The translations under genes and the position numbers were made by a program. The notes beneath the pieces are model-generated. The model was not told the origin of the DNA, did not search any database, and saw only the letters and a program-made list of their open reading frames with translations. 64,000 bases of DNA from Rhizobium sp. BK399 (GTDB lineage Bacteria; Pseudomonadota; Alphaproteobacteria; Rhizobiales; Rhizobiaceae): positions 62,001-126,000 of the forward strand of contig NZ_JACIAH010000011.1 of NCBI RefSeq assembly GCF_014194695.1, given 5' to 3'. Within the stretch, counting starts at the first letter, position 1; each line of letters begins with the position of its first letter. Below, piece by piece: positions 1 to 64,000 of this stretch.

Positions 1-521
1 CCGGTGCAGGCCGCGTGCGGCATCTGGCATATCTGCTGCTTGTCGGCTGGCTGACTTGGATCTATGCGGTCAACGAAAATTTCTGGCTTGCGCTCGTCTA
101 TTTTGTTGCCGGCATGCTGGCTTTCGTGGTCGTCAGCCTGCCGCTGCCGCGTCTTTCTGCACTCGTCAGAAGCGCCGGTTCCGCGCCCGCGTTCTACGCG
201 TTCCTCGTGGCAGTGATTGGCTTGTTCTTCCTGCACGTCGAACTCGAGCATGGCTGGCAGTTCGTAACATTGGCGGTGGTGACGCTCGGCGCCGCGATTC
301 TTGCGATCGGGCTCCAGGGCCGCGACAACGGCGCGGTGCGCTATCTGGGTTACACCATGTTTGCGGTGGAGATGCTCTATCTTGCGTCGGTGACGGTCGG
401 ATCGATTCTCGGTACATCCAGCCTCTTCTTGTTCTCGGGGCTTTTCGTTGCTGTCGTGGCATGGATCGTCATTCGGCTTGAGCGGCGATTTGCATCGAGA
501 ACGCAGGGGGCAAGCGTATGA
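1..521 (+). CDS. DUF2157-type membrane protein, C-terminal part
   Basis: The reading frame is open to the left window edge, so this is the 3' part of a longer gene; the GTG at 15 is only an internal valine. About 170 residues are visible with five to six hydrophobic helices (for example LAYLLLVGWLTWIYAV, then FYAFLVAVIGLFFL) and a short basic end (RLERRFASRTQ), which points to an inner-membrane protein. The assignment to DUF2157 rests on the helix pattern and on the following gene, a GDYXXLXY protein that usually accompanies DUF2157. Stop and next start share an ATGA overlap, so the two are translationally coupled. The function of the pair is not known to me. Confidence 0.7.
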   Translation, partial: GAGRVRHLAYLLLVGWLTWIYAVNENFWLALVYFVAGMLAFVVVSLPLPRLSALVRSAGSAPAFYAFLVAVIGLFFLHVELEHGWQFVTLAVVTLGAAILAIGLQGRDNGAVRYLGYTMFAVEMLYLASVTVGSILGTSSLFLFSGLFVAVVAWIVIRLERRFASRTQGASV

Positions 522-1105
522 GCGTCTTTTCAATGCAAGGCTCAGGGCGCCGCTACATTGTCGCCGCAGTCATTGTTGCCGCTCTGCAGACGGCGGTGCT
601 GGGGTACGTCATTGAGAGTCGTGCTTCGATTTTGCGTAGCGGCGCCGATATTCTTCTAAAGACTGCGCCGGTCGATCCGCGCGACTTTCTGCGCGGCGAC
701 TACGTGGTGCTGAACTACGACATATCCTCGGTCCCGGTCGCCTCGATCATTGGTGGTGTGCCGCAGGATCAGGGTAGCAAGAGCCTCTGGGTGCGCTTGA
801 AGCCTGGTGAAGGGGGCTTCTGGGGCATTGTCGAATCATCGTTCGCGCCTTTGCCGGAGCAGGCGGGGACTGTCGTTTTGCACACCAGACCTTTCTACAG
901 CTACGGTCCCAGTTCCGCCGATCATCTTCGCGTTGAGTACGGGATCGAACGCTACTACGTTCCCGAAGGGCAGGGGACGGCCCTCGAGCGGGCTCGCCAA
1001 GATGGTGATGTATCCATTGCCGTTCGTGTGGCGTCCGACGGAACGCCGCAGATCCGCAGCCTGCTTGTCGACGGCAAGCCCGCTTACGACGAGCCTCTTT
1101 ATTGA
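518..1105 (+). CDS. GDYXXLXY domain protein
   Basis: A 195-residue protein with an N-terminal membrane anchor or signal (residues about 11-30, YIVAAVIVAALQTAVLGYVI) followed by an extracytoplasmic domain. The family-defining motif is visible as FLRGDYVVLNYDIS near residues 61-74, preceded by the usual 'P.DPR' (VDPRDF). It starts at an ATG overlapping the stop of the DUF2157 gene by 4 bp. The pair is widespread in proteobacteria and I know no assigned reaction. The second half ends in a typical 'R.L.VDGKP.YDEPL' segment. Confidence 0.85.
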   Translation: MSVFSMQGSGRRYIVAAVIVAALQTAVLGYVIESRASILRSGADILLKTAPVDPRDFLRGDYVVLNYDISSVPVASIIGGVPQDQGSKSLWVRLKPGEGGFWGIVESSFAPLPEQAGTVVLHTRPFYSYGPSSADHLRVEYGIERYYVPEGQGTALERARQDGDVSIAVRVASDGTPQIRSLLVDGKPAYDEPLY

Positions 1106-1176
1106 ATAGAGGCCAAATGGGTGTGGAGGCCTGCTCGTGCGGGCAAAAACACTGTCATTTGCTCTTCATTTTTCCT

Positions 1177-1204
1177 TTGCCTCTCCCAAATCGGGTGATA
1201 TAGA
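1177..1204 (+). promoter_or_regulatory. Candidate sigma-70 promoter of tRNA-Leu
   Basis: TTGCCT at 1177-1182 and TATAGA at 1199-1204 are separated by 16 bp and lie about 57 bp upstream of the mature tRNA 5' end. Seen by eye only; the spacing and position fit a stable-RNA promoter. Confidence 0.5.
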
Positions 1205-1260
1205 GACGCCGCGCTCCGGAAGGCCTCATGTGCAGGCATATGCATGCGGTTTTTGAGAAC

Positions 1261-1345
<85 letters not shown>

Positions 1346-1529
1346 AAAGCTGGCTTGCAGGCGGGGGGACCGAAACCGGTGTCCCTCGATACCCGGAAGC
1401 AAGCGCCGTTCCGCCTTGGGTGGAATGAATAAGAATTGAGAACAAGCCACGCTCGGCAACTTTCCGGCGTCGTGCTCATCGAAACGAACGGCGTCTGGGC
1501 ACGGCCGCCACGAAATGAGGTAGGAAGAC

Positions 1530-3011
1530 ATGCAGGTTATCGAAACGCTCGCTGAAGGGCTGAAGCGCGAAATCAAGGTCGTAATCCCGGCCAAGGACAT
1601 GGAAGTCAAGATGAACGAGCGTCTTGCCGACGTGAAGGACAAGGTCCGCATCAACGGCTTCCGTCCGGGCAAGGTTCCGGCCGCTCACCTCAAGAAGGTC
1701 TACGGTAAGTCGATCATGGCCGACCTCGTCAACGAGATCGTTCGCGAACAGCCGACTGCCATCTTGGCGGAGCGCGGCGAAAAGTCCGCGACGCAGCCTG
1801 AAATCGCGATGACGGAAGACAAGGACGAAGCAGAACTGATCCTGGCTGCGCAGAAGGATTTCGAGTTCACGCTTTCCTATGAAGTTCTGCCGCCGATCGA
1901 GCTGAAGTCCGTCAAGGGCGTCAAGATCACCCGCGAAGTCGTTGATATCTCCGACGAGGAAGTCAACGAGCAGGTTCTCAAGGTTGCCGAAAGCGCCCGT
2001 TCTTACGAAACCAAGAAGGGCAAGGCTGCCGACGGCGACCGCATCACCATGGACTACCTCGGCAAGGTCGACGGTGTTGCCTTCGAAGGCGGCACCGATC
2101 AGGGCGCCGAACTGGTTCTCGGCTCCGGCCGTTTCATCCCGGGCTTCGAAGACCAGCTGGTCGGCACGAAGGCTGGTGACGAGAAGACTATCACCGTCAC
2201 GTTCCCGGCTGACTACCCGGCCAAGAACCTGGCTGGCCAGGAAGCAACCTTCGACGTCACCGTCAAGGATGTTGCAGCTCCGGCCGACGTTGAAATCAAC
2301 GACGAACTGGCAAAGAAGCTCGGCCTTGAGTCTGCTGACCGCCTGAAGGAAATCGTCCGCGGCCAGATCGAATCGCAGTACGGGTCGATGACCCGCCAGA
2401 AGGTCAAGCGCCAGATCCTCGACCAGCTGGACGAGATGTATAAGTTCGAGACGCCTGCCTCGCTCGTCGAAGCAGAATACAACGGCATCTGGAACCAGGT
2501 CGCCAACGACCTCGCTCAGTCCGGCAAGACCTTCGAAGACGAAGACACGACCGAAGAGAAGGCTCGCGAAGAATATAAGAAGCTTGCTGAACGCCGCGTT
2601 CGCCTCGGCCTCGTTCTCTCCGAAATCGGCGAAAAGGCCGGCGTTGAAGTGAGCGAAGACGAAATGCAGCGCGCCATCTACGAGCAGCTGCGTCAGTATC
2701 CGGGCCAGGAAAAGCAGATCCTCGACTTCTTCCGTAGCCAGCCGGGTGCAGCCGCCTCTATCCGCGCACCGATCTTCGAAGAAAAGGTCATCGACCACCT
2801 GCTGACCGAGATCGACGTTACGGACAAGAAGGTCACCAAGGAAGAGCTTCTCGCCGACGAAGAAGGCGAAGGCTCGGAGAAGGAAACCAAGAAGGCTGCT
2901 CCGAAGAAGAAGGCAGCTGCCAAGGCTGAGGCTTCCGAAGGCGAAGAAGCCGCCGCTCCGAAGAAGAAGGCCGCTCCGAAGAAGAAGGCTTCCGAGGACA
3001 GCGCCGAGTAA
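1530..3011 (+). CDS. tig: Trigger factor (ribosome-associated chaperone and prolyl isomerase)
   Basis: A 493-residue trigger factor that binds the ribosome exit tunnel and shields nascent chains. The N-terminal ribosome-binding domain shows the signature around [14 protein letters not shown] (residues about 44-57). The FKBP-type isomerase domain follows ([20 protein letters not shown], with [13 protein letters not shown]) near 169-235, then the helical C-terminal domain. A Shine-Dalgarno (GAGGTAGG) precedes the ATG. It is longer than the 432-residue E. coli protein because of an unusual Lys/Ala/Glu-rich tail (about residues 440-493, repeated APKKKA units), common in rhizobial homologues. It is followed by a strong terminator. 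Confidence 0.98.
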
Positions 3012-3034
3012 TCTTCGGCCAAATGAACTTACAG

Positions 3035-3063
3035 AAAGCCCCGCCTTGTGCGGGGCTTTTTTA
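3035..3063 (+). terminator. Rho-independent terminator of tig
   Basis: A perfect 10-bp stem (AAAGCCCCGC at 3035-3044 with GCGGGGCTTT at 3050-3059) closes a 5-nt loop and runs into a T tract (3057-3062), 24 bp after the tig stop. Confidence 0.93.
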
Positions 3064-3188
3064 TTCTCCAGGCCGCATGTTGCTTTCAGGTCACCGCTTA
3101 TCCGGTCTGCGCTTGAGGCGCACCATCTGGTTGCATTTTAGAATGTTCGGATGCAAGCTGCGTATTGCTGGCAGGGGAGGGATTGACG

Positions 3189-3614
3189 ATGACTTCCGGC
3201 GCAGACTTGAAAGACCTGACAAGGCAGATTTTCGAGGCGCGACATCAGGGGGACCTTGATGTCCTTATGTCATTCCTCGGTGACAACTGCATTTTCCGCG
3301 CGGCCGGAAGTCGGTATTTGGCGCCGCTCACCGAGCCGGTTGTCGGCAGTGCTGCACTTCGCGCGACGATGCGGCATTTCATCGACACTTGGGATATGAC
3401 GGCGCTTGAGATCCTCGACATCCATGTCGATGGCAATGTGGCGCTGGTCCATCGTAGGGGGCAGATGCCGCACGGTACTACCAAGTTCGATACCGAGGTC
3501 ATGGACAAGATGACCTTCGAGAACGGCAAGGTGATTGAGTGCGTAGAGTTCCTTGACACGCTTCAAGCTGCGTCGCTACTCAACATAGCAACGATCTCCG
3601 CGGCACAGATATAA
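3189..3614 (+). CDS. NTF2-like/SnoaL-like small protein
   Basis: A 141-residue protein. I chose the ATG at 3189 because GGGAGGG lies 8 bp upstream; in-frame TTG/ATG-like codons further upstream lack a ribosome site. The sequence has the alpha-beta cone pattern of the NTF2/SnoaL superfamily: an N-terminal helix with 'IFEARHQGDLDVLMSFLGDNCIF', a central 'VVGSAALRATMRHFID' and a C-terminal sheet ending 'KMTFENGKVIECVEFLDT'. Members include ketosteroid-isomerase-like enzymes and ligand-binding proteins, so the substrate cannot be told. It is transcribed alone, convergent with the radical SAM gene. Confidence 0.8.
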   Translation: MTSGADLKDLTRQIFEARHQGDLDVLMSFLGDNCIFRAAGSRYLAPLTEPVVGSAALRATMRHFIDTWDMTALEILDIHVDGNVALVHRRGQMPHGTTKFDTEVMDKMTFENGKVIECVEFLDTLQAASLLNIATISAAQI

Positions 3615-3651
3615 CCGTCCGTTCTTGGGCTGTCGACGGTGGCGCTCGGCC

Positions 3652-5505
3652 TCAGACGGCCGGGCGCACCTTGTGGGCGTGGGTTAATTCCGCGACCTTG
3701 TGAATGTGGGAGACCGCAGCTCGCCCGCCCGCTGTCTTCGTGAAGAGTTCAAGCGTCTCATCCTCATGGTCACCGACCGGTGTCAGTGCTTGGTCCATAT
3801 AGGTCTTCGACTTTTTGTCTCGTGCGATGAAGAAGGCGCTGACTGCAAGCTTGGCAATGGTTGCACCTAGCGACAGGTGCTTGGTGACCGTTTCCCAGAC
3901 GAAGCGCGGCCAAAAGATTACAGCGCTTTCGCGTGGCAGATCGGGCCGCCGTTCCGAGGGATGCTTGAGCCGTAGAAGGCCGCTCTGCAATGGATGCACG
4001 TTTTCCAATGGTACAGTCGTGGCGAACGACACAAGGACCTTTACGAGACTGGCGAGCGGCACACCCGTGGCAACGGCCCGGCGCAGCAGCGTCTTCATGT
4101 GCTCTGGCGAATAGTAGAGCGACCAGGCCTCCTGGTAGATGTCTTCCCATTCCTGCTTGGTCATCTTCGGATGCGCCGTGCAGACGTGCTCGACGTCATA
4201 AATATTGAGGTCGGCGTCCATCTCGACGCCCTTCTTCCATAGAGTCTGGTGGTCTTCGGAGCCCGGCAGTGGCGTCAGCACGAAGAATTCGATGACATCA
4301 AGCGGCAGTTCGTGCTGGATGATCGCGATGTCGCGTCGAATCGTCTCTGGCGTGTCTGCCGGGAAGCCAAGAATGTATCCGGCTAATGTCATGATGCCTT
4401 GCGCCTTCCAGGCAAGCAACATTTTCCGGTACTCAGTGATTTTGTTCTGGTTCTTCTTGGCCGCGGTCAGGTTATCAGGGTTTACATTTTCAAGCCCGAT
4501 GAAGACGCGCGTAACGCCGGCGCGCTTGGATTTTTCGATGAAGTTGGGGATCTTGTGGCAGAGGGTGTCAACCTGGATCATCAATCCAAGTGGAATGCCG
4601 TCCTTCTCCCGGAGCTCGATCAAGCGATCGAAGATTGCCTCCCAATCTCTGTTGCGGGCGAAATTATCGTCGGTGATGAAGAACTTGTGGATGCCTTGCG
4701 CCCAGTTCATCCGCACCAGTTTTTCGACATCGTCGGCCGAGCGGAAGCGTGATTTGCGGCCTTGCACATTGATGATGGTGCAGAAAGAGCATTGGTAGGG
4801 GCAGCCGCGTCCGGCGTCGAAGCTGGTGCTGAGGCCGAGCGTCTGCGCCACATTGGTTTTCGGCAGGAAGGGAACGGCCGCACCTTCGATGCTCGGCAGG
4901 TCGTTCATGAAATTGTAGAGTGGCTCAAGCTGGCCGCTGGCCGCATCCTGCAGCACGCGTTCCAGGCGTCCTTCAGCCTCTCCGGCAAACATCGAGATAC
5001 CCATCTCGCGACAGGCATCGAGGCCGACGGCCTTGCCGTCGAGCATGGCGAGGCACCCCGACACGTGAAAGCCGCCCATCGAAACCGGAACTCCGGCCTT
5101 GCGGAAAGGGCGCGCGATGTCCAGCGCCCGGGGATACTGGTTCGACTGAACACCGACCAGCGCAACCATCCCGAAATTGTCGTGTTGAGCGAGTCGTTTC
5201 AGCAGCGCCGGAGTGTCGACCCGCGTGTTGGTCTCGTCGATGACCGTGATCTCGATCTTGACCCCTGGCCCCAGCACCTCGCGTTCTGCGCAGTCGGAGG
5301 CGATCCCGTAAATCGCGGCCAGGGAATTGGAGGGGATCATCGCCCGCCACCACCGGATCACATAGCCGTCGTCGTCGTAATGCGACGGCTTGATCAGGAT
5401 GAGCTGGAAATTCCGTTCGGCAGTCTTTGGCAGATCTTGCACGGTCACTCGCTGGTAAGAGAAATCCCCGAAAATGGACGCTACCAGACGCGGTGGATTA
5501 TACAA
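3652..5505 (-). CDS. B12-binding-type radical SAM protein, function unknown
   Basis: A 617-residue protein. Residues about 50-200 have a Rossmann-like pattern typical of the cobalamin-binding domain of class B radical SAM enzymes (SLAAIYGIAS, then MVALVGVQSNQYPRALDIARPFRKAG), but no DxHxxG cobalamin motif is visible. The radical SAM core carries CxxxCxxC at Cys235, Cys239 and Cys242 (GRGCPYQCSFCTII) for the 4Fe-4S cluster. A C-terminal region of about 200 residues (LTPLPGSEDH onward) resembles the extension of B12-dependent methyltransferases such as hopanoid methylases. The only possible 5' start is TTG at 5505, with an in-frame stop shortly upstream and no clear ribosome site; an internal GTG near codon 20 is an alternative. 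The substrate is unknown. Confidence 0.85.
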   Translation of the reverse strand: MYNPPRLVASIFGDFSYQRVTVQDLPKTAERNFQLILIKPSHYDDDGYVIRWWRAMIPSNSLAAIYGIASDCAEREVLGPGVKIEITVIDETNTRVDTPALLKRLAQHDNFGMVALVGVQSNQYPRALDIARPFRKAGVPVSMGGFHVSGCLAMLDGKAVGLDACREMGISMFAGEAEGRLERVLQDAASGQLEPLYNFMNDLPSIEGAAVPFLPKTNVAQTLGLSTSFDAGRGCPYQCSFCTIINVQGRKSRFRSADDVEKLVRMNWAQGIHKFFITDDNFARNRDWEAIFDRLIELREKDGIPLGLMIQVDTLCHKIPNFIEKSKRAGVTRVFIGLENVNPDNLTAAKKNQNKITEYRKMLLAWKAQGIMTLAGYILGFPADTPETIRRDIAIIQHELPLDVIEFFVLTPLPGSEDHQTLWKKGVEMDADLNIYDVEHVCTAHPKMTKQEWEDIYQEAWSLYYSPEHMKTLLRRAVATGVPLASLVKVLVSFATTVPLENVHPLQSGLLRLKHPSERRPDLPRESAVIFWPRFVWETVTKHLSLGATIAKLAVSAFFIARDKKSKTYMDQALTPVGDHEDETLELFTKTAGGRAAVSHIHKVAELTHAHKVRPAV

Positions 5506-5631
5506 GGGAAGGTTTTACGGGGACTATCTGACACAAATAAGTCAGGCCGAACGGATTTTTATACGCTACTATCATTCTGTTTTTATTTGATAAATCGCCA
5601 AAGATTTGCGGTAGAGCTTGATGGCTAGCTG

Positions 5632-7038
5632 TCAAAGCTCCGATTTGATGTCGCCCATCCGGTTCCATGCATCAAGACCGGCGATCTTGTAGGCTTCGGC
5701 GAGAGTCGGATAGTTGAACGTATTTTCCACAAAATACTCAACCGTGCCCTTGAGGTTTAGCACGGCCTGGCCGATGTGCACCAGCTCGGTCGCCCCTTCG
5801 CCGACGATGTGCACGCCAAGCAGCCGGCGCGTCTTCAGCGAAAAGATGAGCTTCAGAAGCCCCGTATCGAGGCCCATGATATGACCGCGCGACGTCTCGC
5901 GGAAGCGCGCAATGCCGCATTCATAGGGAATGCCGCGCTCCTTCATTTCTTCCTCGGTCAAGCCGCAGGTGGAAATCTCAGGCACGGCGTAGATGCCGTA
6001 AGGGAAGTATTTTGGCGGCTCCTTTGCGACCGCGCCGATCGCAACGCGGGCGGCGATGCGACCCTGTTCCATCGATGTGGACGCGAGGCTCGGGAAGCCG
6101 ACGACATCGCCTGCGGCATAGATGTTCGGTACCGAAGTCTGGAAGGTTTCCGGATTGACCTTAAGGCGACCGCGGCTGTCGGCTTCCAGCCCGGCAGCCG
6201 GTAGATTGAGTGTGTCGGTCGCCCCCAGACGTCCGGCAGCAAACAGAACCATGTCAGTCACCAAGTGGCGACCATTGTCGAGCTTTAGTTCTACCTTGCC
6301 GTTGTCCAGGCGCGTTACCTTGTCGGCTTTGGTGCCGAGCAGGATCTTCATGTTGCGATCGCGCAGCTGATAGGTGAAGTCTTCGACGATTTCCCGGTCG
6401 ATGAAGTCGAGCATCGTCGTTTTGGGATCGATGACTGTGACCGCGGTATCCAGGGCGCTGAAGATCGTGGCATATTCAATGCCGATGACGCCGGCGCCGA
6501 TGACAGCCATCGAGCGCGGCAGCTCTCCGATATCGAGCAGTTCGTCGCTGTCGAGTACCGTCTTGTTGTCGAACGGGATGTAGTCCGGGCGGAACGGTTT
6601 CGTGCCGACCGCAAGCAGGACACTAGCCCCGGTGACCTTGACGACCTCGCCGTCGTCCTTGACGATTTCGAGCGTCGACGCGTCGACAAAGCTTGCTTTG
6701 CCCCTGATATGCTGCACGCGGTTTCGGGCGAACTGGTGCTCCAACACCTCGACTTCGTGATCAAGGGTGATCAGCAGGCGCCGCCGAAGGTCATCGGCGC
6801 TGATTTCCTCCTTCACCCGGTAGGATCGGCCGTAGAAACCCCGCTCGCGCCAACCTGAGAGATTGAGCGCCGTTTCGCGCAGCGTCTTTGAGGGGATGGT
6901 GCCAGTATGCACCGAAACGCCGCCAACACGCTTGCCCTGCTCGATGACCAGTACCTTCTTGCCGAGCTTGGCGGCCTGGATAGCGCCGCGGCGGCCTGCC
7001 GGACCGCTACCGACAACAACGAGATCGTACTGGAACAT
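5632..7038 (-). CDS. sthA: Soluble pyridine nucleotide transhydrogenase
   Basis: A 468-residue flavoprotein that transfers hydride between NADPH and NAD in the cytoplasm. The N-terminal FAD motif is VVVGSGPAGRRGAI (residues 7-20); the NAD-binding motif is AVIGAGVIGIEYATI and the second FAD motif is YAAGDVVGFPSLAS. It belongs to the disulfide reductase fold, but the redox cysteine pair is absent: residues 42 and 47 of GGVSVHTGTIPSKT are Ser and Thr. This excludes dihydrolipoamide dehydrogenase or glutathione reductase; E. coli SthA keeps only the first Cys. AGGTGA lies just before the ATG. Confidence 0.93.
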   Translation of the reverse strand: MFQYDLVVVGSGPAGRRGAIQAAKLGKKVLVIEQGKRVGGVSVHTGTIPSKTLRETALNLSGWRERGFYGRSYRVKEEISADDLRRRLLITLDHEVEVLEHQFARNRVQHIRGKASFVDASTLEIVKDDGEVVKVTGASVLLAVGTKPFRPDYIPFDNKTVLDSDELLDIGELPRSMAVIGAGVIGIEYATIFSALDTAVTVIDPKTTMLDFIDREIVEDFTYQLRDRNMKILLGTKADKVTRLDNGKVELKLDNGRHLVTDMVLFAAGRLGATDTLNLPAAGLEADSRGRLKVNPETFQTSVPNIYAAGDVVGFPSLASTSMEQGRIAARVAIGAVAKEPPKYFPYGIYAVPEISTCGLTEEEMKERGIPYECGIARFRETSRGHIMGLDTGLLKLIFSLKTRRLLGVHIVGEGATELVHIGQAVLNLKGTVEYFVENTFNYPTLAEAYKIAGLDAWNRMGDIKSEL

Positions 7039-7140
7039 TCACCTGGCCCCGATTGCTAAGCTGGAATCATTTTTGCGACGCAGTATGTCGCGCGTCCACG
7101 GGTAGCAGGTCAATGTTGCAGAATATTTTATGAGCGAATA

Positions 7141-7725
7141 TCAGGATTCACTGAAGCCAAGCAGGGGTTCTAGCTTCTCGAAGGTGCGATCCATCGCGAA
7201 AGCGCGGCTGATCGGAAGCGGAATATGGCCATAGAGAATCGACATCTGTCCCTCCGCCACGTGTTCGTTCGTCTTGCTGATTGCCGCAAGGTACAGGGCT
7301 GCTGCAAGCCCGGTGCGATCGGAACCGGACAGGCAATGGATCAACAAGGGTTTCGGAGCGTCCTTCATGACCTGGATCAATTCCTTCGCCTGCTCCGGAG
7401 TAAGCTCCCTGTAAGCGGACATTGGAAAATCGATGTGCTCGATACCGAGCGACTTCGCTTGTGCGACTTCGGCTTGCCACACGGGGGTATTGACGCCGCC
7501 ACGCAGGCTGATGATCGTCTTGATCCCGTAGCGCTTCTCGAACTCCGCGATGGCCCGCGGGGAGGGCTGCGACGAGCGGTAGACCTCGCCGGCGACTACG
7601 CTATGAAAATTGTCGGTCGCGAACAGGTAGACGGCGTAGCCGCCGATCGTGAGCGTGAGGAGCGCAAGACATTGTACTGCAAGTCTCCAGGACCGTGGAA
7701 ATTGGCGGGGGGCGATCGTGGTCAT
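7141..7725 (-). CDS. Membrane-anchored tyrosine/dual-specificity phosphatase family protein
   Basis: A 194-residue protein from the ATG at 7725; an in-frame TTG at 7773 would add 16 residues. A hydrophobic segment (residues about 14-36, LAVQCLALLTLTIGGYAVYLFA) should anchor it with the catalytic domain in the periplasm. The phosphatase loop HCLSGSDRTG fits the HCxxGxxRTG signature, with catalytic Cys and Arg, and 'SLRGGVNTPVWQAE' precedes it. Homologues with this layout are annotated as dual-specificity or DSP/PTPLA-like phosphatases acting on unknown phosphoesters. It is followed by sthA about 100 bp away on the same strand. Confidence 0.85.
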   Translation of the reverse strand: MTTIAPRQFPRSWRLAVQCLALLTLTIGGYAVYLFATDNFHSVVAGEVYRSSQPSPRAIAEFEKRYGIKTIISLRGGVNTPVWQAEVAQAKSLGIEHIDFPMSAYRELTPEQAKELIQVMKDAPKPLLIHCLSGSDRTGLAAALYLAAISKTNEHVAEGQMSILYGHIPLPISRAFAMDRTFEKLEPLLGFSES

Positions 7726-7803
7726 GGAGGTCTCGAAGCAGGACGGTTGCAGCGTCCTCGCTTTGCCACCCAAACCTGACTGGCACCTGAAGCGGCCCGG
7801 GCC

Positions 7804-8625
7804 CTAAATCAGACGCAGGCCCTTGAGGCTCGCATGGCCATCCTTGCCGATGATGATGTGATCGTGGACCGTGATCCCGAGCGGCTTTGCCGTGTCGACA
7901 ATCATCTTCGTCATGTCGATATCGGCGCGCGACGGCGTAGGATCCCCGGAAGGATGGTTGTGGACCAAGATCAAGGCGGTGGCGGAAAGCTCGAGCGCCC
8001 GCCGCACGACTTCGCGCGGATAAACCGGCGTATGATCGACGGTCCCGCGTCCCTGGACCTCGTCGGCGATCAATGCATTGCGCTTGTCGAGAAACAGAAT
8101 GCGGAACTGCTCGCGTGTTTCATGTGCCATCGCCGCGTGGCAGTACTGGATGACCGACGACCAGGACGAGAGCACCTGCTTGCCGCGAAGTTCGCTCTTC
8201 AGGGTTCGCTGCGCCACAGTCGACATCAGTTTCAGATCGAGTGCCACGGCCTCGCCGATGCCTTTTACCTCCTGCAGCAGAGGCAGAGGTGCGCCGAAGA
8301 CGGCCGCGAGCGAACCGAAGCGCTCGAGCAGCGCCTTGGCGATCGGCTTGGTGTCGCGCCGCGGGATTAGTCTGAACAGCAGCAGTTCGAGCAGCTCATA
8401 GTCGGCAAGTGCGGTATCGCCATTCTCGCGAAAGCGGTCGCGCAACCGCTCCCGATGTCCGTGGTAGTGCTCTTCCTTGCCGACCGGCGCAGGGAGGTTG
8501 GCCTGTTTCGCCAGCGAGGTCGGCTTGGCGGCCTGCTCCGCAAAGAAAGAGCGTTCATCGCTTCCGTCGCTGGTGGCGAAGGGCAGTTCGGCGTCGTTGG
8601 AGTGCGAAACAGGACCCTTCGTCAT
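7804..8625 (-). CDS. radC: RadC family JAB-domain protein
   Basis: A 273-residue protein (start ATG at 8625; a TTG sits one codon upstream). The N-terminal helix-hairpin-helix region is visible around '[27 protein letters not shown]'. The C-terminal JAMM metalloprotease-like domain has [17 protein letters not shown], the HxHx10D zinc-binding pattern. RadC was named for DNA repair but its role is disputed. It starts 7 bp after the map stop, so both are likely cotranscribed; this map-radC pairing is common in rhizobia. Confidence 0.93.
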
Positions 8626-8632
8626 CAAGCGC

Positions 8633-9469
8633 TCATCGGTTCAAGGGCGGAAGTCCGGGGCGGTCAAGGCCGCCGGGAGAAAGCGTGAAGATCTCGCAGC
8701 CATCGGCGGTTACGCCGACCGTGTGTTCGTATTGCGCGGAAAGCGAGCGATCGCGCGTGACGGCGGTCCAGCCGTCGGCCAGCACTTTCACATGCGGACG
8801 ACCGAGGTTGATCATCGGCTCGATGGTGAAGATCATGCCCTCACGCAGCTCCGGTCCCTCGCTGGCGCGCCCGTAGTGTAGAATGTTCGGGGAGTCGTGG
8901 AAGAGGGCGCCTACACCATGGCCGCAGAAATCGCGCACGACGGAACAGCGTTCGGCTTCGGCGTACGTTTGAATGGCTTCCCCAATCGCACCGGTGCGAG
9001 CGCCAGGGCGAACGGCCGCGATGCCGCGCAGCAGGGATTCGTAAGTCACTTCAAGAAGCCGCTCTGCGGCGCGTTTGATGGTACCGACCGGATACATCCG
9101 GCTTGAATCGCCGTGCCAGCCATCGACCACATAGGTGACGTCGATATTGACGATATCGCCCTCGCGCAGCGGCTTGGCATCCGGAATACCGTGGCAGACG
9201 ACATGGTTGATCGAGGTGCAGGTCGATTTCGTGTAACCGCGATAGTTGAGGGTCGCCGGAATAGCACCGTTGTCCATGCCGAACTCGAAGACGAAACGGT
9301 CAATTGCATCGGTCGCCAAGCCGGGCTTTACGACAGCGGCCAGCTCATCCAGGCAGCGCGCCGTGAGGCGGCAAGCCTTGCGCATTCCCTCGAAAGCTTC
9401 GGAATCGTAGAGCCTGATTGCGCCCGTATTCTTCGACGGTGCGGAAGAGGCTTCGATATAATTCACCAT
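8633..9469 (-). CDS. map: Type I methionine aminopeptidase
   Basis: A 278-residue cytoplasmic metalloenzyme that removes N-terminal methionine from nascent proteins. The metal ligands of the pita-bread fold are visible: Asp in [16 protein letters not shown] (two Asp), His in [12 protein letters not shown], and Glu in TIEPMINLG and QYEHTVGVT. '[13 protein letters not shown]' is the substrate-side His signature. The N-terminal 25 residues ([20 protein letters not shown]) are an extension also typical of rhizobial copies. radC follows 7 bp downstream. Confidence 0.96.
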
Positions 9470-10041
9470 TGCAGGCCCTTAGCGATTGTCATTCTGGTAC
9501 ATAATGCAGCTATGCCGGGTTCGTCCATCGCGATCAATGGGTGGAACATTATTTCTGGCTGCGCGGTCGCTTTGAACCTGCGCTCCGGCCTTTCAACCGA
9601 CCGCAGCACTAACCTACACGCGATCCTTTCGGCCCGTGGCTTGATCCTGCATGTCACTCGGACGGGGCGCTGGAAATTGCCTCGCTGGAGTAAAAACAAT
9701 ATGGCGCTTCCCAGCGCCCCGTTCGGCGGTTTGTGCCCGCAACTCCGGTCCCTCTGCAGCCTTGCCGGAGGAAGCCCAAGCTTCTTCAGGGGGCCATGTG
9801 TGCCACACAGGCACGTCCGAGGCTCAACTCGGCGCCGCATTCGCGCGGACGCCGCCGTCCCCGGAGGGAGACCATTTTCTGCGGACCCCTGATGCGGAAG
9901 CTCACGTCCTTCTTCCACATCCGGCGCCGTTCCCGCCCCGCCGCAACGCCTTGCGGTGTATCCGCGGCGGGACGAGGGGATGATGGCATAGCCGATCAAT
10001 ACGGGGAAAATCGAGTATGTCTTTTATTGATAACGACCTAC
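9470..10041. other. 572-bp intergenic gap between map and the tlde1-domain gene
   Basis: Open frames exist on both strands here, but their translations are Arg/Pro-rich with no domain, no good ribosome site and no hydrophobic pattern, so I do not call a gene. The stretch 9740-9990 is rich in short inverted repeats: CCGAG/CTCGG at 9817-9832 and CCCGCCGC/GCGGCGGG around 9936-9974. It could hold a structured RNA. I could not match it to 6S RNA, SRP RNA, RNase P RNA or tmRNA by their conserved elements. Confidence 0.4.
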
Positions 10042-11349
10042 TCAGGAGCGGGACGAAAACAGCGAGGCGAAGGTGGAAGTCGGCTTGTTCGGCATACTGG
10101 TGACCACAACCAGCTGACGTATCTGGCCGCGCTTGAAGGCGGCGAGGAAGCGCTTGTAATCCCTGAAGGATACGCAACCGTTGGAGTCGCCGCGGGCGCC
10201 GAGCATATAGGTGTGCGCGAGCAGACCGACGCGGTTATAGACGTAGCCTGCGCCACCGACAGGGTTGAGGCGGATCGCTTCGACACCGTGGAAGAGGCTT
10301 TCACGCATCGTCAGATTGTACGTGTGCGGTGGGGTCGGTCCGCGGTTCTTGGCATGCACGAAACGCGGGTTGTCACGCATCTTGCCGAGGCCGGAATGGG
10401 CCTCCAGGCGTTCGCCGTTCGGAAGGTAGACGACGTTGGCGGAAATGTCGTACACCGCGACGCCGCTGCGCGCGACCGGGGCAGACAGTCCCTTCTTTAC
10501 CGTCGGCATCGCGTCTTCGTCATCATCCGAGGCGCCCGCATCCGGCCGGGCATAGGCGAGTACCGGTTCTGCTGGAGCGCTGCGATCGCTAGGCGTCGCG
10601 CGCTTGCTCAGGCCGTCGGGCCGAGCCATCGGCAAAGGGATCGACGTGTCGCTGCCGCTCAACACGAGATCGAACGGCTGGCTTGTGGCCGGAGCCGGTT
10701 GCGCGGCCGGCGCAAGGCTTGCAACCTCGACCGGGCCAGGCTTGGGGGCGGCGGGCGGGACCTGCCCCTTGATGACGGCCTCGGGTTGCGCGGCGAGCGC
10801 CAGTAGGGCAGGGCCTTCGGCTGCCGCGACCTCTGCCTTCGAGGGAATGATGATCCGATCAGCCGAGGCAACGGCGACAGGTGTCGTCGTAACAGCGTCA
10901 TCCTTTGCCCGCGCCGGCTGGGCAGGTGCTGTTGCTGCCGCAATCATGGCCGGCTTGTTCGGCGAGGCTTCAGAAACGGTAAGAGGCTCCGACTGCCCGA
11001 CGAATGCTGCTGCGAGCGCTGCGGACGGGGTCGCCACGCGAACGCCCCTTGCCAGCGCCAGTTCACTCTCGGTGCTCATGCGCAGCCTCGAGAATTTCTT
11101 GACGTGAACGAGGCGCTGCGTCGGCTCAGCCTTGGTGACGGCTAGGGGTGCAAGCGCGGCGTTGGCAAGCGGACCCGCGCTCGGGGCGACCATATGCATG
11201 GTCGCGACGGTGGCGACGACCCAAGCTGAAGCGGCAAACCCGGCACCGATAAGAGCTGCACCTGAAAGGAAGCGGAAAGCGGAAACGAAACGAGAAATGG
11301 GGGTACCTATGGGCCTGCTACTGCTAAACACATCGACCGCCAACGCCAT
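10042..11349 (-). CDS. tlde1-domain (DUF2778) L,D-transpeptidase-like cell-wall protein
   Basis: A 435-residue protein. Residues about 27-50 form a membrane anchor (FLSGAALIGAGFAASAWVVATVA). Residues about 60-290 are a long Ala/Pro-rich, low-complexity periplasmic linker. The C-terminal about 130 residues are a tlde1/DUF2778 domain with the catalytic pattern His379 to Cys392 (HTYMLGARGDSNGC, as HxxxxxxxxSxGC) related to the YkuD fold of L,D-transpeptidases, and a typical 'YNLTMRESLFHGVEAIRLNP' segment. Rhizobial chromosomes commonly carry such anchored proteins, so a housekeeping peptidoglycan role is likelier than a type VI toxin role. No immunity-like gene is adjacent. Confidence 0.85.
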   Translation of the reverse strand: MALAVDVFSSSRPIGTPISRFVSAFRFLSGAALIGAGFAASAWVVATVATMHMVAPSAGPLANAALAPLAVTKAEPTQRLVHVKKFSRLRMSTESELALARGVRVATPSAALAAAFVGQSEPLTVSEASPNKPAMIAAATAPAQPARAKDDAVTTTPVAVASADRIIIPSKAEVAAAEGPALLALAAQPEAVIKGQVPPAAPKPGPVEVASLAPAAQPAPATSQPFDLVLSGSDTSIPLPMARPDGLSKRATPSDRSAPAEPVLAYARPDAGASDDDEDAMPTVKKGLSAPVARSGVAVYDISANVVYLPNGERLEAHSGLGKMRDNPRFVHAKNRGPTPPHTYNLTMRESLFHGVEAIRLNPVGGAGYVYNRVGLLAHTYMLGARGDSNGCVSFRDYKRFLAAFKRGQIRQLVVVTSMPNKPTSTFASLFSSRS

Positions 11350-11658
11350 AACACTCGTCTTTCACAACTCGTTACTGGGCCGGCGGTACTAACTGATCTT
11401 CTTCGCCGGGGCCGGTATAGGAGCATCAGGGCTAAATTGCGGCTCGCTAATATGTCCGGTTGCCTGGTAGGATGACGAATTATGGTAACCAATTCCTTTA
11501 CGGGAGCGCGCAAGCCGTTCGAAATTGAAACGGGGGCCCTTTGCGCATCGCCGCGGCCTTCTTTTGCGCAAGCCTCCCTCTTCTCATGACGTGCCGAGAA
11601 GTGCGGATTCTGCTATATGTCCTTCCCGTCGTAGCTCCACGCTGGGAGGGAAAAGCCG
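11350..11658. other. 309-bp divergent intergenic region
   Basis: This lies between the divergent starts of the tlde1-domain gene and the methyltransferase gene, so it should hold both promoters. A CTATAT hexamer at 11613-11618 matches the rhizobial -10 consensus for the plus-strand gene, but I see no well-spaced -35. No coding sequence is supported. Confidence 0.4.
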
Positions 11659-12678
11659 ATGTCTTCGACGCAAGTGGTTCATGAAGAGGTCTCGCCGGCC
11701 TTGCTGGTCGAGGCGATGTTCGCATTTCGGAAAACGGCCGCGATGAAGGCGGCCATCGAATTCGATGTTTTCACGAGACTTGCCGGGGACGGTAAAACCG
11801 CGGCGATGCTCGCGTCGGAGTTGGGTTGCGCCGAGCGCGGAGTGCGCATTCTGTGCGACTTTCTGGTGACTTCCGGTTTCCTGACGAAGGGCGGCGACAA
11901 TTACGCGCTGACGCCGTCGAGCCAGGTCTTTCTCGATCGGCGCTCGCCAGCCTATATGGGGGCTGCCATCGATTTCCTCGGCTCGCCACAAATGGTGTCG
12001 TTGCTGCTCGACGACCCGGCTGCCTATGTCCGCAATGGCGGTTCCGTCGGCTTGGCGAACGTTGCCCCTGACAATCCGGTGTGGGTCAAGTTTGCCCGCG
12101 CCATGGGTGCGTTCACCGGCGTAAGCGCAAAAGCCCTGGCATCGGATGTCGCGACGTGGCCAACGCCGCCAAGCAAGGTGCTCGATATTGCTGCCGGCCC
12201 CGGGTTCTTCGGGATCGAAATCGTCAAGGTGGCGGCGTCGGCACGCGTGGTTGCACTCGATTGGAAACCGGTTCTTGCTGTAACCCAAGAGAATGCGACG
12301 AAGGCGGGGGTGGCGGACCGGTTCACCTTCCAGGCTGGAAGTGCGTTCGAAGTCGATTGGGGCGGCGGCTATGACCTCATACTACTCCCGAACTTCCTTC
12401 ATCACTTCGATGTTGACGGCTGCATCGCGCTTTTGAAGAAGGCGCGAGCGAACCTGGTTCCCGGAGGGCGGGTCGGGATCGTTGAGTTCGTTCCGAACGA
12501 GGATCGCGTCTCGCCGGAGTTCCCGGCTGCTTTTGCCATGGTCATGCTGGCCACGACGCCGAGAGGCGACGCTTATACGCAACAAGAGCTTGCCGACATG
12601 GCCGAATCGGCTGGGTTCCGCGTTGTCGCTTTCAAGCCGCTGCCACCATCGCCGGCCAGCCTGATCTTCCTGGAGTGA
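11659..12678 (+). CDS. SAM-dependent methyltransferase with N-terminal winged-helix dimerisation domain
   Basis: A 339-residue class I methyltransferase of the small-molecule O-methyltransferase type (acetylserotonin/hydroxyneurosporene family). Residues about 10-100 form the helical/winged-helix dimerisation part (RKTAAMKAAIEFDVFTRL, then LGCAERGVRILCDFL). The SAM-binding glycine motif is VLDIAAGPGFFGIEIVK (residues 174-190), followed by 'VVALDWKPVL' and 'LLPNFLHHFD'. GGGAGG precedes the ATG by about 10 bp. It stands alone, convergent with phaC. The substrate cannot be predicted. Confidence 0.85.
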   Translation: MSSTQVVHEEVSPALLVEAMFAFRKTAAMKAAIEFDVFTRLAGDGKTAAMLASELGCAERGVRILCDFLVTSGFLTKGGDNYALTPSSQVFLDRRSPAYMGAAIDFLGSPQMVSLLLDDPAAYVRNGGSVGLANVAPDNPVWVKFARAMGAFTGVSAKALASDVATWPTPPSKVLDIAAGPGFFGIEIVKVAASARVVALDWKPVLAVTQENATKAGVADRFTFQAGSAFEVDWGGGYDLILLPNFLHHFDVDGCIALLKKARANLVPGGRVGIVEFVPNEDRVSPEFPAAFAMVMLATTPRGDAYTQQELADMAESAGFRVVAFKPLPPSPASLIFLE

Positions 12679-12696
12679 TGGGTTAAGGTCTCGACC

Positions 12697-14535
12697 CTAG
12701 GCTCGCTCCATCACATAGCTTCCCGGCGCCTCTTCGATGGCGTTGAGCGCGGCACCGCCCGGCTTCCGGGCGGGCACGCGCTTGCCATCCTTGGCCTCGA
12801 TCCAGGCCTGCCAGTGTGGCCACCACGAGCCGGCATTTTCGGCGGCTTCAGTAAACCACGCATCGTAGTCGCCCTTTGCCGCGCCACCGGTCCAGTATTG
12901 GTATTTCTTCTTGTCCGGCGGATTGACGACGCCGGCGATATGGCCGGAGCCCGCGAGCACGAAATCGACCTTGCCGCCGAAGAACTGGCTGCCGAGAAAC
13001 ACCGATTTTGCCGGCGCGATATGATCCTCGCGGGTTGCTAGGTTGTAGATCGGGATCTTGACGTCCTTGAGCGACAGCTTGTGGCCGTCAAGGATCATCT
13101 CGTTGGCGGTCAACGCGTTCCTGAGGTAGCAATTGCGCAGGTAGAAGGCGTGGTTGGCTGCCGCCATGCGGGTGGAATCGGCATTCCAGAAGAGCAGGTC
13201 GAAGGGCATGGGATCCTGGCCCTTCAGGTAATTGTTGACGAAGTAGGGCCAGATCAGCTCCGAGGCCCGCAGCATGTTGAAGGCGGTTGCCATCTTCGAA
13301 CCGTCGAGGTAGCCGATCTCGTCCATATGGGCTTCAAGCCGTCCCAACTGTTCCTCGTCGACGAAGACTTTGAGGTCGCCGGCATAGGTGAAATCCACCT
13401 GCGTCGTGAAAAGGGTGGCGGTCTTGATCCGCTTGTTCTTCTCCTTGGCATGCAGCGCCAGCGTTGCGGCAAGCAGCGTGCCGCCGACACAGTAGCCAAC
13501 AGCGTTCGCCTCCTTCTCGCCCGTCGCCTTCTCGATCGTATCGAGGGCAAAGTCGATGCCCTCGCGCGCATAGGCGGCCCAGTCTTTTTGCGCATGGCGG
13601 GCGTCTGGATTGACCCAGGAAATCACGAAGACGGTCTGTCCCTGGTCGACACACCATTTGATGAACGATTTCTGCGGGTTGAGATCGAGGATGTAGAACT
13701 TGTTGATCCACGGTGGGCAGATGAGGAGTGGGCGCTTCAGCACCGTCTCTGTCGTCGGCTCGTACTGAATGATCTGGCAGATCTCGTTCTGGGCGATCAC
13801 CTTGCCTGCGGTAAGCGCCATGTCGCGGCCGACGGCGAATTTGGTCATGTCTGTCTGGCGAAGCCTGAGGTCGCCTTGGCCGGCGACGATATCCTCAGCG
13901 AGCATCTTCATGCCGCGAACCAGGTTTTCGCCGCTGGTAGCAATCGTTTCGCGATAAAGCTGCGGATTGGTGGCGACGAAGTTGGTCGGCGAAAGGGCGG
14001 CCGTGATCTGTTTCACATAGAAGCCGGCCTTGTGCTTCGTATGTTCGTCGAGGCCGTCGGTTTCGGCGACGATCTTCTCGGCCCAATCTGCGGTGATCAG
14101 GTAAACCTGCTTTAGAAATTCGAAGAACGGGTTCTTTTGCCAGTCCTCATCGGCAAAGCGTTTGTCCTTGCTGACCGATTCTTCCGCCGGCGTCTCGCCC
14201 TGCATGCGCTGCATCGACCGCATCCAGATTCCGAAGTAGCTGCTCATCAGCTGCGTCTGCGCCTCGAAGGTGCGGCGAGGATCGGCGATCCAGTACTCGG
14301 TGACCTTGGAGAGCGTCTTGACCATATCGGTCATCGGCTCTGCCGCATTCTCAGCGATCTCGCCGCGTTCGCGCGGCGCAAGCCAGGCAGTTGCCGCCTT
14401 GCCGAGATTTTCGAGCGCACGGGCGAAGTTGACCGCCATGGCCTCGGGATCTTTCAACAGGTAGGGATCTAGATCCTTTGCATTGAAGCCCGGGTTCTTT
14501 GCCTTGTTGCCGTTTTCCTGCTTGCTGTCGGTCAC
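12697..14535 (-). CDS. phaC: Class I poly(3-hydroxyalkanoate) synthase
   Basis: A 612-residue cytoplasmic, granule-bound enzyme that polymerises (R)-3-hydroxybutyryl-CoA into PHB. The lipase-like box GYCVGG carries the nucleophile Cys349; Asp504 (ATREDHIAP) and His532 (GSGHIAGVVNPP) complete the triad. 'LICPPWINKFYILDLNP' is a family hallmark. The N-terminal about 250 residues form the PhaC_N domain. Length fits class I synthases (about 590-610). The start is a GTG with GGAGGAAA about 6 bp upstream. A phasin is encoded separately at 38961. Confidence 0.97.
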   Translation of the reverse strand: MTDSKQENGNKAKNPGFNAKDLDPYLLKDPEAMAVNFARALENLGKAATAWLAPRERGEIAENAAEPMTDMVKTLSKVTEYWIADPRRTFEAQTQLMSSYFGIWMRSMQRMQGETPAEESVSKDKRFADEDWQKNPFFEFLKQVYLITADWAEKIVAETDGLDEHTKHKAGFYVKQITAALSPTNFVATNPQLYRETIATSGENLVRGMKMLAEDIVAGQGDLRLRQTDMTKFAVGRDMALTAGKVIAQNEICQIIQYEPTTETVLKRPLLICPPWINKFYILDLNPQKSFIKWCVDQGQTVFVISWVNPDARHAQKDWAAYAREGIDFALDTIEKATGEKEANAVGYCVGGTLLAATLALHAKEKNKRIKTATLFTTQVDFTYAGDLKVFVDEEQLGRLEAHMDEIGYLDGSKMATAFNMLRASELIWPYFVNNYLKGQDPMPFDLLFWNADSTRMAAANHAFYLRNCYLRNALTANEMILDGHKLSLKDVKIPIYNLATREDHIAPAKSVFLGSQFFGGKVDFVLAGSGHIAGVVNPPDKKKYQYWTGGAAKGDYDAWFTEAAENAGSWWPHWQAWIEAKDGKRVPARKPGGAALNAIEEAPGSYVMERA

Positions 14536-14689
14536 GCGTTTCCTCCGGCGGCAGCATGTTCCTGCAAATTGAGTTGTACATCTGGAAAGATCGATAAAAC
14601 AAGTTCCGCTGACGCTTGCTCGTGCTATTGCTTTGTGGCTGCGACGAATCTAACAGTCGAAGCACCGCAGGATTTGGGACCTCTGGCAC

Positions 14690-15106
14690 ATGACGACAAA
14701 CGGCATCCGCATCATCGCAAACGTGACCCGCATCGCGCTCATCAGCGCCGCCGCGGCCATGACGCTTGCCGGATGCCTGCAGACGCCTGAGGAAAAGGCC
14801 GCTTTCCGCGCCAGCCAGGCAGCGCCCACCCCTGTTGTCATGAATGCGACAAAGGGCGAGGCGCCGACCGTGAGCGGCCTGTCGCACTACAAGGACGGCT
14901 ATCCCGGGTTTGGTGCGCCGCTAACAGCCGCAAACGTCCAGATGAGCGATCAGGAGGCCGGCGGGCTCCAGCAGAAGTTGACGGCACTCGCCGCCCAGCG
15001 CAAGGCCGGCACGATCTCGGAAGCCGAGTATCAGCGTCGCGTTGCGGAATTCCGCAAGCTGGCTGCCGAGCACGGCGCCGATACGCTCTCGGAAATCGCC
15101 AATTAG
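14690..15106 (+). CDS. Small lipoprotein, SHOCT-like C-terminus
   Basis: A 138-residue exported protein. A basic/hydrophobic N-terminus ends in the lipobox LAGC, with Cys29 as the predicted lipidated residue, so it should be an outer- or inner-membrane lipoprotein. The C-terminal part (QQKLTALAAQRKAGTISEAE.. YQRRVAEFRKLAAEHG) looks like a SHOCT-type short helical region. It is divergent from phaC with about 155 bp between the starts. The ribosome site is weak. Function unknown. Confidence 0.75.
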   Translation: MTTNGIRIIANVTRIALISAAAAMTLAGCLQTPEEKAAFRASQAAPTPVVMNATKGEAPTVSGLSHYKDGYPGFGAPLTAANVQMSDQEAGGLQQKLTALAAQRKAGTISEAEYQRRVAEFRKLAAEHGADTLSEIAN

Positions 15107-15331
15107 GCCTTGCCTTCGCTGCGATTTGGAAGCAAAGCCTTCCATCAGTGGCGGAAGATGAATTTTTCCCGATAATGCAAGGCCTACACGGCTCTCTGTC
15201 AAAGAATTGCCGTGTGACGCAAGTCTGATGAATACGGCGTTTGTGATTCTGAAGTTCGTATCGCGAACAGCCGGGAATTTAGGACGAACTTCGAGCGCGG
15301 CCGCGGTGGCCGCATTTCCGTGGGGAAAGAA

Positions 15332-16549
15332 ATGGAAGAGTTTCACAAAGTCCGGCGTTTGCCGCCTTACGTTTTCGAACAGGTCAACCGTTTGAAAGCA
15401 AGCGCGCGAGCGGGCGGGGCCGATATCATCGATCTCGGCATGGGAAACCCTGACCTTCCGACCCCGAAGGCGATCGTCGACAAGCTCTGCGAAGTCGTCC
15501 AGGATCCGCGCACACACCGCTATTCGTCGTCCAAGGGCATTCCCGGCCTTCGCCGGGCGCAGGCCGCCTACTACGCGCGCCGTTTCGGCGTGAAGCTCAA
15601 TCCGGACACGCAGGTCGTCGCGACGCTGGGCTCCAAGGAAGGCTTCGCCAACATGGCGCAGGCAATCACGGCGCCAGGCGACGTGATTCTTTGCCCGAAC
15701 CCGACTTACCCGATTCACGCCTTCGGCTTCCTGATGGCCGGCGGCGTCATTCGCTCGATGTCAGTCGAGCCGGACGAGAGCTTCTTCCCGCCGCTGGAGC
15801 GCGCGGTTCGTCACTCGATTCCAAAGCCGCTGGCGCTGATCCTCAACTATCCGTCCAACCCGACGGCTTTTGTGGCGACGCTGGACTTCTACAAGGACGT
15901 CGTCGCCTTCGCCAAGAAGCACGACATCATCGTCTTGTCCGACCTTGCCTACTCCGAGATCTACTTCGAGGGCGAGCCACCTCCGTCGGTGCTGGAAGTT
16001 CCGGGCGCAATGGATGTGACCGTCGAGTTCACCTCGATGTCGAAGACCTTCTCGATGCCGGGCTGGCGCATGGGCTTTGCCGTCGGCAACGAGCGCCTGA
16101 TCGCGGCACTGACGCGCGTCAAGTCCTACCTCGATTACGGCGCGTTTACGCCGATCCAGGTTGCGGCAACGCACGCGCTGAACGGCGACGGCTCCGACAT
16201 TGCGGAAGTCCGCAACGTCTACAAGCGTCGCCGCGACGTCATGGTGGATACCTTCGGCAAGGCCGGCTTCGAGGTGCCGCCGCCGGCAGCAACGATGTTT
16301 GCCTGGGCCAAGATCCCGGAAAAGTTCCGTCACCTCGGTTCGCTCGAGTTCTCCAAGCTGCTCGTCGAGAAAGCCGACGTGGCGGTCGCGCCGGGCATCG
16401 GTTTCGGCGAAATGGGCGACGACTACGTGCGTCTGGCGCTCGTCGAGAACGAGCACCGTATTCGCCAGGCAGCCCGCAACATCAAGAAGTTCATGTCGAC
16501 GGCAGACGAGACGATGCACAACGTCATCTCGCTCAACGCACATCGCTGA
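15332..16549 (+). CDS. alaC: Fold-type I aminotransferase (alanine-synthesising AlaC type)
   Basis: A 405-residue class I/II aminotransferase. PLP-binding features are visible: NYPSNPTA with the invariant Asn-Pro pair (about 172-179), SDLAYSEIYF with the Asp/Tyr, and the Schiff-base lysine Lys238 in SMSKTFSMPGWRMGF. The N-terminus 'LPPYVFEQVN' is typical of AlaC, which makes alanine from pyruvate and glutamate; databases sometimes call it LL-diaminopimelate aminotransferase. I chose ATG 15332 (GGGGAAAG just upstream); a GTG at 15320 is in frame. hom follows 64 bp downstream, behind a UUCG hairpin. Confidence 0.88.
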   Translation: MEEFHKVRRLPPYVFEQVNRLKASARAGGADIIDLGMGNPDLPTPKAIVDKLCEVVQDPRTHRYSSSKGIPGLRRAQAAYYARRFGVKLNPDTQVVATLGSKEGFANMAQAITAPGDVILCPNPTYPIHAFGFLMAGGVIRSMSVEPDESFFPPLERAVRHSIPKPLALILNYPSNPTAFVATLDFYKDVVAFAKKHDIIVLSDLAYSEIYFEGEPPPSVLEVPGAMDVTVEFTSMSKTFSMPGWRMGFAVGNERLIAALTRVKSYLDYGAFTPIQVAATHALNGDGSDIAEVRNVYKRRRDVMVDTFGKAGFEVPPPAATMFAWAKIPEKFRHLGSLEFSKLLVEKADVAVAPGIGFGEMGDDYVRLALVENEHRIRQAARNIKKFMSTADETMHNVISLNAHR

Positions 16550-16564
16550 TATAATCCCCTCAAC

Positions 16565-16586
16565 GGCAGCCGCTTCGGCGGCTGCC
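16565..16586 (+). terminator. Stem-loop with UUCG tetraloop between alaC and hom
   Basis: A perfect 9-bp stem, GGCAGCCGC (16565-16573) with GCGGCTGCC (16578-16586), closes TTCG, giving the very stable C(UUCG)G tetraloop. No T tract follows, so it may be a weak attenuator or an mRNA-processing/stability element between two cotranscribed genes rather than a full terminator. Confidence 0.6.
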
Positions 16587-16613
16587 CTTCATGACACATT
16601 TCAGGATCGATCC

Positions 16614-17936
16614 ATGGCAGATGCCCTCAAAATCGGCATTGCGGGCTTGGGTACCGTTGGTGCTTCGCTTGTCCGTATCATTCAGCAGCGCAGCAACGAG
16701 CTGGCCGCAACGTGCGGACGCCCGATCCTGATTACGGGAGTTTCCGCCCGCGACAAGACCAAGGACCGCGGCATCGATGTTGGCGGCATCGAATGGTTCG
16801 ACCGGCCGGAAGATCTGGCGGAGAAGGGCGACATCGACGTTTTCGTCGAACTCATGGGTGGAGTCGACGGTTCCGCGAACAGCTCCGTGCGCGCGGCTCT
16901 GCAGCGTGGTCTCCATGTGGTGACCGCGAACAAGGCGCTGCTTGCCTATCACGGCGTCGAGCTGGCGACGATCGCGGAAGAGAAGGGCGCGTTGCTGAAC
17001 TTCGAAGCAGCCGTTGCCGGCGGCATCCCTGTCATCAAGGCGCTGCGTGAGTCACTGACCGGTAACACGATCTCCCGCATCTACGGGATCATGAACGGCA
17101 CCTGCAACTACATCCTGACGAAGATGGAGAAAGAGGGCCTGTCCTTCGCCGACTGCCTGAAGGAAGCACAGCGCCTCGGCTATGCAGAAGCCGATCCGGC
17201 CTTCGATATTGAAGGCAACGACACCGCCCACAAGCTCTCGATTCTCACGACACTTGCCTTCGGAAACCAGATCGCTGCCGACGATATCTATCTCGAAGGC
17301 ATCACCAACATCTCGATCGAGGATATTCACGCTGCAGCCGATCTCGGCTACCGCATTAAGCTGCTCGGCGTTGCGCAGCGCACGGATACCGGCATCGAGC
17401 AGCGCGTGCATCCGACCATGGTGCCCGTCGATTCTGTGATTGCGCAGGTCGATGGCGTGACGAACGCGGTTGCGATCGAGTCGGACGTTCTCGGCGAGTT
17501 GCTGATGGTCGGCCCGGGCGCCGGCGGCAACGCAACGGCTTCGTCGGTGCTCGGTGACATCGCGGACATCGCCAAGAGCCGACCCGGCGCACAGCGCGTT
17601 CCCGTTCTCTGCCATCCTGCCAAGTCGCTGGAGCCCTATCGCAAGGCGCAGATGCAAAGCCACGAAGGCGGATATTTCATTCGCCTGACGGTACTCGACC
17701 GCACCGGCGTGTTCGCGAGTGTAGCCACCCACATGGCGGAAAACCAGATCTCGCTGGAATCGATCGTACAGCGTTCGAAGCAGCATCTGGCGCCGTCGCA
17801 TCACCAGACGATCATCATGGTGACGCATGCGACAACCGAAGAGTCCGTCCGCAAGGCGGTCGCCGCAATCAAGGGCGAGGGTTACCATGTCGGAGAGCCG
17901 CAGGTGATCCGCATCGAGCGGCCGAAGGAAGACTGA
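16614..17936 (+). CDS. hom: Homoserine dehydrogenase
   Basis: A 440-residue enzyme of threonine/methionine synthesis that reduces aspartate semialdehyde to homoserine. The NAD(P) Rossmann motif is GIAGLGTVGASLV near the start. The catalytic-domain signature is visible as 'GGIPVIKALRESLTGN' with 'IYGIMNGTCNYILT' and 'AEADPAFDIEGNDTAHKL'. A C-terminal ACT domain (FIRLTVLDRTGVFASVATHM) suggests allosteric feedback by threonine. I chose ATG 16614, with AGGA upstream; the frame is open far to the left but overlaps alaC. It is probably cotranscribed with alaC. Confidence 0.96.
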   Translation: MADALKIGIAGLGTVGASLVRIIQQRSNELAATCGRPILITGVSARDKTKDRGIDVGGIEWFDRPEDLAEKGDIDVFVELMGGVDGSANSSVRAALQRGLHVVTANKALLAYHGVELATIAEEKGALLNFEAAVAGGIPVIKALRESLTGNTISRIYGIMNGTCNYILTKMEKEGLSFADCLKEAQRLGYAEADPAFDIEGNDTAHKLSILTTLAFGNQIAADDIYLEGITNISIEDIHAAADLGYRIKLLGVAQRTDTGIEQRVHPTMVPVDSVIAQVDGVTNAVAIESDVLGELLMVGPGAGGNATASSVLGDIADIAKSRPGAQRVPVLCHPAKSLEPYRKAQMQSHEGGYFIRLTVLDRTGVFASVATHMAENQISLESIVQRSKQHLAPSHHQTIIMVTHATTEESVRKAVAAIKGEGYHVGEPQVIRIERPKED

Positions 17937-18110
17937 GTCTTCCACGGGCGTTATGGCGTGCCGAATCCGGCGGCAGCTCTGATGCGTGCATCCACAGCTA
18001 ACGTCATGCCTGGTGTCCAAAACCGTTGTGCGGCTGATCCAAGCCGCATAAAGCTGCCGATATCGCGCCCTGTCTCGGGGCGGTGACAAGCGTTGAGGGC
18101 AGCAGACGAG

Positions 18111-19913
18111 ATGGAGATTCCGGCCGATCCGGTACAGCGCGCGTTTCTGGGCGTCGAGAAGTCCGTGTTGGACAATCGCTGGATTGCGCGCCTCGATCAA
18201 GCCGGCCAGAACCGGGCGCTCGCCATGTCGCAGATGCACGGGCTGCCTGAACTCATTGCGCGTGTTCTCGCCGGACGCGGCGTCACGGCTGACGAAGCGC
18301 TGGAGTTTCTTGATCCGACCCTTCGTGGCCTGATGCCTGATCCTTATACGCTGACGGATTGTGAGAAGGCTGCCAGGCGGCTTATGGAGGCAATTCGAAG
18401 CCAGCAGCAGGTTGCAATTTTCGGTGACTACGACGTTGACGGCGCATCGTCGTCGGCGCTGATGTTCCGATTTTTCAAGCACTTCGGCGTCAAGGCTGAG
18501 ATCTATATTCCGGATCGCGTTTTTGAAGGTTATGGCCCCAACGCTGCGGCAATCGGCAGCCTGATCGACAATGGCGCACGGCTGATCGTCACCGTTGATT
18601 GTGGATCGACAAGCCACGACGCATTGGCCGAAGCTGCCAGGCGCAATATCGACGTCGTCGTCATAGATCACCACCAGGTGACACACGATTTGCCGCGTTG
18701 CCACGCGCTGGTCAATCCGAACCGCGAGGACGATCTCTCCGGGCAGGGACATCTTTGCGCCGCTGGCGTCGTGTTCCTGGTTCTCGTCGCGACGCTGCGG
18801 TTGTTGCGAGAGGCTGGCGATCCGCGCGCCAAATCGATCGATCTGCTGCAATGGCTCGATATCGTTGCGCTTGCGACTGTCTGCGACGTCGTCCCGCTGA
18901 AGGGCCTGAACCGCGCTTACGTGGTCAAAGGGCTGATCGCCGCGCGACATCAGGGCAATGCCGGCCTGTCCGCGCTGTTCCGCAAGGCCGGTCTCGCCGG
19001 GCCTGTAACGCCCTACCATTTCGGATTTCTGATCGGCCCGCGCATCAATGCCGGCGGACGCATCGCCGACGCTGCGCTCGGGAGCCGCCTGCTCACTCTC
19101 GACGACACGGGCGAGGCCGAGGCGATCGCCCAGCGATTGGACGAGCTCAACCGTGACCGGCAGGCGATGGAAGCGGCAATGCTCCAGGAAGCCGAGGCGG
19201 AGGCGCTGGCGGAATACGGGGATGGCACAGGCGCCTCGGTGATCGTCACCGCGCATGAAAAGTGGCACCCTGGGATCGTCGGCCTGATTGCAGCCCGTCT
19301 CAAGGAAAAGTTCAAACGCCCGGCCTTTGCCATCGCTTTCGACCCGTCCGGCAAGGGCACCGGCTCGGGCCGCTCGATCAACGGCTTTGACATGGGCAAG
19401 ATGGTGCGCGCAGCGGTGGACGAAGGCCTGCTGATCAAAGGCGGCGGCCACGCCATGGCTGCCGGCCTCACCGTTGAGCGCGACAAGCTCGGCCGTCTAC
19501 GCAGCTTTTTTTATGAACGTGCCGAAAAGACAGTAGCGGCGCTCGTCGCCAACGAGACGTTGAAGATCGACGGGGCGATTGCAGCCAGCGGCGCGACCCT
19601 CGATCTGATCGATCGGCTCGAGACAGCCGGCCCCTATGGTTCTGGCCACGCGCAGCCTCTCTTTGCGATTCCAGCCCACCGTCTTCGCGACTCCCGCCTG
19701 GTGGGCGAGAAGCACGTGAAAGTGACGCTCGAGGCCATGGACGGCACCCGGCTGGACGGGATTGCATTTCGGGCTGCCGATACGCAACTGGGCAACCTGT
19801 TGCTGAATTCCAGGGGCGCCAGCCTGCACGTTGCCGGCTCTCTCGGCGCGGACCACTATCAGGGCTCACGACGCATTCAGCTGCGCGTCCAGGACGCCGC
19901 GCCGGCGCGGTGA
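18111..19913 (+). CDS. recJ: Single-stranded-DNA-specific exonuclease RecJ
   Basis: A 600-residue 5'-3' exonuclease of recombination and mismatch repair. DHH-family motifs are clear: IFGDYDVDGASS with Asp106/108/110, TVDCGS (about 162-165), VVIDHHQ (Asp186-His188), and in the DHHA1 domain 'GRSINGFDMGKMV' with 'KGGGHAMAAGLT' (nucleic-acid-binding GGGH). A C-terminal OB-fold part follows. The ATG at 18111 is preferred; a TTG at 18093 would add six residues. It stands about 170 bp after hom. Confidence 0.96.
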   Translation: MEIPADPVQRAFLGVEKSVLDNRWIARLDQAGQNRALAMSQMHGLPELIARVLAGRGVTADEALEFLDPTLRGLMPDPYTLTDCEKAARRLMEAIRSQQQVAIFGDYDVDGASSSALMFRFFKHFGVKAEIYIPDRVFEGYGPNAAAIGSLIDNGARLIVTVDCGSTSHDALAEAARRNIDVVVIDHHQVTHDLPRCHALVNPNREDDLSGQGHLCAAGVVFLVLVATLRLLREAGDPRAKSIDLLQWLDIVALATVCDVVPLKGLNRAYVVKGLIAARHQGNAGLSALFRKAGLAGPVTPYHFGFLIGPRINAGGRIADAALGSRLLTLDDTGEAEAIAQRLDELNRDRQAMEAAMLQEAEAEALAEYGDGTGASVIVTAHEKWHPGIVGLIAARLKEKFKRPAFAIAFDPSGKGTGSGRSINGFDMGKMVRAAVDEGLLIKGGGHAMAAGLTVERDKLGRLRSFFYERAEKTVAALVANETLKIDGAIAASGATLDLIDRLETAGPYGSGHAQPLFAIPAHRLRDSRLVGEKHVKVTLEAMDGTRLDGIAFRAADTQLGNLLLNSRGASLHVAGSLGADHYQGSRRIQLRVQDAAPAR

Positions 19914-19968
19914 TATCGGCGGATGCAGATGGCCAGCCGTTTCTGGACGACTGTGCCACAGACCGGCG

Positions 19969-21213
19969 TTAGATGAGAATGTGCTGCGTCAAGTCGCTCT
20001 CGATGAAGATCATGTTGGGCTTGTAGCCGCGCTCAAGGAATGTCTCGCGGCGGGCCATATCGGCTGCGAAGATCATTGTATTTTCGATCCCGATCGGATC
20101 ATTGTCGTCGAGGTCGGCGGTGACATCGATTTCCGGCGGTAGACCGACATCGCGAAGCAGTTCGGTGATCAATGCCGGATCGGCCATGCCGCTGAGAATG
20201 AGCCGATCGACGCCTGCGGTTGCGGTCACCTGATAAGCGAGGGTCTGCATGGCGACCAGCATCGGGAAGGATTCGCGCAGTGCCGCGACTTCGGGGTGAT
20301 CGCCCATGCCTCCGAGCGCGATGCGTGTATAAAGTTCGTAGGCCTTGATGAAATCCTTGCGAACCGCCCAGAAGCGAACCGCGACGGCCATGCGGTTGAG
20401 CGTGAAGACCTTGCACATTTCCTCGTAGATCGCACGTGCCTCGGGCGTCGTGCTGAGCTTTCCGCGCTTGGCGGCCATGTACAGGAAGTATTCGAGCCCG
20501 CCGCGATACTTGTCCCAGGCGACCATAACCTCCTCGTTGCCCGTCTGCGAGCGGTCGGGGGCCACCTTCGAGGCGACGACGGAGCGATAGAACGGCTGCT
20601 TGAGGAAGGCCACGCCGCTTTGGTCGAGCACATGAGCGAGATAGGGAAAGAAGCAGAAGCAAAAGTCGCGTGGAACCCACACGGAGCGCAGTGCCGACGA
20701 GCGGTAGATCGCAATTTCCGGGAAGATGTGGCGTTCGAACAGGAACTGAAACACTTCGACGAAGTCATGTTGGCCGAATTTGGTGTCCTCATCGACCTTG
20801 TAGAACGTGGTGAGGTCGCGGTCATTGATTTCGTCGTAGAGATACCAGGGCGCGTGGCAGGCGGACACGTCGGAATTAGCATCGAGGTAGGCGACCGCCG
20901 CCTTGACGCCCTCGGGAATGAGAAAGTCGTCGTCGGCGAGATAGATCGAATACTCACCGACCGCGTGGTGGAACGAGCTCGCGATATTCTTGTACGGCCC
21001 ACCGTTGACTGCGCGACGGTAAAGGCGAATCGGAAGGCCCCTCGCGATGAACTCTTCGACGACCTCAGCCGTATTGTCGGTTGAGGCATTGTCGGAAATT
21101 ACGATCTCGTAGGGGAAGTCGAAGTCGTAGGTTTCGCAATGCTCGAGTGCGTTGCGCAGATACGCTTCCCGATTGTAGGTCGGGATGCAGATGCTGAGTT
21201 TGATACCGCTCAA
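19969..21213 (-). CDS. Family 2 glycosyltransferase
   Basis: A 414-residue GT-A fold enzyme. The start LSICIPTYNREAYLRNALEH, then 'VISDNASTDNTAEVVEEF' and the metal-binding DDD at 94-96 (YLADDDFLIP) are hallmark GT2 sequences. Residues after about 220 form a helical domain of unknown type. The initiation codon is TTG with GGAGAG about 7 bp upstream. No polysaccharide transport or other glycosyltransferase genes adjoin it, so donor and acceptor are unknown; rhizobial orphan GT2 genes often act in surface polysaccharide synthesis. It lies at the left edge of the accessory stretch. Confidence 0.87.
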   Translation of the reverse strand: MSGIKLSICIPTYNREAYLRNALEHCETYDFDFPYEIVISDNASTDNTAEVVEEFIARGLPIRLYRRAVNGGPYKNIASSFHHAVGEYSIYLADDDFLIPEGVKAAVAYLDANSDVSACHAPWYLYDEINDRDLTTFYKVDEDTKFGQHDFVEVFQFLFERHIFPEIAIYRSSALRSVWVPRDFCFCFFPYLAHVLDQSGVAFLKQPFYRSVVASKVAPDRSQTGNEEVMVAWDKYRGGLEYFLYMAAKRGKLSTTPEARAIYEEMCKVFTLNRMAVAVRFWAVRKDFIKAYELYTRIALGGMGDHPEVAALRESFPMLVAMQTLAYQVTATAGVDRLILSGMADPALITELLRDVGLPPEIDVTADLDDNDPIGIENTMIFAADMARRETFLERGYKPNMIFIESDLTQHILI

Positions 21214-22021
21214 TTGAATGCTCTCCGGGGCAGGGCGTTGCCTTCATGGCGTTGGTCGAAGGGCGCGGGGCGCCCGAAATTCTGCGGATCATGATTTCAA
21301 GGCGAGACGCTGCGATCACGGGCGGACCAAGGGGCCGCTCTCTCCACGGGGAGTCGCTCCCCTGTGAGCATTGCAACTTCCATCAAGATCGCCTCCGCGA
21401 TGGGGATCTGTGCGCGGCCGCTTGCCGGCAAAGATTTGATGTGACTATCTATGGGGTAAAGTTGGAGCGAGGCTGGTGTTCGCGGTCGTGCGGGAAGCCG
21501 CAGCGACCGATAAGGCAATCGGAGAGATGAAGTCACGTTTTGTGGCGAGAGCGCCGCGCGTTCGCTAACTCAGACCGCGAGGTTGTGCGTCCATGCGTTG
21601 ATTCGAATTAGGAACGCCTAAGCCGGTCTTGCGACCTCAAAGGACTTGAAATTCAGCGACGGCTCGTTCGAGCCTATAGTTTTTCTGCTCGCAACGAAGC
21701 GAAGTACTGTTTTCGCATAGGCTCACGCGGCGTGCTATCAGCATTGAGCGCGCATGGCGCCACAGGACCGGCAAGTGGGGCGGCTCAATGGACTTGCTCG
21801 AAAGTGAAAGGATCTGTCAGAAAGAGCCACTTTCAGTGACTTCAGCAAGCTTGAACAAATCCGTCTGCTCCAATGGGGGCCTTCCGCCAACCGCGCTGCA
21901 GCAACCGGTGGCAGCTAGACGAATACTTGATCAGCTTCCATCGAACCCGTGGAAACGTTAGTGCTCATGCCTCGCGCTATTTAGGAGTGGAGGGGGAAAT
22001 GGCTTACCCCCTCGCGTACCC
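21214..22021. other. 808-bp gap with no supported gene
   Basis: Short frames on both strands (for example around 21246-21530) have no ribosome site and no recognisable sequence. A 7-bp hairpin GAGTCG-type element sits at 21348-21363 (GGGGAG/CTCCCC), a GAAAGTG/CACTTTC inverted repeat at about 21803-21836, and a candidate terminator at 21990-22013. I see no transposase or integrase remnant. Confidence 0.5.
21990..22013 (-). terminator. Candidate stem-loop after the small exported protein gene
   Basis: GAGGGGG (21990-21996) pairs with CCCCCTC (22007-22013) around a 10-nt loop, beginning 8 bp beyond the stop of the minus-strand gene at 22022. No T run follows in the minus direction, so it is a weak terminator candidate. 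Confidence 0.4.
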
Positions 22022-22309
22022 TCAATGATGGCTGCCGTTGCCGTTGTTGCCATTTGACAAGCCATTGGCATTGCCGTTCATCACACCATAGGATTGCATC
22101 AAGTTAGGGCGGGATGCCGGCCCCGTTGTCTGGTCGACGCCAGATGTACCGTTGCCGCCAATGTAGTCCCCGTTGCCGGTGTAGGACGACGACGACCGGC
22201 CGACGGTCGAGCCGTTGGATGTGGTGGGCTTACTGTCAATCGTAGCCTGCGCAAAGGCAGAGCTGGCGGCAAGAGTGATTGCGGCGGTGGCTATAATGAG
22301 AGACTTCAT
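22022..22309 (-). CDS. Small exported Gly/Asn/Ser-rich protein
   Basis: A 95-residue protein with a clear Sec signal peptide (MKSLIIATAAITLAASSAFA, cleavage after AFA at about residue 20). The mature 75 residues are low-complexity, rich in Gly, Asn, Ser and Thr, with no cysteine and a His-His end. AAGGAAC stands about 10 bp before the ATG. No family is recognised; the composition suggests an unstructured secreted or periplasmic protein. It recalls the larger Gly/Ser/Thr-rich exported protein at 24660-25466, but I see no clear homology between them. Confidence 0.65.
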   Translation of the reverse strand: MKSLIIATAAITLAASSAFAQATIDSKPTTSNGSTVGRSSSSYTGNGDYIGGNGTSGVDQTTGPASRPNLMQSYGVMNGNANGLSNGNNGNGSHH

Positions 22310-22659
22310 AGTTCGTTGTTCCTTTTAGCTCGAAGCATGATTGCTTCGCACTCAGGTTGTATTAGCGTCGTTGCAGCGAAGGCGCTTGTTCTGGAATGCC
22401 AGTTGTTTGCCCGTGTCTGCCAGGACACAGATTTGTCTATCGCTCATTTGCGGGCTTAGGCGCTGGGAGGTCGTCACGAACGCCCCGGCCAATGCACAGA
22501 TTTGCGTCTCAAAACGTTCGTGCTGTCCAATCGTCATCGCCGGTGATCCACTGGTGGCCACGCCCAAGGACCTTAGCGGGGGCGTGCTTCCCGTATTCCT
22601 GGCTCTTGGCCCGGCTGGCTTCGTTGCGCGCTACCCTCTCTTTATTGCGATTGGGAGGC
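22310..22659. other. 350-bp gap with short unsupported frames
   Basis: Minus-strand frames here encode hydrophilic but unrecognised sequence in two phases, so this could be decayed coding DNA continuing from the ORF at 22660-23019. A CACAGATTTG decamer occurs twice (22433-22442 region and 22494-22503 region). No functional element is supported. Confidence 0.3.
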
Positions 22660-23019
22660 TCAAATCGATAAACCGAGCCTGCAGAAGGGAAAGGGCAAGA
22701 TGGTCGCCCGCATTGACCCATCTGCTGTTGTCACCCGAAAACGCGCCCTCATGGAAATCAGGTGGGGCTGCGCACCTGCTTCCGAGAGGGGCGGACCAAG
22801 ATCGAGTTTCTGCAAAAGCTTGTATGCCCGCGCAGTCGGACTATCGGTTGTGTCAAAATGGTCTTGCCAGAACGGCCCATCGATTTGGTTGTCGTAGTTC
22901 GCTGGTTCGACGCCGTACGTCTCCCATACAGGAGCCAAATCTGTTGGATTGTTGTGGCGAACGTCCTCACTGACGAAGGAATTCTCGCCACGTGGGTGGT
23001 CGGGGAGGGGCCAACTCAT
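22660..23019 (-). CDS. Unrecognised ORF divergent from an AraC-type regulator
   Basis: A 119-residue frame. I place its start at the ATG at 23019 because GGAG lies 5 bp upstream; an ATG at 23076 would add 19 residues. The first 75 residues look like genuine soluble protein (DVRHNNPTDLAPVWETYGVE, later QIDGPFWQDHFDTTDSPTAR), with aromatic and acidic residues well spread. The last 40 residues are less convincing and may follow a frameshift. I recognise no family. The divergent AraC-type gene at 23257 makes it a possible target of that regulator. Confidence 0.4.
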   Translation of the reverse strand: MSWPLPDHPRGENSFVSEDVRHNNPTDLAPVWETYGVEPANYDNQIDGPFWQDHFDTTDSPTARAYKLLQKLDLGPPLSEAGAQPHLISMRARFRVTTADGSMRATILPFPFCRLGLSI

Positions 23020-23127
23020 ATGGCTCCAAGGACAGAAGCAACTCGTCACCAAGCGCGCGGTCGCGCGAGTGTCCATTCGGCGTCTTCTTGTTGGTGGCGG
23101 TTGTATTGCGCGGAAAGGCGCTTGGCT

Positions 23128-23220
23128 TGTCGTGTGCAGACATTAGTTTGCGCTAAGCTGCCACATTACAATTGGAAAAAAAGTGAGCGCTCTTGGTTGA
23201 AGATTGCGCGTGTCACGACA
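23128..23220. promoter_or_regulatory. Inverted repeats between the AraC gene and the divergent ORF
   Basis: TGTCGTG at 23128-23134 has its inverse CACGACA at 23214-23220, and TGTCACGACA (23211-23220) is itself an imperfect palindrome. Their position between two divergent starts would fit operators for the AraC-type protein. Short motifs like these can arise by chance. Confidence 0.3.
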
Positions 23221-23256
23221 GATAGTAGCAATATCTGGCTTGGTGGGGACAACGCC

Positions 23257-24309
23257 ATGGCTGGGCGGGGTAAAGCTAATATTCAGAGCCTGATCAACGG
23301 ACCTACTGCATGGGGACTTGCCACGCGTTTGGCAGTTCGGCATCTGGAACGCGCTGGAATGGAGGTCGCGCCGCTTCTGTTGCAGTCTGGTCTATCAAGC
23401 GTGGCCATCGCGGAGCGCCAACGAATTCATGTTACGGCGCAAATGCGGTTCCTGGAGTTGGTGGGCTACGCTTTGAAGAATGCGTGGATAGGTCTCACCT
23501 TGGCCAAGGAGTGCGACCTGCGCGAACTTGGGATGCTTTATTACGTGGCGGCCTCATCACATGATCTAGGTGACGCTTTTAAACGCCTCTCAAGGTACGT
23601 AAGCCTTGGAAATGAGGCACTCGTCGTGAGGTTAGGGGAAAGGCCTGCATGCTCCATCGAAGTCTCGTACGCCGGCGTGCAGCGTCATCGGGACCGGCAC
23701 CAGATGGAATTGCTGGCCTTTGCCGTCTTGCGTTTGTGCCGAAAACTCGTCGGACGGGATCTTTCGCCACACAAGGTGAGATTCATCCATCATCGAACTG
23801 GCGACCTGAGTCAAATCAGGCGAACGTTTGGGTGTGAGGTCGAGTTCGATGCAGAAATGGATGAGATCATTTTCAACGCCGGAACACTGGAGCTCCCTGT
23901 CGTTGGAGACGACCCATTTCTCAACGAACTGATATTGAAGATGTGCGACGAGGCGATGACGGCCCGCCTGGCCAACACTAGCCGCTTTCGAACTATCGTG
24001 GAAAACAACATTGCGCCACTCTTGCCGCATGCCGAGGCGACCATAAAAGCCGTCGCGAAGCGACTTGGTCTAAGCGAGAGGACATTTGCTCGGAAATTGG
24101 CGGCGGAGGGGATAAGCTTTGGCGAAATCCTGGACCAAATGCGCCGTGATCTTGCGATCCGCTACCTAGAGGACGATCTTCAGGCGTCCCAGATTGCCTG
24201 GTTATTGGGATTTCACCATCCGAGCTCCTTCAGTCATGCGTGCCGACGTTGGACAGGCAAAAGCCCGCTTGAATTTCGGCGCGCTCCTGTACGTGACCCC
24301 GCAGAGTAG
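23257..24309 (+). CDS. AraC-family regulator with N-terminal arabinose_bd-like domain
   Basis: A 350-residue transcription factor. Residues about 20-210 match the arabinose_bd-like sensor domain of OruR/VirS-type regulators (GLSSVAIAERQRIHVTAQ, later GDAFKRLSRYVSLGNEA). Residues about 255-340 hold two helix-turn-helix motifs: 'IKAVAKRLGLSERTFARKL' and 'ASQIAWLLGFHHPSSFSHAC', ending in the usual 'GKSPLEFRR'. The ATG at 23257 has GGGGAC 7 bp upstream, although the frame is open far to the left. The ligand is unknown; regulators of this type often control a neighbouring or divergent gene. Confidence 0.9.
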   Translation: MAGRGKANIQSLINGPTAWGLATRLAVRHLERAGMEVAPLLLQSGLSSVAIAERQRIHVTAQMRFLELVGYALKNAWIGLTLAKECDLRELGMLYYVAASSHDLGDAFKRLSRYVSLGNEALVVRLGERPACSIEVSYAGVQRHRDRHQMELLAFAVLRLCRKLVGRDLSPHKVRFIHHRTGDLSQIRRTFGCEVEFDAEMDEIIFNAGTLELPVVGDDPFLNELILKMCDEAMTARLANTSRFRTIVENNIAPLLPHAEATIKAVAKRLGLSERTFARKLAAEGISFGEILDQMRRDLAIRYLEDDLQASQIAWLLGFHHPSSFSHACRRWTGKSPLEFRRAPVRDPAE

Positions 24310-24411
24310 TCAAGCGGACAGATCCTCGTCTTTCAGCGCGAGATGTGCCAAATTTTCGCTTTCACGGCCGATGCTATGCGCCCGCCCATAGTTCAGGGTT
24401 CGACTTGATGG

Positions 24412-24618
24412 TCATTTCTCACCCTTCGGAACGTGCTTCTTGAGGATGTCGACACTGGCTTCCAGCTCCGCGATCACCTTGCTGATGGTCACGCCATGCG
24501 ACAGCCAATGGCGGATGCGCTCGACGTCGTACATCATCACGCCACCGCTGCTGACGTTGTCGACCAACTCCTTGATGGCGCGCTGCTTGGGCGGCTGCAG
24601 CGCGCTGGCGTCGAGCAT
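24412..24618 (-). CDS. Small hypothetical protein
   Basis: A 68-residue frame, rich in charged residues, predicted mostly helical (KQRAIKELVDNVSSGGV, then RIRHWLSHGVTISKVIAE, then LEASVDILKKHVPKGEK). The regular hydrophobic spacing supports real coding, but the ribosome site is weak and no family is recognised. It lies between the AraC-type gene (convergent) and the large exported protein, 41 bp downstream of that gene's stop on the same strand, so it could be cotranscribed with it. Confidence 0.5.
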   Translation of the reverse strand: MLDASALQPPKQRAIKELVDNVSSGGVMMYDVERIRHWLSHGVTISKVIAELEASVDILKKHVPKGEK

Positions 24619-24659
24619 GATCTGAAGCCGTCAGCGATCGAACGGTGATTTGTTTTCCA

Positions 24660-25466
24660 TCACTTGTTCTTCCCAGGCTTGTCATTCTTATCCTTGTCCT
24701 GTCCCGGAGGGCCGGAGTGCTCATGATTGTCGTCGCCATAGCCATGACCTGGCTTGGTGTCACCGCTGTCGGTTGGCGTCGATGGCGTCTGGCCCTTGGT
24801 GGGTTCGCCCGAGCCATCATTCGGATCTGTTTCGCTTGGCGTGCTTGGGCCTAGGCCGCCACCGGTTGGGCCAGTATCCGCAGGTCCAGTGGGGCCAGTC
24901 GCGGTATTGTCGCTGGGGCCGCTGCCGTCAGTGGTGCCACCCGTCGAGCCGCCAGTGCTGCCGCCACCACCCGATGGTGAGGAAGGGGGCGACGATGCTG
25001 TCTCCTGCCCACGAGAAGGCTGATTGCTGGCACCTCCACCCTGCTGCTCACTGTTCCCTGCGAGAGAGCCTCTTGTCGTACCATCGCTTGCGCTGCCATG
25101 CGTGGATCCGAAGGTGCTACCGCCAGAGAACCCGACGTTGGTGGAGGTGCTACCCCAGAGAGCAGAGGAGCTTTTGCGGGCGGGTCGTCCGGTGCTATCG
25201 GCGAAAATGCTACCCGTATAGAAGCCCACCGCAATTTCCGAATTTGGAAGTTTCGCGCGGGTTTTAGAGACCTGATTGGCGCCAACATAGCTGTAGGTGC
25301 AGCTTCTCCAGAAAAGAAAGAGTTGTCGGCAATGCTTCTTCGGCGCGTTTGTAGTGTAAAGATGGTGGTGTCTTGTCTGCCCTGCGTAAGAAGCCGAGGA
25401 AAGCACCACGCAAACCGCTAAAGCGGAAGCAACAGTTTTTACGGTATTCGTGAGAAGACGTTTCAT
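24660..25466 (-). CDS. Exported Gly/Ser/Thr-rich low-complexity protein
   Basis: A 268-residue protein from the ATG at 25466 (AGGA about 10 bp upstream), which places a Sec signal peptide at the N-terminus (TVKTVASALAVCVVLSSASYA, cleaved near residue 28). About residues 35-75 contain two cysteines (KKHCRQLFLFWRSCTYSYVG) that could form a disulfide. The rest is disordered, with TGPTGP-like and GGSTGG repeats, then a His/Lys/Asp-rich end (DDNHEHSGPPGQDKDKNDKP). Rhizobia carry similar proteins of unknown role. A surface or matrix function would be an inference. Confidence 0.65.
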   Translation of the reverse strand: MKRLLTNTVKTVASALAVCVVLSSASYAGQTRHHHLYTTNAPKKHCRQLFLFWRSCTYSYVGANQVSKTRAKLPNSEIAVGFYTGSIFADSTGRPARKSSSALWGSTSTNVGFSGGSTFGSTHGSASDGTTRGSLAGNSEQQGGGASNQPSRGQETASSPPSSPSGGGGSTGGSTGGTTDGSGPSDNTATGPTGPADTGPTGGGLGPSTPSETDPNDGSGEPTKGQTPSTPTDSGDTKPGHGYGDDNHEHSGPPGQDKDKNDKPGKNK

Positions 25467-25494
25467 ATTCAGGTCGTCCTTTGGGGTGTATTTG

Positions 25495-25692
25495 ATGAGA
25501 GACAAATTATCTATCCAAAGGGCGTGCCGTTTGTTTCTGGCTGCCAATCTATTGCTGACGACTGCCACGGCTCTGATCCTGGCTGTTGAACCGGGTCATG
25601 CGATAGGAAAAACGGACAAGAATGTGACGGGGACTTTGGGAAGGGAGCGTGTGAAGGAAACGCGTCGACCGGGCGCCGAATTGATCGCTTAA
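25495..25692 (+). CDS. Possible small exported peptide
   Basis: A 65-residue frame from ATG 25495 with a signal-like N-terminus (basic residues, then LFLAANLLLTTATALILAV, possible cut after GHA) and a short basic tail. GGGG lies 9 bp before the start. It is divergent from the exported protein at 24660-25466 with only 28 bp between the starts, which leaves little space for two promoters, so it may be spurious. Confidence 0.3.
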   Translation: MRDKLSIQRACRLFLAANLLLTTATALILAVEPGHAIGKTDKNVTGTLGRERVKETRRPGAELIA

Positions 25693-25878
25693 GCATGGAA
25701 GCTCAGTCATTGCCCGGTCAGCAGTAAGGGCCGCTCACCGAACGGAGATGCGGATGCAGCGCTCGCAAACACTGCGACAACCGGAACAGTCGATGAATAC
25801 CTAGCTCATCAGTCGGGGCGGTTACGGCGCTCTTTCCCCCAGCAATGTTCGGAGGGGAAAGGGGCGGTCTGGAGATTC
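25693..25878. other. Non-coding part of the accessory stretch
   Basis: No supported gene; a GGAGGGGAAAGGGG purine run (25850-25866) lies just before the remnant at 25879. Together with the spaces around the two short frames it makes 25693-26492 largely empty of intact genes. Confidence 0.4.
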
Positions 25879-26121
25879 GTGTATGAGTATCAGACGCCGA
25901 TAACTGGCACGATGGCGGTTGGCGCCGCCTGGCTGACGATTCGGCAGATGCAAGCGACCGATCGCCTCCAAATCGCTCACCATCAGCAACAGGTGAACAT
26001 CGCGACGCTGCCTAGCCACCTTGCCATTCTGCGATTGATGGGAGTTTTGCCTAAGGCATTGCGGAACTGCAGCAACAAGGCGTTTGAGTTCGTCAGCCTC
26101 TGCGAAGGAGAATTTGGATAA
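25879..26121 (+). pseudogene. Remnant of a small rhizobial membrane-associated protein
   Basis: A frame of 80 codons from a GTG at 25879. It begins YEYQTPITGTMAVGAAWLTI, a membrane-helix pattern I associate with small hypothetical proteins of Rhizobiales that start with 'YEYQTLI.G', then continues RQMQATDRLQIAHHQQQ as expected for the cytoplasmic helix. After about residue 45 the sequence loses that pattern, suggesting truncation. A second echo of the same motif ends the frame at 26180-26398. Family membership is from memory of a pattern, not from a search. Confidence 0.4.
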
Positions 26122-26179
26122 CCGGTATGGGATAGGAAGGCGAACTTTGCGCTAGGAATGTGCATCGTCGGGTACCGGC

Positions 26180-26398
26180 ATGTGGCGGACAGCTTTACCC
26201 ACAGCAGGTTTACGTCTTGCTCTTCAAGACAAAACCCTCATCGCTGCGCTATCCCACACGACTGGACGGCCTGAGTGGTACACGGACCTGATGAACCCGA
26301 TTCTTTCGGACTTGGCTGCAACGACTCAAAATCTGAATGCTTCGCTGGCACATTGGAGCGAAGCCATCTTGGGCTACGAGGCGCCAATCACAGGGTAG
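26180..26398 (+). CDS. Short hypothetical frame ending in a YEAPITG motif
   Basis: A 72-residue frame with a plausible amphipathic middle (DLMNPILSDLAATTQNLNAS, then LAHWSEAIL) and the end GYEAPITG, which resembles YEYQTPITG at 25882-25908. If real, it may be a fragment of the same type of protein, cut at the membrane helix by a stop. The ribosome site is poor. Could also be chance. Confidence 0.3.
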   Translation: MWRTALPTAGLRLALQDKTLIAALSHTTGRPEWYTDLMNPILSDLAATTQNLNASLAHWSEAILGYEAPITG

Positions 26399-26492
26399 AT
26401 TTTCATTTTCCCCGGCTTGCCCCCGAAAACAAATTATTCTTCGGAACTATCCGCAAACTGGCTATGTTGTAAATGAAATCAAGGAGTTGAAG

Positions 26493-26567
26493 TGGCACGC
26501 CCTAGGGGAGTCGAACCCCTCTTCCCAGAATGAAAATCTGGTGTCCTAACCGATAGACGAAGGGCGC
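26493..26567 (-). tRNA. tRNA-Glu (anticodon TTC)
   Basis: A 75-nt cloverleaf including encoded CCA. The acceptor 5' strand GCGCCCT pairs with AGGGCGT (one G-U pair), discriminator G. The anticodon stem CCAGA/TCTGG encloses TTTTCAT, giving TTC, which reads GAA. The T arm GGGGTTCGACTCCCC is canonical. It bounds the accessory stretch on the right. Confidence 0.96.
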
Positions 26568-26585
26568 TTCCTTCGTGGTGGCGCC

Positions 26586-26614
26586 CTTATAGTCAGGCAC
26601 TTTGAATCCCGCAA
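26586..26614 (-). promoter_or_regulatory. Sigma-70 promoter of tRNA-Glu
   Basis: On the minus strand TTGCGG (26614-26609) and TATAAG (26591-26586) are separated by exactly 17 bp, and the -10 lies 19 bp upstream of the mature tRNA 5' end. Good consensus match and spacing. Confidence 0.65.
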
Positions 26615-26802
26615 GCGGCAAAACAAGAAAAAATCACAATGGCGCGATTTTTTCCCTGCTTCCAGCATCACGCTCCCACTCAGTCCCACTTATCGTTTTG
26701 ATATTGTTCCGTATTATCAATTCGCGGGCCGCCTGCGAAGATGTGGAAAGGTTTGGCGATGCAGCCGATCGTAGCCGGCAGCATCGCCAATGAGCAGTTT
26801 TC

Positions 26803-27864
26803 TCAGGCGCGCACCTCGAAAACCATGTTGAACGGTGTTTCGGTGGCGCGGCGGAAATGCTTGAAGCCGGCGTCGAGCGCGACTTTCCTGAGCTTGGTCT
26901 CGCCGGCCTGCGCGCCGAGGGCGAGCCCGACCTCTTGAGAGAGCGATGCCGGTGTGCAGATCATTGTCGATGCGCCGTAGTAGACGCGGCCGACCGGGTT
27001 GAGATTGTCCTTCAGGCAGTCATGAGCGAAGGGCTCGACGATCAGCCAGGTGCCATCAGCAGAGAGCGATTTCTTGACATGTTTGCCGGCGCCGACCGGA
27101 TCTCCCATATCGTGCAGGCAGTCGAACATGGCGATGAGATCGTAACTCCCTTCAGGGAATCCGGCCGCCGGAGACTGTTGGAAGGTGACGCGCTCGGAAA
27201 CACCAGCCTCCTTTGCCGCGGCCTTCGCCCGCTCAATCGACGGCGCGTGATAGTCGAAGCCGTAGAATGTCGACGCGGGGTAAGCTTGAGCCATCAGGAT
27301 CGTTGAGGCGCCATGACCGCAGCCGACATCCGCGACCTTCGCGCCCGCTTTCAGGCGAGCTTCGACGCCCTGCAAAGCCGGTATCCAGTCTGCGACCAGA
27401 TTATTGTTATAGCCGGTCCTAAAGAATCGCTCGGTTCCGCGGAACAGGCAGGCGCTGTGCTCATGCCACCCCACACCCGTGCCGGCGCGGAAGGCGTCGG
27501 CCACCTTGGGTTCGTCCATCCACATGGACTGCACGACCTGAAAGGCCCCGGCGAAGAAGGCAGGGCTGTCTTCCTCGGCAAAGACCATTGCCTGCTCAGG
27601 CGTAAGGTGAAAGCGATCGGTCTTCTCGTCGTAGCTGAGGTAATCGGCTGCCGCCAAGGCAGACAGCCACTCTCTGAGATAGCGCTCCTTTATGCCGGTT
27701 TCCTTCGCTATCTCAGCTGAGTTGCGTGGTTTGCCGTCGGCCATCGCCTTGAACAAGCCGAGGTCATCGCCCAGTACCACCAGCGCTCCGGATACGGCCG
27801 CGCCCACGTCGCCGATCAACCGGCCGACGAGTGCGTCTACTTTCTGCATGTCGGGTTCGCGCAT
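26803..27864 (-). CDS. SAM-dependent methyltransferase with winged-helix N-terminus (Rv2258c-like)
   Basis: A 353-residue protein. The start ATG at 27864 has a strong GGGAGGAAG 4 bp upstream; a frame ATG 39 bp further upstream lacks one. Residues about 25-95 form a winged-helix part (SAEIAKETGIKERYLREWLS) as in small-molecule methyltransferases. The SAM site is VADVGCGHGASTIL (177-190), followed by 'YGFDYHAPSIERAKAAAKEAG' and 'IAMFDCLHDMGDP' with the family His-Asp. The substrate is unknown. It shares its overall architecture with the gene at 11659, but the two sequences differ widely. Confidence 0.87.
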   Translation of the reverse strand: MREPDMQKVDALVGRLIGDVGAAVSGALVVLGDDLGLFKAMADGKPRNSAEIAKETGIKERYLREWLSALAAADYLSYDEKTDRFHLTPEQAMVFAEEDSPAFFAGAFQVVQSMWMDEPKVADAFRAGTGVGWHEHSACLFRGTERFFRTGYNNNLVADWIPALQGVEARLKAGAKVADVGCGHGASTILMAQAYPASTFYGFDYHAPSIERAKAAAKEAGVSERVTFQQSPAAGFPEGSYDLIAMFDCLHDMGDPVGAGKHVKKSLSADGTWLIVEPFAHDCLKDNLNPVGRVYYGASTMICTPASLSQEVGLALGAQAGETKLRKVALDAGFKHFRRATETPFNMVFEVRA

Positions 27865-28094
27865 GTCTTCCTCCCTAGGAAAACGCAGGAAAAGCCAGCC
27901 CACCCGGCACTATAGCACCGTCGTCGTTCGCCGCTAAAACAACACTGAGGCATCATGGGCGCGAGTTTCATTTTCAGAATGAGAAGGCGATCTGCAAACG
28001 AAACTAAACGTACTGGTTGCGCCAATTGTCGCGTTGACAAGAAAATTGGCCAGATCGATAGTTCGATTGCCCCTAGAGGCTTGGAGGAAAGATC

Positions 28095-28529
28095 ATGATC
28101 AAGCAGTTGACTATTCTTGCATCCGTTTCCCTGCTCGGGGCGCTGGCATTTGCAACGCCATCCTCGGCGCTGACCATGAAAGAGTGCAGCGCGAAGTATA
28201 AGTCGGCCCAGGCGGACGGCTCGGCAAAGGACATGAAGTGGAATGACTTCCGCAAGGCGCAGTGCGGTCCAGACGCGACGGCAGAGCCGGATGTCACGCT
28301 GAATAGTGGCGAGGAACCGGAAAAGCCGACGATGACGGCGCCCAAGGGCGTTTCGTTCCCGACAGCCGTTGCACCAAAATATGCGAAGGAAACGCCCGGC
28401 AAGGGCAGGATGCACACCTGCGTCGACGCCTACCACCAGAACAAGGACGCCAATACGCTCAATGGCCTGAAGTGGATCCAGAAGGGCGGCGGCTTCTACA
28501 GCCTTTGCAACGCCAAGCTAAAGAGCTGA
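28095..28529 (+). CDS. Exported protein with two PsiF-like cysteine segments
   Basis: A 144-residue protein with a signal peptide (LTILASVSLLGALAFATPSSA, cut near residue 26) and strong GGAGGAAAG before the ATG. The mature part has two segments with the same spacing idea: MKECSAKYKSAQ...WNDFRKAQC and MHTCVDAYHQNK...LKWIQKGGGFYSLC, separated by a Pro/Glu-rich linker. Each starts M-x-x-C, has an early Tyr, a Trp and a final Cys, so two intradomain disulfides are plausible in the periplasm. The relation to PsiF repeats is tentative. It converges on aapP across a shared terminator. Confidence 0.75.
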   Translation: MIKQLTILASVSLLGALAFATPSSALTMKECSAKYKSAQADGSAKDMKWNDFRKAQCGPDATAEPDVTLNSGEEPEKPTMTAPKGVSFPTAVAPKYAKETPGKGRMHTCVDAYHQNKDANTLNGLKWIQKGGGFYSLCNAKLKS

Positions 28530-28584
28530 CATCTTCGTCGCGTTTGGTGATCGAAGGAGACCATTGCGATAGGTTCCGAAATGA

Positions 28585-28615
28585 AAAGGCCGCCGGACAA
28601 AATCCGGCGGCCTTT
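28585..28615. terminator. Bidirectional terminator between the exported protein gene and aapP
   Basis: A perfect 13-bp stem, AAAGGCCGCCGGA (28585-28597) and TCCGGCGGCCTTT (28603-28615), around CAAAA. The A-start and T-end let it act for both converging genes. Confidence 0.88.
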
Positions 28616-28636
28616 GAATTGATCGGAGGCGTCTGC

Positions 28637-29410
28637 CTAGTGCAGGATCTGGCTGAGGAACAGCTTGGTGCGTTCGTGTTGCGGATTGTCGAAGAACTCG
28701 GCCGGCGAGTTCTGTTCGACGATCTGGCCTTGGTCCATGAAGATGACACGGTTGGCGACCTGACGCGCAAACCCCATTTCGTGTGTCACGCAGAGCATGG
28801 TCATGCCTTCTTCGGCGAGCCCGACCATCGTCTCCAGCACTTCCTTGATCATCTCAGGGTCGAGCGCCGATGTCGGCTCGTCGAACAGCATGATCTTCGG
28901 ATTCATGCAGAGCGAACGGGCGATCGCCACGCGTTGCTGCTGACCGCCGGAGAGCTGGCCTGGGTACTTGTTGGCCTGCTCCGGGATCTTCACGCGCTTC
29001 AGGAAGTGCATGGCGACTTCTTCCGCCTGCTTCTTCGGCATCTTGCGCACCCAGATTGGGGCCAGCGTGCAGTTTTCCAGGATGGTCAGATGCGGGAACA
29101 GGTTGAAGTGCTGGAAGACCATGCCGACTTCGCGGCGGACTTCATCGATCTTCTTGAGGTCGTTGGTGAGTTCGACGCCATCGACGACGATCTGCCCTTT
29201 CTGGTGTTCTTCCAGGCGGTTGATGCAGCGGATCATGGTCGACTTGCCGGATCCCGACGGGCCGGCAATGACGATGCGCTCGCCGCGCATTACTTTCAGA
29301 TTGATGTCACGCAGCACGTGAAAATCGCCGTACCACTTGTTCATCCCAATGATGTCGACGGCAACATCGGTTGCCGAAACGGTCATCTTTTTTTGCTGAG
29401 CTTCAGCCAT
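28637..29410 (-). CDS. aapP: General L-amino-acid ABC transporter, ATPase
   Basis: A 257-residue ATP-binding subunit. Walker A is GPSGSGKST (50-58), the Q loop lies in '[14 protein letters not shown]', the signature is LSGGQQQR, Walker B '[16 protein letters not shown]', and the His switch '[10 protein letters not shown]'. I chose ATG 29410; the frame is open further upstream but runs through aapM. It is the last gene of the aapJQMP operon, 20 bp after aapM, and ends at a strong terminator. The Aap system takes up a broad range of L-amino acids in rhizobia. Confidence 0.97.
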
Positions 29411-29430
29411 GTGTTCGTTCCCTTGATCTT

Positions 29431-30585
29431 TTATCGTTTGTGGCCGGTATCGAGATAGCGTTCCATGAAGTTTGAATAGCGCGACATGCCGAAGCAGAAC
29501 AGCCAAAAAACGAAGCCTGCGAAAATCAGGCCCGTCAATGGCGTCACAGCGCTTGCCCAGTTGGCGTCGGTAAAGTTGAACCGGACGATGCCGAGCAGAT
29601 CGAACATACCGATGATCGATACGAGCGACGTATCCTTGAACATGCCGATGAAGGTGTTGACGATACCCGGGATGACCAGCTTGATCGCCTGCGGCAGGAT
29701 GATCAGCCGCATCTTCTGCCAGTAGCCGAGGCCGAGTGAATCGGCGCCCTCGGACTGGCCTTTCGGGATCGCCTGCAAGCCACCGCGAATGACTTCGGCC
29801 ATGTAGGCTGAGGCAAAGATCGCCACACCGATCAACGCGCGCAACAACTTGTCGATCGTGTAGCCTGCTGGCAGGAACAGCGGCAGCATCACGCTCGCCA
29901 TGAACAGCACCGTGATCAGCGGGATGCCGCGGATTATCTCGATGAAGCCGACGCAGACCATCTTGATGACAGGCATCTTCGAGCGGCGACCGAGCGCCAG
30001 GATAATGCCGAACGGCAGAGACACGGCGATGCCCACGAATGAAAGCACCAGCGTCACCATCAGCCCGCCCCAGAGCGGTGTGTCGACGATCTCCAGGCCG
30101 AAGCCGCCGTAGAGCAGCCAGAAGGCAAGGAGCGGCAGGGCGATGAAGAGCAGGACTGCGTTGGTGCCCTTGAACGGTGCTTTTGGTATCAGCATCGGTA
30201 CCAAGAGCAGCACGAACAAAATCCCGACGATGGTCGGGCGCCAGCGTTCGTCGAGCGGGTATCGACCGTACACGAACTGGTCGACCTTCGCATTCACGAA
30301 TGCCCAGCAAGCACCGCTCCAGCCGTCGGGCTGAATGCCGCCCTGAACCGCTGTTGCACAGAAGGTGCGATCCGTTCCGGTCCAGACGGCCTGGATGAAC
30401 AGCCAGTTGATCACGTGCGGCAACGCCCAGCCAAGGAAGGCAATGGCCAAGACCGTCAGCACGATATCCTTGGGTGTCGCCATCAGGTTCTTGCGAACCC
30501 AGGCCAGCGGGCCGCTTTCGCTGCGCGGCGCCGGCTCGGCATCGAGGAAGTTGGTTCTGACGAAGGGTTGGTTGGATGTCGGCAT
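29431..30585 (-). CDS. aapM: General L-amino-acid ABC transporter, permease M
   Basis: A 384-residue inner-membrane subunit, longer than typical polar amino-acid permeases because of an N-terminal cytoplasmic stretch and a large periplasmic loop after the first helix ([20 protein letters not shown] contains a Cys pair). The inner-membrane permease signature [18 protein letters not shown] is visible as '[20 protein letters not shown]'. The ATG at 30585 begins one base after the aapQ stop, with GGAGAG inside the end of aapQ, so translation is coupled. Confidence 0.96.
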
Positions 30586-30586
30586 C

Positions 30587-31789
30587 TTATCTCTCCACCA
30601 GAGCCATCTTGGCATTGAACCAGTTCATCAACAGCGAGGTGAGGATGCTGAGGGTGAGATAGACGACCGCCCAGATAAAGACGATTTCGATCGCCTGGCC
30701 CGTCTGGTTAAGGATCGTGCCGCCGACCGCAACGAGATCCGCGAAGCCGATGGCAATGGCCAGCGACGAGTTCTTCGTCAAGTTGAGGTATTGGCTGGTA
30801 AGTGGTGGAATGATGATGCGCAAAGCCTGCGGGACTACGACGAGGCGCGTAACACTTGCAGGATGCAGACCAAGCGCACCGGCTGCCTCGGATTGACCCT
30901 TCGGTACACCGCGAATACCCGCGCGGACGATTTCGGCAATGAAGGCCGCCGTATAGAAGGACAACGCCAAGAACAGCGACATGAATTCCGGCCCGACGAC
31001 CGCGCCACCGGTGAGATTGAATTTTCCGGCCACGGGTACGTCAAACGACAGCGGCATGCCGGACAGCAGGAACGCCAGAAGCGGCAGGCCGACGACGAGT
31101 GCAGTCGATACCCAGATTGTATGGAATTGCTTTCCAGTTGCGGCTTGGCGCTTGTGCGCCCAACGCGCGACGAATGCGGATGCCACGATCCCAACGAGGA
31201 AGGCCAGGCCGACCGCCCACATGCCTTCGCCGAAGATCGGTTTGGGAAACGCGAGCCCGCGATTGTTGAGGAATACGTTCAGCGGCAGATGCAACGACTC
31301 GCGAGCCCCTGGCAGGACGGCAAGAACGCCCTGATACCAAAAGAAGATGACGAGCAGGGGCGGGATGTTGCGGAAGACCTCGACATACACCGTGCAAAGC
31401 TTGGCGATCAGCCAGTTATGCGACAGGCGGCCGATGCCGACGACAAAGCCGATGATCGTTGCCGTGATAATGCCGGTAACCGCTACCAGAACGGTGTTGA
31501 GGAGGCCGACCACCAGCGCGCGGCGATAGGTGGCGTCGCTGGAATAGCCGATCAGCGACTGGCCGATGTCGAAGCCAGCGCGCCCGTTCAGAAAGCCGAA
31601 GCCGGAAGCGGTGCCGGAGCGTGCCAAATTCTGGGCCGTGTTGTGGGCGATCCACCATACGAAGCCAACAATGACGACGATGGTGAGAACTTGGAAGAAA
31701 ATACCCCGATACCTCGGGTCGTAGAGCGCTGACTGGAAGCTCCAGCCAGTGCTTTGCACATGCGACGTGTGCACAGCCTCTTGCGTCAT
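30587..31789 (-). CDS. aapQ: General L-amino-acid ABC transporter, permease Q
   Basis: A 400-residue inner-membrane subunit. First helix at about 32-50 ([18 protein letters not shown]), then a block of permease helices with '[17 protein letters not shown]' and the coupling signature '[20 protein letters not shown]'. It pairs with AapM as the channel heterodimer. It is separated from aapJ by 91 bp holding two stem-loops, and its stop is next to the aapM start. Confidence 0.96.
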
Positions 31790-31809
31790 GCCGAGCCTAA
31801 TCCCCTATG

Positions 31810-31828
31810 AGCCCGTTTTCGGGCTTTT
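31810..31828. terminator. Short stem-loop in the aapJ-aapQ gap
   Basis: AGCCCG (31810-31815) pairs with CGGGCT (31820-31825) around TTTT, followed on the plus strand by TTTT. In the aap (minus) direction no T run follows. It may be a minor terminator, a processing element, or a barrier to antisense transcription. Confidence 0.4.
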
Positions 31829-31837
31829 CTCTTTGTG

Positions 31838-31865
31838 GTGGGAAGGCGGAAAACCGCCTCCCCAC
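31838..31865 (-). terminator. Stem-loop downstream of aapJ (attenuation or mRNA 3' protection)
   Basis: An 11-bp stem with one mismatch, GGCGG/CCGCC at its core (31845-31849 with 31854-31858) extended outward to 31838 and 31865, with an AAAA loop. It starts 15 bp after the aapJ stop and lies before aapQ. In binding-protein-dependent transport operons such structures raise the level of binding-protein mRNA relative to the membrane genes; that role here is an inference. Confidence 0.6.
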
Positions 31866-31880
31866 AGTTTCGTCAGTCGA

Positions 31881-32906
31881 TCAACGTACCGGCGGTGCGT
31901 ATTGGAGGCCGCCCTTGTTCCACAGCGCGTTCAGACCACGCTCGATCTTGAGCGGGCTGCCCTGACCGACGTTGCGTTCGAAGACTTCGCCATAGTTGCC
32001 GACGCCCTTGATGATGTTGTAGGCCCATTCGTTGGTGAGCCCCATGTCGGTGCCGATTTTCGTATCGGTTTCCGTGCCGAGGAAGCGCTTGATGTCAGGA
32101 TTCGCGGAGTTCTTCATCTCATCGACGTTGGCCTGGGTGATGCCGAACTCTTCTGCGGTGACGAGCGCATAAGCCGTCCACGAAACGATGTCGAACCATT
32201 GGTCGTCACCCTGGCGAACGGCCGGGCCGAGCGGTTCCTTGGAAATGATTTCCGGAAGGACCATGTGCTCGTCGGGGTTCTTCAGCGTCAGACGCAATGA
32301 GTAGAGGCCAGACTGGTCGGTCGTGTAGACGTCGCAACGGCCGGCGTCGTAGGCGGCGTTGACTTCCTCAAGCTTTTCGAAAACGACCGGATTGTACTGG
32401 AGGTTGTTCGACTTGAAATAGTCTGCGAGGTTCAGTTCGGTGGTTGTGCCGGACTGCACGCAGACAGCCGCGCCGGAAAGTTCGAGCGCCGACTTCACGT
32501 TGAGGCTCTTGCGAACCATGAAGCCCTGGCCGTCATAATAGGTAACCGGGCGGAAGTTGAAGCCCTGTGCCGTATCGCGGTTGATCGACCATGTCGTGTT
32601 ACGCGACAGGACGTCGATTTCGCCCGACTTCAGAGCCGGGAAGCGGTCCTTGGCCGACAGTGGCGTATATTTTACCTTGGTCGGGTCGCCGAAAACGGCC
32701 GAAGCGATTGCCTTGCAGAAGTCGACGTCGAAGCCAGCCCAATTGCCGGAAGCGTCAGGCTGCGCGAAACCGAGAAGGCCGGTGTTGACGCCGCACTGAA
32801 TAAAACCCTTTGCCTTGACGTCTTCGAGCGTGGTGGCAGAAGCTGCCGAAGCGCCAAGTCCGAAGACTGCTGCGCCGATGGCGGCCGACAGAAGCTTAAT
32901 CTTCAT
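31881..32906 (-). CDS. aapJ: General L-amino-acid ABC transporter, periplasmic binding protein
   Basis: A 341-residue periplasmic protein. A Sec signal peptide ends near residue 24 (FGLGASAASA), and the mature part begins TTLEDVKAKGFIQCGVNTGL, a solute-binding protein family 3 start. The Asp in 'AGFDVDFCKAIASAVFGDP' and 'YTTDQSGLYSLRLT' are family features. I chose ATG 32906 with GGGAAAA upstream. It is the first gene of aapJQMP; a divergent metC lies 370 bp away. Confidence 0.97.
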   Translation of the reverse strand: MKIKLLSAAIGAAVFGLGASAASATTLEDVKAKGFIQCGVNTGLLGFAQPDASGNWAGFDVDFCKAIASAVFGDPTKVKYTPLSAKDRFPALKSGEIDVLSRNTTWSINRDTAQGFNFRPVTYYDGQGFMVRKSLNVKSALELSGAAVCVQSGTTTELNLADYFKSNNLQYNPVVFEKLEEVNAAYDAGRCDVYTTDQSGLYSLRLTLKNPDEHMVLPEIISKEPLGPAVRQGDDQWFDIVSWTAYALVTAEEFGITQANVDEMKNSANPDIKRFLGTETDTKIGTDMGLTNEWAYNIIKGVGNYGEVFERNVGQGSPLKIERGLNALWNKGGLQYAPPVR

Positions 32907-33276
32907 TTTTCCCAACCTTTTCCTTTGTCTTATCTTTTTGTGGGAGCGTCGCTGAAGCAAGCAAAACCTCCCATATGGCTCGACACCCTCCCGGCGCGAG
33001 CAGTGCTATCTCAGTCGCAAATGTCACCACGGTCAAGTGTCGCAGTGAAAGATTGCGTGATATTTCGGCAATTCCCTAATTGAGGCGCGCAAAATAAGCA
33101 GATGGCTAACGAAATGGCGGCGTTTTGCCGAAAAAAATCGCGCAAAATCACTGATATATCTGCAGAATCCTCAGATAGGCGGACATTTTACCCAATTTTC
33201 CTTCGGGGTTGACCGATCGTTTTGACCGGTTCAAAAAGTTTGCCGACTGCATCCCACCGCCAAAGGCATTTCCGAC
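32907..33276. promoter_or_regulatory. 370-bp divergent control region of aapJ and metC
   Basis: This AT-richer gap separates the two starts and should carry both promoters. CGCGCAAAAT occurs as a direct repeat at 33086-33095 and 33139-33148, and TTGACCG is repeated at 33209-33215 and 33222-33228, the second inside the near-palindrome TTGACCGGTTCAA. I see no correctly spaced sigma-54 site and no SAM-II riboswitch. The repeats are possible operator sites only. Confidence 0.4.
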
Positions 33277-34467
33277 ATGACAGATAAAGACGGCCTGCTT
33301 CAAAACGCAGGCATCAACACGCGCCTTTCCCACCTCGGCAACGATCCGGCCGAATACCACGGTTTCGTCAATCCGCCGGTTGTTCATGCCTCGACGGTGC
33401 TCTTTCCCAATGCAAGGGCGATGGAAACCCGCGCGCAGAAGTATACTTACGGAACACGCGGTACCCCGACAACGGACGCCCTTTGCGAGGCGATCGATGC
33501 CCTCGAAGGCTCTGCTGGGACAATCCTCGTCCCGTCGGGCCTGGCGGCGGTTACCGTCCCGTTCCTGGCTTTCCTGTCTGCCGGTGATCATGCGCTGATC
33601 GTCGATTCCGTCTATGGGCCGACTCGGCATTTCTGTGACACCATGCTGAAGCGCCTGGGCGTTGAGGTCGACTATTACGACCCGATGGTCGGGGCGGGCA
33701 TCGAGGCGTTGATCAAACCGAACACGAAGCTCGTCCACACAGAAGCTCCGGGGTCGAATACCTTCGAAATGCAAGATATTCCGACAATTTCCGCGATTGC
33801 GCACAAGCACGGCGCAATTGTAACGATGGACAACACCTGGGCGACGCCGGTCTATTTCAAGCCGCTCGATTTCGGCGCCGACATCTCCATTCACGCAGCC
33901 ACCAAGTACCCGTCCGGCCACTCGGATATCCTGATGGGAACGGTTTCGGCGAACGCCAAATACTGGCCGCAGTTGCACGAAGCCAACATTACTCTTGGCA
34001 TTTGCGGCGCCCCCGACGACGCCTATCAGATCCTGCGTGGGCTGCGCACCATGGGTGTTCGCCTGGAGCGCCACTATGAAAGCGCGCTGACCATCGCCAG
34101 GTGGCTCGAGGGCAGGGAGGACGTCGCCACGGTGCTCCATCCGGCGCTTCCGAGCTTCCCTGGGCACGAACTGTGGAAGCGCGACTTCAAGGGCGCGAGC
34201 GGCATCTTCTCCTTCGTTCTTGCGGTTGACGCTCCGGAGAAGTTCAAGGCCAAGGCGCATGCCTTCCTTGACGCACTGCAGATCTTCGGCCTCGGTTGGT
34301 CGTGGGGGGGCTTCGAAAGCCTTGCAGTCCATGTCAACTTGAACGATCGCCGCATTCGAAAGGCGCCGACTGAAGGACCGGTCATCCGCCTGCAGATCGG
34401 GCTCGAGGATGTCGTCGATATCAAGGCCGATATCGAGCGCGGTTTTGCCGCGGCAAAAGCCGTCTGA
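33277..34467 (+). CDS. metC: Cystathionine beta-lyase
   Basis: A 396-residue PLP enzyme of the Cys/Met metabolism family that cleaves cystathionine to homocysteine, pyruvate and ammonia. Features: YTYGTRGTPTTDAL (about 57-69), TEAPGSNTFEMQD with the substrate-binding region, TMDNTWATP with the Asp, and the Schiff-base lysine Lys210 in HAATKYPSGHSD. The N-terminus 'GINTRLSHLGNDPAEYHGFVNPPV' is typical of alphaproteobacterial MetC. The related cystathionine gamma-synthase cannot be fully excluded from sequence alone. Its stop codon abuts that of the convergent monooxygenase gene. Confidence 0.92.
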   Translation: MTDKDGLLQNAGINTRLSHLGNDPAEYHGFVNPPVVHASTVLFPNARAMETRAQKYTYGTRGTPTTDALCEAIDALEGSAGTILVPSGLAAVTVPFLAFLSAGDHALIVDSVYGPTRHFCDTMLKRLGVEVDYYDPMVGAGIEALIKPNTKLVHTEAPGSNTFEMQDIPTISAIAHKHGAIVTMDNTWATPVYFKPLDFGADISIHAATKYPSGHSDILMGTVSANAKYWPQLHEANITLGICGAPDDAYQILRGLRTMGVRLERHYESALTIARWLEGREDVATVLHPALPSFPGHELWKRDFKGASGIFSFVLAVDAPEKFKAKAHAFLDALQIFGLGWSWGGFESLAVHVNLNDRRIRKAPTEGPVIRLQIGLEDVVDIKADIERGFAAAKAV

Positions 34468-35622
34468 TCAGGTGCCGGCTCGGTAGCCGTAAATCCAGTC
34501 GAGATCCGCCGCAAGGCTTTGCGGCGGTCGCAACCCCAGGACGATGTCACGGCCGACGCGGATTGGCCCGCGCGCGTGATAGGCAAACTGGTTGAATGCA
34601 CCACGCTTGCGCAGTCGCGCGATCCGCGGAGCGCGATGCGTCTCGAACAACTGCAAGGCCTCAGCGACGGGCCGTGCGGCTACGAACATAGCTAGCTCGT
34701 ATGCATCCTCGATCGCCATTGCAGCACCCTGAGCCGCAAACGGCATCATGGCGTGAGCGGCGTCGCCGATAAGAACACTGTCACGGCCATTCTGCCAGCG
34801 TCCGTCCGTTGTTTCGTAGAGGGGCCAGAAGGTCATGCCGCGTGCGTCGGCAAAAATCCGCGTCATGGCAGGGTGCCATCGGGAAAACCGTGAAAGCAAC
34901 TGTTGGCGTTGCGATTCCGTTGGTCGCGTCGTCCAGTCGTGCGACACGGCATTGCCTGTCGTGATCGCCACCATATTGAAACCGTTGGTTTCGCTCAGCG
35001 GATAGCAGACGAGATGTGCTGATGGACCAAGGAAAGCAGAGACGCTTGTCGGTTCAAGAAACGCGGGTGCGTTCGCCGCATCGATCGTGAAACGGTAGGC
35101 AATGTTCCCCGAGAAGCGAGGCGAGGGCGCGCCATCGATGCTCTCTCTTACCTGCGACCAGACGCCGTCGGCGCCAATCAGAAGATCCCCAGGACCGCCG
35201 GAAACGTCCGAGAGTGTCCCGCGCCCGATCTGCGCTCCGAGATGCAGTTTGCAGAGTGGCTCCTTGGCGACTGCATCAAGCAGTGCCCGCTGCAGCGAGG
35301 CGCGATGCAGGACGCCATAAGGGGCTCCCCATCGGGCGCGCGCAAATCCGCCGGCCGGAACGGCTGCCAGTTGACGCAAGGTGGTTCCGGATACGAGTCG
35401 AATGGAGTCTGGCTCCAGCCAGATGTCGGTGAGGCGCTCGAGGATGCCGAGCTCCGCCAGAATGTGAGCGGCATTCGGCGAAATCTGCAGACCAGCGCCG
35501 ACCTCTGTCAGTTCAGGGGCTTGCTCGAAAATCTCGGAATGGATGCCGCGCCGTGCCAGTGCAAGCGCAACGGTAAGGCCAGCGACACCCGCGCCGACGA
35601 TGGCGGCATGTTCAGCCGGCAT
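34468..35622 (-). CDS. FAD-dependent monooxygenase (salicylate/3-hydroxybenzoate hydroxylase-like)
   Basis: A 384-residue flavin monooxygenase of the PHBH family. The FAD Rossmann motif is IVGAGVAGLTVALALARRG (8-26), the DG motif lies in 'LLIGADGVWSQVRE', and the GD motif in 'VLIGDAAHAMMPFAAQGAAM'. The N-terminal 'ELTEVGAGLQISPNA' is characteristic of salicylate-hydroxylase-type members. Its actual aromatic substrate is unknown, since no ring-cleavage genes adjoin it. The stop abuts the metC stop (TGATCA). Confidence 0.9.
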   Translation of the reverse strand: MPAEHAAIVGAGVAGLTVALALARRGIHSEIFEQAPELTEVGAGLQISPNAAHILAELGILERLTDIWLEPDSIRLVSGTTLRQLAAVPAGGFARARWGAPYGVLHRASLQRALLDAVAKEPLCKLHLGAQIGRGTLSDVSGGPGDLLIGADGVWSQVRESIDGAPSPRFSGNIAYRFTIDAANAPAFLEPTSVSAFLGPSAHLVCYPLSETNGFNMVAITTGNAVSHDWTTRPTESQRQQLLSRFSRWHPAMTRIFADARGMTFWPLYETTDGRWQNGRDSVLIGDAAHAMMPFAAQGAAMAIEDAYELAMFVAARPVAEALQLFETHRAPRIARLRKRGAFNQFAYHARGPIRVGRDIVLGLRPPQSLAADLDWIYGYRAGT

Positions 35623-35649
35623 GGGCTGTCCGATCCCGAGTTGGCGCTC

Positions 35650-35895
35650 TTAGGCAGCCTTGACGTGGAAGACGCAGCCGGCCGGATTGGTCTGGTTTGC
35701 CTTCAGCGCGCCATTCAAGCGGTAAAGGGTCGAGCAGTACGAGCAGACCTTCTCGTTCTCGTCGCCCATGTCGATGAAGATGTGCGGATGATCGAACGGA
35801 ACGGAGGCGCCGGTGCACATGAACTCCTTCACGCCGACTTCGATAACGCGGTGTCCGCCGTCGTTCTGGAAGTGGGGAATGTTGTGGCCGGCCAT
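35650..35895 (-). CDS. Zinc-finger CHCC-type protein
   Basis: An 81-residue zf-CHCC protein, related to the NDUFS6 accessory subunit of complex I. Zinc ligands visible: Cys27 (EFMCTGA), a His at 36 or 38 (FDHPHIF), and Cys51/Cys54 (VCSYCSTLYRL). GGAGACG precedes the ATG. It lies 27 bp upstream of the flavin monooxygenase start on the same strand, so the two may be one transcript. In bacteria this family is usually called a zinc-finger domain protein with no tested role. Confidence 0.88.
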   Translation of the reverse strand: MAGHNIPHFQNDGGHRVIEVGVKEFMCTGASVPFDHPHIFIDMGDENEKVCSYCSTLYRLNGALKANQTNPAGCVFHVKAA

Positions 35896-36051
35896 GCTCG
35901 TCTCCGAATGCTTCGTAAATGTGCGCGGACCTTATAGTCGTTCATCGCAAATGTGTAGAGCCAAAGAGAGGCAGGACGCACAGTTTTTGCAACTGCGAGG
36001 GTTTCAGTTCGGCGGCCTATAAAATATGGTCCGGCAAAAAAGGACAGTCTG

Positions 36052-36834
36052 ATGAACTTGAATACGCCCGTCTTTTCCAGCTTCACGCATAACGGTCTGA
36101 AGCTTGCCTTCTTCGACGAAGGTGATCCGTCGGGCGTGCCGGTGCTGCTGATCCACGGATTTGCGTCAAGCGCCAACGTGAACTGGGTTTATCCGGGCTG
36201 GCTGAAGACATTGGGCGATGCGGGCTACCGGGTCATTGCCATCGACAACCGGGGACATGGCGCAAGCGACAAGCCACGCGATGCCGAGGCCTACCGCCCC
36301 TGGCATATGGCGAGCGACGCCATCGCGCTGCTCGATCACCTCGGGATTCCCGAAGCCAACCTGATGGGCTACTCGATGGGAGCCCGCATTTCTGTGTTCG
36401 CGGCGCTCGCCCATCCCGACCGCGTGCGTTCGCTGGTCCTCGGCGGCCTCGGGATCGGGATGACGGACGGAGTCGGCGACTGGGATCCGATTGCGGATGC
36501 CTTGTTGGCGGCTTCCCTCGATGATGTCACCCATGACCGCGGGCGAATGTTCCGGGCTTTTGCCGACCAAACAAAAAGCGACCGTGATGCGCTCGCCGCC
36601 TGTATCAAGGGGTCGCGCGATCTCGTTGCGCGGTCCGACATGGCGAAGATCGAAGCTCCGACCTTGATCGGCGTCGGAACCAAGGACGACATCGCGGGTT
36701 CAGCCGAGGAACTCGCCGCACTGATGCCTCGCGCGACGGCGCTTGATATCCCCGGCCGCGATCACATGCTGGCCGTCGGCGATCGGGTCTTCAAGAAGGC
36801 GGTGCTGGAGTTTTACGCCGAAGTCGCCGGATAG
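36052..36834 (+). CDS. Alpha/beta-fold hydrolase
   Basis: A 260-residue alpha/beta hydrolase. The oxyanion-hole motif LLIHGFASS (33-40), the nucleophile elbow GYSMGA (Ser108), an acidic residue near TKDDIAG (about 212) and His238 (GRDHMLAVGD) form the expected catalytic triad. AAAGGAC lies about 8 bp before the ATG. The substrate is unknown: members include esterases, haloperoxidase-like enzymes and C-C hydrolases. It is divergent from the Zn-finger gene and precedes cysE by 115 bp. Confidence 0.88.
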   Translation: MNLNTPVFSSFTHNGLKLAFFDEGDPSGVPVLLIHGFASSANVNWVYPGWLKTLGDAGYRVIAIDNRGHGASDKPRDAEAYRPWHMASDAIALLDHLGIPEANLMGYSMGARISVFAALAHPDRVRSLVLGGLGIGMTDGVGDWDPIADALLAASLDDVTHDRGRMFRAFADQTKSDRDALAACIKGSRDLVARSDMAKIEAPTLIGVGTKDDIAGSAEELAALMPRATALDIPGRDHMLAVGDRVFKKAVLEFYAEVAG

Positions 36835-36949
36835 CGACTTGGCTTCTGTTGTGGCAGGTGGGAACGATGCAAGATTGCCGAAGCACCCATTTATGTTAAC
36901 AGGTTTTTGCCCTATATAGAGCCGATCTACGCATACGAGGAGACCTTTC

Positions 36950-37783
36950 ATGGTCGCAAAGACAGACATTCGCTCTCTTGAGACGGGCAACCCCCTCAAG
37001 GTGATAGATCCGATCTGGGACAGCCTGCGCGAGGAAGCGCGCGCCGCCGCGGAAAGTGATCCGGTGCTGGCCGCGTTTCTCTACTCGACGGTACTCAATT
37101 ACCGGTCGCTGGAAGAGTGCGTGATCTATCGTATCTGCGAACGTCTCGACCATCCCGACATGCAGGCGATTTTGCTGCGCCAGACCTTCGATCAGATGTT
37201 GGAGGATTGGCCGGAGTGGAGCGCGATCCTGCGTGTCGACATCCAAGCGATTTATGATCGTGATCCCGCATGCCTGCGTTTCATGGAAGCGGTGCTCTAC
37301 TTCAAGGGATTCCATGCGCTGCAGACGCACCGCCTCGCGCATTGGCTGCTGAACCGCGGCCGGCGCGATCTGGCGCTGTATCTGCAGAGCAGATCATCAA
37401 GCGTGTTCCAGACCGATATCAATCCGGCCGCGCGCATCGGCAGAGGCATCTTCCTCGATCACGCCACCGGGCTGGTCGTTGGTGAGACCGCCGTGATCGG
37501 CGACAATGTATCGATCCTGCATGGCGTCACCCTTGGCGGCACCGGCAAAGAAGGCTCGGACCGCCATCCGAAGATCGGCAGCGGTGTGCTGATCGGCGCC
37601 GGCGCCAAGATCCTCGGTAACATCGAGATCGGCTATTGCTCGCGCATTGCCGCTGGCTCAGTCGTGCTGAAGGCGGTGCCGCCCAAGACCACCGTGGCAG
37701 GCGTTCCGGCCAAGGTGGTCGGAGAAGCAGGGTGTTCGGAACCGTCGCGAATAATGGATCAGGTGATCGGCGCGGATATCTGA
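36950..37783 (+). CDS. cysE: Serine O-acetyltransferase
   Basis: A 277-residue enzyme that acetylates serine in the first committed step of cysteine synthesis. An N-terminal helical domain (DPIWDSLREEARAAAESDPV, later GFHALQTHRLAHWL) precedes the left-handed beta-helix built of hexapeptide repeats, with signature residues 'FLDHATGLVVGETAVIGDN' (catalytic His), 'ILHGVTLGGTGKE' and 'DRHPKIGSGVLIGAGAKILGN'. GAGGAG lies about 7 bp before the ATG. Cysteine feedback through the C-terminal tail is expected from the family. Confidence 0.97.
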   Translation: MVAKTDIRSLETGNPLKVIDPIWDSLREEARAAAESDPVLAAFLYSTVLNYRSLEECVIYRICERLDHPDMQAILLRQTFDQMLEDWPEWSAILRVDIQAIYDRDPACLRFMEAVLYFKGFHALQTHRLAHWLLNRGRRDLALYLQSRSSSVFQTDINPAARIGRGIFLDHATGLVVGETAVIGDNVSILHGVTLGGTGKEGSDRHPKIGSGVLIGAGAKILGNIEIGYCSRIAAGSVVLKAVPPKTTVAGVPAKVVGEAGCSEPSRIMDQVIGADI

Positions 37784-37907
37784 GCCGCGCGTCACCTAAC
37801 AGTTGGCATATCGGCGGGGATAGCGTTGTGCGTGGGTCCCCGTGCCTTTACAGCGCCGTCTTTCCCATGCAAGAAGCGGCCAACCGAGACCGCTCAGGAG
37901 ATGCAGT

Positions 37908-38111
37908 GTGAAGCCCGAAGAAATCAAGAAACTCGACGCCTATTTCAAGCGCACGTTCAACCCCGAGGTCATCGTCAAGGCACGCCCGCGAAAGAACGAT
38001 TCCGCTGAAGTGTATCTCGGCGAAGAATTTCTGGGTGTCGTCTATATCGATGACGAGGACGGCGACCGCTCCTACAATTTCTCGATGGCGATCCTCGACG
38101 TCGATCTCTGA
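37908..38111 (+). CDS. DUF3126 family small protein
   Basis: A 67-residue protein beginning with GTG at 37908, chosen because AGGAG lies 7 bp upstream and the coding pattern starts there (KPEEIKKLDAYFKRTFNPEV). The acidic C-terminal half (GVVYIDDEDGDRSYNFSMA) is typical of DUF3126, a family conserved in Rhizobiales with no known role. It follows cysE by about 125 bp. Confidence 0.85.
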   Translation: MKPEEIKKLDAYFKRTFNPEVIVKARPRKNDSAEVYLGEEFLGVVYIDDEDGDRSYNFSMAILDVDL

Positions 38112-38123
38112 AATCGGATCGAT

Positions 38124-38143
38124 GGGCGGTCTGTTGGCCGCCC
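38124..38143 (+). terminator. Weak stem-loop after the DUF3126 gene
   Basis: GGGCGG (38124-38129) pairs with CCGCCC (38138-38143) around an 8-nt loop, 12 bp after the stop. No T run follows, so its role as terminator is doubtful. Confidence 0.35.
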
Positions 38144-38319
38144 GTCAATCCAGCGGTGTCCCGCCCCACGCCGCCCAAGCCGCGATCGCTAACCTCCGAT
38201 TGTTTCCTACCGCAGAGCAATCTCTAGCGGAAAATTGGGCAACCTTCTCTGGACCCATCCGTCGAACGCTCCATCTCCTCCGCTGAGCATGTGCTCTAGG
38301 CTAGGAAGGGATGTTGAGA

Positions 38320-38742
38320 ATGGGTATTTTCGACAAGATCAAGAACGCGATTTTTGGGAAAGCTGTGGCTGCTCCAGTTACTCCGTCTGCCACACCCGCG
38401 CCATCGCCGACTGCGGCTGCGCCGAGCGCCGCGCCCACGGCCACACCCCAGCCGGCACCGACGGCCGCGTCACCCGCCGCTGCGACCATTGACATCGTGC
38501 CACTGCTGGATGCGGCAGTGAAGAAGAGCGGACAGAAGCTGGATTGGCGCCGTTCTATCGTCGATCTGATGAAGGCGGTCGGCATGGACGCGAGCCTTGC
38601 GGAGCGCAAGGAACTTGCCGCCGAACTGGGCTTTACGGGCGATCCGCATGACACCGCCACCATGAACATGTTCCTGCATAAGGCATTGATGAAACGCCTT
38701 GCTGAGAATGGCGGAAAAGTTCCGGCTGACCTTCTCGACTGA
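38320..38742 (+). CDS. DUF3597 domain protein
   Basis: A 140-residue protein. The N-terminal MGIFDKIKNAIFG (amphipathic helix) is followed by an Ala/Pro/Thr-rich disordered stretch (about 17-58). The DUF3597 domain follows (VPLLDAAVKKSGQKLDWRRS, then DASLAERKELAAELGFTG). I chose ATG 38320 because AGGAAGGG is optimally spaced for it; an ATG at 38311 is directly adjacent to that site. The function is unknown; relatives are linked to LysM-type cell-wall proteins by name only. Confidence 0.82.
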   Translation: MGIFDKIKNAIFGKAVAAPVTPSATPAPSPTAAAPSAAPTATPQPAPTAASPAAATIDIVPLLDAAVKKSGQKLDWRRSIVDLMKAVGMDASLAERKELAAELGFTGDPHDTATMNMFLHKALMKRLAENGGKVPADLLD

Positions 38743-38960
38743 CCCGACGGTTCCATTGGCATCGCGACGATATTTTTGATGAAATCTCTGGTTGCGGTGT
38801 CCTGATATATTTTAGGGAAATCAAATGCAGCGCGTTGACTAAGAGCGAGAGCCGGGCTCGACACTCGCATAGGATGTTGTGCGATGCACAACAATACTTG
38901 ACTATTTGTGCGTTGCAGCTAGGCTCCATCAAGCCACACATGCCAAGGAGGATGATGGTC

Positions 38961-39332
38961 ATGTTGAACTTCGACGACGTCAATCGGAAGAACAAGGAAG
39001 CCATGGACACGGTCCTGAAGAGCTATTCGGAGACTGCCAAGGGTTTCCAGGCCATTGCCGCCGAAGCCGTGGAGTATTCCAAGAAGTCGTTCCAGGACAC
39101 GGTCACGCATTTTGAAAGCCTGTCGGGAGCGCGTAGCTTTGAAGCTGCCTTCGAGCTGCAGACCACCTATGTGAAAACCGCATACGAGAACTTCGTGAGC
39201 GAAGCCACCAAGCTCGGCGAAATGTATTCCGATCTCGCCAAAAGCGCTTACAAACCATACGAGGCGCCTGTTGCGGCAGCGGCCGCCAAGGCGATGAAGA
39301 CGGCTCCAGTTGTTGCGCCCGCTGCGGCGTAA
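38961..39332 (+). CDS. Phasin family protein
   Basis: A 123-residue helical protein that coats PHB granules. The pattern SYSETAKGFQAIAAEAVEYS, then KSFQDTVTHFESLSGARSFE, then 'TTYVKTAYENFVSEATKLGEMYSDLAK' is characteristic of the phasin family, with an Ala/Pro-rich end. Four in-frame ATGs lie close together; 38961 is preferred because AGGAGG (38946-38951) is 9 bp upstream. It presumably works with the PhaC at 12.7-14.5 kb. A terminator follows. Confidence 0.92.
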   Translation: MLNFDDVNRKNKEAMDTVLKSYSETAKGFQAIAAEAVEYSKKSFQDTVTHFESLSGARSFEAAFELQTTYVKTAYENFVSEATKLGEMYSDLAKSAYKPYEAPVAAAAAKAMKTAPVVAPAAA

Positions 39333-39370
39333 CCATAACCGGCAATTGCCGTACAGCTCTTGAAAATCGA

Positions 39371-39410
39371 AGACCGGCTACGCATCTGCGGCCGGTCTTT
39401 TCTTTTTTCA
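39371..39410 (+). terminator. Rho-independent terminator of the phasin gene
   Basis: An 8-bp stem AGACCGGC (39371-39378) with GCCGGTCT (39391-39398), 12-nt loop, followed by a T-rich run to 39408. Confidence 0.85.
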
Positions 39411-39475
39411 CAATGCCCGTCGCATGCCCACCACCCGGTTTCTGTGTCTTTGCATCAAGACTGGCCGAATTGTGA

Positions 39476-39503
39476 TTGCAGTGTGAAACGAGGGGCTTAA
39501 AAT
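39476..39503 (+). promoter_or_regulatory. Candidate sigma-70 promoter upstream of clpS
   Basis: TTGCAG (39476-39481) and TAAAAT (39498-39503) with a 16-bp spacer, about 92 bp before the clpS start. Confidence 0.45.
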
Positions 39504-39595
39504 CGCTCCAGGATGGACTAAGTTAGTATTTCGAATATTCGGCGGGAAACCACTCCTCCCAGCTTCTTGCCGGACTGATCGAGGAATGAAAGAAA

Positions 39596-39949
39596 ATGGT
39601 CGCAGAGCCGATCCGGATGCAAAACGACAGCGAAAGGAACGGGGACAACGGAAATCGCGGAACCTCGGTCATTACACGTACAAAGCCGAAGACCAAGAAG
39701 CCTAATCTCTACCGTGTGCTACTCCTGAATGACGACTACACTCCCATGGAATTTGTCATTCATATCCTCGAGCGTTTTTTTCAGAAGGATCGTGAAAGTG
39801 CCACCCGCATCATGCTCCACGTCCACAACCACGGCGTCGGTGAGTGCGGAATATTTACATACGAGGTAGCGGAAACGAAGGTGAGCCAGGTGATGGACTT
39901 CGCCCGACAGCACCAGCATCCGCTGCAATGCGTCATGGAAAAGAAGTGA
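39596..39949 (+). CDS. clpS: ATP-dependent Clp protease adaptor ClpS
   Basis: A 117-residue adaptor that delivers N-end-rule substrates to ClpA. The core is visible as '[20 protein letters not shown]' with the N-degron pocket residues, '[19 protein letters not shown]' and '[14 protein letters not shown]'. The N-terminal 40 residues are a flexible charged extension. GAGGAATG precedes the ATG by about 10 bp. clpA follows 10 bp after the stop, the classic adaptor-chaperone operon. Confidence 0.97.
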
Positions 39950-39959
39950 GGATCTGAAC

Positions 39960-42461
39960 GTGCCAACATTTTCGCCTAGTCTTGAGAAGGCGCTCCATCA
40001 GGCACTGACCTTTGCCAACGAGCGGCATCATGAATATGCCACGCTCGAGCATCTGCTGCTCGCCCTGATCGACGATGCCGATGCGGCCGCGGTTATGGGA
40101 GCCTGCAATGTCGACCTCGACGCGCTGCGCAAAACGCTTGTTGAATATGTCGATAACGAACTCTCCAATTTGGTCACTGGCTATGACGAGGACTCCAAGC
40201 CCACTTCCGGCTTTCAGCGCGTCATTCAGCGAGCGGTGATTCATGTGCAGTCGTCCGGGCGTGAGGAAGTGACAGGGGCCAACGTCCTCGTCGCGATCTT
40301 CGCCGAGCGCGAGAGCCACGCCGCATACTTCCTGCAAGAGCAGGAGATGACCCGATACGATGCCGTCAACTATATCTCTCACGGGATCGGCAAGCGCCCC
40401 GGCGCATCCGACGCTCGTCCGCCGCGTGGCGCCGATGACGGCGAATCCGAGAGCAAGCCAGCTTCGCGCAGTAGCGGTGACCAGGAGGAAGGCGGCTCCA
40501 AGAAGCAGCAGGACGCCCTGAAGGCCTACTGCGTAAACCTCAACGAGAAGGCCAAGAGCGGCAAGATCGATCCGCTGATCGGCCGGCAGTCCGAGGTCAA
40601 CCGCACGATTCAGGTTCTGTGCCGCCGATCGAAGAACAACCCGCTCTATGTTGGTGATCCCGGTGTCGGCAAGACGGCGATTGCTGAGGGCCTGGCCAAG
40701 CGCATCGTTGAAGGCAAGGTGCCGGAAGCCCTGGCCGATGCCACGATCTTCTCGCTCGATATGGGCACGCTGCTCGCCGGTACGCGCTATCGCGGCGATT
40801 TCGAAGAACGCCTGAAGCAGGTCGTCAAGGAGCTCGAAGAATATCCGGGCGCCGTGCTCTTCATCGACGAAATCCATACCGTCATCGGTGCGGGTGCGAC
40901 GTCAGGCGGCGCGATGGATGCCTCGAACCTTTTGAAGCCGGCTTTGTCCTCGGGCGCGATCCGTTGCATCGGTTCGACGACGTACAAGGAGTATCGCCAG
41001 TTCTTCGAGAAGGATCGCGCTCTGGTTCGTCGTTTCCAGAAGATCGATGTCAATGAACCCTCGATCGATGATGCGATCGAGATCATGAAGGGCCTGAAGC
41101 CGTACTTCGAAGAGTATCATCACCTGCGTTACTCGAATGAGGCGATCAAGACGGCTGTCGAGTTGTCGGCCCGCTACATCTCGGACCGCAAGCTGCCCGA
41201 CAAGGCGATCGACGTCATCGATGAGACCGGGGCCGCACAGATGTTGCTGCCACCGTCCAAGCGCCGCAAGCTGATCACCGAGAAGGAGATCGAGGCAACG
41301 GTCGCAACGATGGCACGCATCCCGCCGAAGACGGTGTCGAAGGACGATGAAGCTGTCCTTGCCAATCTCGAGCAGGAGTTGCGCTCGGTCGTTTACGGCC
41401 AGGACAACGCGATCGAAGCGCTATCGACCTCGATCAAGCTGGCGCGCGCCGGCCTTCGCGAACCGAACAAGCCGATCGGCTCCTATGTCTTCTCCGGCCC
41501 GACCGGCGTCGGCAAGACGGAGGTTGCCAAGCAGCTGGCGTCGTCGCTCGGCGTCGAACTGCTGCGCTTCGACATGTCCGAATACATGGAGCGGCACACC
41601 GTATCGCGTCTGCTCGGCGCACCTCCTGGCTATGTCGGCTTCGACCAAGGCGGTCTCCTGACCGATGGCGTCGACCAGCATCCGCACTGCGTCGTGCTGC
41701 TTGACGAGATCGAGAAGGCGCATCCCGACATCTACAACATCCTGTTGCAGGTGATGGATCACGGCGCGCTGACCGACCACAACGGCAAGAAGATCGACTT
41801 CCGCAATGTCATCCTGATCATGACGACAAACGCGGGCGCATCGGAGATGGCCAAGGCTGCGATCGGTTTCGGCTCGTCGAAGCGGACGGGCGAAGATGAG
41901 GAGGCATTGACCCGCCTGTTCACGCCGGAATTCCGCAACCGTCTCGACGCGATCATTCCGTTTGCGGCGTTGCCGACTGAGGTCATCCACAAGGTGGTGC
42001 AGAAGTTCATCATGCAGCTGGAGGCGCAGCTTTCCGAACGGAACGTCACCTTCAACCTGCAAGAGGACGCAATCTCCTGGCTGGCTGAAAAGGGTTACGA
42101 CGACAAGATGGGCGCCCGCCCGCTCGCTCGCGTAATTCAGGACGTCATTAAGAAGCCGCTGGCGAACGAAATCCTCTTCGGCAAGTTGCGGAAGGGCGGC
42201 GTCGTCAACGTTACGGTCGGTCCGAAAGAAGATGGCAAGCCCGGTATTGTCCTCGAAGCCGTATCGGACAACGCGCCGATCAAGCCGAAGCCAGAAGCCG
42301 AAGTTGCCCATCCCGAGGCTGACGATGTGGATGACGGCGAACTGAAGACGAAGGCCCGCCCGAAGAAGACGACGGCCAAGAAGGCTAAGGCCGCCGCCGA
42401 TCCCGAGGTCAAGAGCTTGCCCAAGAAGGGTAGTGCGGTTCCACGGGTTCCAAAGAAGTAA
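39960..42461 (+). CDS. clpA: ATP-dependent Clp protease ATP-binding subunit ClpA
   Basis: An 833-residue AAA+ unfoldase partner of ClpP. The N-domain (1-140) is followed by a charged linker (145-187, [20 protein letters not shown]). Walker A of D1 is GDPGVGKT (232-239), Walker B 'VLFIDEIHT', and D2 Walker A is GPTGVGKT (513-520). The start is GTG. Compared with the 758-residue E. coli protein it has a Lys/Ala/Pro-rich C-terminal tail of about 70 residues (after [12 protein letters not shown]) not needed for the AAA+ fold. It ends at a terminator. Confidence 0.97.
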
Positions 42462-42467
42462 ATGAAC

Positions 42468-42497
42468 AAAAGGCGGCTCGAGTGGCCGCCTTTTTCT
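42468..42497 (+). terminator. Rho-independent terminator of clpSA
   Basis: AAAAGGCGGC (42468-42477) pairs with GCCGCCTTTT (42485-42494) around a 7-nt loop and leads into a T run, 7 bp after the clpA stop. Confidence 0.88.
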
Positions 42498-42540
42498 TTG
42501 CTGCTATCTTCGCCAACGCTAGGTCGGTACTCGGCGTTGA

Positions 42541-42966
42541 TTAGAGTTCAGCCTTGATCTTTTCGGCATTCGCGGCGAGCACCGCATTGTCCTCCATCTG
42601 GCCAGAATGAGGACGCAGCGCCATTCCCTCGTGACGTGGGATCACGTGGAAGTGCAGGTGGAAAACGGTCTGGCCGGCGGCGGGTTCGTTGAACTGGCAG
42701 ACCAAGACGCCATCGGCGTCGAAGGCTTCCTTGACTGCGTTGGCAATCTTCTGGACAACGGGGATCGTCTTGGCGAGAACGACAGGGTCAGCGTCGAGCA
42801 GGTTGCGTGACGGCGCCTTCGGAAGGACGAGTACATGGCCAGGCGCCTGCGGCATCACGTCCATGAAGGCAACCGTGTCGCTGTCCTCGTAAATGCGGTG
42901 CGAGGGAATTTCGCCGCGCAGGATCTTGGCGAAAATATTGTTGCTGTCGTAGGCGGCGCTGGTCAT
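42541..42966 (-). CDS. HIT family protein (histidine-triad nucleotide hydrolase)
   Basis: A 141-residue HIT protein. The triad is HLHFHVIPR, with His103, His105 and His107, and the N-terminal 'DSNNIFAKILRGEIPSHRIYE' is the bacterial Hint-type opening. GAGGAGAG lies about 6 bp before the ATG at 42966. Hint-type enzymes hydrolyse adenosine phosphoramidates. It follows the FemAB-like gene by 53 bp on the same strand. Confidence 0.94.
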   Translation of the reverse strand: MTSAAYDSNNIFAKILRGEIPSHRIYEDSDTVAFMDVMPQAPGHVLVLPKAPSRNLLDADPVVLAKTIPVVQKIANAVKEAFDADGVLVCQFNEPAAGQTVFHLHFHVIPRHEGMALRPHSGQMEDNAVLAANAEKIKAEL

Positions 42967-43019
42967 ACGAACTCTCCTCATTACTGCTGTGATCGCGTAG
43001 CGCGACAGGGGCGAAAGCG

Positions 43020-44210
43020 TCAATCCTCCTGCTGGCGTTCGCCCTTTCGAAACGGGCTGTGCTCGGTCAGGATCTCGTTCATGTGTTCGATGTCGTCGCG
43101 CTCGCGTTCGAGATAGTCGGAGATTGCCCGGCGCAGTCCGGAATGGGCAACGTAATGCGCGGAATGGGTTGTCACCGGCAGGTAGCCGCGTGCGAGCTTA
43201 TGCTCGCCCTGGGCGCCAGCTTCGACGCGCTTGAGACCCTTTGCCAGGGCAAAGTCGATCGCCTGGTGGTAGCAGACTTCGAAGTGCAGGAATGGGTGAT
43301 CCTCGACGCAGCCCCAATGACGACCATAAAGCGTATCGCCGCCGATGAAGTTGATCGCACCGGCAATATAGCGACCGTCACGCTTTGCCATCACGAGCAG
43401 GATGTCGTCGGGCATGCGCTCGCCAATCAGCGAGTAGAACTTGCGGGTGAGATACGGTCGGCCCCATTTTCTGCCGCCTGTATCCATGTAGAATTCGAAG
43501 AACTGGTCCCAGATCCGCTCGGTCAGGTCACCACCGGTCAGCCAATCGATGCTGATGCCGTGGTCAAGCGCGGTGCGGCGCTCCTTTCGAAGCGCCTTGC
43601 GCTTGCGTGACGCGAGCGTTTCCAGAAACTCCTCGTGATTGGCATAGCCCTCATTGATGAAGTGGAACTGCTGGTCCGTCCTGTGCAGGTAATCCTCGCC
43701 CTCAAAGATCCCAATCTCGTCCTCGGGTACGAAGGTGATGTGTGCGGAAGAGACGCCAAGCTGGCGTACGACCTCCTTGAGGCTCTCGGCTATGGCGTGC
43801 TGGATCGGCAAGCGCTGTAGCCCCTCGGTCACAAGCAGCCTCGGGCCGGTCGCCGGTGTAAAGGGAATGGAGCATTGGAGCTTCGGATAGTACCGTCCGC
43901 CCGCTCGCTCGAAGGCATCTGCCCAGCCGTGGTCGAAAACATATTCGCCCTGGCTATGGTTCTTGAGATAGCCGGGCAGGGCACCGATAAGCTCGCCTTT
44001 GTCCGTTTCCAGGAGAAGATGGTGGCCCATCCAGCCGGATTGCGCAGTCGCCGATCCGGATTCTTCCAATGAAGAAAGAAAGGCATGCGACACGAAAGGA
44101 TTGTAGGTGAGCGCGGTGCTCTTTGGGGAGGTCCCGGAAAGCCGCGACCAGCTCTCCGGGGAAATCGCGGTGAAAGACCGCTCGATGCGGATTGAAAGTT
44201 CGTCTGTCAT
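43020..44210 (-). CDS. FemAB-like/GNAT-superfamily protein (DUF482)
   Basis: A 396-residue protein with two acetyltransferase-like halves. Landmarks: 'NPFVSHAFLSSLEESGSA' near residue 40, 'GYANHEEFLETLASRKRKAL' and 'KRDGRYIAGAINFIGGDTLY' with 'FEVCYHQAIDFALAKGLKRVEAG'. This matches COG3146/DUF482, described as FemAB-like peptidoglycan-related proteins; the biochemical reaction is untested to my knowledge. It lies 78 bp downstream of the GDPD gene on the same strand, with HIT after it. Confidence 0.85.
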   Translation of the reverse strand: MTDELSIRIERSFTAISPESWSRLSGTSPKSTALTYNPFVSHAFLSSLEESGSATAQSGWMGHHLLLETDKGELIGALPGYLKNHSQGEYVFDHGWADAFERAGGRYYPKLQCSIPFTPATGPRLLVTEGLQRLPIQHAIAESLKEVVRQLGVSSAHITFVPEDEIGIFEGEDYLHRTDQQFHFINEGYANHEEFLETLASRKRKALRKERRTALDHGISIDWLTGGDLTERIWDQFFEFYMDTGGRKWGRPYLTRKFYSLIGERMPDDILLVMAKRDGRYIAGAINFIGGDTLYGRHWGCVEDHPFLHFEVCYHQAIDFALAKGLKRVEAGAQGEHKLARGYLPVTTHSAHYVAHSGLRRAISDYLERERDDIEHMNEILTEHSPFRKGERQQED

Positions 44211-44288
44211 GGAGCGAATGCGAGACCGTTTGGGAGGAGAATGGGGCTCACCAGCAGTCTGCGCATGATCTTGTCCAAAAAGCGAGCA

Positions 44289-45008
44289 TCAAACCGAAAG
44301 GCGCGGATCGAATCCCTCGAATGTCATCTGGTCGGCATTCTCAAAGGTGTGCTTTCGTGCCTTTTCGTCACGGACGGTCCAAGTGATGACCATGACACCC
44401 TTTTCGCGCTGCGCCGTGATGAATGGGTTTGGCAGATCCGCGAAGAAGTAAGAAATGAAGTCAAGGCCGAGTTCCATGGCCTTTTCGTGGACTTCGAACT
44501 CTTCCGGTTTGTTGCCGCCGGCCGTCAGCCCGAGCGGATAGGGGGCATTCAGCCCCTTCAGGTCGCGAAGCAGCCAGTGGTCGAAGCTCATCAGGGCGAC
44601 CTTGCCTTCATACCCTTCGAGCACTTCGAGAACGGCTTCCGCAAAGCCCTCGTCGTCGGCCTCACGGCCCTTCAGTTCGATGACCAAAGGCACTTGACCC
44701 TTTACGAGATCGAGCAGCTGACGCAGCGTTGGAATCTTGTCGGCTGTCCCGCCGACGGAGATGAGGCCGAGCTCTCGTGACGTACGCTCGCGCACGTCTC
44801 CCTTGAGATTGCACAGGCGCTCCAGGTCCTCGTCGTGGAAGACAACAGGCACGCCGTCAGAAGCGTAGTGCAGGTCGCATTCGATGGCGAAGCCCGCTTC
44901 GACTGCGCGCGAAAACGCGGAAAGCGTGTTTTCCCACACCGCCTTGTTGAGATCATGGTAGCCGCGATGAGCGACCGGCTGTTCCTTGAGCCATGCAGCG
45001 GAGGTCAT
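44289..45008 (-). CDS. Glycerophosphodiester phosphodiesterase
   Basis: A 239-residue cytoplasmic GDPD enzyme, with no signal peptide. Catalytic signature: VAHRGYHD (His15-Arg16), 'ENTLSAFSRAVEAGFAIECD' with Glu/Asp metal ligands, and 'GVPVVFHDEDLERLC' (His). Later 'PLVIELKG' and 'SFDHWLLRDLK' fit the TIM-barrel. It should split glycerophosphodiesters into glycerol-3-phosphate and an alcohol. Its ATG overlaps the RidA stop by ATGA, so the two are coupled. Confidence 0.93.
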   Translation of the reverse strand: MTSAAWLKEQPVAHRGYHDLNKAVWENTLSAFSRAVEAGFAIECDLHYASDGVPVVFHDEDLERLCNLKGDVRERTSRELGLISVGGTADKIPTLRQLLDLVKGQVPLVIELKGREADDEGFAEAVLEVLEGYEGKVALMSFDHWLLRDLKGLNAPYPLGLTAGGNKPEEFEVHEKAMELGLDFISYFFADLPNPFITAQREKGVMVITWTVRDEKARKHTFENADQMTFEGFDPRLSV

Positions 45009-45472
45009 CAGGCAATTTCCACAATCGCGTCGATTTCAACAGCAGCATTCAGGGGCAGCGCGGCCATGCCGACGGCGGCGCGCGCGTGCTTTCCGGCCTC
45101 ACCGAGTACGGCTCCGATCAGGTTGGAGGCGCCATTGATCACGAGGTGCTGTTCGACGAAGTCGGGGGTCGAAGCCACGAAGCCATTGAGCTTGATAACA
45201 CGTTTGATGCGACCAAGATCGCCGTCGAGAGCAGCTCGTGCCTGAGCAAGGATATTGATCGCACAGAGCTCCGCCGCGCGCTGGCCAGCTGCGACGTCGA
45301 CGGTCTTGCCCAGATGACCGGTGATGATCTTGCCGTTTTCGAGCGGCAACTGCCCGGAGATGTAGAGGAGGTTCCCGCTGATGACGTAAGGAACGTAATT
45401 TGCGGCCGGTGCGGCAGCTTCAGGCAGGGATATCCCCATTTCTTTCAGGCGCGCAACGATTTGATCGGACAT
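45008..45472 (-). CDS. RidA family protein
   Basis: A 154-residue protein of the RidA/YjgF superfamily. The start ATG at 45472 has GGAGAGGAAA just upstream. Sequence features: 'NYVPYVISGNLLYISGQLP' near residue 35, 'AAELCAINILAQARAALDGD' and 'NLIGAVLGEAGKHARAAVG' with the conserved Arg, then 'AVEIDAIVEIA'. It is of the longer RidA-like type with the 'ARAAVGMAALPLNAAVEI' end. RidA proteins hydrolyse reactive enamines/imines, but this subgroup is untested. It is the first gene of the RidA-GDPD-FemAB-HIT run. Confidence 0.93.
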   Translation of the reverse strand: MSDQIVARLKEMGISLPEAAAPAANYVPYVISGNLLYISGQLPLENGKIITGHLGKTVDVAAGQRAAELCAINILAQARAALDGDLGRIKRVIKLNGFVASTPDFVEQHLVINGASNLIGAVLGEAGKHARAAVGMAALPLNAAVEIDAIVEIA

Positions 45473-45609
45473 TTTCCTCTCCGCTTTTATTGTCAATAGT
45501 TCTAAAATTATGCATCAAGGCTTGGAATCAAGATTGTGACATTTTCGAGCCTCGATTTGGCCGAAAGCGTTCTTATAACATTGCAGGCGAGTCCAACAGG
45601 AGATTGTCA

Positions 45610-46446
45610 ATGTTCCGATCGAGTCTTGCCGCAGTTCTTTTGGCGAGCGTTTCGACGACCGCCTATGCGGCGGCGCCAGTAACGAGTGCCGCAATTGCGA
45701 CCGGTCTCGTTGCCCACAGGGCGGTCTACGATCTGGAATTGAAGGATGCCTCCGAGCGCTCTGGTATTTCGGGCATGTCCGGCCGTATGGTGTATGAGTT
45801 CGACGGCAACTATTGCACCGGCTTTACCACCAACTTCCGCTTTGTGACGCAGATCGACACCGGCGATACTGTCCGCGTCAGCGACCAGCAGACGAAGACC
45901 TTCGAGAATCTCAAGGATCGCAGGTTCACCTTCGACACGAAATCCTTCACCGACGACCAGCTTGATAAAGAAGTCAACGGCGCCGCCCAGGACCTGGCCG
46001 AAGGTGTGAAGGTTGCCCTGACGCAACCGGCCAGCAAGGAACTGCAGCTTGGCGCAAGCCGTTTCCCGACGGAGCACATGCTTGATGTGATCGAGAATGC
46101 CAAGGCAGGCAAGCGCCTGTTCGAGGCACGCGTCTTTGACGGCTCGGATGACGGTGACAAGGCGCTGGTGACGACGACTGTCGTCGGCAAGCAGGTGGCG
46201 CCGGCGACCGATGAGGCCGATGCGGGCAATGCCGGCGCCTTCTCGAAGGCCGCCTTCTGGCCCGTCACGATCTCGTATTTCAATGAGAATACCAAAACGG
46301 ATACGTTGCCCGTGTATCGCATGTCGTTCAAGCTCTACGAAAACGGCATCACCCGCGATCTGACCATGGACTACGGCGACTTTGTTTTGACCGGCAGGCT
46401 TGCCAAGCTCGAGCTGCTCGACAGCAAGTCGGCTGCCTGCAAATAA
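45610..46446 (+). CDS. eipB: EipB-like periplasmic cell-envelope integrity protein (DUF1849)
   Basis: A 278-residue periplasmic protein with a Sec signal (AAVLLASVSTTAYAAAP, cut near residue 21). EipB of Brucella folds as a beta-spiral with one disulfide linking its two ends; the matching cysteines are visible here as Cys69 (GNYCTGF) and Cys277 (penultimate residue, SAACK). 'HRAVYDLEL' and 'GRMVYEFDG' are early strands. I chose ATG 45610, right before a signal-peptide pattern. In Brucella loss of EipB weakens the envelope; the role here is inferred by homology. Confidence 0.9.
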   Translation: MFRSSLAAVLLASVSTTAYAAAPVTSAAIATGLVAHRAVYDLELKDASERSGISGMSGRMVYEFDGNYCTGFTTNFRFVTQIDTGDTVRVSDQQTKTFENLKDRRFTFDTKSFTDDQLDKEVNGAAQDLAEGVKVALTQPASKELQLGASRFPTEHMLDVIENAKAGKRLFEARVFDGSDDGDKALVTTTVVGKQVAPATDEADAGNAGAFSKAAFWPVTISYFNENTKTDTLPVYRMSFKLYENGITRDLTMDYGDFVLTGRLAKLELLDSKSAACK

Positions 46447-46552
46447 TCGTCGCGGCTGGCCGCGATCGCGATTGTCGCTATGTCTAAGTAAACCCTCTCT
46501 ATGCTACTAATTCAAATGGCGCGCTGATTTCAGCGCAAGGGTCGGATTTGGA

Positions 46553-47275
46553 GTGAGAATCTTGGCGATACGGCATGGTGTTTTGGGTGGTGGGCTCTTC
46601 GGTATCTCGACTGCGGTCGCGCTAATGTGGCTCACCGGCGCCCCACCACTGGCGTCGGATTGCAGCAGCATGCCGGTGGCTGGAATCGACTGGAGGGAGT
46701 GCACCAAGAAAAATCTCATGTTGCAGGGGAGCGACTTTCAGGGCGCCAACCTGGCTGACGCAGATCTCAGCCTGACCAATCTCAGCGGTACCAATTTGTC
46801 CTCCGCGAATTTCGAGAAAGCAACGCTGGTGCGGGCTTGGTTCACAGGGGCACAAGCTGGCAAGGCGAACTTCTCGAAGATCGAGGCCTATCGCTCTGGC
46901 TTCGAGAATGTCTCTGCAGAAGGCGCGTCGTTCGCGGGGGCAGAACTGCAACGCTCGAATTTCAGTGGTGCCAAGCTCAGCGGCGCAAATTTCGAGAAAG
47001 CCGAACTTAGCCGCGCCAGCTTCGCCAGGGCCGTTCTCACCGGTACCAAGTTTTCTCTCGCGAACCTGTCGCGCGCCGATCTGAGTCGGGCAACTCTTGA
47101 AGGACCGGCAGCGTTCGATCGCGCCTTTATGTTTCTGACGCGAATCGAAGGACTTGATTTGTCTGCCGCGACCGGTCTCGAGCAGGCTCAAATCGATCTT
47201 GCTTGCGGCGATGCGAAGACGAAGTTGCCTGCCGGACTTTCCGCTCCGGCGAGTTGGCCCTGCGAATCCGATTGA
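46553..47275 (+). CDS. Pentapeptide-repeat protein with N-terminal membrane segment
   Basis: A 240-residue protein. Residues about 8-30 form a signal anchor (GVLGGGLFGISTAVALMWLTG), followed by a Cys pair (DCSSMPVAGIDWRECTK) likely in a disulfide. About 20 A(D/N)LxX repeats follow (GANLADADLSLTNLSGTNLS), which fold as a right-handed quadrilateral beta-helix. A second Cys pair lies near the C-terminus (LACGDAK and WPCESD). Start is GTG 46553 with weak GGAG; a TTG at 46562 is an alternative. The Cys pairs fit a periplasmic location. Function unknown. Confidence 0.85.
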   Translation: MRILAIRHGVLGGGLFGISTAVALMWLTGAPPLASDCSSMPVAGIDWRECTKKNLMLQGSDFQGANLADADLSLTNLSGTNLSSANFEKATLVRAWFTGAQAGKANFSKIEAYRSGFENVSAEGASFAGAELQRSNFSGAKLSGANFEKAELSRASFARAVLTGTKFSLANLSRADLSRATLEGPAAFDRAFMFLTRIEGLDLSAATGLEQAQIDLACGDAKTKLPAGLSAPASWPCESD

Positions 47276-47503
47276 TTGTGCAGGTGTAGCGCAGCTAGTT
47301 GTGCGTCACATCCCTGGCTTCCCTTGTCGCTTTTTTTGCCGAGAGCCTTGATTTTCCGCGGAAGGGGGGGTATGGGCACCCGCATTCCACACGTAAGGCA
47401 TGGGATTGTCCGGGAGAAATCCGGATGGTTCCGCCCGGTGGCATCCTCGAAGAGGGGGTGCTGTTAGCCTTGCGGAGGTTCAACCGGAAAAGGATAACAA
47501 GGC
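47276..47503 (+). promoter_or_regulatory. rpsB promoter and 5' leader
   Basis: TTGATT (47348-47353) and TATGGG (47371-47376) with a 17-bp spacer are a candidate promoter, giving a leader of about 120 nt. The leader includes the hairpin TCCGGG/TCCGGA region at 47409-47424 and further GC-rich inverted repeats before the AAGGATAACAAGG ribosome site. Feedback of S2 on its own leader is known in bacteria; whether it acts here is an inference. Confidence 0.45.
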
Positions 47504-48271
47504 ATGGCATTGCCCGATTTTTCTATGCGCCAGCTCCTCGAAGCAGGCGTCCACTTCGGCCACCAGACGCACCGCTGGAACCCGAAGATGAAGCCGTACA
47601 TTTTCGGCGATCGTAACAACATCCACATCATCGATCTGGCTCAGACCGTTCCGATGCTGTCGCGCGCCCTGCAGGTTGTCTCCGACACCGTTGCTCGTGG
47701 CGGCCGCGTTCTCTTCGTTGGCACCAAGCGCCAGGCTTCTGAGCTCATCGCTGACTCGGCCAAGCGTTCCGCTCAGTACTATGTCAACTCGCGTTGGCTC
47801 GGCGGCATGATGACCAACTGGAAGACGATCTCCAACTCGATCCAGCGTCTGCGCAAGCTCGACGAAATCCTGTCTTCGGAACAGTCTGGCTACAACAAGA
47901 AAGAGCGCCTGAACCTCGAGCGCGAGCGCGAAAAGCTCGACAAGGCTCTCGGTGGTATCAAGGACATGGGCGGCACGCCTGACCTGATGTTCATCATCGA
48001 CACCAACAAGGAAAAGATCGCGATCGACGAAGCCAAGCGCCTCGGCATCCCGGTTGTCGCAATCATCGACTCGAACTGCGATCCGGACCTGATCGACTAT
48101 CCGATCCCGGGCAACGACGACGCTTCGCGCGCCATCGCTCTCTACTGCGACCTGATCGCTCGTGCAGCTATCGACGGTATCGCTCGCCAGCAGAGCTCGT
48201 CGGGCCGCGACCTCGGCGCATCGATCGAAGCTCCGGTTGAGCCGGCGCTCGAAGGCGAAGCCGAAGCCTGA
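47504..48271 (+). CDS. rpsB: 30S ribosomal protein S2
   Basis: A 255-residue S2. The signature [20 protein letters not shown] (residues 8-27) and '[12 protein letters not shown]', then '[14 protein letters not shown]' and '[20 protein letters not shown]' are unmistakable. AAGGATAAC precedes the ATG. The downstream tsf is separated by 243 bp and may be read through or from its own promoter. Confidence 0.99.
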
Positions 48272-48322
48272 TAAAAGAAGCAGGCGGGTCGAATGGTCCG
48301 CCATGCTTTCCAGAGATTGGGA

Positions 48323-48358
48323 AAGGCCGCTCGCGACTCTCAGAAGTTCGGCGGCCTT
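48323..48358 (+). terminator. Stem-loop between rpsB and tsf
   Basis: AAGGCCGC (48323-48330) and GCGGCCTT (48351-48358) enclose a 20-nt loop, 50 bp after the rpsB stop. No T run follows. It could attenuate read-through into tsf. Confidence 0.45.
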
Positions 48359-48514
48359 GACCGTTTCAGGCGAGGGAAATCAGTCCTTCGCCATACAAGT
48401 TTCGTTATGACGCGTCATTCATCACGCTGTCATACATACAGGTACATTTCGTGCCTCAATCCGGTGCCGCACCGCCTTTCGCGGGCCACCGTTTGAACCG
48501 ACAAGAGGAAGCTT

Positions 48515-49441
48515 ATGACCGAGATTACGGCTGCACTGGTGAAGGAACTGCGCGAGAAGTCCGGCGCAGGCATGATGGACTGCAAGAAGGCGCTGCTGGA
48601 AAACAACGGCGACATCGAAGCGTCGATCGACTGGCTCCGCGCAAAGGGCATCTCGAAGGCCGACAAGAAGGCTGGTCGCGCTGCTGCTGAAGGCCTGGTT
48701 GCCATCGCTGGCGCCGGCCACAAGGCTGTTGTCGTCGAGCTGAACTCGGAAACCGACTTCGTTGCCCGTAACGACGCGTTCCAGGACCTCGTTCGTGGCA
48801 TCGCCAACGTTGCTCTGTCCACCGACGGCACGGTTGAAGCCATTGCCGCTGCGACCTACCCGGCATCCGGCAAGCCGGTCGCCGACACCATCAAGGACGC
48901 GATCGCGACCATCGGCGAAAACATGACGCTCCGTCGCGCTGCCAAGCTCGAAGTCGAGCACGGCGTTGTTGCGACCTACATCCACAACGCTGCTGGCGAC
49001 GGCATCGGCAAGCTCGGCGTTCTCGTCGCGCTGAAGTCGGAAGGCGACAAGGCTGTCCTGACCTCGATCGGCCGCCAGGTTGCCATGCACATCGCTGCGA
49101 CCAACCCGCTCGCAATCCGCGCCGAAGAAGTCGACGCTGCCGTTGCCGAGCGCGAACGCAACGTCTTCATCGAGCAGGCCCGCGAATCCGGCAAGCCGGA
49201 AGCCATCATCGAAAAGATGGTCGAAGGCCGCATGCGCAAGTTCTTCGAAGAAGTCGCTCTGCTCTCGCAGGCTTTCGTCATCAACCCCGACCTGACGGTC
49301 GGCGCTGCTGTCAAGGAAGCTGAAAAGGAAGCCGGCGCCAAGATCGAAGTCGTCGGCATGGCGCGTCTTCTCCTCGGCGAAGGCGTCGAGAAGGAAGAGA
49401 GCGACTTCGCTGCTGAAGTTGCCGCGGTCGCCAAGGGCTGA
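48515..49441 (+). CDS. tsf: Elongation factor Ts
   Basis: A 308-residue nucleotide-exchange factor for EF-Tu. The N-terminal UBA-like part ([20 protein letters not shown]) is followed by the core with '[15 protein letters not shown]', the signature that inserts beside EF-Tu's Mg site. The end '[16 protein letters not shown]' is full length. GAGGAAGC is about 5 bp before the ATG. Confidence 0.99.
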
Positions 49442-49462
49442 TCGACCTATACATGTGAAAAC

Positions 49463-49496
49463 CGAAGGGCATCGCGTGACAACGCGGTGCCCTTCG
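49463..49496 (+). terminator. 14-bp stem-loop between tsf and pyrH
   Basis: CGAAGGGCATCGCG (49463-49476) pairs with CGCGGTGCCCTTCG (49483-49496), one G-U pair, 6-nt loop. It lies 22 bp after the tsf stop and 38 bp before pyrH. No U tract follows, so it may be a processing or attenuation element rather than a full terminator. Confidence 0.65.
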
Positions 49497-49534
49497 TGTA
49501 TCCGGCACACAGCGGTAAAATACGAGGAGCCACG

Positions 49535-50257
49535 ATGTCGTCAGAGCCTGTCTACAAACGCGTTCTACTCAAGGCTTCCGGCGAAGCCCTCATGGGCAGC
49601 CAGGGATTTGGAATTGATGTAGCGGTCGCAGACCGCATCGCGGCTGACATAGCCGAAGCGCGGCAGATGGGTGTGGAAGTCGGCGTCGTCGTCGGCGGCG
49701 GCAACATCTTCCGCGGTGTCGCAGTTGCCTCTAAGGGAGGCGATCGCGTTACAGGCGACCACATGGGGATGCTCGCTACCGTGATCAACGCGCTGGCGTT
49801 GGCAACGTCGCTGCGCAAGCTGAACATCGATACCGTGGTGCTCTCAGCCATTGCCATGCCCGAAATCTGCGAGAGCTTCTCGCAGCGTGCAACCCTTTAT
49901 CATTTGTCGCTCGGTCGCGTCGTGATCTTCGCTGGCGGCACAGGCAACCCGTTCTTCACGACGGACTCGGCAGCAGCACTGCGCGCCGCCGAAATGGGCG
50001 CGGAAGCGATCTTCAAGGGAACACAGGTCGATGGTATCTATTCGGCTGACCCGAAAAAGGATCCTGAGGCGACACGTTTCAACCATCTGACGCACAAGGA
50101 AGTCCTCGACAAGGGACTTGCCGTCATGGACGTTGCAGCCGTCGCTCTGGCGCGCGAGAATTCAATTCCAATCATCGTTTTCTCGATCCACGAGAAGGGT
50201 GGTTTTGCTGAAATCCTCAAGGGCGGTGGCCTCAAGACCGTCGTCTCTGATAACTGA
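49535..50257 (+). CDS. pyrH: UMP kinase
   Basis: A 240-residue enzyme converting UMP to UDP. Features of the amino-acid-kinase fold: 'LLKASGEALMG' at the start, 'VVVGGGNIFRGV', 'DHMGMLATVINALAL' and 'ATRFNHLTHKEVL'. I chose ATG 49535 with GAGGAGCC just upstream, 16 codons after an earlier in-frame start. frr follows about 50 bp later. Confidence 0.97.
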   Translation: MSSEPVYKRVLLKASGEALMGSQGFGIDVAVADRIAADIAEARQMGVEVGVVVGGGNIFRGVAVASKGGDRVTGDHMGMLATVINALALATSLRKLNIDTVVLSAIAMPEICESFSQRATLYHLSLGRVVIFAGGTGNPFFTTDSAAALRAAEMGAEAIFKGTQVDGIYSADPKKDPEATRFNHLTHKEVLDKGLAVMDVAAVALARENSIPIIVFSIHEKGGFAEILKGGGLKTVVSDN

Positions 50258-50308
50258 TTGAGTGGGCGGCTCGTTTGCCGCAGCTTCTACCAAGACGGGA
50301 GCAATGAA

Positions 50309-50869
50309 ATGAGTGAAGGCATCGACATCAAGGAACTCAAGCGCCGCATGGATGGTGCGATTTCCGCGTTCAAGCACGATATCGCATCGCTGCGCACCGG
50401 CCGCGCCTCGGCCAACATTCTCGACCCCGTCATGGTCGAGGCCTATGGTTCGCGCGTGCCGCTGAATCAGGTGGCAAACGTGACCGTCCCAGAGCCGCGT
50501 ATGCTTGGCATCTCCGTCTGGGACAAGTCGATGGTCAACGCCGTGGATCGCGCGATCCGCGAGGCCAACCTCGGACTCAATCCGATCATCGATGGCCAGA
50601 ACCTGCGCATCCCGCTGCCGGAACTGAACGAAGAGCGCCGCAAGTCGCTGGTGAAGGTCGCCCACGACTATGCCGAGAAGAGCAAGGTTGCGATTCGCCA
50701 CGTGCGGCGCGATGGCATGGACGGCCTTAAGAAAGCCGAAAAGGACGGTGTGATTGGCCAGGATGAAAGCCGGGCGCAGTCAGATCGTGTGCAGAAGATG
50801 ACCGACGAGACGATTTCTGAGGTCGACCGCTTGCTTGGCGACAAGGAAAAGGAAATCATGCAGGTTTAG
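50309..50869 (+). CDS. frr: Ribosome recycling factor
   Basis: A 186-residue RRF that splits post-termination ribosomes with EF-G. The start '[20 protein letters not shown]' and '[20 protein letters not shown]' are the two-helix domain and the invariant Arg region; '[16 protein letters not shown]' and '[14 protein letters not shown]' follow. I chose ATG 50309, with GGGAGC upstream. Confidence 0.98.
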
Positions 50870-50911
50870 GCGCGCTGCGGCTGCGCCTTGGCTGCAAGAA
50901 CCGGACGGGAA

Positions 50912-51658
50912 ATGTCGGAACGAACATTTTTGACTGTGCCAGAACACGTTGCCATCATCATGGATGGCAACGGCCGATGGGCAAAGCAGCGCGGACTTCC
51001 GCGAACGATGGGACATCGAAAGGGCGTGGACGCCGTGCGCGAGACGGTTCGTGCCGCCGGCGACGTGGGGATCAAATACCTTACTCTCTTCGCCTTTTCC
51101 TCGGAAAACTGGCGCCGCCCGGAAACGGAAGTGTCCGATCTGCTCGGCCTGCTGAAGGCCTTCATTCGCCGCGACCTAGCTGAGCTTCATCGCCAAAACG
51201 TGCGCGTAAAGGTGATCGGCGACCGATACAGCCTGAAGAGCGATATCCTCAATCTTCTCGTGGACGCCGAAGAGACGACGAAGTCGAACACCGCGCTCAC
51301 ACTCATTATCGCTTTCAATTATGGGTCGCGCGACGAGATTGCTCGCGCAATGGCAAGTCTTGCGCATGACGTTGAGGCGGGGCGATTGAGGGCCCAGGAC
51401 ATTTCTCCCGCGTTGATCAACGCGCGGCTCGACACGGCTGGTATCCCGGATCCCGATCTGATCATTCGCACGAGCGGCGAAGAGCGCCTTTCCAACTTCC
51501 TCCTTTGGCAGGCCGCTTATTCGGAGTTCATTTTCGTTCCGGAATATTGGCCGGACTTCAGCCGGGATATCTTCTATTCAGCACTGGAGACCTTCGCGTC
51601 ACGCGACCGTCGCTTCGGCGGACTGGTGGCGCAGACTGCTGCGGCAGTGGGCACCTGA
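50912..51658 (+). CDS. uppS: Undecaprenyl (isoprenyl) diphosphate synthase
   Basis: A 248-residue cis-prenyltransferase that builds the lipid carrier for peptidoglycan and polysaccharides. The catalytic Asp18 lies in [17 protein letters not shown]; '[11 protein letters not shown]' and '[18 protein letters not shown]' are the other signatures. I chose ATG 50912 (GGACGGGAA upstream). Its TGA overlaps the cdsA ATG by one base. Confidence 0.97.
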
Positions 51659-52491
51659 TGCAGCAGGAGCTGAAGCTACGCATCGTCTCCGGCGTGATAC
51701 TTGCCGTTCTCGTGCTGCTGGCCACCTGGTATGGTGGCGTCGCCTTTAGCTTGCTGTCCGCATTGATCGGACTGCTTATCTATTATGAATGGTCGACGAT
51801 CACGAGGCTCGCGACGGAGCAGCCGGTTGCCAACGCCATCGGTTGGTTAGGGCAGGCGGCGATCGCGGTGGCCGTCGTCGCGGGTACGCTCGGATATTCT
51901 CTGATTCTCCTTGCGTTGTTCTTTCTGATTGCTGTCGGCTTCGTGTTTGTGTCCGGCGTATCGCGCTGGTTTCCTACAGGCATCGTGTATGCCGGCCTTA
52001 CGGGAATTGCCCTCTCGAGCATCCGCGGTGCCGATAGCGTCGGGCTTTTCGCGATGCTCTTCGTATTCGCAGTGGTGTGGTCGACCGACATTCTTGCCTA
52101 TTTCGTCGGGCGCGCCATCGGTGGTCCGAAGCTGGCGCCGAAGATATCCCCCGGAAAGACATGGTCCGGCGCCATCGGCGGCGCCGTCTCCGCTGTGATC
52201 GCCGGCAGCCTGGTTGCCTATTTTGCCTTTCCGCAAAGCGTCGTCCTCGCAGCGTCGGTCGCCTTCATTCTGTCGGTCTGCAGCCAGAGTGGCGATCTTT
52301 TCGAATCCTTCATCAAGCGCCGCTTCGGCGTCAAGGATTCGAGCCATCTGATCCCTGGGCACGGCGGCGTCATGGATCGCGTCGATGGGCTCATTTTCGC
52401 CTGCTTTGCGGCGTTCTTGCTAGCTGGGCTTTTTTCGCTGATAAAGGGCGGCGAAATAACGTCGCTCGGTGCAGCCCTGTTCGGCGTATAA
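51658..52491 (+). CDS. cdsA: Phosphatidate cytidylyltransferase
   Basis: A 277-residue inner-membrane enzyme that makes CDP-diacylglycerol. It has about eight hydrophobic helices and the CdsA signature near the C-terminus 'SVAFILSVCSQSGDLFESFIK' with 'RRFGVKDSSHLIPGHGGVMDRVDG'. Its ATG overlaps the uppS stop. Many alphaproteobacteria have dxr after cdsA; here rseP follows directly. Confidence 0.96.
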   Translation: MQQELKLRIVSGVILAVLVLLATWYGGVAFSLLSALIGLLIYYEWSTITRLATEQPVANAIGWLGQAAIAVAVVAGTLGYSLILLALFFLIAVGFVFVSGVSRWFPTGIVYAGLTGIALSSIRGADSVGLFAMLFVFAVVWSTDILAYFVGRAIGGPKLAPKISPGKTWSGAIGGAVSAVIAGSLVAYFAFPQSVVLAASVAFILSVCSQSGDLFESFIKRRFGVKDSSHLIPGHGGVMDRVDGLIFACFAAFLLAGLFSLIKGGEITSLGAALFGV

Positions 52492-52519
52492 TGTCTGCAA
52501 AGGCTGGCGGAAAAATCAG

Positions 52520-53653
52520 ATGCTTGGCTTGACCGGTATACTCGCGTTCCTGACGGGCTACATCGTGCCCTTCGTCCTCGTATTGTCGTTGCTCGTCTTC
52601 GTGCACGAGATGGGACACTATCTTGTCGGGCGCTGGAGCGGCATCCGGATATTGGCGTTCTCGATTGGCTTCGGCCCGGAATTGATCGGCTTCACCGACA
52701 GGCATGGAACGCGCTGGAAGCTCTCCCTGATACCGCTCGGCGGCTACGTGCGGTTCTTCGGCGATGAGGACGTGTCGAGCAAGCCCGATGACGACAAGCT
52801 GGCGGGAATGTCGGAAGAAGACAGAGCACGGTCTTTCGCCGGCGCCAAGTTGTGGAAGCGGGCAGCGACGGTTGCCGCCGGCCCGATTGCGAACTTCATC
52901 CTGGCGATTGCGATTTTCGCGGTTCTTTTTTCGATCTACGGCCGGTCGGTTGCCGATCCCGTCGTTGCAGAGGTTAAGGCCGGCAGTGCCGCTGCCGAAG
53001 CTGGTGTGGTGCCAGGTGACCTCTTGATCGCAATCGATGGCACGAAGGTCGAAACCTTCGATGATGTTCGGCGCTACGTCAGCATTCGGCCCGAGCAGCG
53101 GATTGTCGTGACGATCGAGCGCAACGGCGAGAAGCTGGATGTGCCGATGGTGCCGGCCCGGACCGACATGACCGATCAATTCGGCAATAAGATCGAGATC
53201 GGCCTGATCGGTATCGTCACCAACCAGGAGGTCGGCCACTTCCGGGTGCAGACCTACTCGCCGCTGGAGGCCGTCAAGGAGGGCACGATCCAGACCTGGC
53301 ACATCGTAACCGGCACCTTCAAGTATATCGGCAATCTCATTTCGGGTTACATGAAGCCTGACCAACTCGGCGGACCCATCCGCGTCGCCCAGGCTTCCGG
53401 CCAGATGGCGACCTTGGGCGTTGCAGCTTTGCTGCAGCTCGCCGCTGTCTTGTCGGTTTCCATCGGATTACTGAACTTGATGCCGGTTCCGGTACTTGAT
53501 GGTGGTCATTTGATGTTCTATGCGATTGAAGCGGTGAGGGGAAAACCGTTGGGTTCGTCTGCCCAGGACATTGCGTTCCGCATTGGCTTGGCGATGGTTT
53601 TGAGCTTGATGGTTTTTGCCACCTGGAACGATATAAGCGCTTTGATTGGTTGA
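52520..53653 (+). CDS. rseP: RIP metalloprotease RseP/MmpA (site-2 protease)
   Basis: A 377-residue intramembrane zinc protease. The HExxH motif is VHEMGHY (His29, Glu30, His33) in the first helix; a PDZ domain lies around 'AGVVPGDLLIAIDGTKVETF'; the third metal ligand is in 'NLMPVPVLDGGHLMFY'. I chose ATG 52520. In alphaproteobacteria this protease acts on anti-sigma factors and signal peptides. It sits between cdsA and bamA, as in most relatives. Confidence 0.96.
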   Translation: MLGLTGILAFLTGYIVPFVLVLSLLVFVHEMGHYLVGRWSGIRILAFSIGFGPELIGFTDRHGTRWKLSLIPLGGYVRFFGDEDVSSKPDDDKLAGMSEEDRARSFAGAKLWKRAATVAAGPIANFILAIAIFAVLFSIYGRSVADPVVAEVKAGSAAAEAGVVPGDLLIAIDGTKVETFDDVRRYVSIRPEQRIVVTIERNGEKLDVPMVPARTDMTDQFGNKIEIGLIGIVTNQEVGHFRVQTYSPLEAVKEGTIQTWHIVTGTFKYIGNLISGYMKPDQLGGPIRVAQASGQMATLGVAALLQLAAVLSVSIGLLNLMPVPVLDGGHLMFYAIEAVRGKPLGSSAQDIAFRIGLAMVLSLMVFATWNDISALIG

Positions 53654-53848
53654 TTGCCGGACGAGGGAAAATTACCGTTTATTTACGATGTTTCAAAGGT
53701 GTAGTGGCGAATGCGTCACGCTTTGAAATGAAGTAAACAGAAATTAACTTGCTCCCTTGCTTGTATGACAAAAGCGGGTAAAACGACACACGTGGCCGGA
53801 ATCGGGGGACGCCTGACGCCGGGGACGAGAAAAAAGGTAATGGGTGAA

Positions 53849-56185
53849 ATGAAGGCTGGTTCAAGATTTTTGAACGCAGTATCGGCGGTTGCGCTGTCTG
53901 CAGGTATTGTTGCTTCGGGGGCAGGTGCAACGGTTTTCGTCTCGGCAACGACGGCAGAAGCTGCAGTTATTCAGCGTGTGGATGTGCGTGGCGCCAGCCG
54001 TGTTGGTGCTGAGGCCGTTCGCTCAAACCTCACCATCCAGCCCGGCAAGAGCTTCTCTAATACCGATATCGATGACTCGGTGAAGCAACTCTACGACACC
54101 GGCTATTTCTCCGACGTCAAGATTTCGGTCTCGGGTAGCACGCTCGTCGTTACCGTCGAGGAAGCTCAGCTCGTCAATCAGGTCGTCTTCAACGGCAACC
54201 GCAAGATCAAGGACGACAAGCTTGCGGCTGTCGTAAAGACGCATGCCGCTGGCCCTTACAATGAGGCGCAGATTCAGTCGGATATTCAGGCGATCAAGGA
54301 CGCGTATGCCGCGACGGGTCGAAGTGAAGTTCAGGTAACCACGCAGGTCGTTCCCCTCGGCGAAGGACGCGTGAACTTGGCTTTCGTCGTCGACGAAGGT
54401 GACCGCACCAAGATTGCTGCCATCAATTTCGTAGGCAACAACGCCTACAGCTCCGGCCGTCTCTCCTCGGTCATCGCGACCAAGCGCTCGAACTTTCTGT
54501 CTTTCCTGACCCGCAAGGACGTTTACAGCGAAGACAAGCTTCATGCGGACGAAGAGGCGCTGCGCCAGTTCTACTACAACCGCGGCTACGCAGACTTCCG
54601 TATCATATCTTCCGACGCGGCTTTCGACGAGGCAACGAACAAGTACACGCTGACCTTCAATATTGAAGAAGGCCCTCGGTATGATTTCGGTGCTGTATCC
54701 GTGCAGTCGACGGTCCCGGGTATCGATTCCAATCAGCTTCAGGGGCTCGTCCGGACACACGAAGGTCAGGTCTACAGCGCCAAGGAAGTGCAGAAGTCCA
54801 TGGAGGCGATCTCCGATCAGGTCGCTTCCGCCGGCTATCCGTTTGCCCGCGTTACGCCGCGCGGTAACCGTGATCTGGGCAACAACACGATCGGTGTCGA
54901 ATACCTGGTTGACCAGGGTGAGCGCGCATACGTCGAGCGCATCGAAATTCGCGGTAACAGCCGTACGCGTGACTTCGTCATCCGTCGTGAGTTCGACATG
55001 AGCGAAGGCGACGCCTTCAATCAGCAGATGATCACCAGGGCCAAGCGCCGTCTCGAAGCTCTCGGCTATTTCTCGTCGGTTAACATCTCGACGCAGCCGG
55101 GCAGCTCGCCGGATCGCGTTGTCGTCGTCGTTGACGTCCAGGACCAGGCGACCGGCTCGTTCGGCATCGGCGCAGGTTACGCTGCCGGCGGTGATGGCCT
55201 TCTTCTCGAAGCCTCAGTTGAGGAAAAGAACTTCCTCGGTCGTGGTCAGTACATCAAGGTTAGTGCCGGTGGCGGTCAGGAAGGTTCGCAGACTTACGGC
55301 CTGAACTTCACCGAGCCGTACTTCCTGGGCTATCGTTTGGCGGTTGGTTTCGACCTCAACCACAGCGAGACGTCGAGCAACGATAACTACGACTACGAGG
55401 AAAACAGCGGTGTTCTGCGTGCGACAGCTCCGATCACGGAAGACCTCGCGACGACGTTCCGCTACAACTACAAGCAGATGAAGTACGACCCGTCGGGTTC
55501 GCTGAGTAACTTGTCTGCGCCGTACCAGAACCTCGTTGAAAATAGCCCGTGGGTGAAGTCGTCTGTTTCGCAGACGCTGACCTACAACACTCTTGACGAC
55601 ATGACGCTGCCTCGCGAAGGCATCTATGCAAGCGTTACGCAGGAAATTGCCGGCCTGGGCGGCGACTCGCAGTTCTACAAACTCTACGGTAAGGCACGCT
55701 ATTTCCACCTGCTCGCTGACGATGCCGACATCATCGGGTCGCTTACCGGCTCGGCGGGCTATGTTGTCGGCTTTGACAAGAACCTGAACGTCTTTGACCA
55801 GTTCACGCTGACCAACGGCGATATCAGAGGCTTTGAAAACAAGGGTATCGGCCCGCGTATCGCCGGCTCCAACGACGACCCGCTTGGTGGCACGACCTAC
55901 TTTACCGTGTCGGCTGAAGCGACATTCCCGCTGCCGTTGGTCCCGCGTGACTTCGGCTTGCGTGGCGCCTTGTTTGCCGATGCCGGTACACTGTTCGGCA
56001 ATGATGTCGACCCGCTTGGTGATACCGTCAACGGCGAAGATGCATCGCTGCGCGCGTCCGTTGGCGTTGGTCTCATGTGGGCGTCGCCATTTGGTACGCT
56101 GCGCGTCGACTACGCTATTCCGGTCGCCAAGGAAGACTTCGACAAGACGCAGCACTTCAAGTTTGGCATAAACAACCAATTCTGA
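53849..56185 (+). CDS. bamA: Outer-membrane protein assembly factor BamA
   Basis: A 778-residue outer-membrane protein. A signal peptide ([21 protein letters not shown], with cleavage before [10 protein letters not shown]) is followed by five POTRA domains (residues about 45-420, as in '[18 protein letters not shown]', '[20 protein letters not shown]') and a 16-strand barrel with the final '[10 protein letters not shown]' ending in Phe, the C-terminal beta-signal. I prefer ATG 53849; ATG 53840 (three codons earlier) and a start at 53765 are in frame. It precedes lpxD by 50 bp. Confidence 0.96.
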
Positions 56186-56235
56186 TATCGGCAGTCCGGA
56201 ACCGTAAAACCGAATTCCGTTCTGGAGATTTGCCG

Positions 56236-57297
56236 ATGGAGCAAAATGGCTTTTTTCTGCCCCATGATGGCGTGAAACTCTCGGAGTTGGCGCAGTATCT
56301 TGGGGCAGAGCTTGCTGACCCCAAGGACGCAGATGTTGTGATACGCTCCGTTTCGCCCGTAAGCCGGGCGAAGGCGGGTGACATCTGTTATATCATGTCG
56401 AAGAGGAGCAAGGACGAGCTCGCGACGTGCGCGGCATCCGCTGTGCTTTGCACCGCCGGCTTGCGATCGTTGGTACCCGATCATCTGCCTGTCCTGATTT
56501 CGAAGAATGCCCATGCTGCCTTTGCTATGGCGGGTGGCTATCTCTACCCGAAGGCACTTCGGCCGGAGGCGCTGTTGTCCGAAGGCTCCGGCATCTCGGA
56601 TCGTGCAGTTGTCGACAAGACGGCGCGTCTGGAAGGCGAGGTCTCGGTCGAGCCTTTCGCGGTCATCGGCGCACATGCCGAAATCGGAGAGGGCACGCAC
56701 ATCGGAGCCGGCGCGATCATCGGGCCAAACGTCAAGATCGGCCGCAATTGCACGATCGCCGCCGGCGCAAGCGTGCTTTGCGCGCTCTTGGGCAACGGCG
56801 TGATCATTCACAATGGCGCGCGCATTGGCCAGGATGGCTTCGGCTATGCTCCGGGCCCACGCGGGATGATCAAGATCGTTCAGGTCGGCCGCGTCATCAT
56901 TCAGGATCATGTGGAGATCGGCGCCAATACCACGATTGATCGCGGTGCCATGGATGATACCGTCATCGGCGAAGGCACGAAGATCGATAATCAGGTCCAG
57001 ATTGGTCACAACTGCCGAATTGGGCGTCATTGCGCCATCGTTTCGCAGGTCGGCATCGCTGGTAGCACGGTTCTCGGTGATGGCGTGCAGATCGGCGGGC
57101 AGGCCGGACTGAACGGGCATATCAAGATCGGTGACGGAGTGCAGATCGCCGCGAAGAGCGGTGTGGTCGGCGACATACCTGCCGGCGAACGTTACGGTGG
57201 TGTGCCGGCGCGTCCCATCAACGATTTTCTGCGAGAGACCGCAGCGATTTTGGCCCGGTCGACCGGCAGCAAGAAAACGGGAGAAAAGAATGACTGA
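56236..57297 (+). CDS. lpxD: UDP-3-O-acylglucosamine N-acyltransferase
   Basis: A 353-residue lipid A enzyme that adds the second acyl chain to UDP-3-O-acyl-glucosamine. The N-terminal uridine-binding domain is followed by a long hexapeptide beta-helix; the catalytic His is in '[20 protein letters not shown]' and '[15 protein letters not shown]' is the LpxD hallmark. CTGGAGATT lies before ATG 56236. It overlaps fabZ by 8 bp. Confidence 0.97.
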
Positions 57298-57757
57298 AGA
57301 AGCAAAGACTTCGCTCTCTTCGGCAGACATCATGGAGATCATGAAGCTGCTGCCGCATCGTTATCCGTTCCTGCTGGTGGATAGGATCATCGATATCGAC
57401 GGTGACGAGTCCGCGATCGGCATCAAGAACGTGACCGCAAACGAACCGCATTTTACCGGTCACTTTCCGGAGTCTCCGATCATGCCGGGTGTCCTGCTCA
57501 TCGAGGGTATGGCACAGACAGCCGGTGCGATCTGCGCCAAGAAGCAGGGGGAGACCGGGAACCTGGTCTACTTCATGACGATTGACAACGCGCGCTTCCG
57601 CAAGCCGGTCGTTCCCGGCGACCGCGTCGAATATCACGTGAAGAAACAGAAGCAGCGCGGTAATATCTGGAAGTTCCACTGCGATGCGAAGGTTGATGGC
57701 GCGCTCGTCGCCGAAGCCGACATCGGGGCGATGATCGTTCGCAAGGATCAGGCATGA
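57290..57757 (+). CDS. fabZ: (3R)-hydroxyacyl-ACP dehydratase
   Basis: A 155-residue hot-dog dehydratase of fatty-acid elongation. The catalytic His58 lies in [20 protein letters not shown] and Glu72 in EGMAQTAGA; '[14 protein letters not shown]' is the FabZ opening. The ATG lies inside the 3' end of lpxD (8-bp overlap) and its stop overlaps lpxA by 4 bp, balancing 3-hydroxyacyl-ACP use between fatty acids and lipid A. Confidence 0.98.
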
Positions 57758-58572
57758 GCAGGATAGCAGCCAGCGCCAAGATTCACGCCATGGCGGTCGT
57801 CGAAGACGGCGCTGTGATCGGCGAGAACGTCAAGATCGGTCCCTTTTGTTACGTTGGACCGAATGTCACGCTGGGTGATAGCGTAGAGTTGCTTGCGCAT
57901 TCCGTCGTATCGGGCCGCACGACGCTCGGCAGCGGGTGCCGCATTTTCCCAATGGCCGTGATCGGCGGGGATCCTCAGAGCGTTCATCACGGTGGCGAAG
58001 AGACGACCTTGACGGTCGGCGACAACTGCACCTTCCGCGAAGGTGTCACGGTCAACACGGGTACCGCTGATTTCGGTAGCCAGACGATTGTGGGCAACAA
58101 CAACCTGTTCCTGGCGAATTCGCATATCGCCCATGATTGCCGGGTTGGAAGCAACGTCATCATGTCCAACAACGTCATGCTTGCCGGCCACGTAACGATC
58201 GAGGATCGCGTCATTCTCGGTGGTGGCTGCGCCGTGCATCAGTTCACGCGCGTCGGTCGACAGGCATTTGTAGGTGGGCTGTCCGCGGTTAGCTACGACG
58301 TCATCCCTTATGGGATGCTGAATGGCAATCCGGGCCTTTTGAGCGGCTTGAATGTCGTCGGTATGACCCGCGCCGGCATTGATCGCGCGACGATTCACAC
58401 AGTGCGCCGGGCCTATAAGGCGATCTTCGAAGGCGATAATTCGATCCGAGACAATGCCGCCGCACTCCGCGACGAGTATGCTGGTTGCGAGCAAGTCATT
58501 CAAATTCTTGATTTCATCGCTGCCGAAAGCGACCGCGCTCTTTCATCTCCGACCAGGGGACAGAAAGGGTGA
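57754..58572 (+). CDS. lpxA: UDP-N-acetylglucosamine acyltransferase
   Basis: A 272-residue enzyme that catalyses the first step of lipid A synthesis. A hexapeptide beta-helix with the catalytic His127 in '[15 protein letters not shown]', and '[20 protein letters not shown]' and '[14 protein letters not shown]' near the end. ATGA overlap with fabZ. Confidence 0.98.
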
Positions 58573-58593
58573 TGCTTGGCTCTCGCGGGTGAC

Positions 58594-59457
58594 ATGGCAA
58601 AAGGCCGCTTGGCAATCATCGCAGGCAGCGGTCTTCTGCCGTCCTATGTTGCTACGGCCGCGCGCCAGGCAGGTGAAGATCCCTTCATTATCGCGCTGAA
58701 AGATGAAGCGGACCGCTCCTGGGATGGCTTTGATCACGCGGTGATCGGCGTCGGTGACTTCGCTGCTCTCAGTCGGATATTCGCGAGCAACGGCGTAGAT
58801 CGAGTCGTCATGTCGGGAGGCGTGCGCCGGCGTCCGGAGTGGCGTGAGGTCCGCCCGACGCTGAAAACGATCGTGAAATTGCCGTCGACGGTCCGCACGC
58901 TGCTCGCTGGTGGCGACGATGCCGTATTGCGCATGGTCATTACCTTGATCGAGGGGAACGGACGCCGCGTCGTCGGCGCGCATGAGATCGCACCACACCT
59001 CCTTGCGACCGTCGGTCCGTTGGGCGCAGTGCGACCGGGACCTGATGATCGAAGAGATATCGCGCGCGCCGCGGAAGCGGCCGATGCGCTTGGCAGGCTG
59101 GATGTCGGGCAAGGGGCGGTTTCAGTTGGCGGCCGCATTGTTGCGCTCGAGGGCGTCGAAGGCACGGACAGCATGCTGGACCGTGTCGCTGACCTGCGAT
59201 CAGCCGGGCGCATTTCTGCGCGTCGCCGCGGCGTACTGGTCAAACTCTGCAAACCTCAGCAAGATATCCGCGCGGATCTGCCATCGATCGGCATTTCGAC
59301 GATCGAGAACCTGAAAAGGGCGGGCCTGGCGGGCGTTGCTGTCGAGGCGGGTCGCTCGCTCATCCTGGAGCGTGACGCTGTCATCAAGGCTGCGGATGAG
59401 GCCGGTATTTTCGTGTGCGGACTGGATAGAGGTTTGCCATCCTGGGGGCTAGCGTGA
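58594..59457 (+). CDS. lpxI: UDP-2,3-diacylglucosamine pyrophosphatase LpxI
   Basis: A 287-residue protein of DUF1009, the LpxI type that replaces LpxH in many alphaproteobacteria. Landmarks: 'GRLAIIAGSGLLPSYVATAA' at the start, 'GDDAVLRMVITLIEGNGRRVVGAHEI' and 'MLDRVADLRSA' with 'GVLVKLCKPQQDIRADLPSI'. I chose ATG 58594; an in-frame TTG lies at 58576. It cleaves UDP-2,3-diacylglucosamine to lipid X and UMP, and is coupled to lpxB by GTGA. Confidence 0.95.
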   Translation: MAKGRLAIIAGSGLLPSYVATAARQAGEDPFIIALKDEADRSWDGFDHAVIGVGDFAALSRIFASNGVDRVVMSGGVRRRPEWREVRPTLKTIVKLPSTVRTLLAGGDDAVLRMVITLIEGNGRRVVGAHEIAPHLLATVGPLGAVRPGPDDRRDIARAAEAADALGRLDVGQGAVSVGGRIVALEGVEGTDSMLDRVADLRSAGRISARRRGVLVKLCKPQQDIRADLPSIGISTIENLKRAGLAGVAVEAGRSLILERDAVIKAADEAGIFVCGLDRGLPSWGLA

Positions 59458-60635
59458 GCGATGCGTCGCTAAAAGTTGCCATCGTTGTTGGAGAGGTCTC
59501 GGGTGACCTTCTGGGGGCGGATCTGATCGCCGCCCTGAAACGACAGTTTCCGGGCGGTGTAGATCTCGTCGGCGTTGGCGGCGAGGGGCTCGAGACGCAG
59601 GGCCTGCGCTCGCTTTTCGATTTCTCTGAACTGCAGGTGATGGGCATCACGCAAGTACTGTCGACGTTGCCAAGGCTCGTCCGGCGTATTGGCGAGACGG
59701 CGTCGGCAATCATCGCGGCAAAACCCGACGTGCTCGTTATCGTCGACAGTCCGGATTTCACGCATAGGGTTGCAAAGCGGGTCCGCAGGGCGCTGCCCGG
59801 CTTGCCTGTTGTCAATTATGTTTGCCCGAGTGTTTGGGCATGGAAGGAATATCGCGCACAGCGCATGCTCGCCTATGTCGATCATGTGCTCGCTGTCTTG
59901 CCGTTCGAGCCTGAGGTGATGCGCAAACTGGGCGGGCCGCCGACGACCTATGTTGGCCACCGTTTGACGGCCGACCCAAACCTGTTGGACGCCCGACGCC
60001 GGCGTGCGCAGACCAAGCCACGGACACGGGCCGACCGCAAGACAGTGATGTTGCTGCCAGGCTCGCGCTCAAGCGAGATTACCAAGCTGCTGCCCCACTT
60101 TGGCGACGCCGTCACCGAGTTGGTGGCGCGCAACGGCGAGATGCGTTTCGTCTTGCCGACGATGCCGCGCCGCGAGGCCATGATCCGTGAGTTCGTCAAG
60201 GAGTGGACGACCAAGCCGGAGATCGTGGCCGGCGCCGAGGCGAAGTGGCAGGCGTTCACCGAAGCGGATGCCGCCATGGCGGCATCTGGGACCGTCGTGC
60301 TTGAGCTGGCGCTGACCGGCGTCCCGTGTGTTTCGGCGTACAAGACGGACTGGATCATCAAGCTCATGACCAGCCAGATCAAAACCTGGAGCGCGGCCCT
60401 TCCGAACCTGATCGCCGACTACGCCGTTGTGCCCGAGTATATCAACGACGTGGTGCGAGGCGGCAGCTTTGCGCGCTGGATGGAGAAGCTGTCGGTGGAC
60501 ACCTTGCCACGGCAGGCGATGATGGAAGGGTTTGACGTTCTCTGGCAGAGAATGCAGACCGAAAAGCCGCCGGGGGAACATGCGGCCGAAATCGTCCTCG
60601 ATGTCCTTCAAAAGAAAAAGCCCGGCCATTCCTGA
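59454..60635 (+). CDS. lpxB: Lipid A disaccharide synthase
   Basis: A 393-residue membrane-associated glycosyltransferase (GT19) that condenses lipid X with UDP-diacylglucosamine. The start is GTG overlapping the lpxI stop. Features: 'VGEVSGDLLGADLIAALK' (residues 11-28), 'SPDFTHRVAKRVR', 'VCPSVWAWKEYRAQRM' and 'SGTVVLELALTGVPCVSAYK' near the UDP site. Its stop lies inside a terminator stem. Confidence 0.98.
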   Translation: MSDASLKVAIVVGEVSGDLLGADLIAALKRQFPGGVDLVGVGGEGLETQGLRSLFDFSELQVMGITQVLSTLPRLVRRIGETASAIIAAKPDVLVIVDSPDFTHRVAKRVRRALPGLPVVNYVCPSVWAWKEYRAQRMLAYVDHVLAVLPFEPEVMRKLGGPPTTYVGHRLTADPNLLDARRRRAQTKPRTRADRKTVMLLPGSRSSEITKLLPHFGDAVTELVARNGEMRFVLPTMPRREAMIREFVKEWTTKPEIVAGAEAKWQAFTEADAAMAASGTVVLELALTGVPCVSAYKTDWIIKLMTSQIKTWSAALPNLIADYAVVPEYINDVVRGGSFARWMEKLSVDTLPRQAMMEGFDVLWQRMQTEKPPGEHAAEIVLDVLQKKKPGHS

Positions 60636-60648
60636 CCGGGCTTCTTTG
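60618..60648. terminator. Terminator between lpxB and convergent gltA
   Basis: AAGCCCGG (60618-60625) pairs with CCGGGCTT (60636-60643) around a 10-nt loop with CTTT after it. It overlaps the last codons and stop of lpxB. In the opposite direction an A/T-rich flank (AAAAGAAAAAG) lets it serve gltA as well. Confidence 0.8.
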
Positions 60649-60665
60649 CTATCTGTGATCGCTGA

Positions 60666-61955
<1,290 letters not shown>

Positions 61956-62248
61956 TCTGATCCTCCAAACTGGCGGGTGGCGCCATAAAAGCGCCATAGG
62001 GTTAAGCGTCGTCGATGATTGCTATATGATCGCGCGCCTAATGCCAAGTTACCGTGATGCCATTTTGTGCATCGCAGTATCAACTTTTGGGCACTGCTGC
62101 GATGAGCCCTGCGCATAGCAGAAGCCGATGATAATCCTTGGCTTTTCAGCGTTCAGATTTTCCTTCAGATTTCAATCGATTATTATTGCCCGACGCCTCG
62201 ATAGCTTGCATTGTGGTTGCAAGGGCGGCTGTTTTTTGGCGCAAATGC

Positions 62249-64000
62249 ATGCCGGGGTTGAAGCCATTTGAAGTAACGAAGGCCGTGCCTGCCGCGGATG
62301 CTTCCGCGCGTGCAGCGGAGCCGTCTCTCCTGTTGAATCGATCGGCCGCCAAGCTGTTGCCGGCCATGCGCACGCAGTCCTCCATCGCGTGGCCGACACG
62401 GATCAAAGCTGCGACACGGGACTGGGCTTCATGGCTCCAAGGTTCCGCGACAGCGGAGATGGAACATGGACGGTTGTTTCTGTTCTCGCCGGTCTTCCTC
62501 GGAGCCGGCGCCGTCCTCTGGTTCGAACTGGCAAGTGACCCTCCCACGATGCGCTTGATGGCATGGGTTGTTGTGTTGGCACTTGTTGCAATGGCGGTGG
62601 GCCAAGGGCGGCCGTTTGTCCGGAGTTCAGCACTGGCCGGCTTGCTTTGCATCGCGGGAATGCTTTCGGCCCAATACGAAACGCGGAGCAGGGCGACCGT
62701 CATACTGGATACGCCCGTCACCACAACGATCACTGGTCGGGTCGAGCGTCGGGAGGGGGATGGCGCGGGTCGTTGGCGCTATATCCTCTCCATTTCCGGC
62801 ACTCAGTCGCCTCAGATTAGGCGGCCGCCAGACCGGGTTTCAGTCGTCGCGCGTGGGCAGAAAGAACCGTTCGAAATCGGGGAGTGGTTGACGGGGCGGG
62901 CACGATTGACCCCGCCTGCGGGACCCGCGCTGCCTGGGCTCAACGACTTTGCCTTCAGCGCTTATTTCGACGAGATTGGCGCGAACGGTTTCTTTTATGG
63001 TTCGCCAAGCGTTTCAATGCCGCCGGCGGTCGGCACACCATCGATTTCGGAGCGCGGAGCCAACTGGCTGGATTCCCTCCGAAGCGGAATCGGAGACCGC
63101 ATCCGTGGAATCCTGCCGGGCGACACCGGCGCCTTTGCGGCGTCGCTTGTCACCGACGAGCGGCGCGCGATCTCGAGGGAAACCACCGACGCGCTGCGAC
63201 AGGCGGGTCTGGCGCATATCGTGGCAATCTCCGGTCTCAACATGGCGCTCTCCGCGGGTATCTTCTTCGTCGGCCTACGCCAACTGCTGAGCCTGTTTCC
63301 ATCCGTTACGCAGGCGTACCCGACCAAGAAGATTGCAGCTGCTGGCGCGCTCGTCGCCCTGACAGCCTATTACATGATCTCGGGCTTTGCGGTCTCGGCA
63401 GAGCGAGCCTTCATCATGATGGCAATCATGCTGGCCGCTGTATTCTTCGACAGGCCGTCAATCAGTCTACGCAACATTGCCCTATCGGCTTGGGTGATTC
63501 TGCTCTTGTCTCCATCCGAGGCGCTAGGCCCGAGCTTCCAGATGTCATTTGCGGCGACTCTTGCGCTGGTTGCCGGTTATGCGATGTGGGCGAAGCGAGC
63601 CGCGCGCGAGCATCCCTTGCTGCAAGTCAGGGCAGTGAAGCCCGTAGTTTTTGTCGCACGCTTCTTTGCTGGCATCCTCCTTTCCTCGATGATCGGAGGC
63701 TTCTCGACCGCGCTCTTTGCAGTCGAACATTTCCATCGGCTCAGCGCTTATGGATTGCCCGCAAATCTCATGGCCATGCCGGTAATCTCCTTCGTGGTGA
63801 TGCCTATGGGCATGTTCGCGATGCTGCTGACGCCGTTTGGCCTCGATGTCGTTCCCTGGAAAATCGCCGGGTTCGGGCTCGAAATTGTGATCGCCATTGC
63901 AAAGATGGTCTCGGGATGGGGCGGCAACGTCGATATCGGCCGATTGCCGGTTTGGTACTTTCCTGTCGCCGTCGCAGGCTTCCTCGTGCTTGCGCTTCTG
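62249..64000 (+). CDS. comEC: ComEC/Rec2 family DNA-uptake membrane protein, truncated by window edge
   Basis: 584 codons are visible before the window ends, still open. I place the start at ATG 62249 (MPGLKPFEVTKAVPAADASA); the frame is open earlier and no strong ribosome site is present, so it is uncertain. Residues about 73-90 begin the DUF4131 N-terminal helices (LFLFSPVFLGAGAVLWF). The OB-like part follows, then the competence domain with 'QAGLAHIVAISGLNMALSA', the ComEC signature, and a run of transmembrane helices. ComEC forms the inner-membrane channel for single-stranded DNA. The C-terminal beta-lactamase-like part, if present, is outside. Confidence 0.9.
   Translation, partial: MPGLKPFEVTKAVPAADASARAAEPSLLLNRSAAKLLPAMRTQSSIAWPTRIKAATRDWASWLQGSATAEMEHGRLFLFSPVFLGAGAVLWFELASDPPTMRLMAWVVVLALVAMAVGQGRPFVRSSALAGLLCIAGMLSAQYETRSRATVILDTPVTTTITGRVERREGDGAGRWRYILSISGTQSPQIRRPPDRVSVVARGQKEPFEIGEWLTGRARLTPPAGPALPGLNDFAFSAYFDEIGANGFFYGSPSVSMPPAVGTPSISERGANWLDSLRSGIGDRIRGILPGDTGAFAASLVTDERRAISRETTDALRQAGLAHIVAISGLNMALSAGIFFVGLRQLLSLFPSVTQAYPTKKIAAAGALVALTAYYMISGFAVSAERAFIMMAIMLAAVFFDRPSISLRNIALSAWVILLLSPSEALGPSFQMSFAATLALVAGYAMWAKRAAREHPLLQVRAVKPVVFVARFFAGILLSSMIGGFSTALFAVEHFHRLSAYGLPANLMAMPVISFVVMPMGMFAMLLTPFGLDVVPWKIAGFGLEIVIAIAKMVSGWGGNVDIGRLPVWYFPVAVAGFLVLALL

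Follow-up and report, generated by a model that had tools for sequence, protein, structure and literature searches.

A stand-alone radical SAM family with a cobalamin-domain-like N-terminal region in Rhizobium, also carried by phages

Many cobalamin radical SAM enzymes have been discovered via biosynthetic clusters. Among other radical SAM enzymes, AprD4 functions without cobalamin, and the methylthiotransferases RimO and MiaB bind no B12. According to an excerpt of PMC13142503, most known cobalamin radical SAM enzymes are methylases. OxsB, TsrM and TokK hold cobalamin base-off without a histidine ligand, with a residue of the strand-3 loop below the cobalt (excerpt of PMC13331322). The gene studied here lies in a stretch of 64,000 nucleotides (the window) from a Rhizobium-like genome of 6.43 Mb. 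The encoded enzyme is of a known kind, its family is uncharacterised, and its role as phage cargo adds to its interest. As an orphan gene in culturable Rhizobium strains, it could give direct access to a new reaction.

The original prediction had read a minus-strand open reading frame from a TTG at 5505 down to 3652, and this frame is present in the window. The TTG had been taken as the only upstream start; in fact GTG codons occur at residues 20 and 22 of the TTG frame. In a relative with 94% identity (L004), an in-frame TGA stop lies directly upstream of the residue-22 GTG, and all 13 of the 13 hand-chosen upstream regions from the Rhizobium group have GTG or TTG as the residue-22 codon. Both observations favour the GTG at 5440-5442, and the product is probably a protein of 596 aa starting there rather than at the TTG. 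The dN/dS values of 0.034-0.090 against five relatives argue that the frame is more than a chance ORF, and it is a working gene under purifying selection near Rhizobium. Its GC and GC3 are those of the window. The closest named relatives, among the best 80 of 526, are from Rhizobium altiplani and R. tibeticum (both 96% identical); R. leguminosarum and R. pisi are among the groups in which the gene is present. The coding sequence and the radical SAM features are as follows.

3652..5442, minus strand: CDS of the radical SAM protein, 596 aa, likeliest start GTG 5440-5442 (start-codon comparison, upstream stop in a relative, dN/dS)
5443..5505, minus strand: TTG extension to residue 21 of the longer frame, probably an untranslated leader (open in the window, TGA in L004, most family alignments starting downstream)
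4333..4812, minus strand: radical SAM core (PF04055; Pfam, E 1.4e-17)
4780..4803, minus strand: CX3CX2C iron-sulfur cluster motif, Cys235/239/242 of the TTG ORF (sequence and alignments)

The protein is a member of the radical SAM superfamily (PF04055, 64.8 bits against a cut-off of 29.5). Radical_SAM was its sole Pfam match over cut-off and was matched by all 65 aligned members. The cluster motif, described as intact in the original prediction, is indeed so, with the three cysteines invariant in 20 of 20 and in 65 of 65 aligned members. Other strongly conserved segments are KPSHYDDDGY, DETN, VGVQSNQxPRAxD, GGFHxSG, FAGEAE, GRGCPxxCSFCxIINVQGRxSR, and TDDNxARN. Among the best 25 of 29 NCBIfam matches, nothing scored above its cut-off. 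The two best matches were HpnJ (TIGR03471, 62.6 bits against 577.6) and BchE (TIGR02026, 59.4 against 481.35), both confined to residues 228-480. PhpK (53.5 against 600), HpnR (46.6 against 650), and the AprD4 family (NF033070, 36.6 against 500) scored lower, and the protein is thus outside the BchE, HpnJ, HpnR, and AprD4 families as their cut-offs define them.

The whole-protein matches among these 25 stop by residue 480, and the first 196 residues of the 596-aa product had no meaningful NCBIfam match. The C-terminal 200 residues had been thought to be shared with lipid or natural-product methylases. This was not borne out, as neither the last 200 nor the last 149 residues gave a meaningful NCBIfam match, and the best E for the C-terminal pieces (0.088) was to an unrelated protein. 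Since all NCBIfam matches are below threshold and neither terminus has a meaningful one, the sequences form a distinct family of their own, without a name or an assigned reaction. Orthology to a characterised enzyme, named in the original prediction as evidence that would count against it, was looked for in NCBIfam and by PDB sequence comparison; no characterised orthologue was found, and the nearest PDB sequence was AprD4. The family was also absent from the open-licence PMC literature searched, which is a weak kind of absence.

The region ahead of the radical SAM barrel had been predicted to be a B12-type domain lacking the DxHxxG motif. The AlphaFold2 model (pLDDT 87.4, pTM 0.87) agrees with this reading, as it places a Rossmann-type domain there. 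Its main features are listed below.

4915..5415, minus strand: N-terminal Rossmann-type (cobalamin-domain-like) region, strands and helices alternating in AlphaFold2 models
5362..5379, minus strand: YDDDGY motif in the loop after strand 1, the site where DxHxxG would lie (alignments)
5140..5154, minus strand: GVQSN directly after strand 3, Gln in 65/65; the place is analogous to that of the lower-face residues of OxsB, TsrM and TokK (excerpt of PMC13331322)
3820..3924, minus strand: long C-terminal helix, hydrophobic/aromatic then cationic, candidate membrane-surface contact (model and helix scoring)

DxHxxG is missing from the loop after strand 1 in all 65 members. The string occurs in two of the 65, both times far from this loop, and the MetH-type His-on arrangement was not found. 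The original prediction had singled out this absence. It is expected rather than anomalous, because a histidine ligand is likewise missing from the base-off cobalamin of OxsB, TsrM, and TokK, as the same excerpt describes. In the VGVQSN segment, the glutamine (residue 120 of the TTG ORF, 99 of the 596 aa) is present in 65 of 65 members and Asn101 is near-invariant.

The best structural match to the model was AprD4 (Z 23.6, 396 aligned residues, 3.2 A, model residues 10-454). It was followed by the B12 enzymes MgmA (Z 20.3, 361 aligned, 3.2 A), TsrM (Z 19.1, 421 aligned, 3.8 A), CysS (Z 19.1, 437 aligned, 4.5 A), and OxsB (Z 17.8, 414 aligned, 4.2 A), and then by RimO and MiaB (Z 16.1-16.8). 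The matches to TsrM, CysS, and OxsB extend into the C-terminal helices. With TokK, these three span about residues 8-550 of the model, and the predicted structure thus has the class-1 layout of Rossmann domain, barrel, and C-terminal helices. When the N-domain was isolated, OxsB (Z 10.9) tied with a CheY-like receiver (10.6), and therefore the fold does not prove B12 binding. Foldseek alone found nothing for the N-domain at E 0.001, and an N-domain profile searched against the PDB gave one chance match and no B12 protein. Pfam B12-binding had no match in the window protein and weakly matched 12 of the 65 members (best E 2.3e-4). CobS was found in 35 of 38 carriers, and the other three all have B12-binding enzymes and a cobalamin riboswitch. 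The B12 handling of the carriers agrees with B12 use and is no proof of it; carriers alone were sampled, which gives no contrast.

The last long helix has a mean H of 0.66 (65 members) and is followed by a mean net charge of +5.4 (63 members). The C-terminal helices have low hydrophobic moments (0.33 and 0.23, against 0.20-0.56 in other helices), and the top amphipathic/charge score of the window protein lies elsewhere, at residues 329-346. The pattern fits a membrane surface indirectly.

The upstream neighbour of the gene in the window is sthA (5632-7038, minus strand), and on its other side the gene faces a SnoaL-like gene (3189-3614, plus strand). sthA was upstream in 20 of the 82 loci searched, all from Rhizobium or closely related Rhizobiales. 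We therefore rejected an sthA operon as a functional link and regard the arrangement as local synteny. Upstream of sthA, the window encodes a dual-specificity phosphatase-like protein (7141-7773), which is 53-79% identical in five of the 82 loci, all Rhizobium or Rhizobiales. Neighbours were clustered for 38 representatives less than 78% identical, with a simple ORF caller that may miss or invent genes. The families found in at least three of the 38 were antisense shadow ORFs, two LysR-like sets (named by eye), and one further cluster in five. Among 133 ORFs of at least 80 aa and at most two genes away in 37 loci (the phage locus left out), ABC transporter and LysR were the commonest Pfam families, with five of 133 each. 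The gene was originally said to stand alone, and it does: no neighbour is conserved across the 37 diverse loci.

Two plasmid neighbourhoods had suggested general stress regulation. The regions ahead of the window gene and of the anchor ORFs were therefore scanned for EcfG, anaerobox, and -24/-12 patterns. Only EcfG-like strings came up, in five cases, four of them from close Rhizobium relatives and none in the window, and this idea was dropped. Elsewhere, one copy lies beside what appear by eye to be two toxin-antitoxin pairs (L203 6278-9683). In another two loci, belonging to one family, the gene follows an apparent sucA and sucB on the same strand (L204 6437-12162 and L205 6978-12766, also by eye).

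Family members were counted as carriers, with distant radical SAM matches set apart. Of 41 near-relative genomes, 20 are carriers: 18 of 25 in the same genus (own genome included) and two of 16 in the same order. At the class level, 19 of 289 genomes have the gene, own included and one in pieces only. At the phylum level, 17 of 398 genomes have it at E 1e-60, including the own genome and two with a sister branch. Among the best 80 of 526 relatives, the named loci are mostly from Hyphomicrobiales and include metagenome-assembled genomes (MAGs) of Acetobacteraceae, Acidobacteriota, a Brocadiaceae, and a Spartobacterium. The family is thus patchy in Alphaproteobacteria, and MAGs assigned to Acidobacteriota, Planctomycetota, and Verrucomicrobiota have it as well. 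Two or three copies, sometimes arranged in tandem, are present in several genomes. Decay of the gene is seen in some rhizobia, as a C-terminal remnant remains about 1 kb from an insertion sequence in Sinorhizobium meliloti psymA (L135 8001-8454), and a copy on an R. lusitanum plasmid is split across two ORFs (L134 9923-11778).

Copies of the gene were also identified in IMG/VR phage contigs. The reference copy is as follows.

L154 (IMG/VR contig 3300046450_001092), 8998-10611: phage-borne copy, full-length, in a variable slot

The phage copy is full-length and 53% identical over 515 residues. Contigs of this lineage encode a terminase, a FabA/FabZ-type dehydratase, and, in some, an AlkB-like oxygenase that shares the slot of the gene. 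Since the one contig tested has a match to T7-type RNA polymerase, the lineage is T7-like by inference. Eight contigs hold the whole gene, and a ninth (L172) has its 3' part and FabZ. The slot lies between a RepL-like gene and the next small gene, which is winged-helix-like. It contains the gene in 8 of 18 contigs and lacks it in 10; these 18 remain from 25 contigs found by FabZ, after seven without the whole slot were left out, and three of the eight filled contigs have identical proteins, which leaves fewer independent cases. FabZ lies downstream of the gene in all eight contigs that hold the whole gene. In six of six aligned phage FabZ-type proteins, the GHFP histidine and the PGVLIxE glutamate, which we take to be the catalytic residues, are invariant. 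FabZ was rejected as a clue to the substrate, since it is also present in the 10 of 18 contigs with an empty slot (all were found by FabZ, so it is present by selection). Because FabZ with an empty slot is equally common, FabZ is a marker of the phage lineage rather than of the enzyme.

A quick tree without bootstrap places the phage copies in a single clade inside an Acidobacteriota/Planctomycetota group, with SH-aLRT 100 for the clade and for the group. A prophage-like contig has another copy, which lies between terminase and head-tail connector genes on the strand opposite to theirs (L158 8986-10770), placed as a moron would lie. No named record in INPHARED matches the phage copy, and the six best BFVD matches were generic radical SAM structures at 11-14% identity. 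Among the neighbours, PADLOC gave only single matches or presumed generic families (mad3 and mad2, five of 133 each) and no defence island.

The sister branch was found in a different class of the phylum, in 2 of 48 genomes at E 1e-60, and is 39-46% identical to the members compared.

L208, 4627-14349: sister-branch locus
L209, 1397-10240: sister-branch locus with two tandem copies, the second cut by the contig end

At these loci, the gene adjoins a one-module NRPS (condensation, AMP-binding, carrier, and thioesterase domains), and an LCM-family methyltransferase and a VTT-domain membrane protein are also encoded. The branch is apart from the rest of the family (SH-aLRT 100, tree rooted on this branch). 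The NRPS and methyltransferase neighbours hint at an acyl- or amino-acid-derived substrate for the sister branch only.

We tentatively favour, at somewhat below even odds, a stand-alone cobalamin-type radical SAM enzyme, with C-methylation as the likeliest reaction and, as its substrate, something common that may be membrane-associated or acyl. In this reading, the binding of cobalamin, the reaction, and the substrate are all inferred. Cobalamin would sit base-off between the Rossmann domain and the barrel, with VGVQSN (Gln99 and Asn101) under the cobalt in place of a histidine. SAM would be cleaved at the 4Fe-4S cluster, and the 5'-deoxyadenosyl radical would abstract a hydrogen from an unactivated carbon of the substrate, to which methylcobalamin would most likely give its methyl group. 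Methylation is preferred over ring formation because most known cobalamin radical SAM enzymes methylate (excerpt of PMC13142503). A common substrate is suggested by a gene that is both stand-alone and mobile, and a substrate independent of a dedicated operon would account for the gene moving alone between bacteria and phages. A bolder proposal, which we consider doubtful, is that the family acts without partners on a component shared by all cells, with an acyl lipid as the first guess. It would make a modification so far undescribed in Rhizobium and its relatives, and a phage lineage and a prophage would carry it as gain/loss cargo that remodels the infected cell. If the enzyme acts on a common membrane component, this would be an unrecognised modification across several phyla that phages also use.

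The alternatives differ in the use of cobalamin and in the reaction. The protein might be a cobalamin-free enzyme of the AprD4 type, in which the Rossmann domain is a scaffold or substrate lid and the radical drives dehydration or dehydrogenation. AprD4 is the top structural match by 3 Z units and the top PDB sequence match, the loop at the site of the histidine motif is the acidic YDDDGY, and the window member has no Pfam B12-binding match. We nevertheless regard this as possible rather than likely, since B12 enzymes make up most of the structural matches ranked after AprD4, 12 of the 65 members do match Pfam B12-binding weakly, and the AprD4 family score is 36.6 bits against 500. A non-methylating cobalamin enzyme like BchE or HpnJ, which forms a ring or oxidises its substrate, is suggested by the two best NCBIfam matches. 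Their scores are only about 1/8 to 1/9 of the cut-offs over residues 228-480, and partner pathway genes are lacking, which makes this reading rather unlikely. The gene might instead be host-modifying or antiviral cargo that phages and prophages spread, with nucleotides as one example of a target. Its gain and loss in one phage slot (8 of 18 contigs filled), the opposite-strand copy within structural genes of the prophage-like contig, the patchy spread, and a weak similarity to PDC-M51A, a defence candidate (8e-9; 4.5e-10 for the phage copy), are in line with this. The similarity to PDC-M51A (32.8 bits) reflects the general fold, though, no defence island was found among the neighbours, most copies are in cellular genomes, and the place downstream of sthA is kept in 20 Rhizobium-group loci. 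We thus consider a cargo gene of this kind improbable.

The idea of a hopanoid enzyme (HpnP, HpnR, or HpnJ) goes back to the original prediction, which named HpnP/HpnR-type methylases, and the similarity to the HpnJ and HpnR models is distant. Kinship with lipid methylases of the HpnP/HpnR type was not upheld: HpnR scored far below its cut-off, no HpnP model was among the best 25 of 29 NCBIfam matches, and squalene-hopene cyclase over cut-off was found in none of the 20 carriers (own genome included) among the 41 near relatives. Six of these carriers have sub-threshold cyclase pieces (E 3e-6 to 1.4e-5), and the only one of the 41 genomes above the cyclase cut-off (G028) is a non-carrier. Rhodopseudomonas, a carrier outside the 41-genome sample, makes hopanoids. 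We rejected a hopanoid role for the near-relative lineage; since no cyclase over cut-off was found in the 20 carriers and Rhizobium tropici lacks all six key hopanoid genes (excerpt of PMC12583986), hopanoid chemistry is excluded in practice in this lineage, and such an enzyme is extremely improbable.

Compared with known systems, HpnJ and BchE share the radical SAM core with the window family and differ from it in scoring far below cut-off and in the absence of a hopanoid pathway from the examined carriers. The family member WP_188346274.1 is 45% identical, and its database name is a description, not a function. AprD4, a radical SAM 1,2-diol dehydratase (PDB 6fd2), resembles the protein in fold over model residues 10-454 of 596, with a Rossmann domain before the barrel, but is only 18% identical, and the window family has no recurrent partner genes. 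OxsB, TsrM, TokK, and CysS are 13-17% identical in structural alignment, and both YDDDGY and VGVQSN, as well as the lack of recurrent partner genes, set the window family apart from them. They are nevertheless like it in domain order and in having no DxHxxG, and the window family may also resemble OxsB, TsrM, and TokK in a lower-face residue after strand 3, where these three have theirs (excerpt of PMC13331322).
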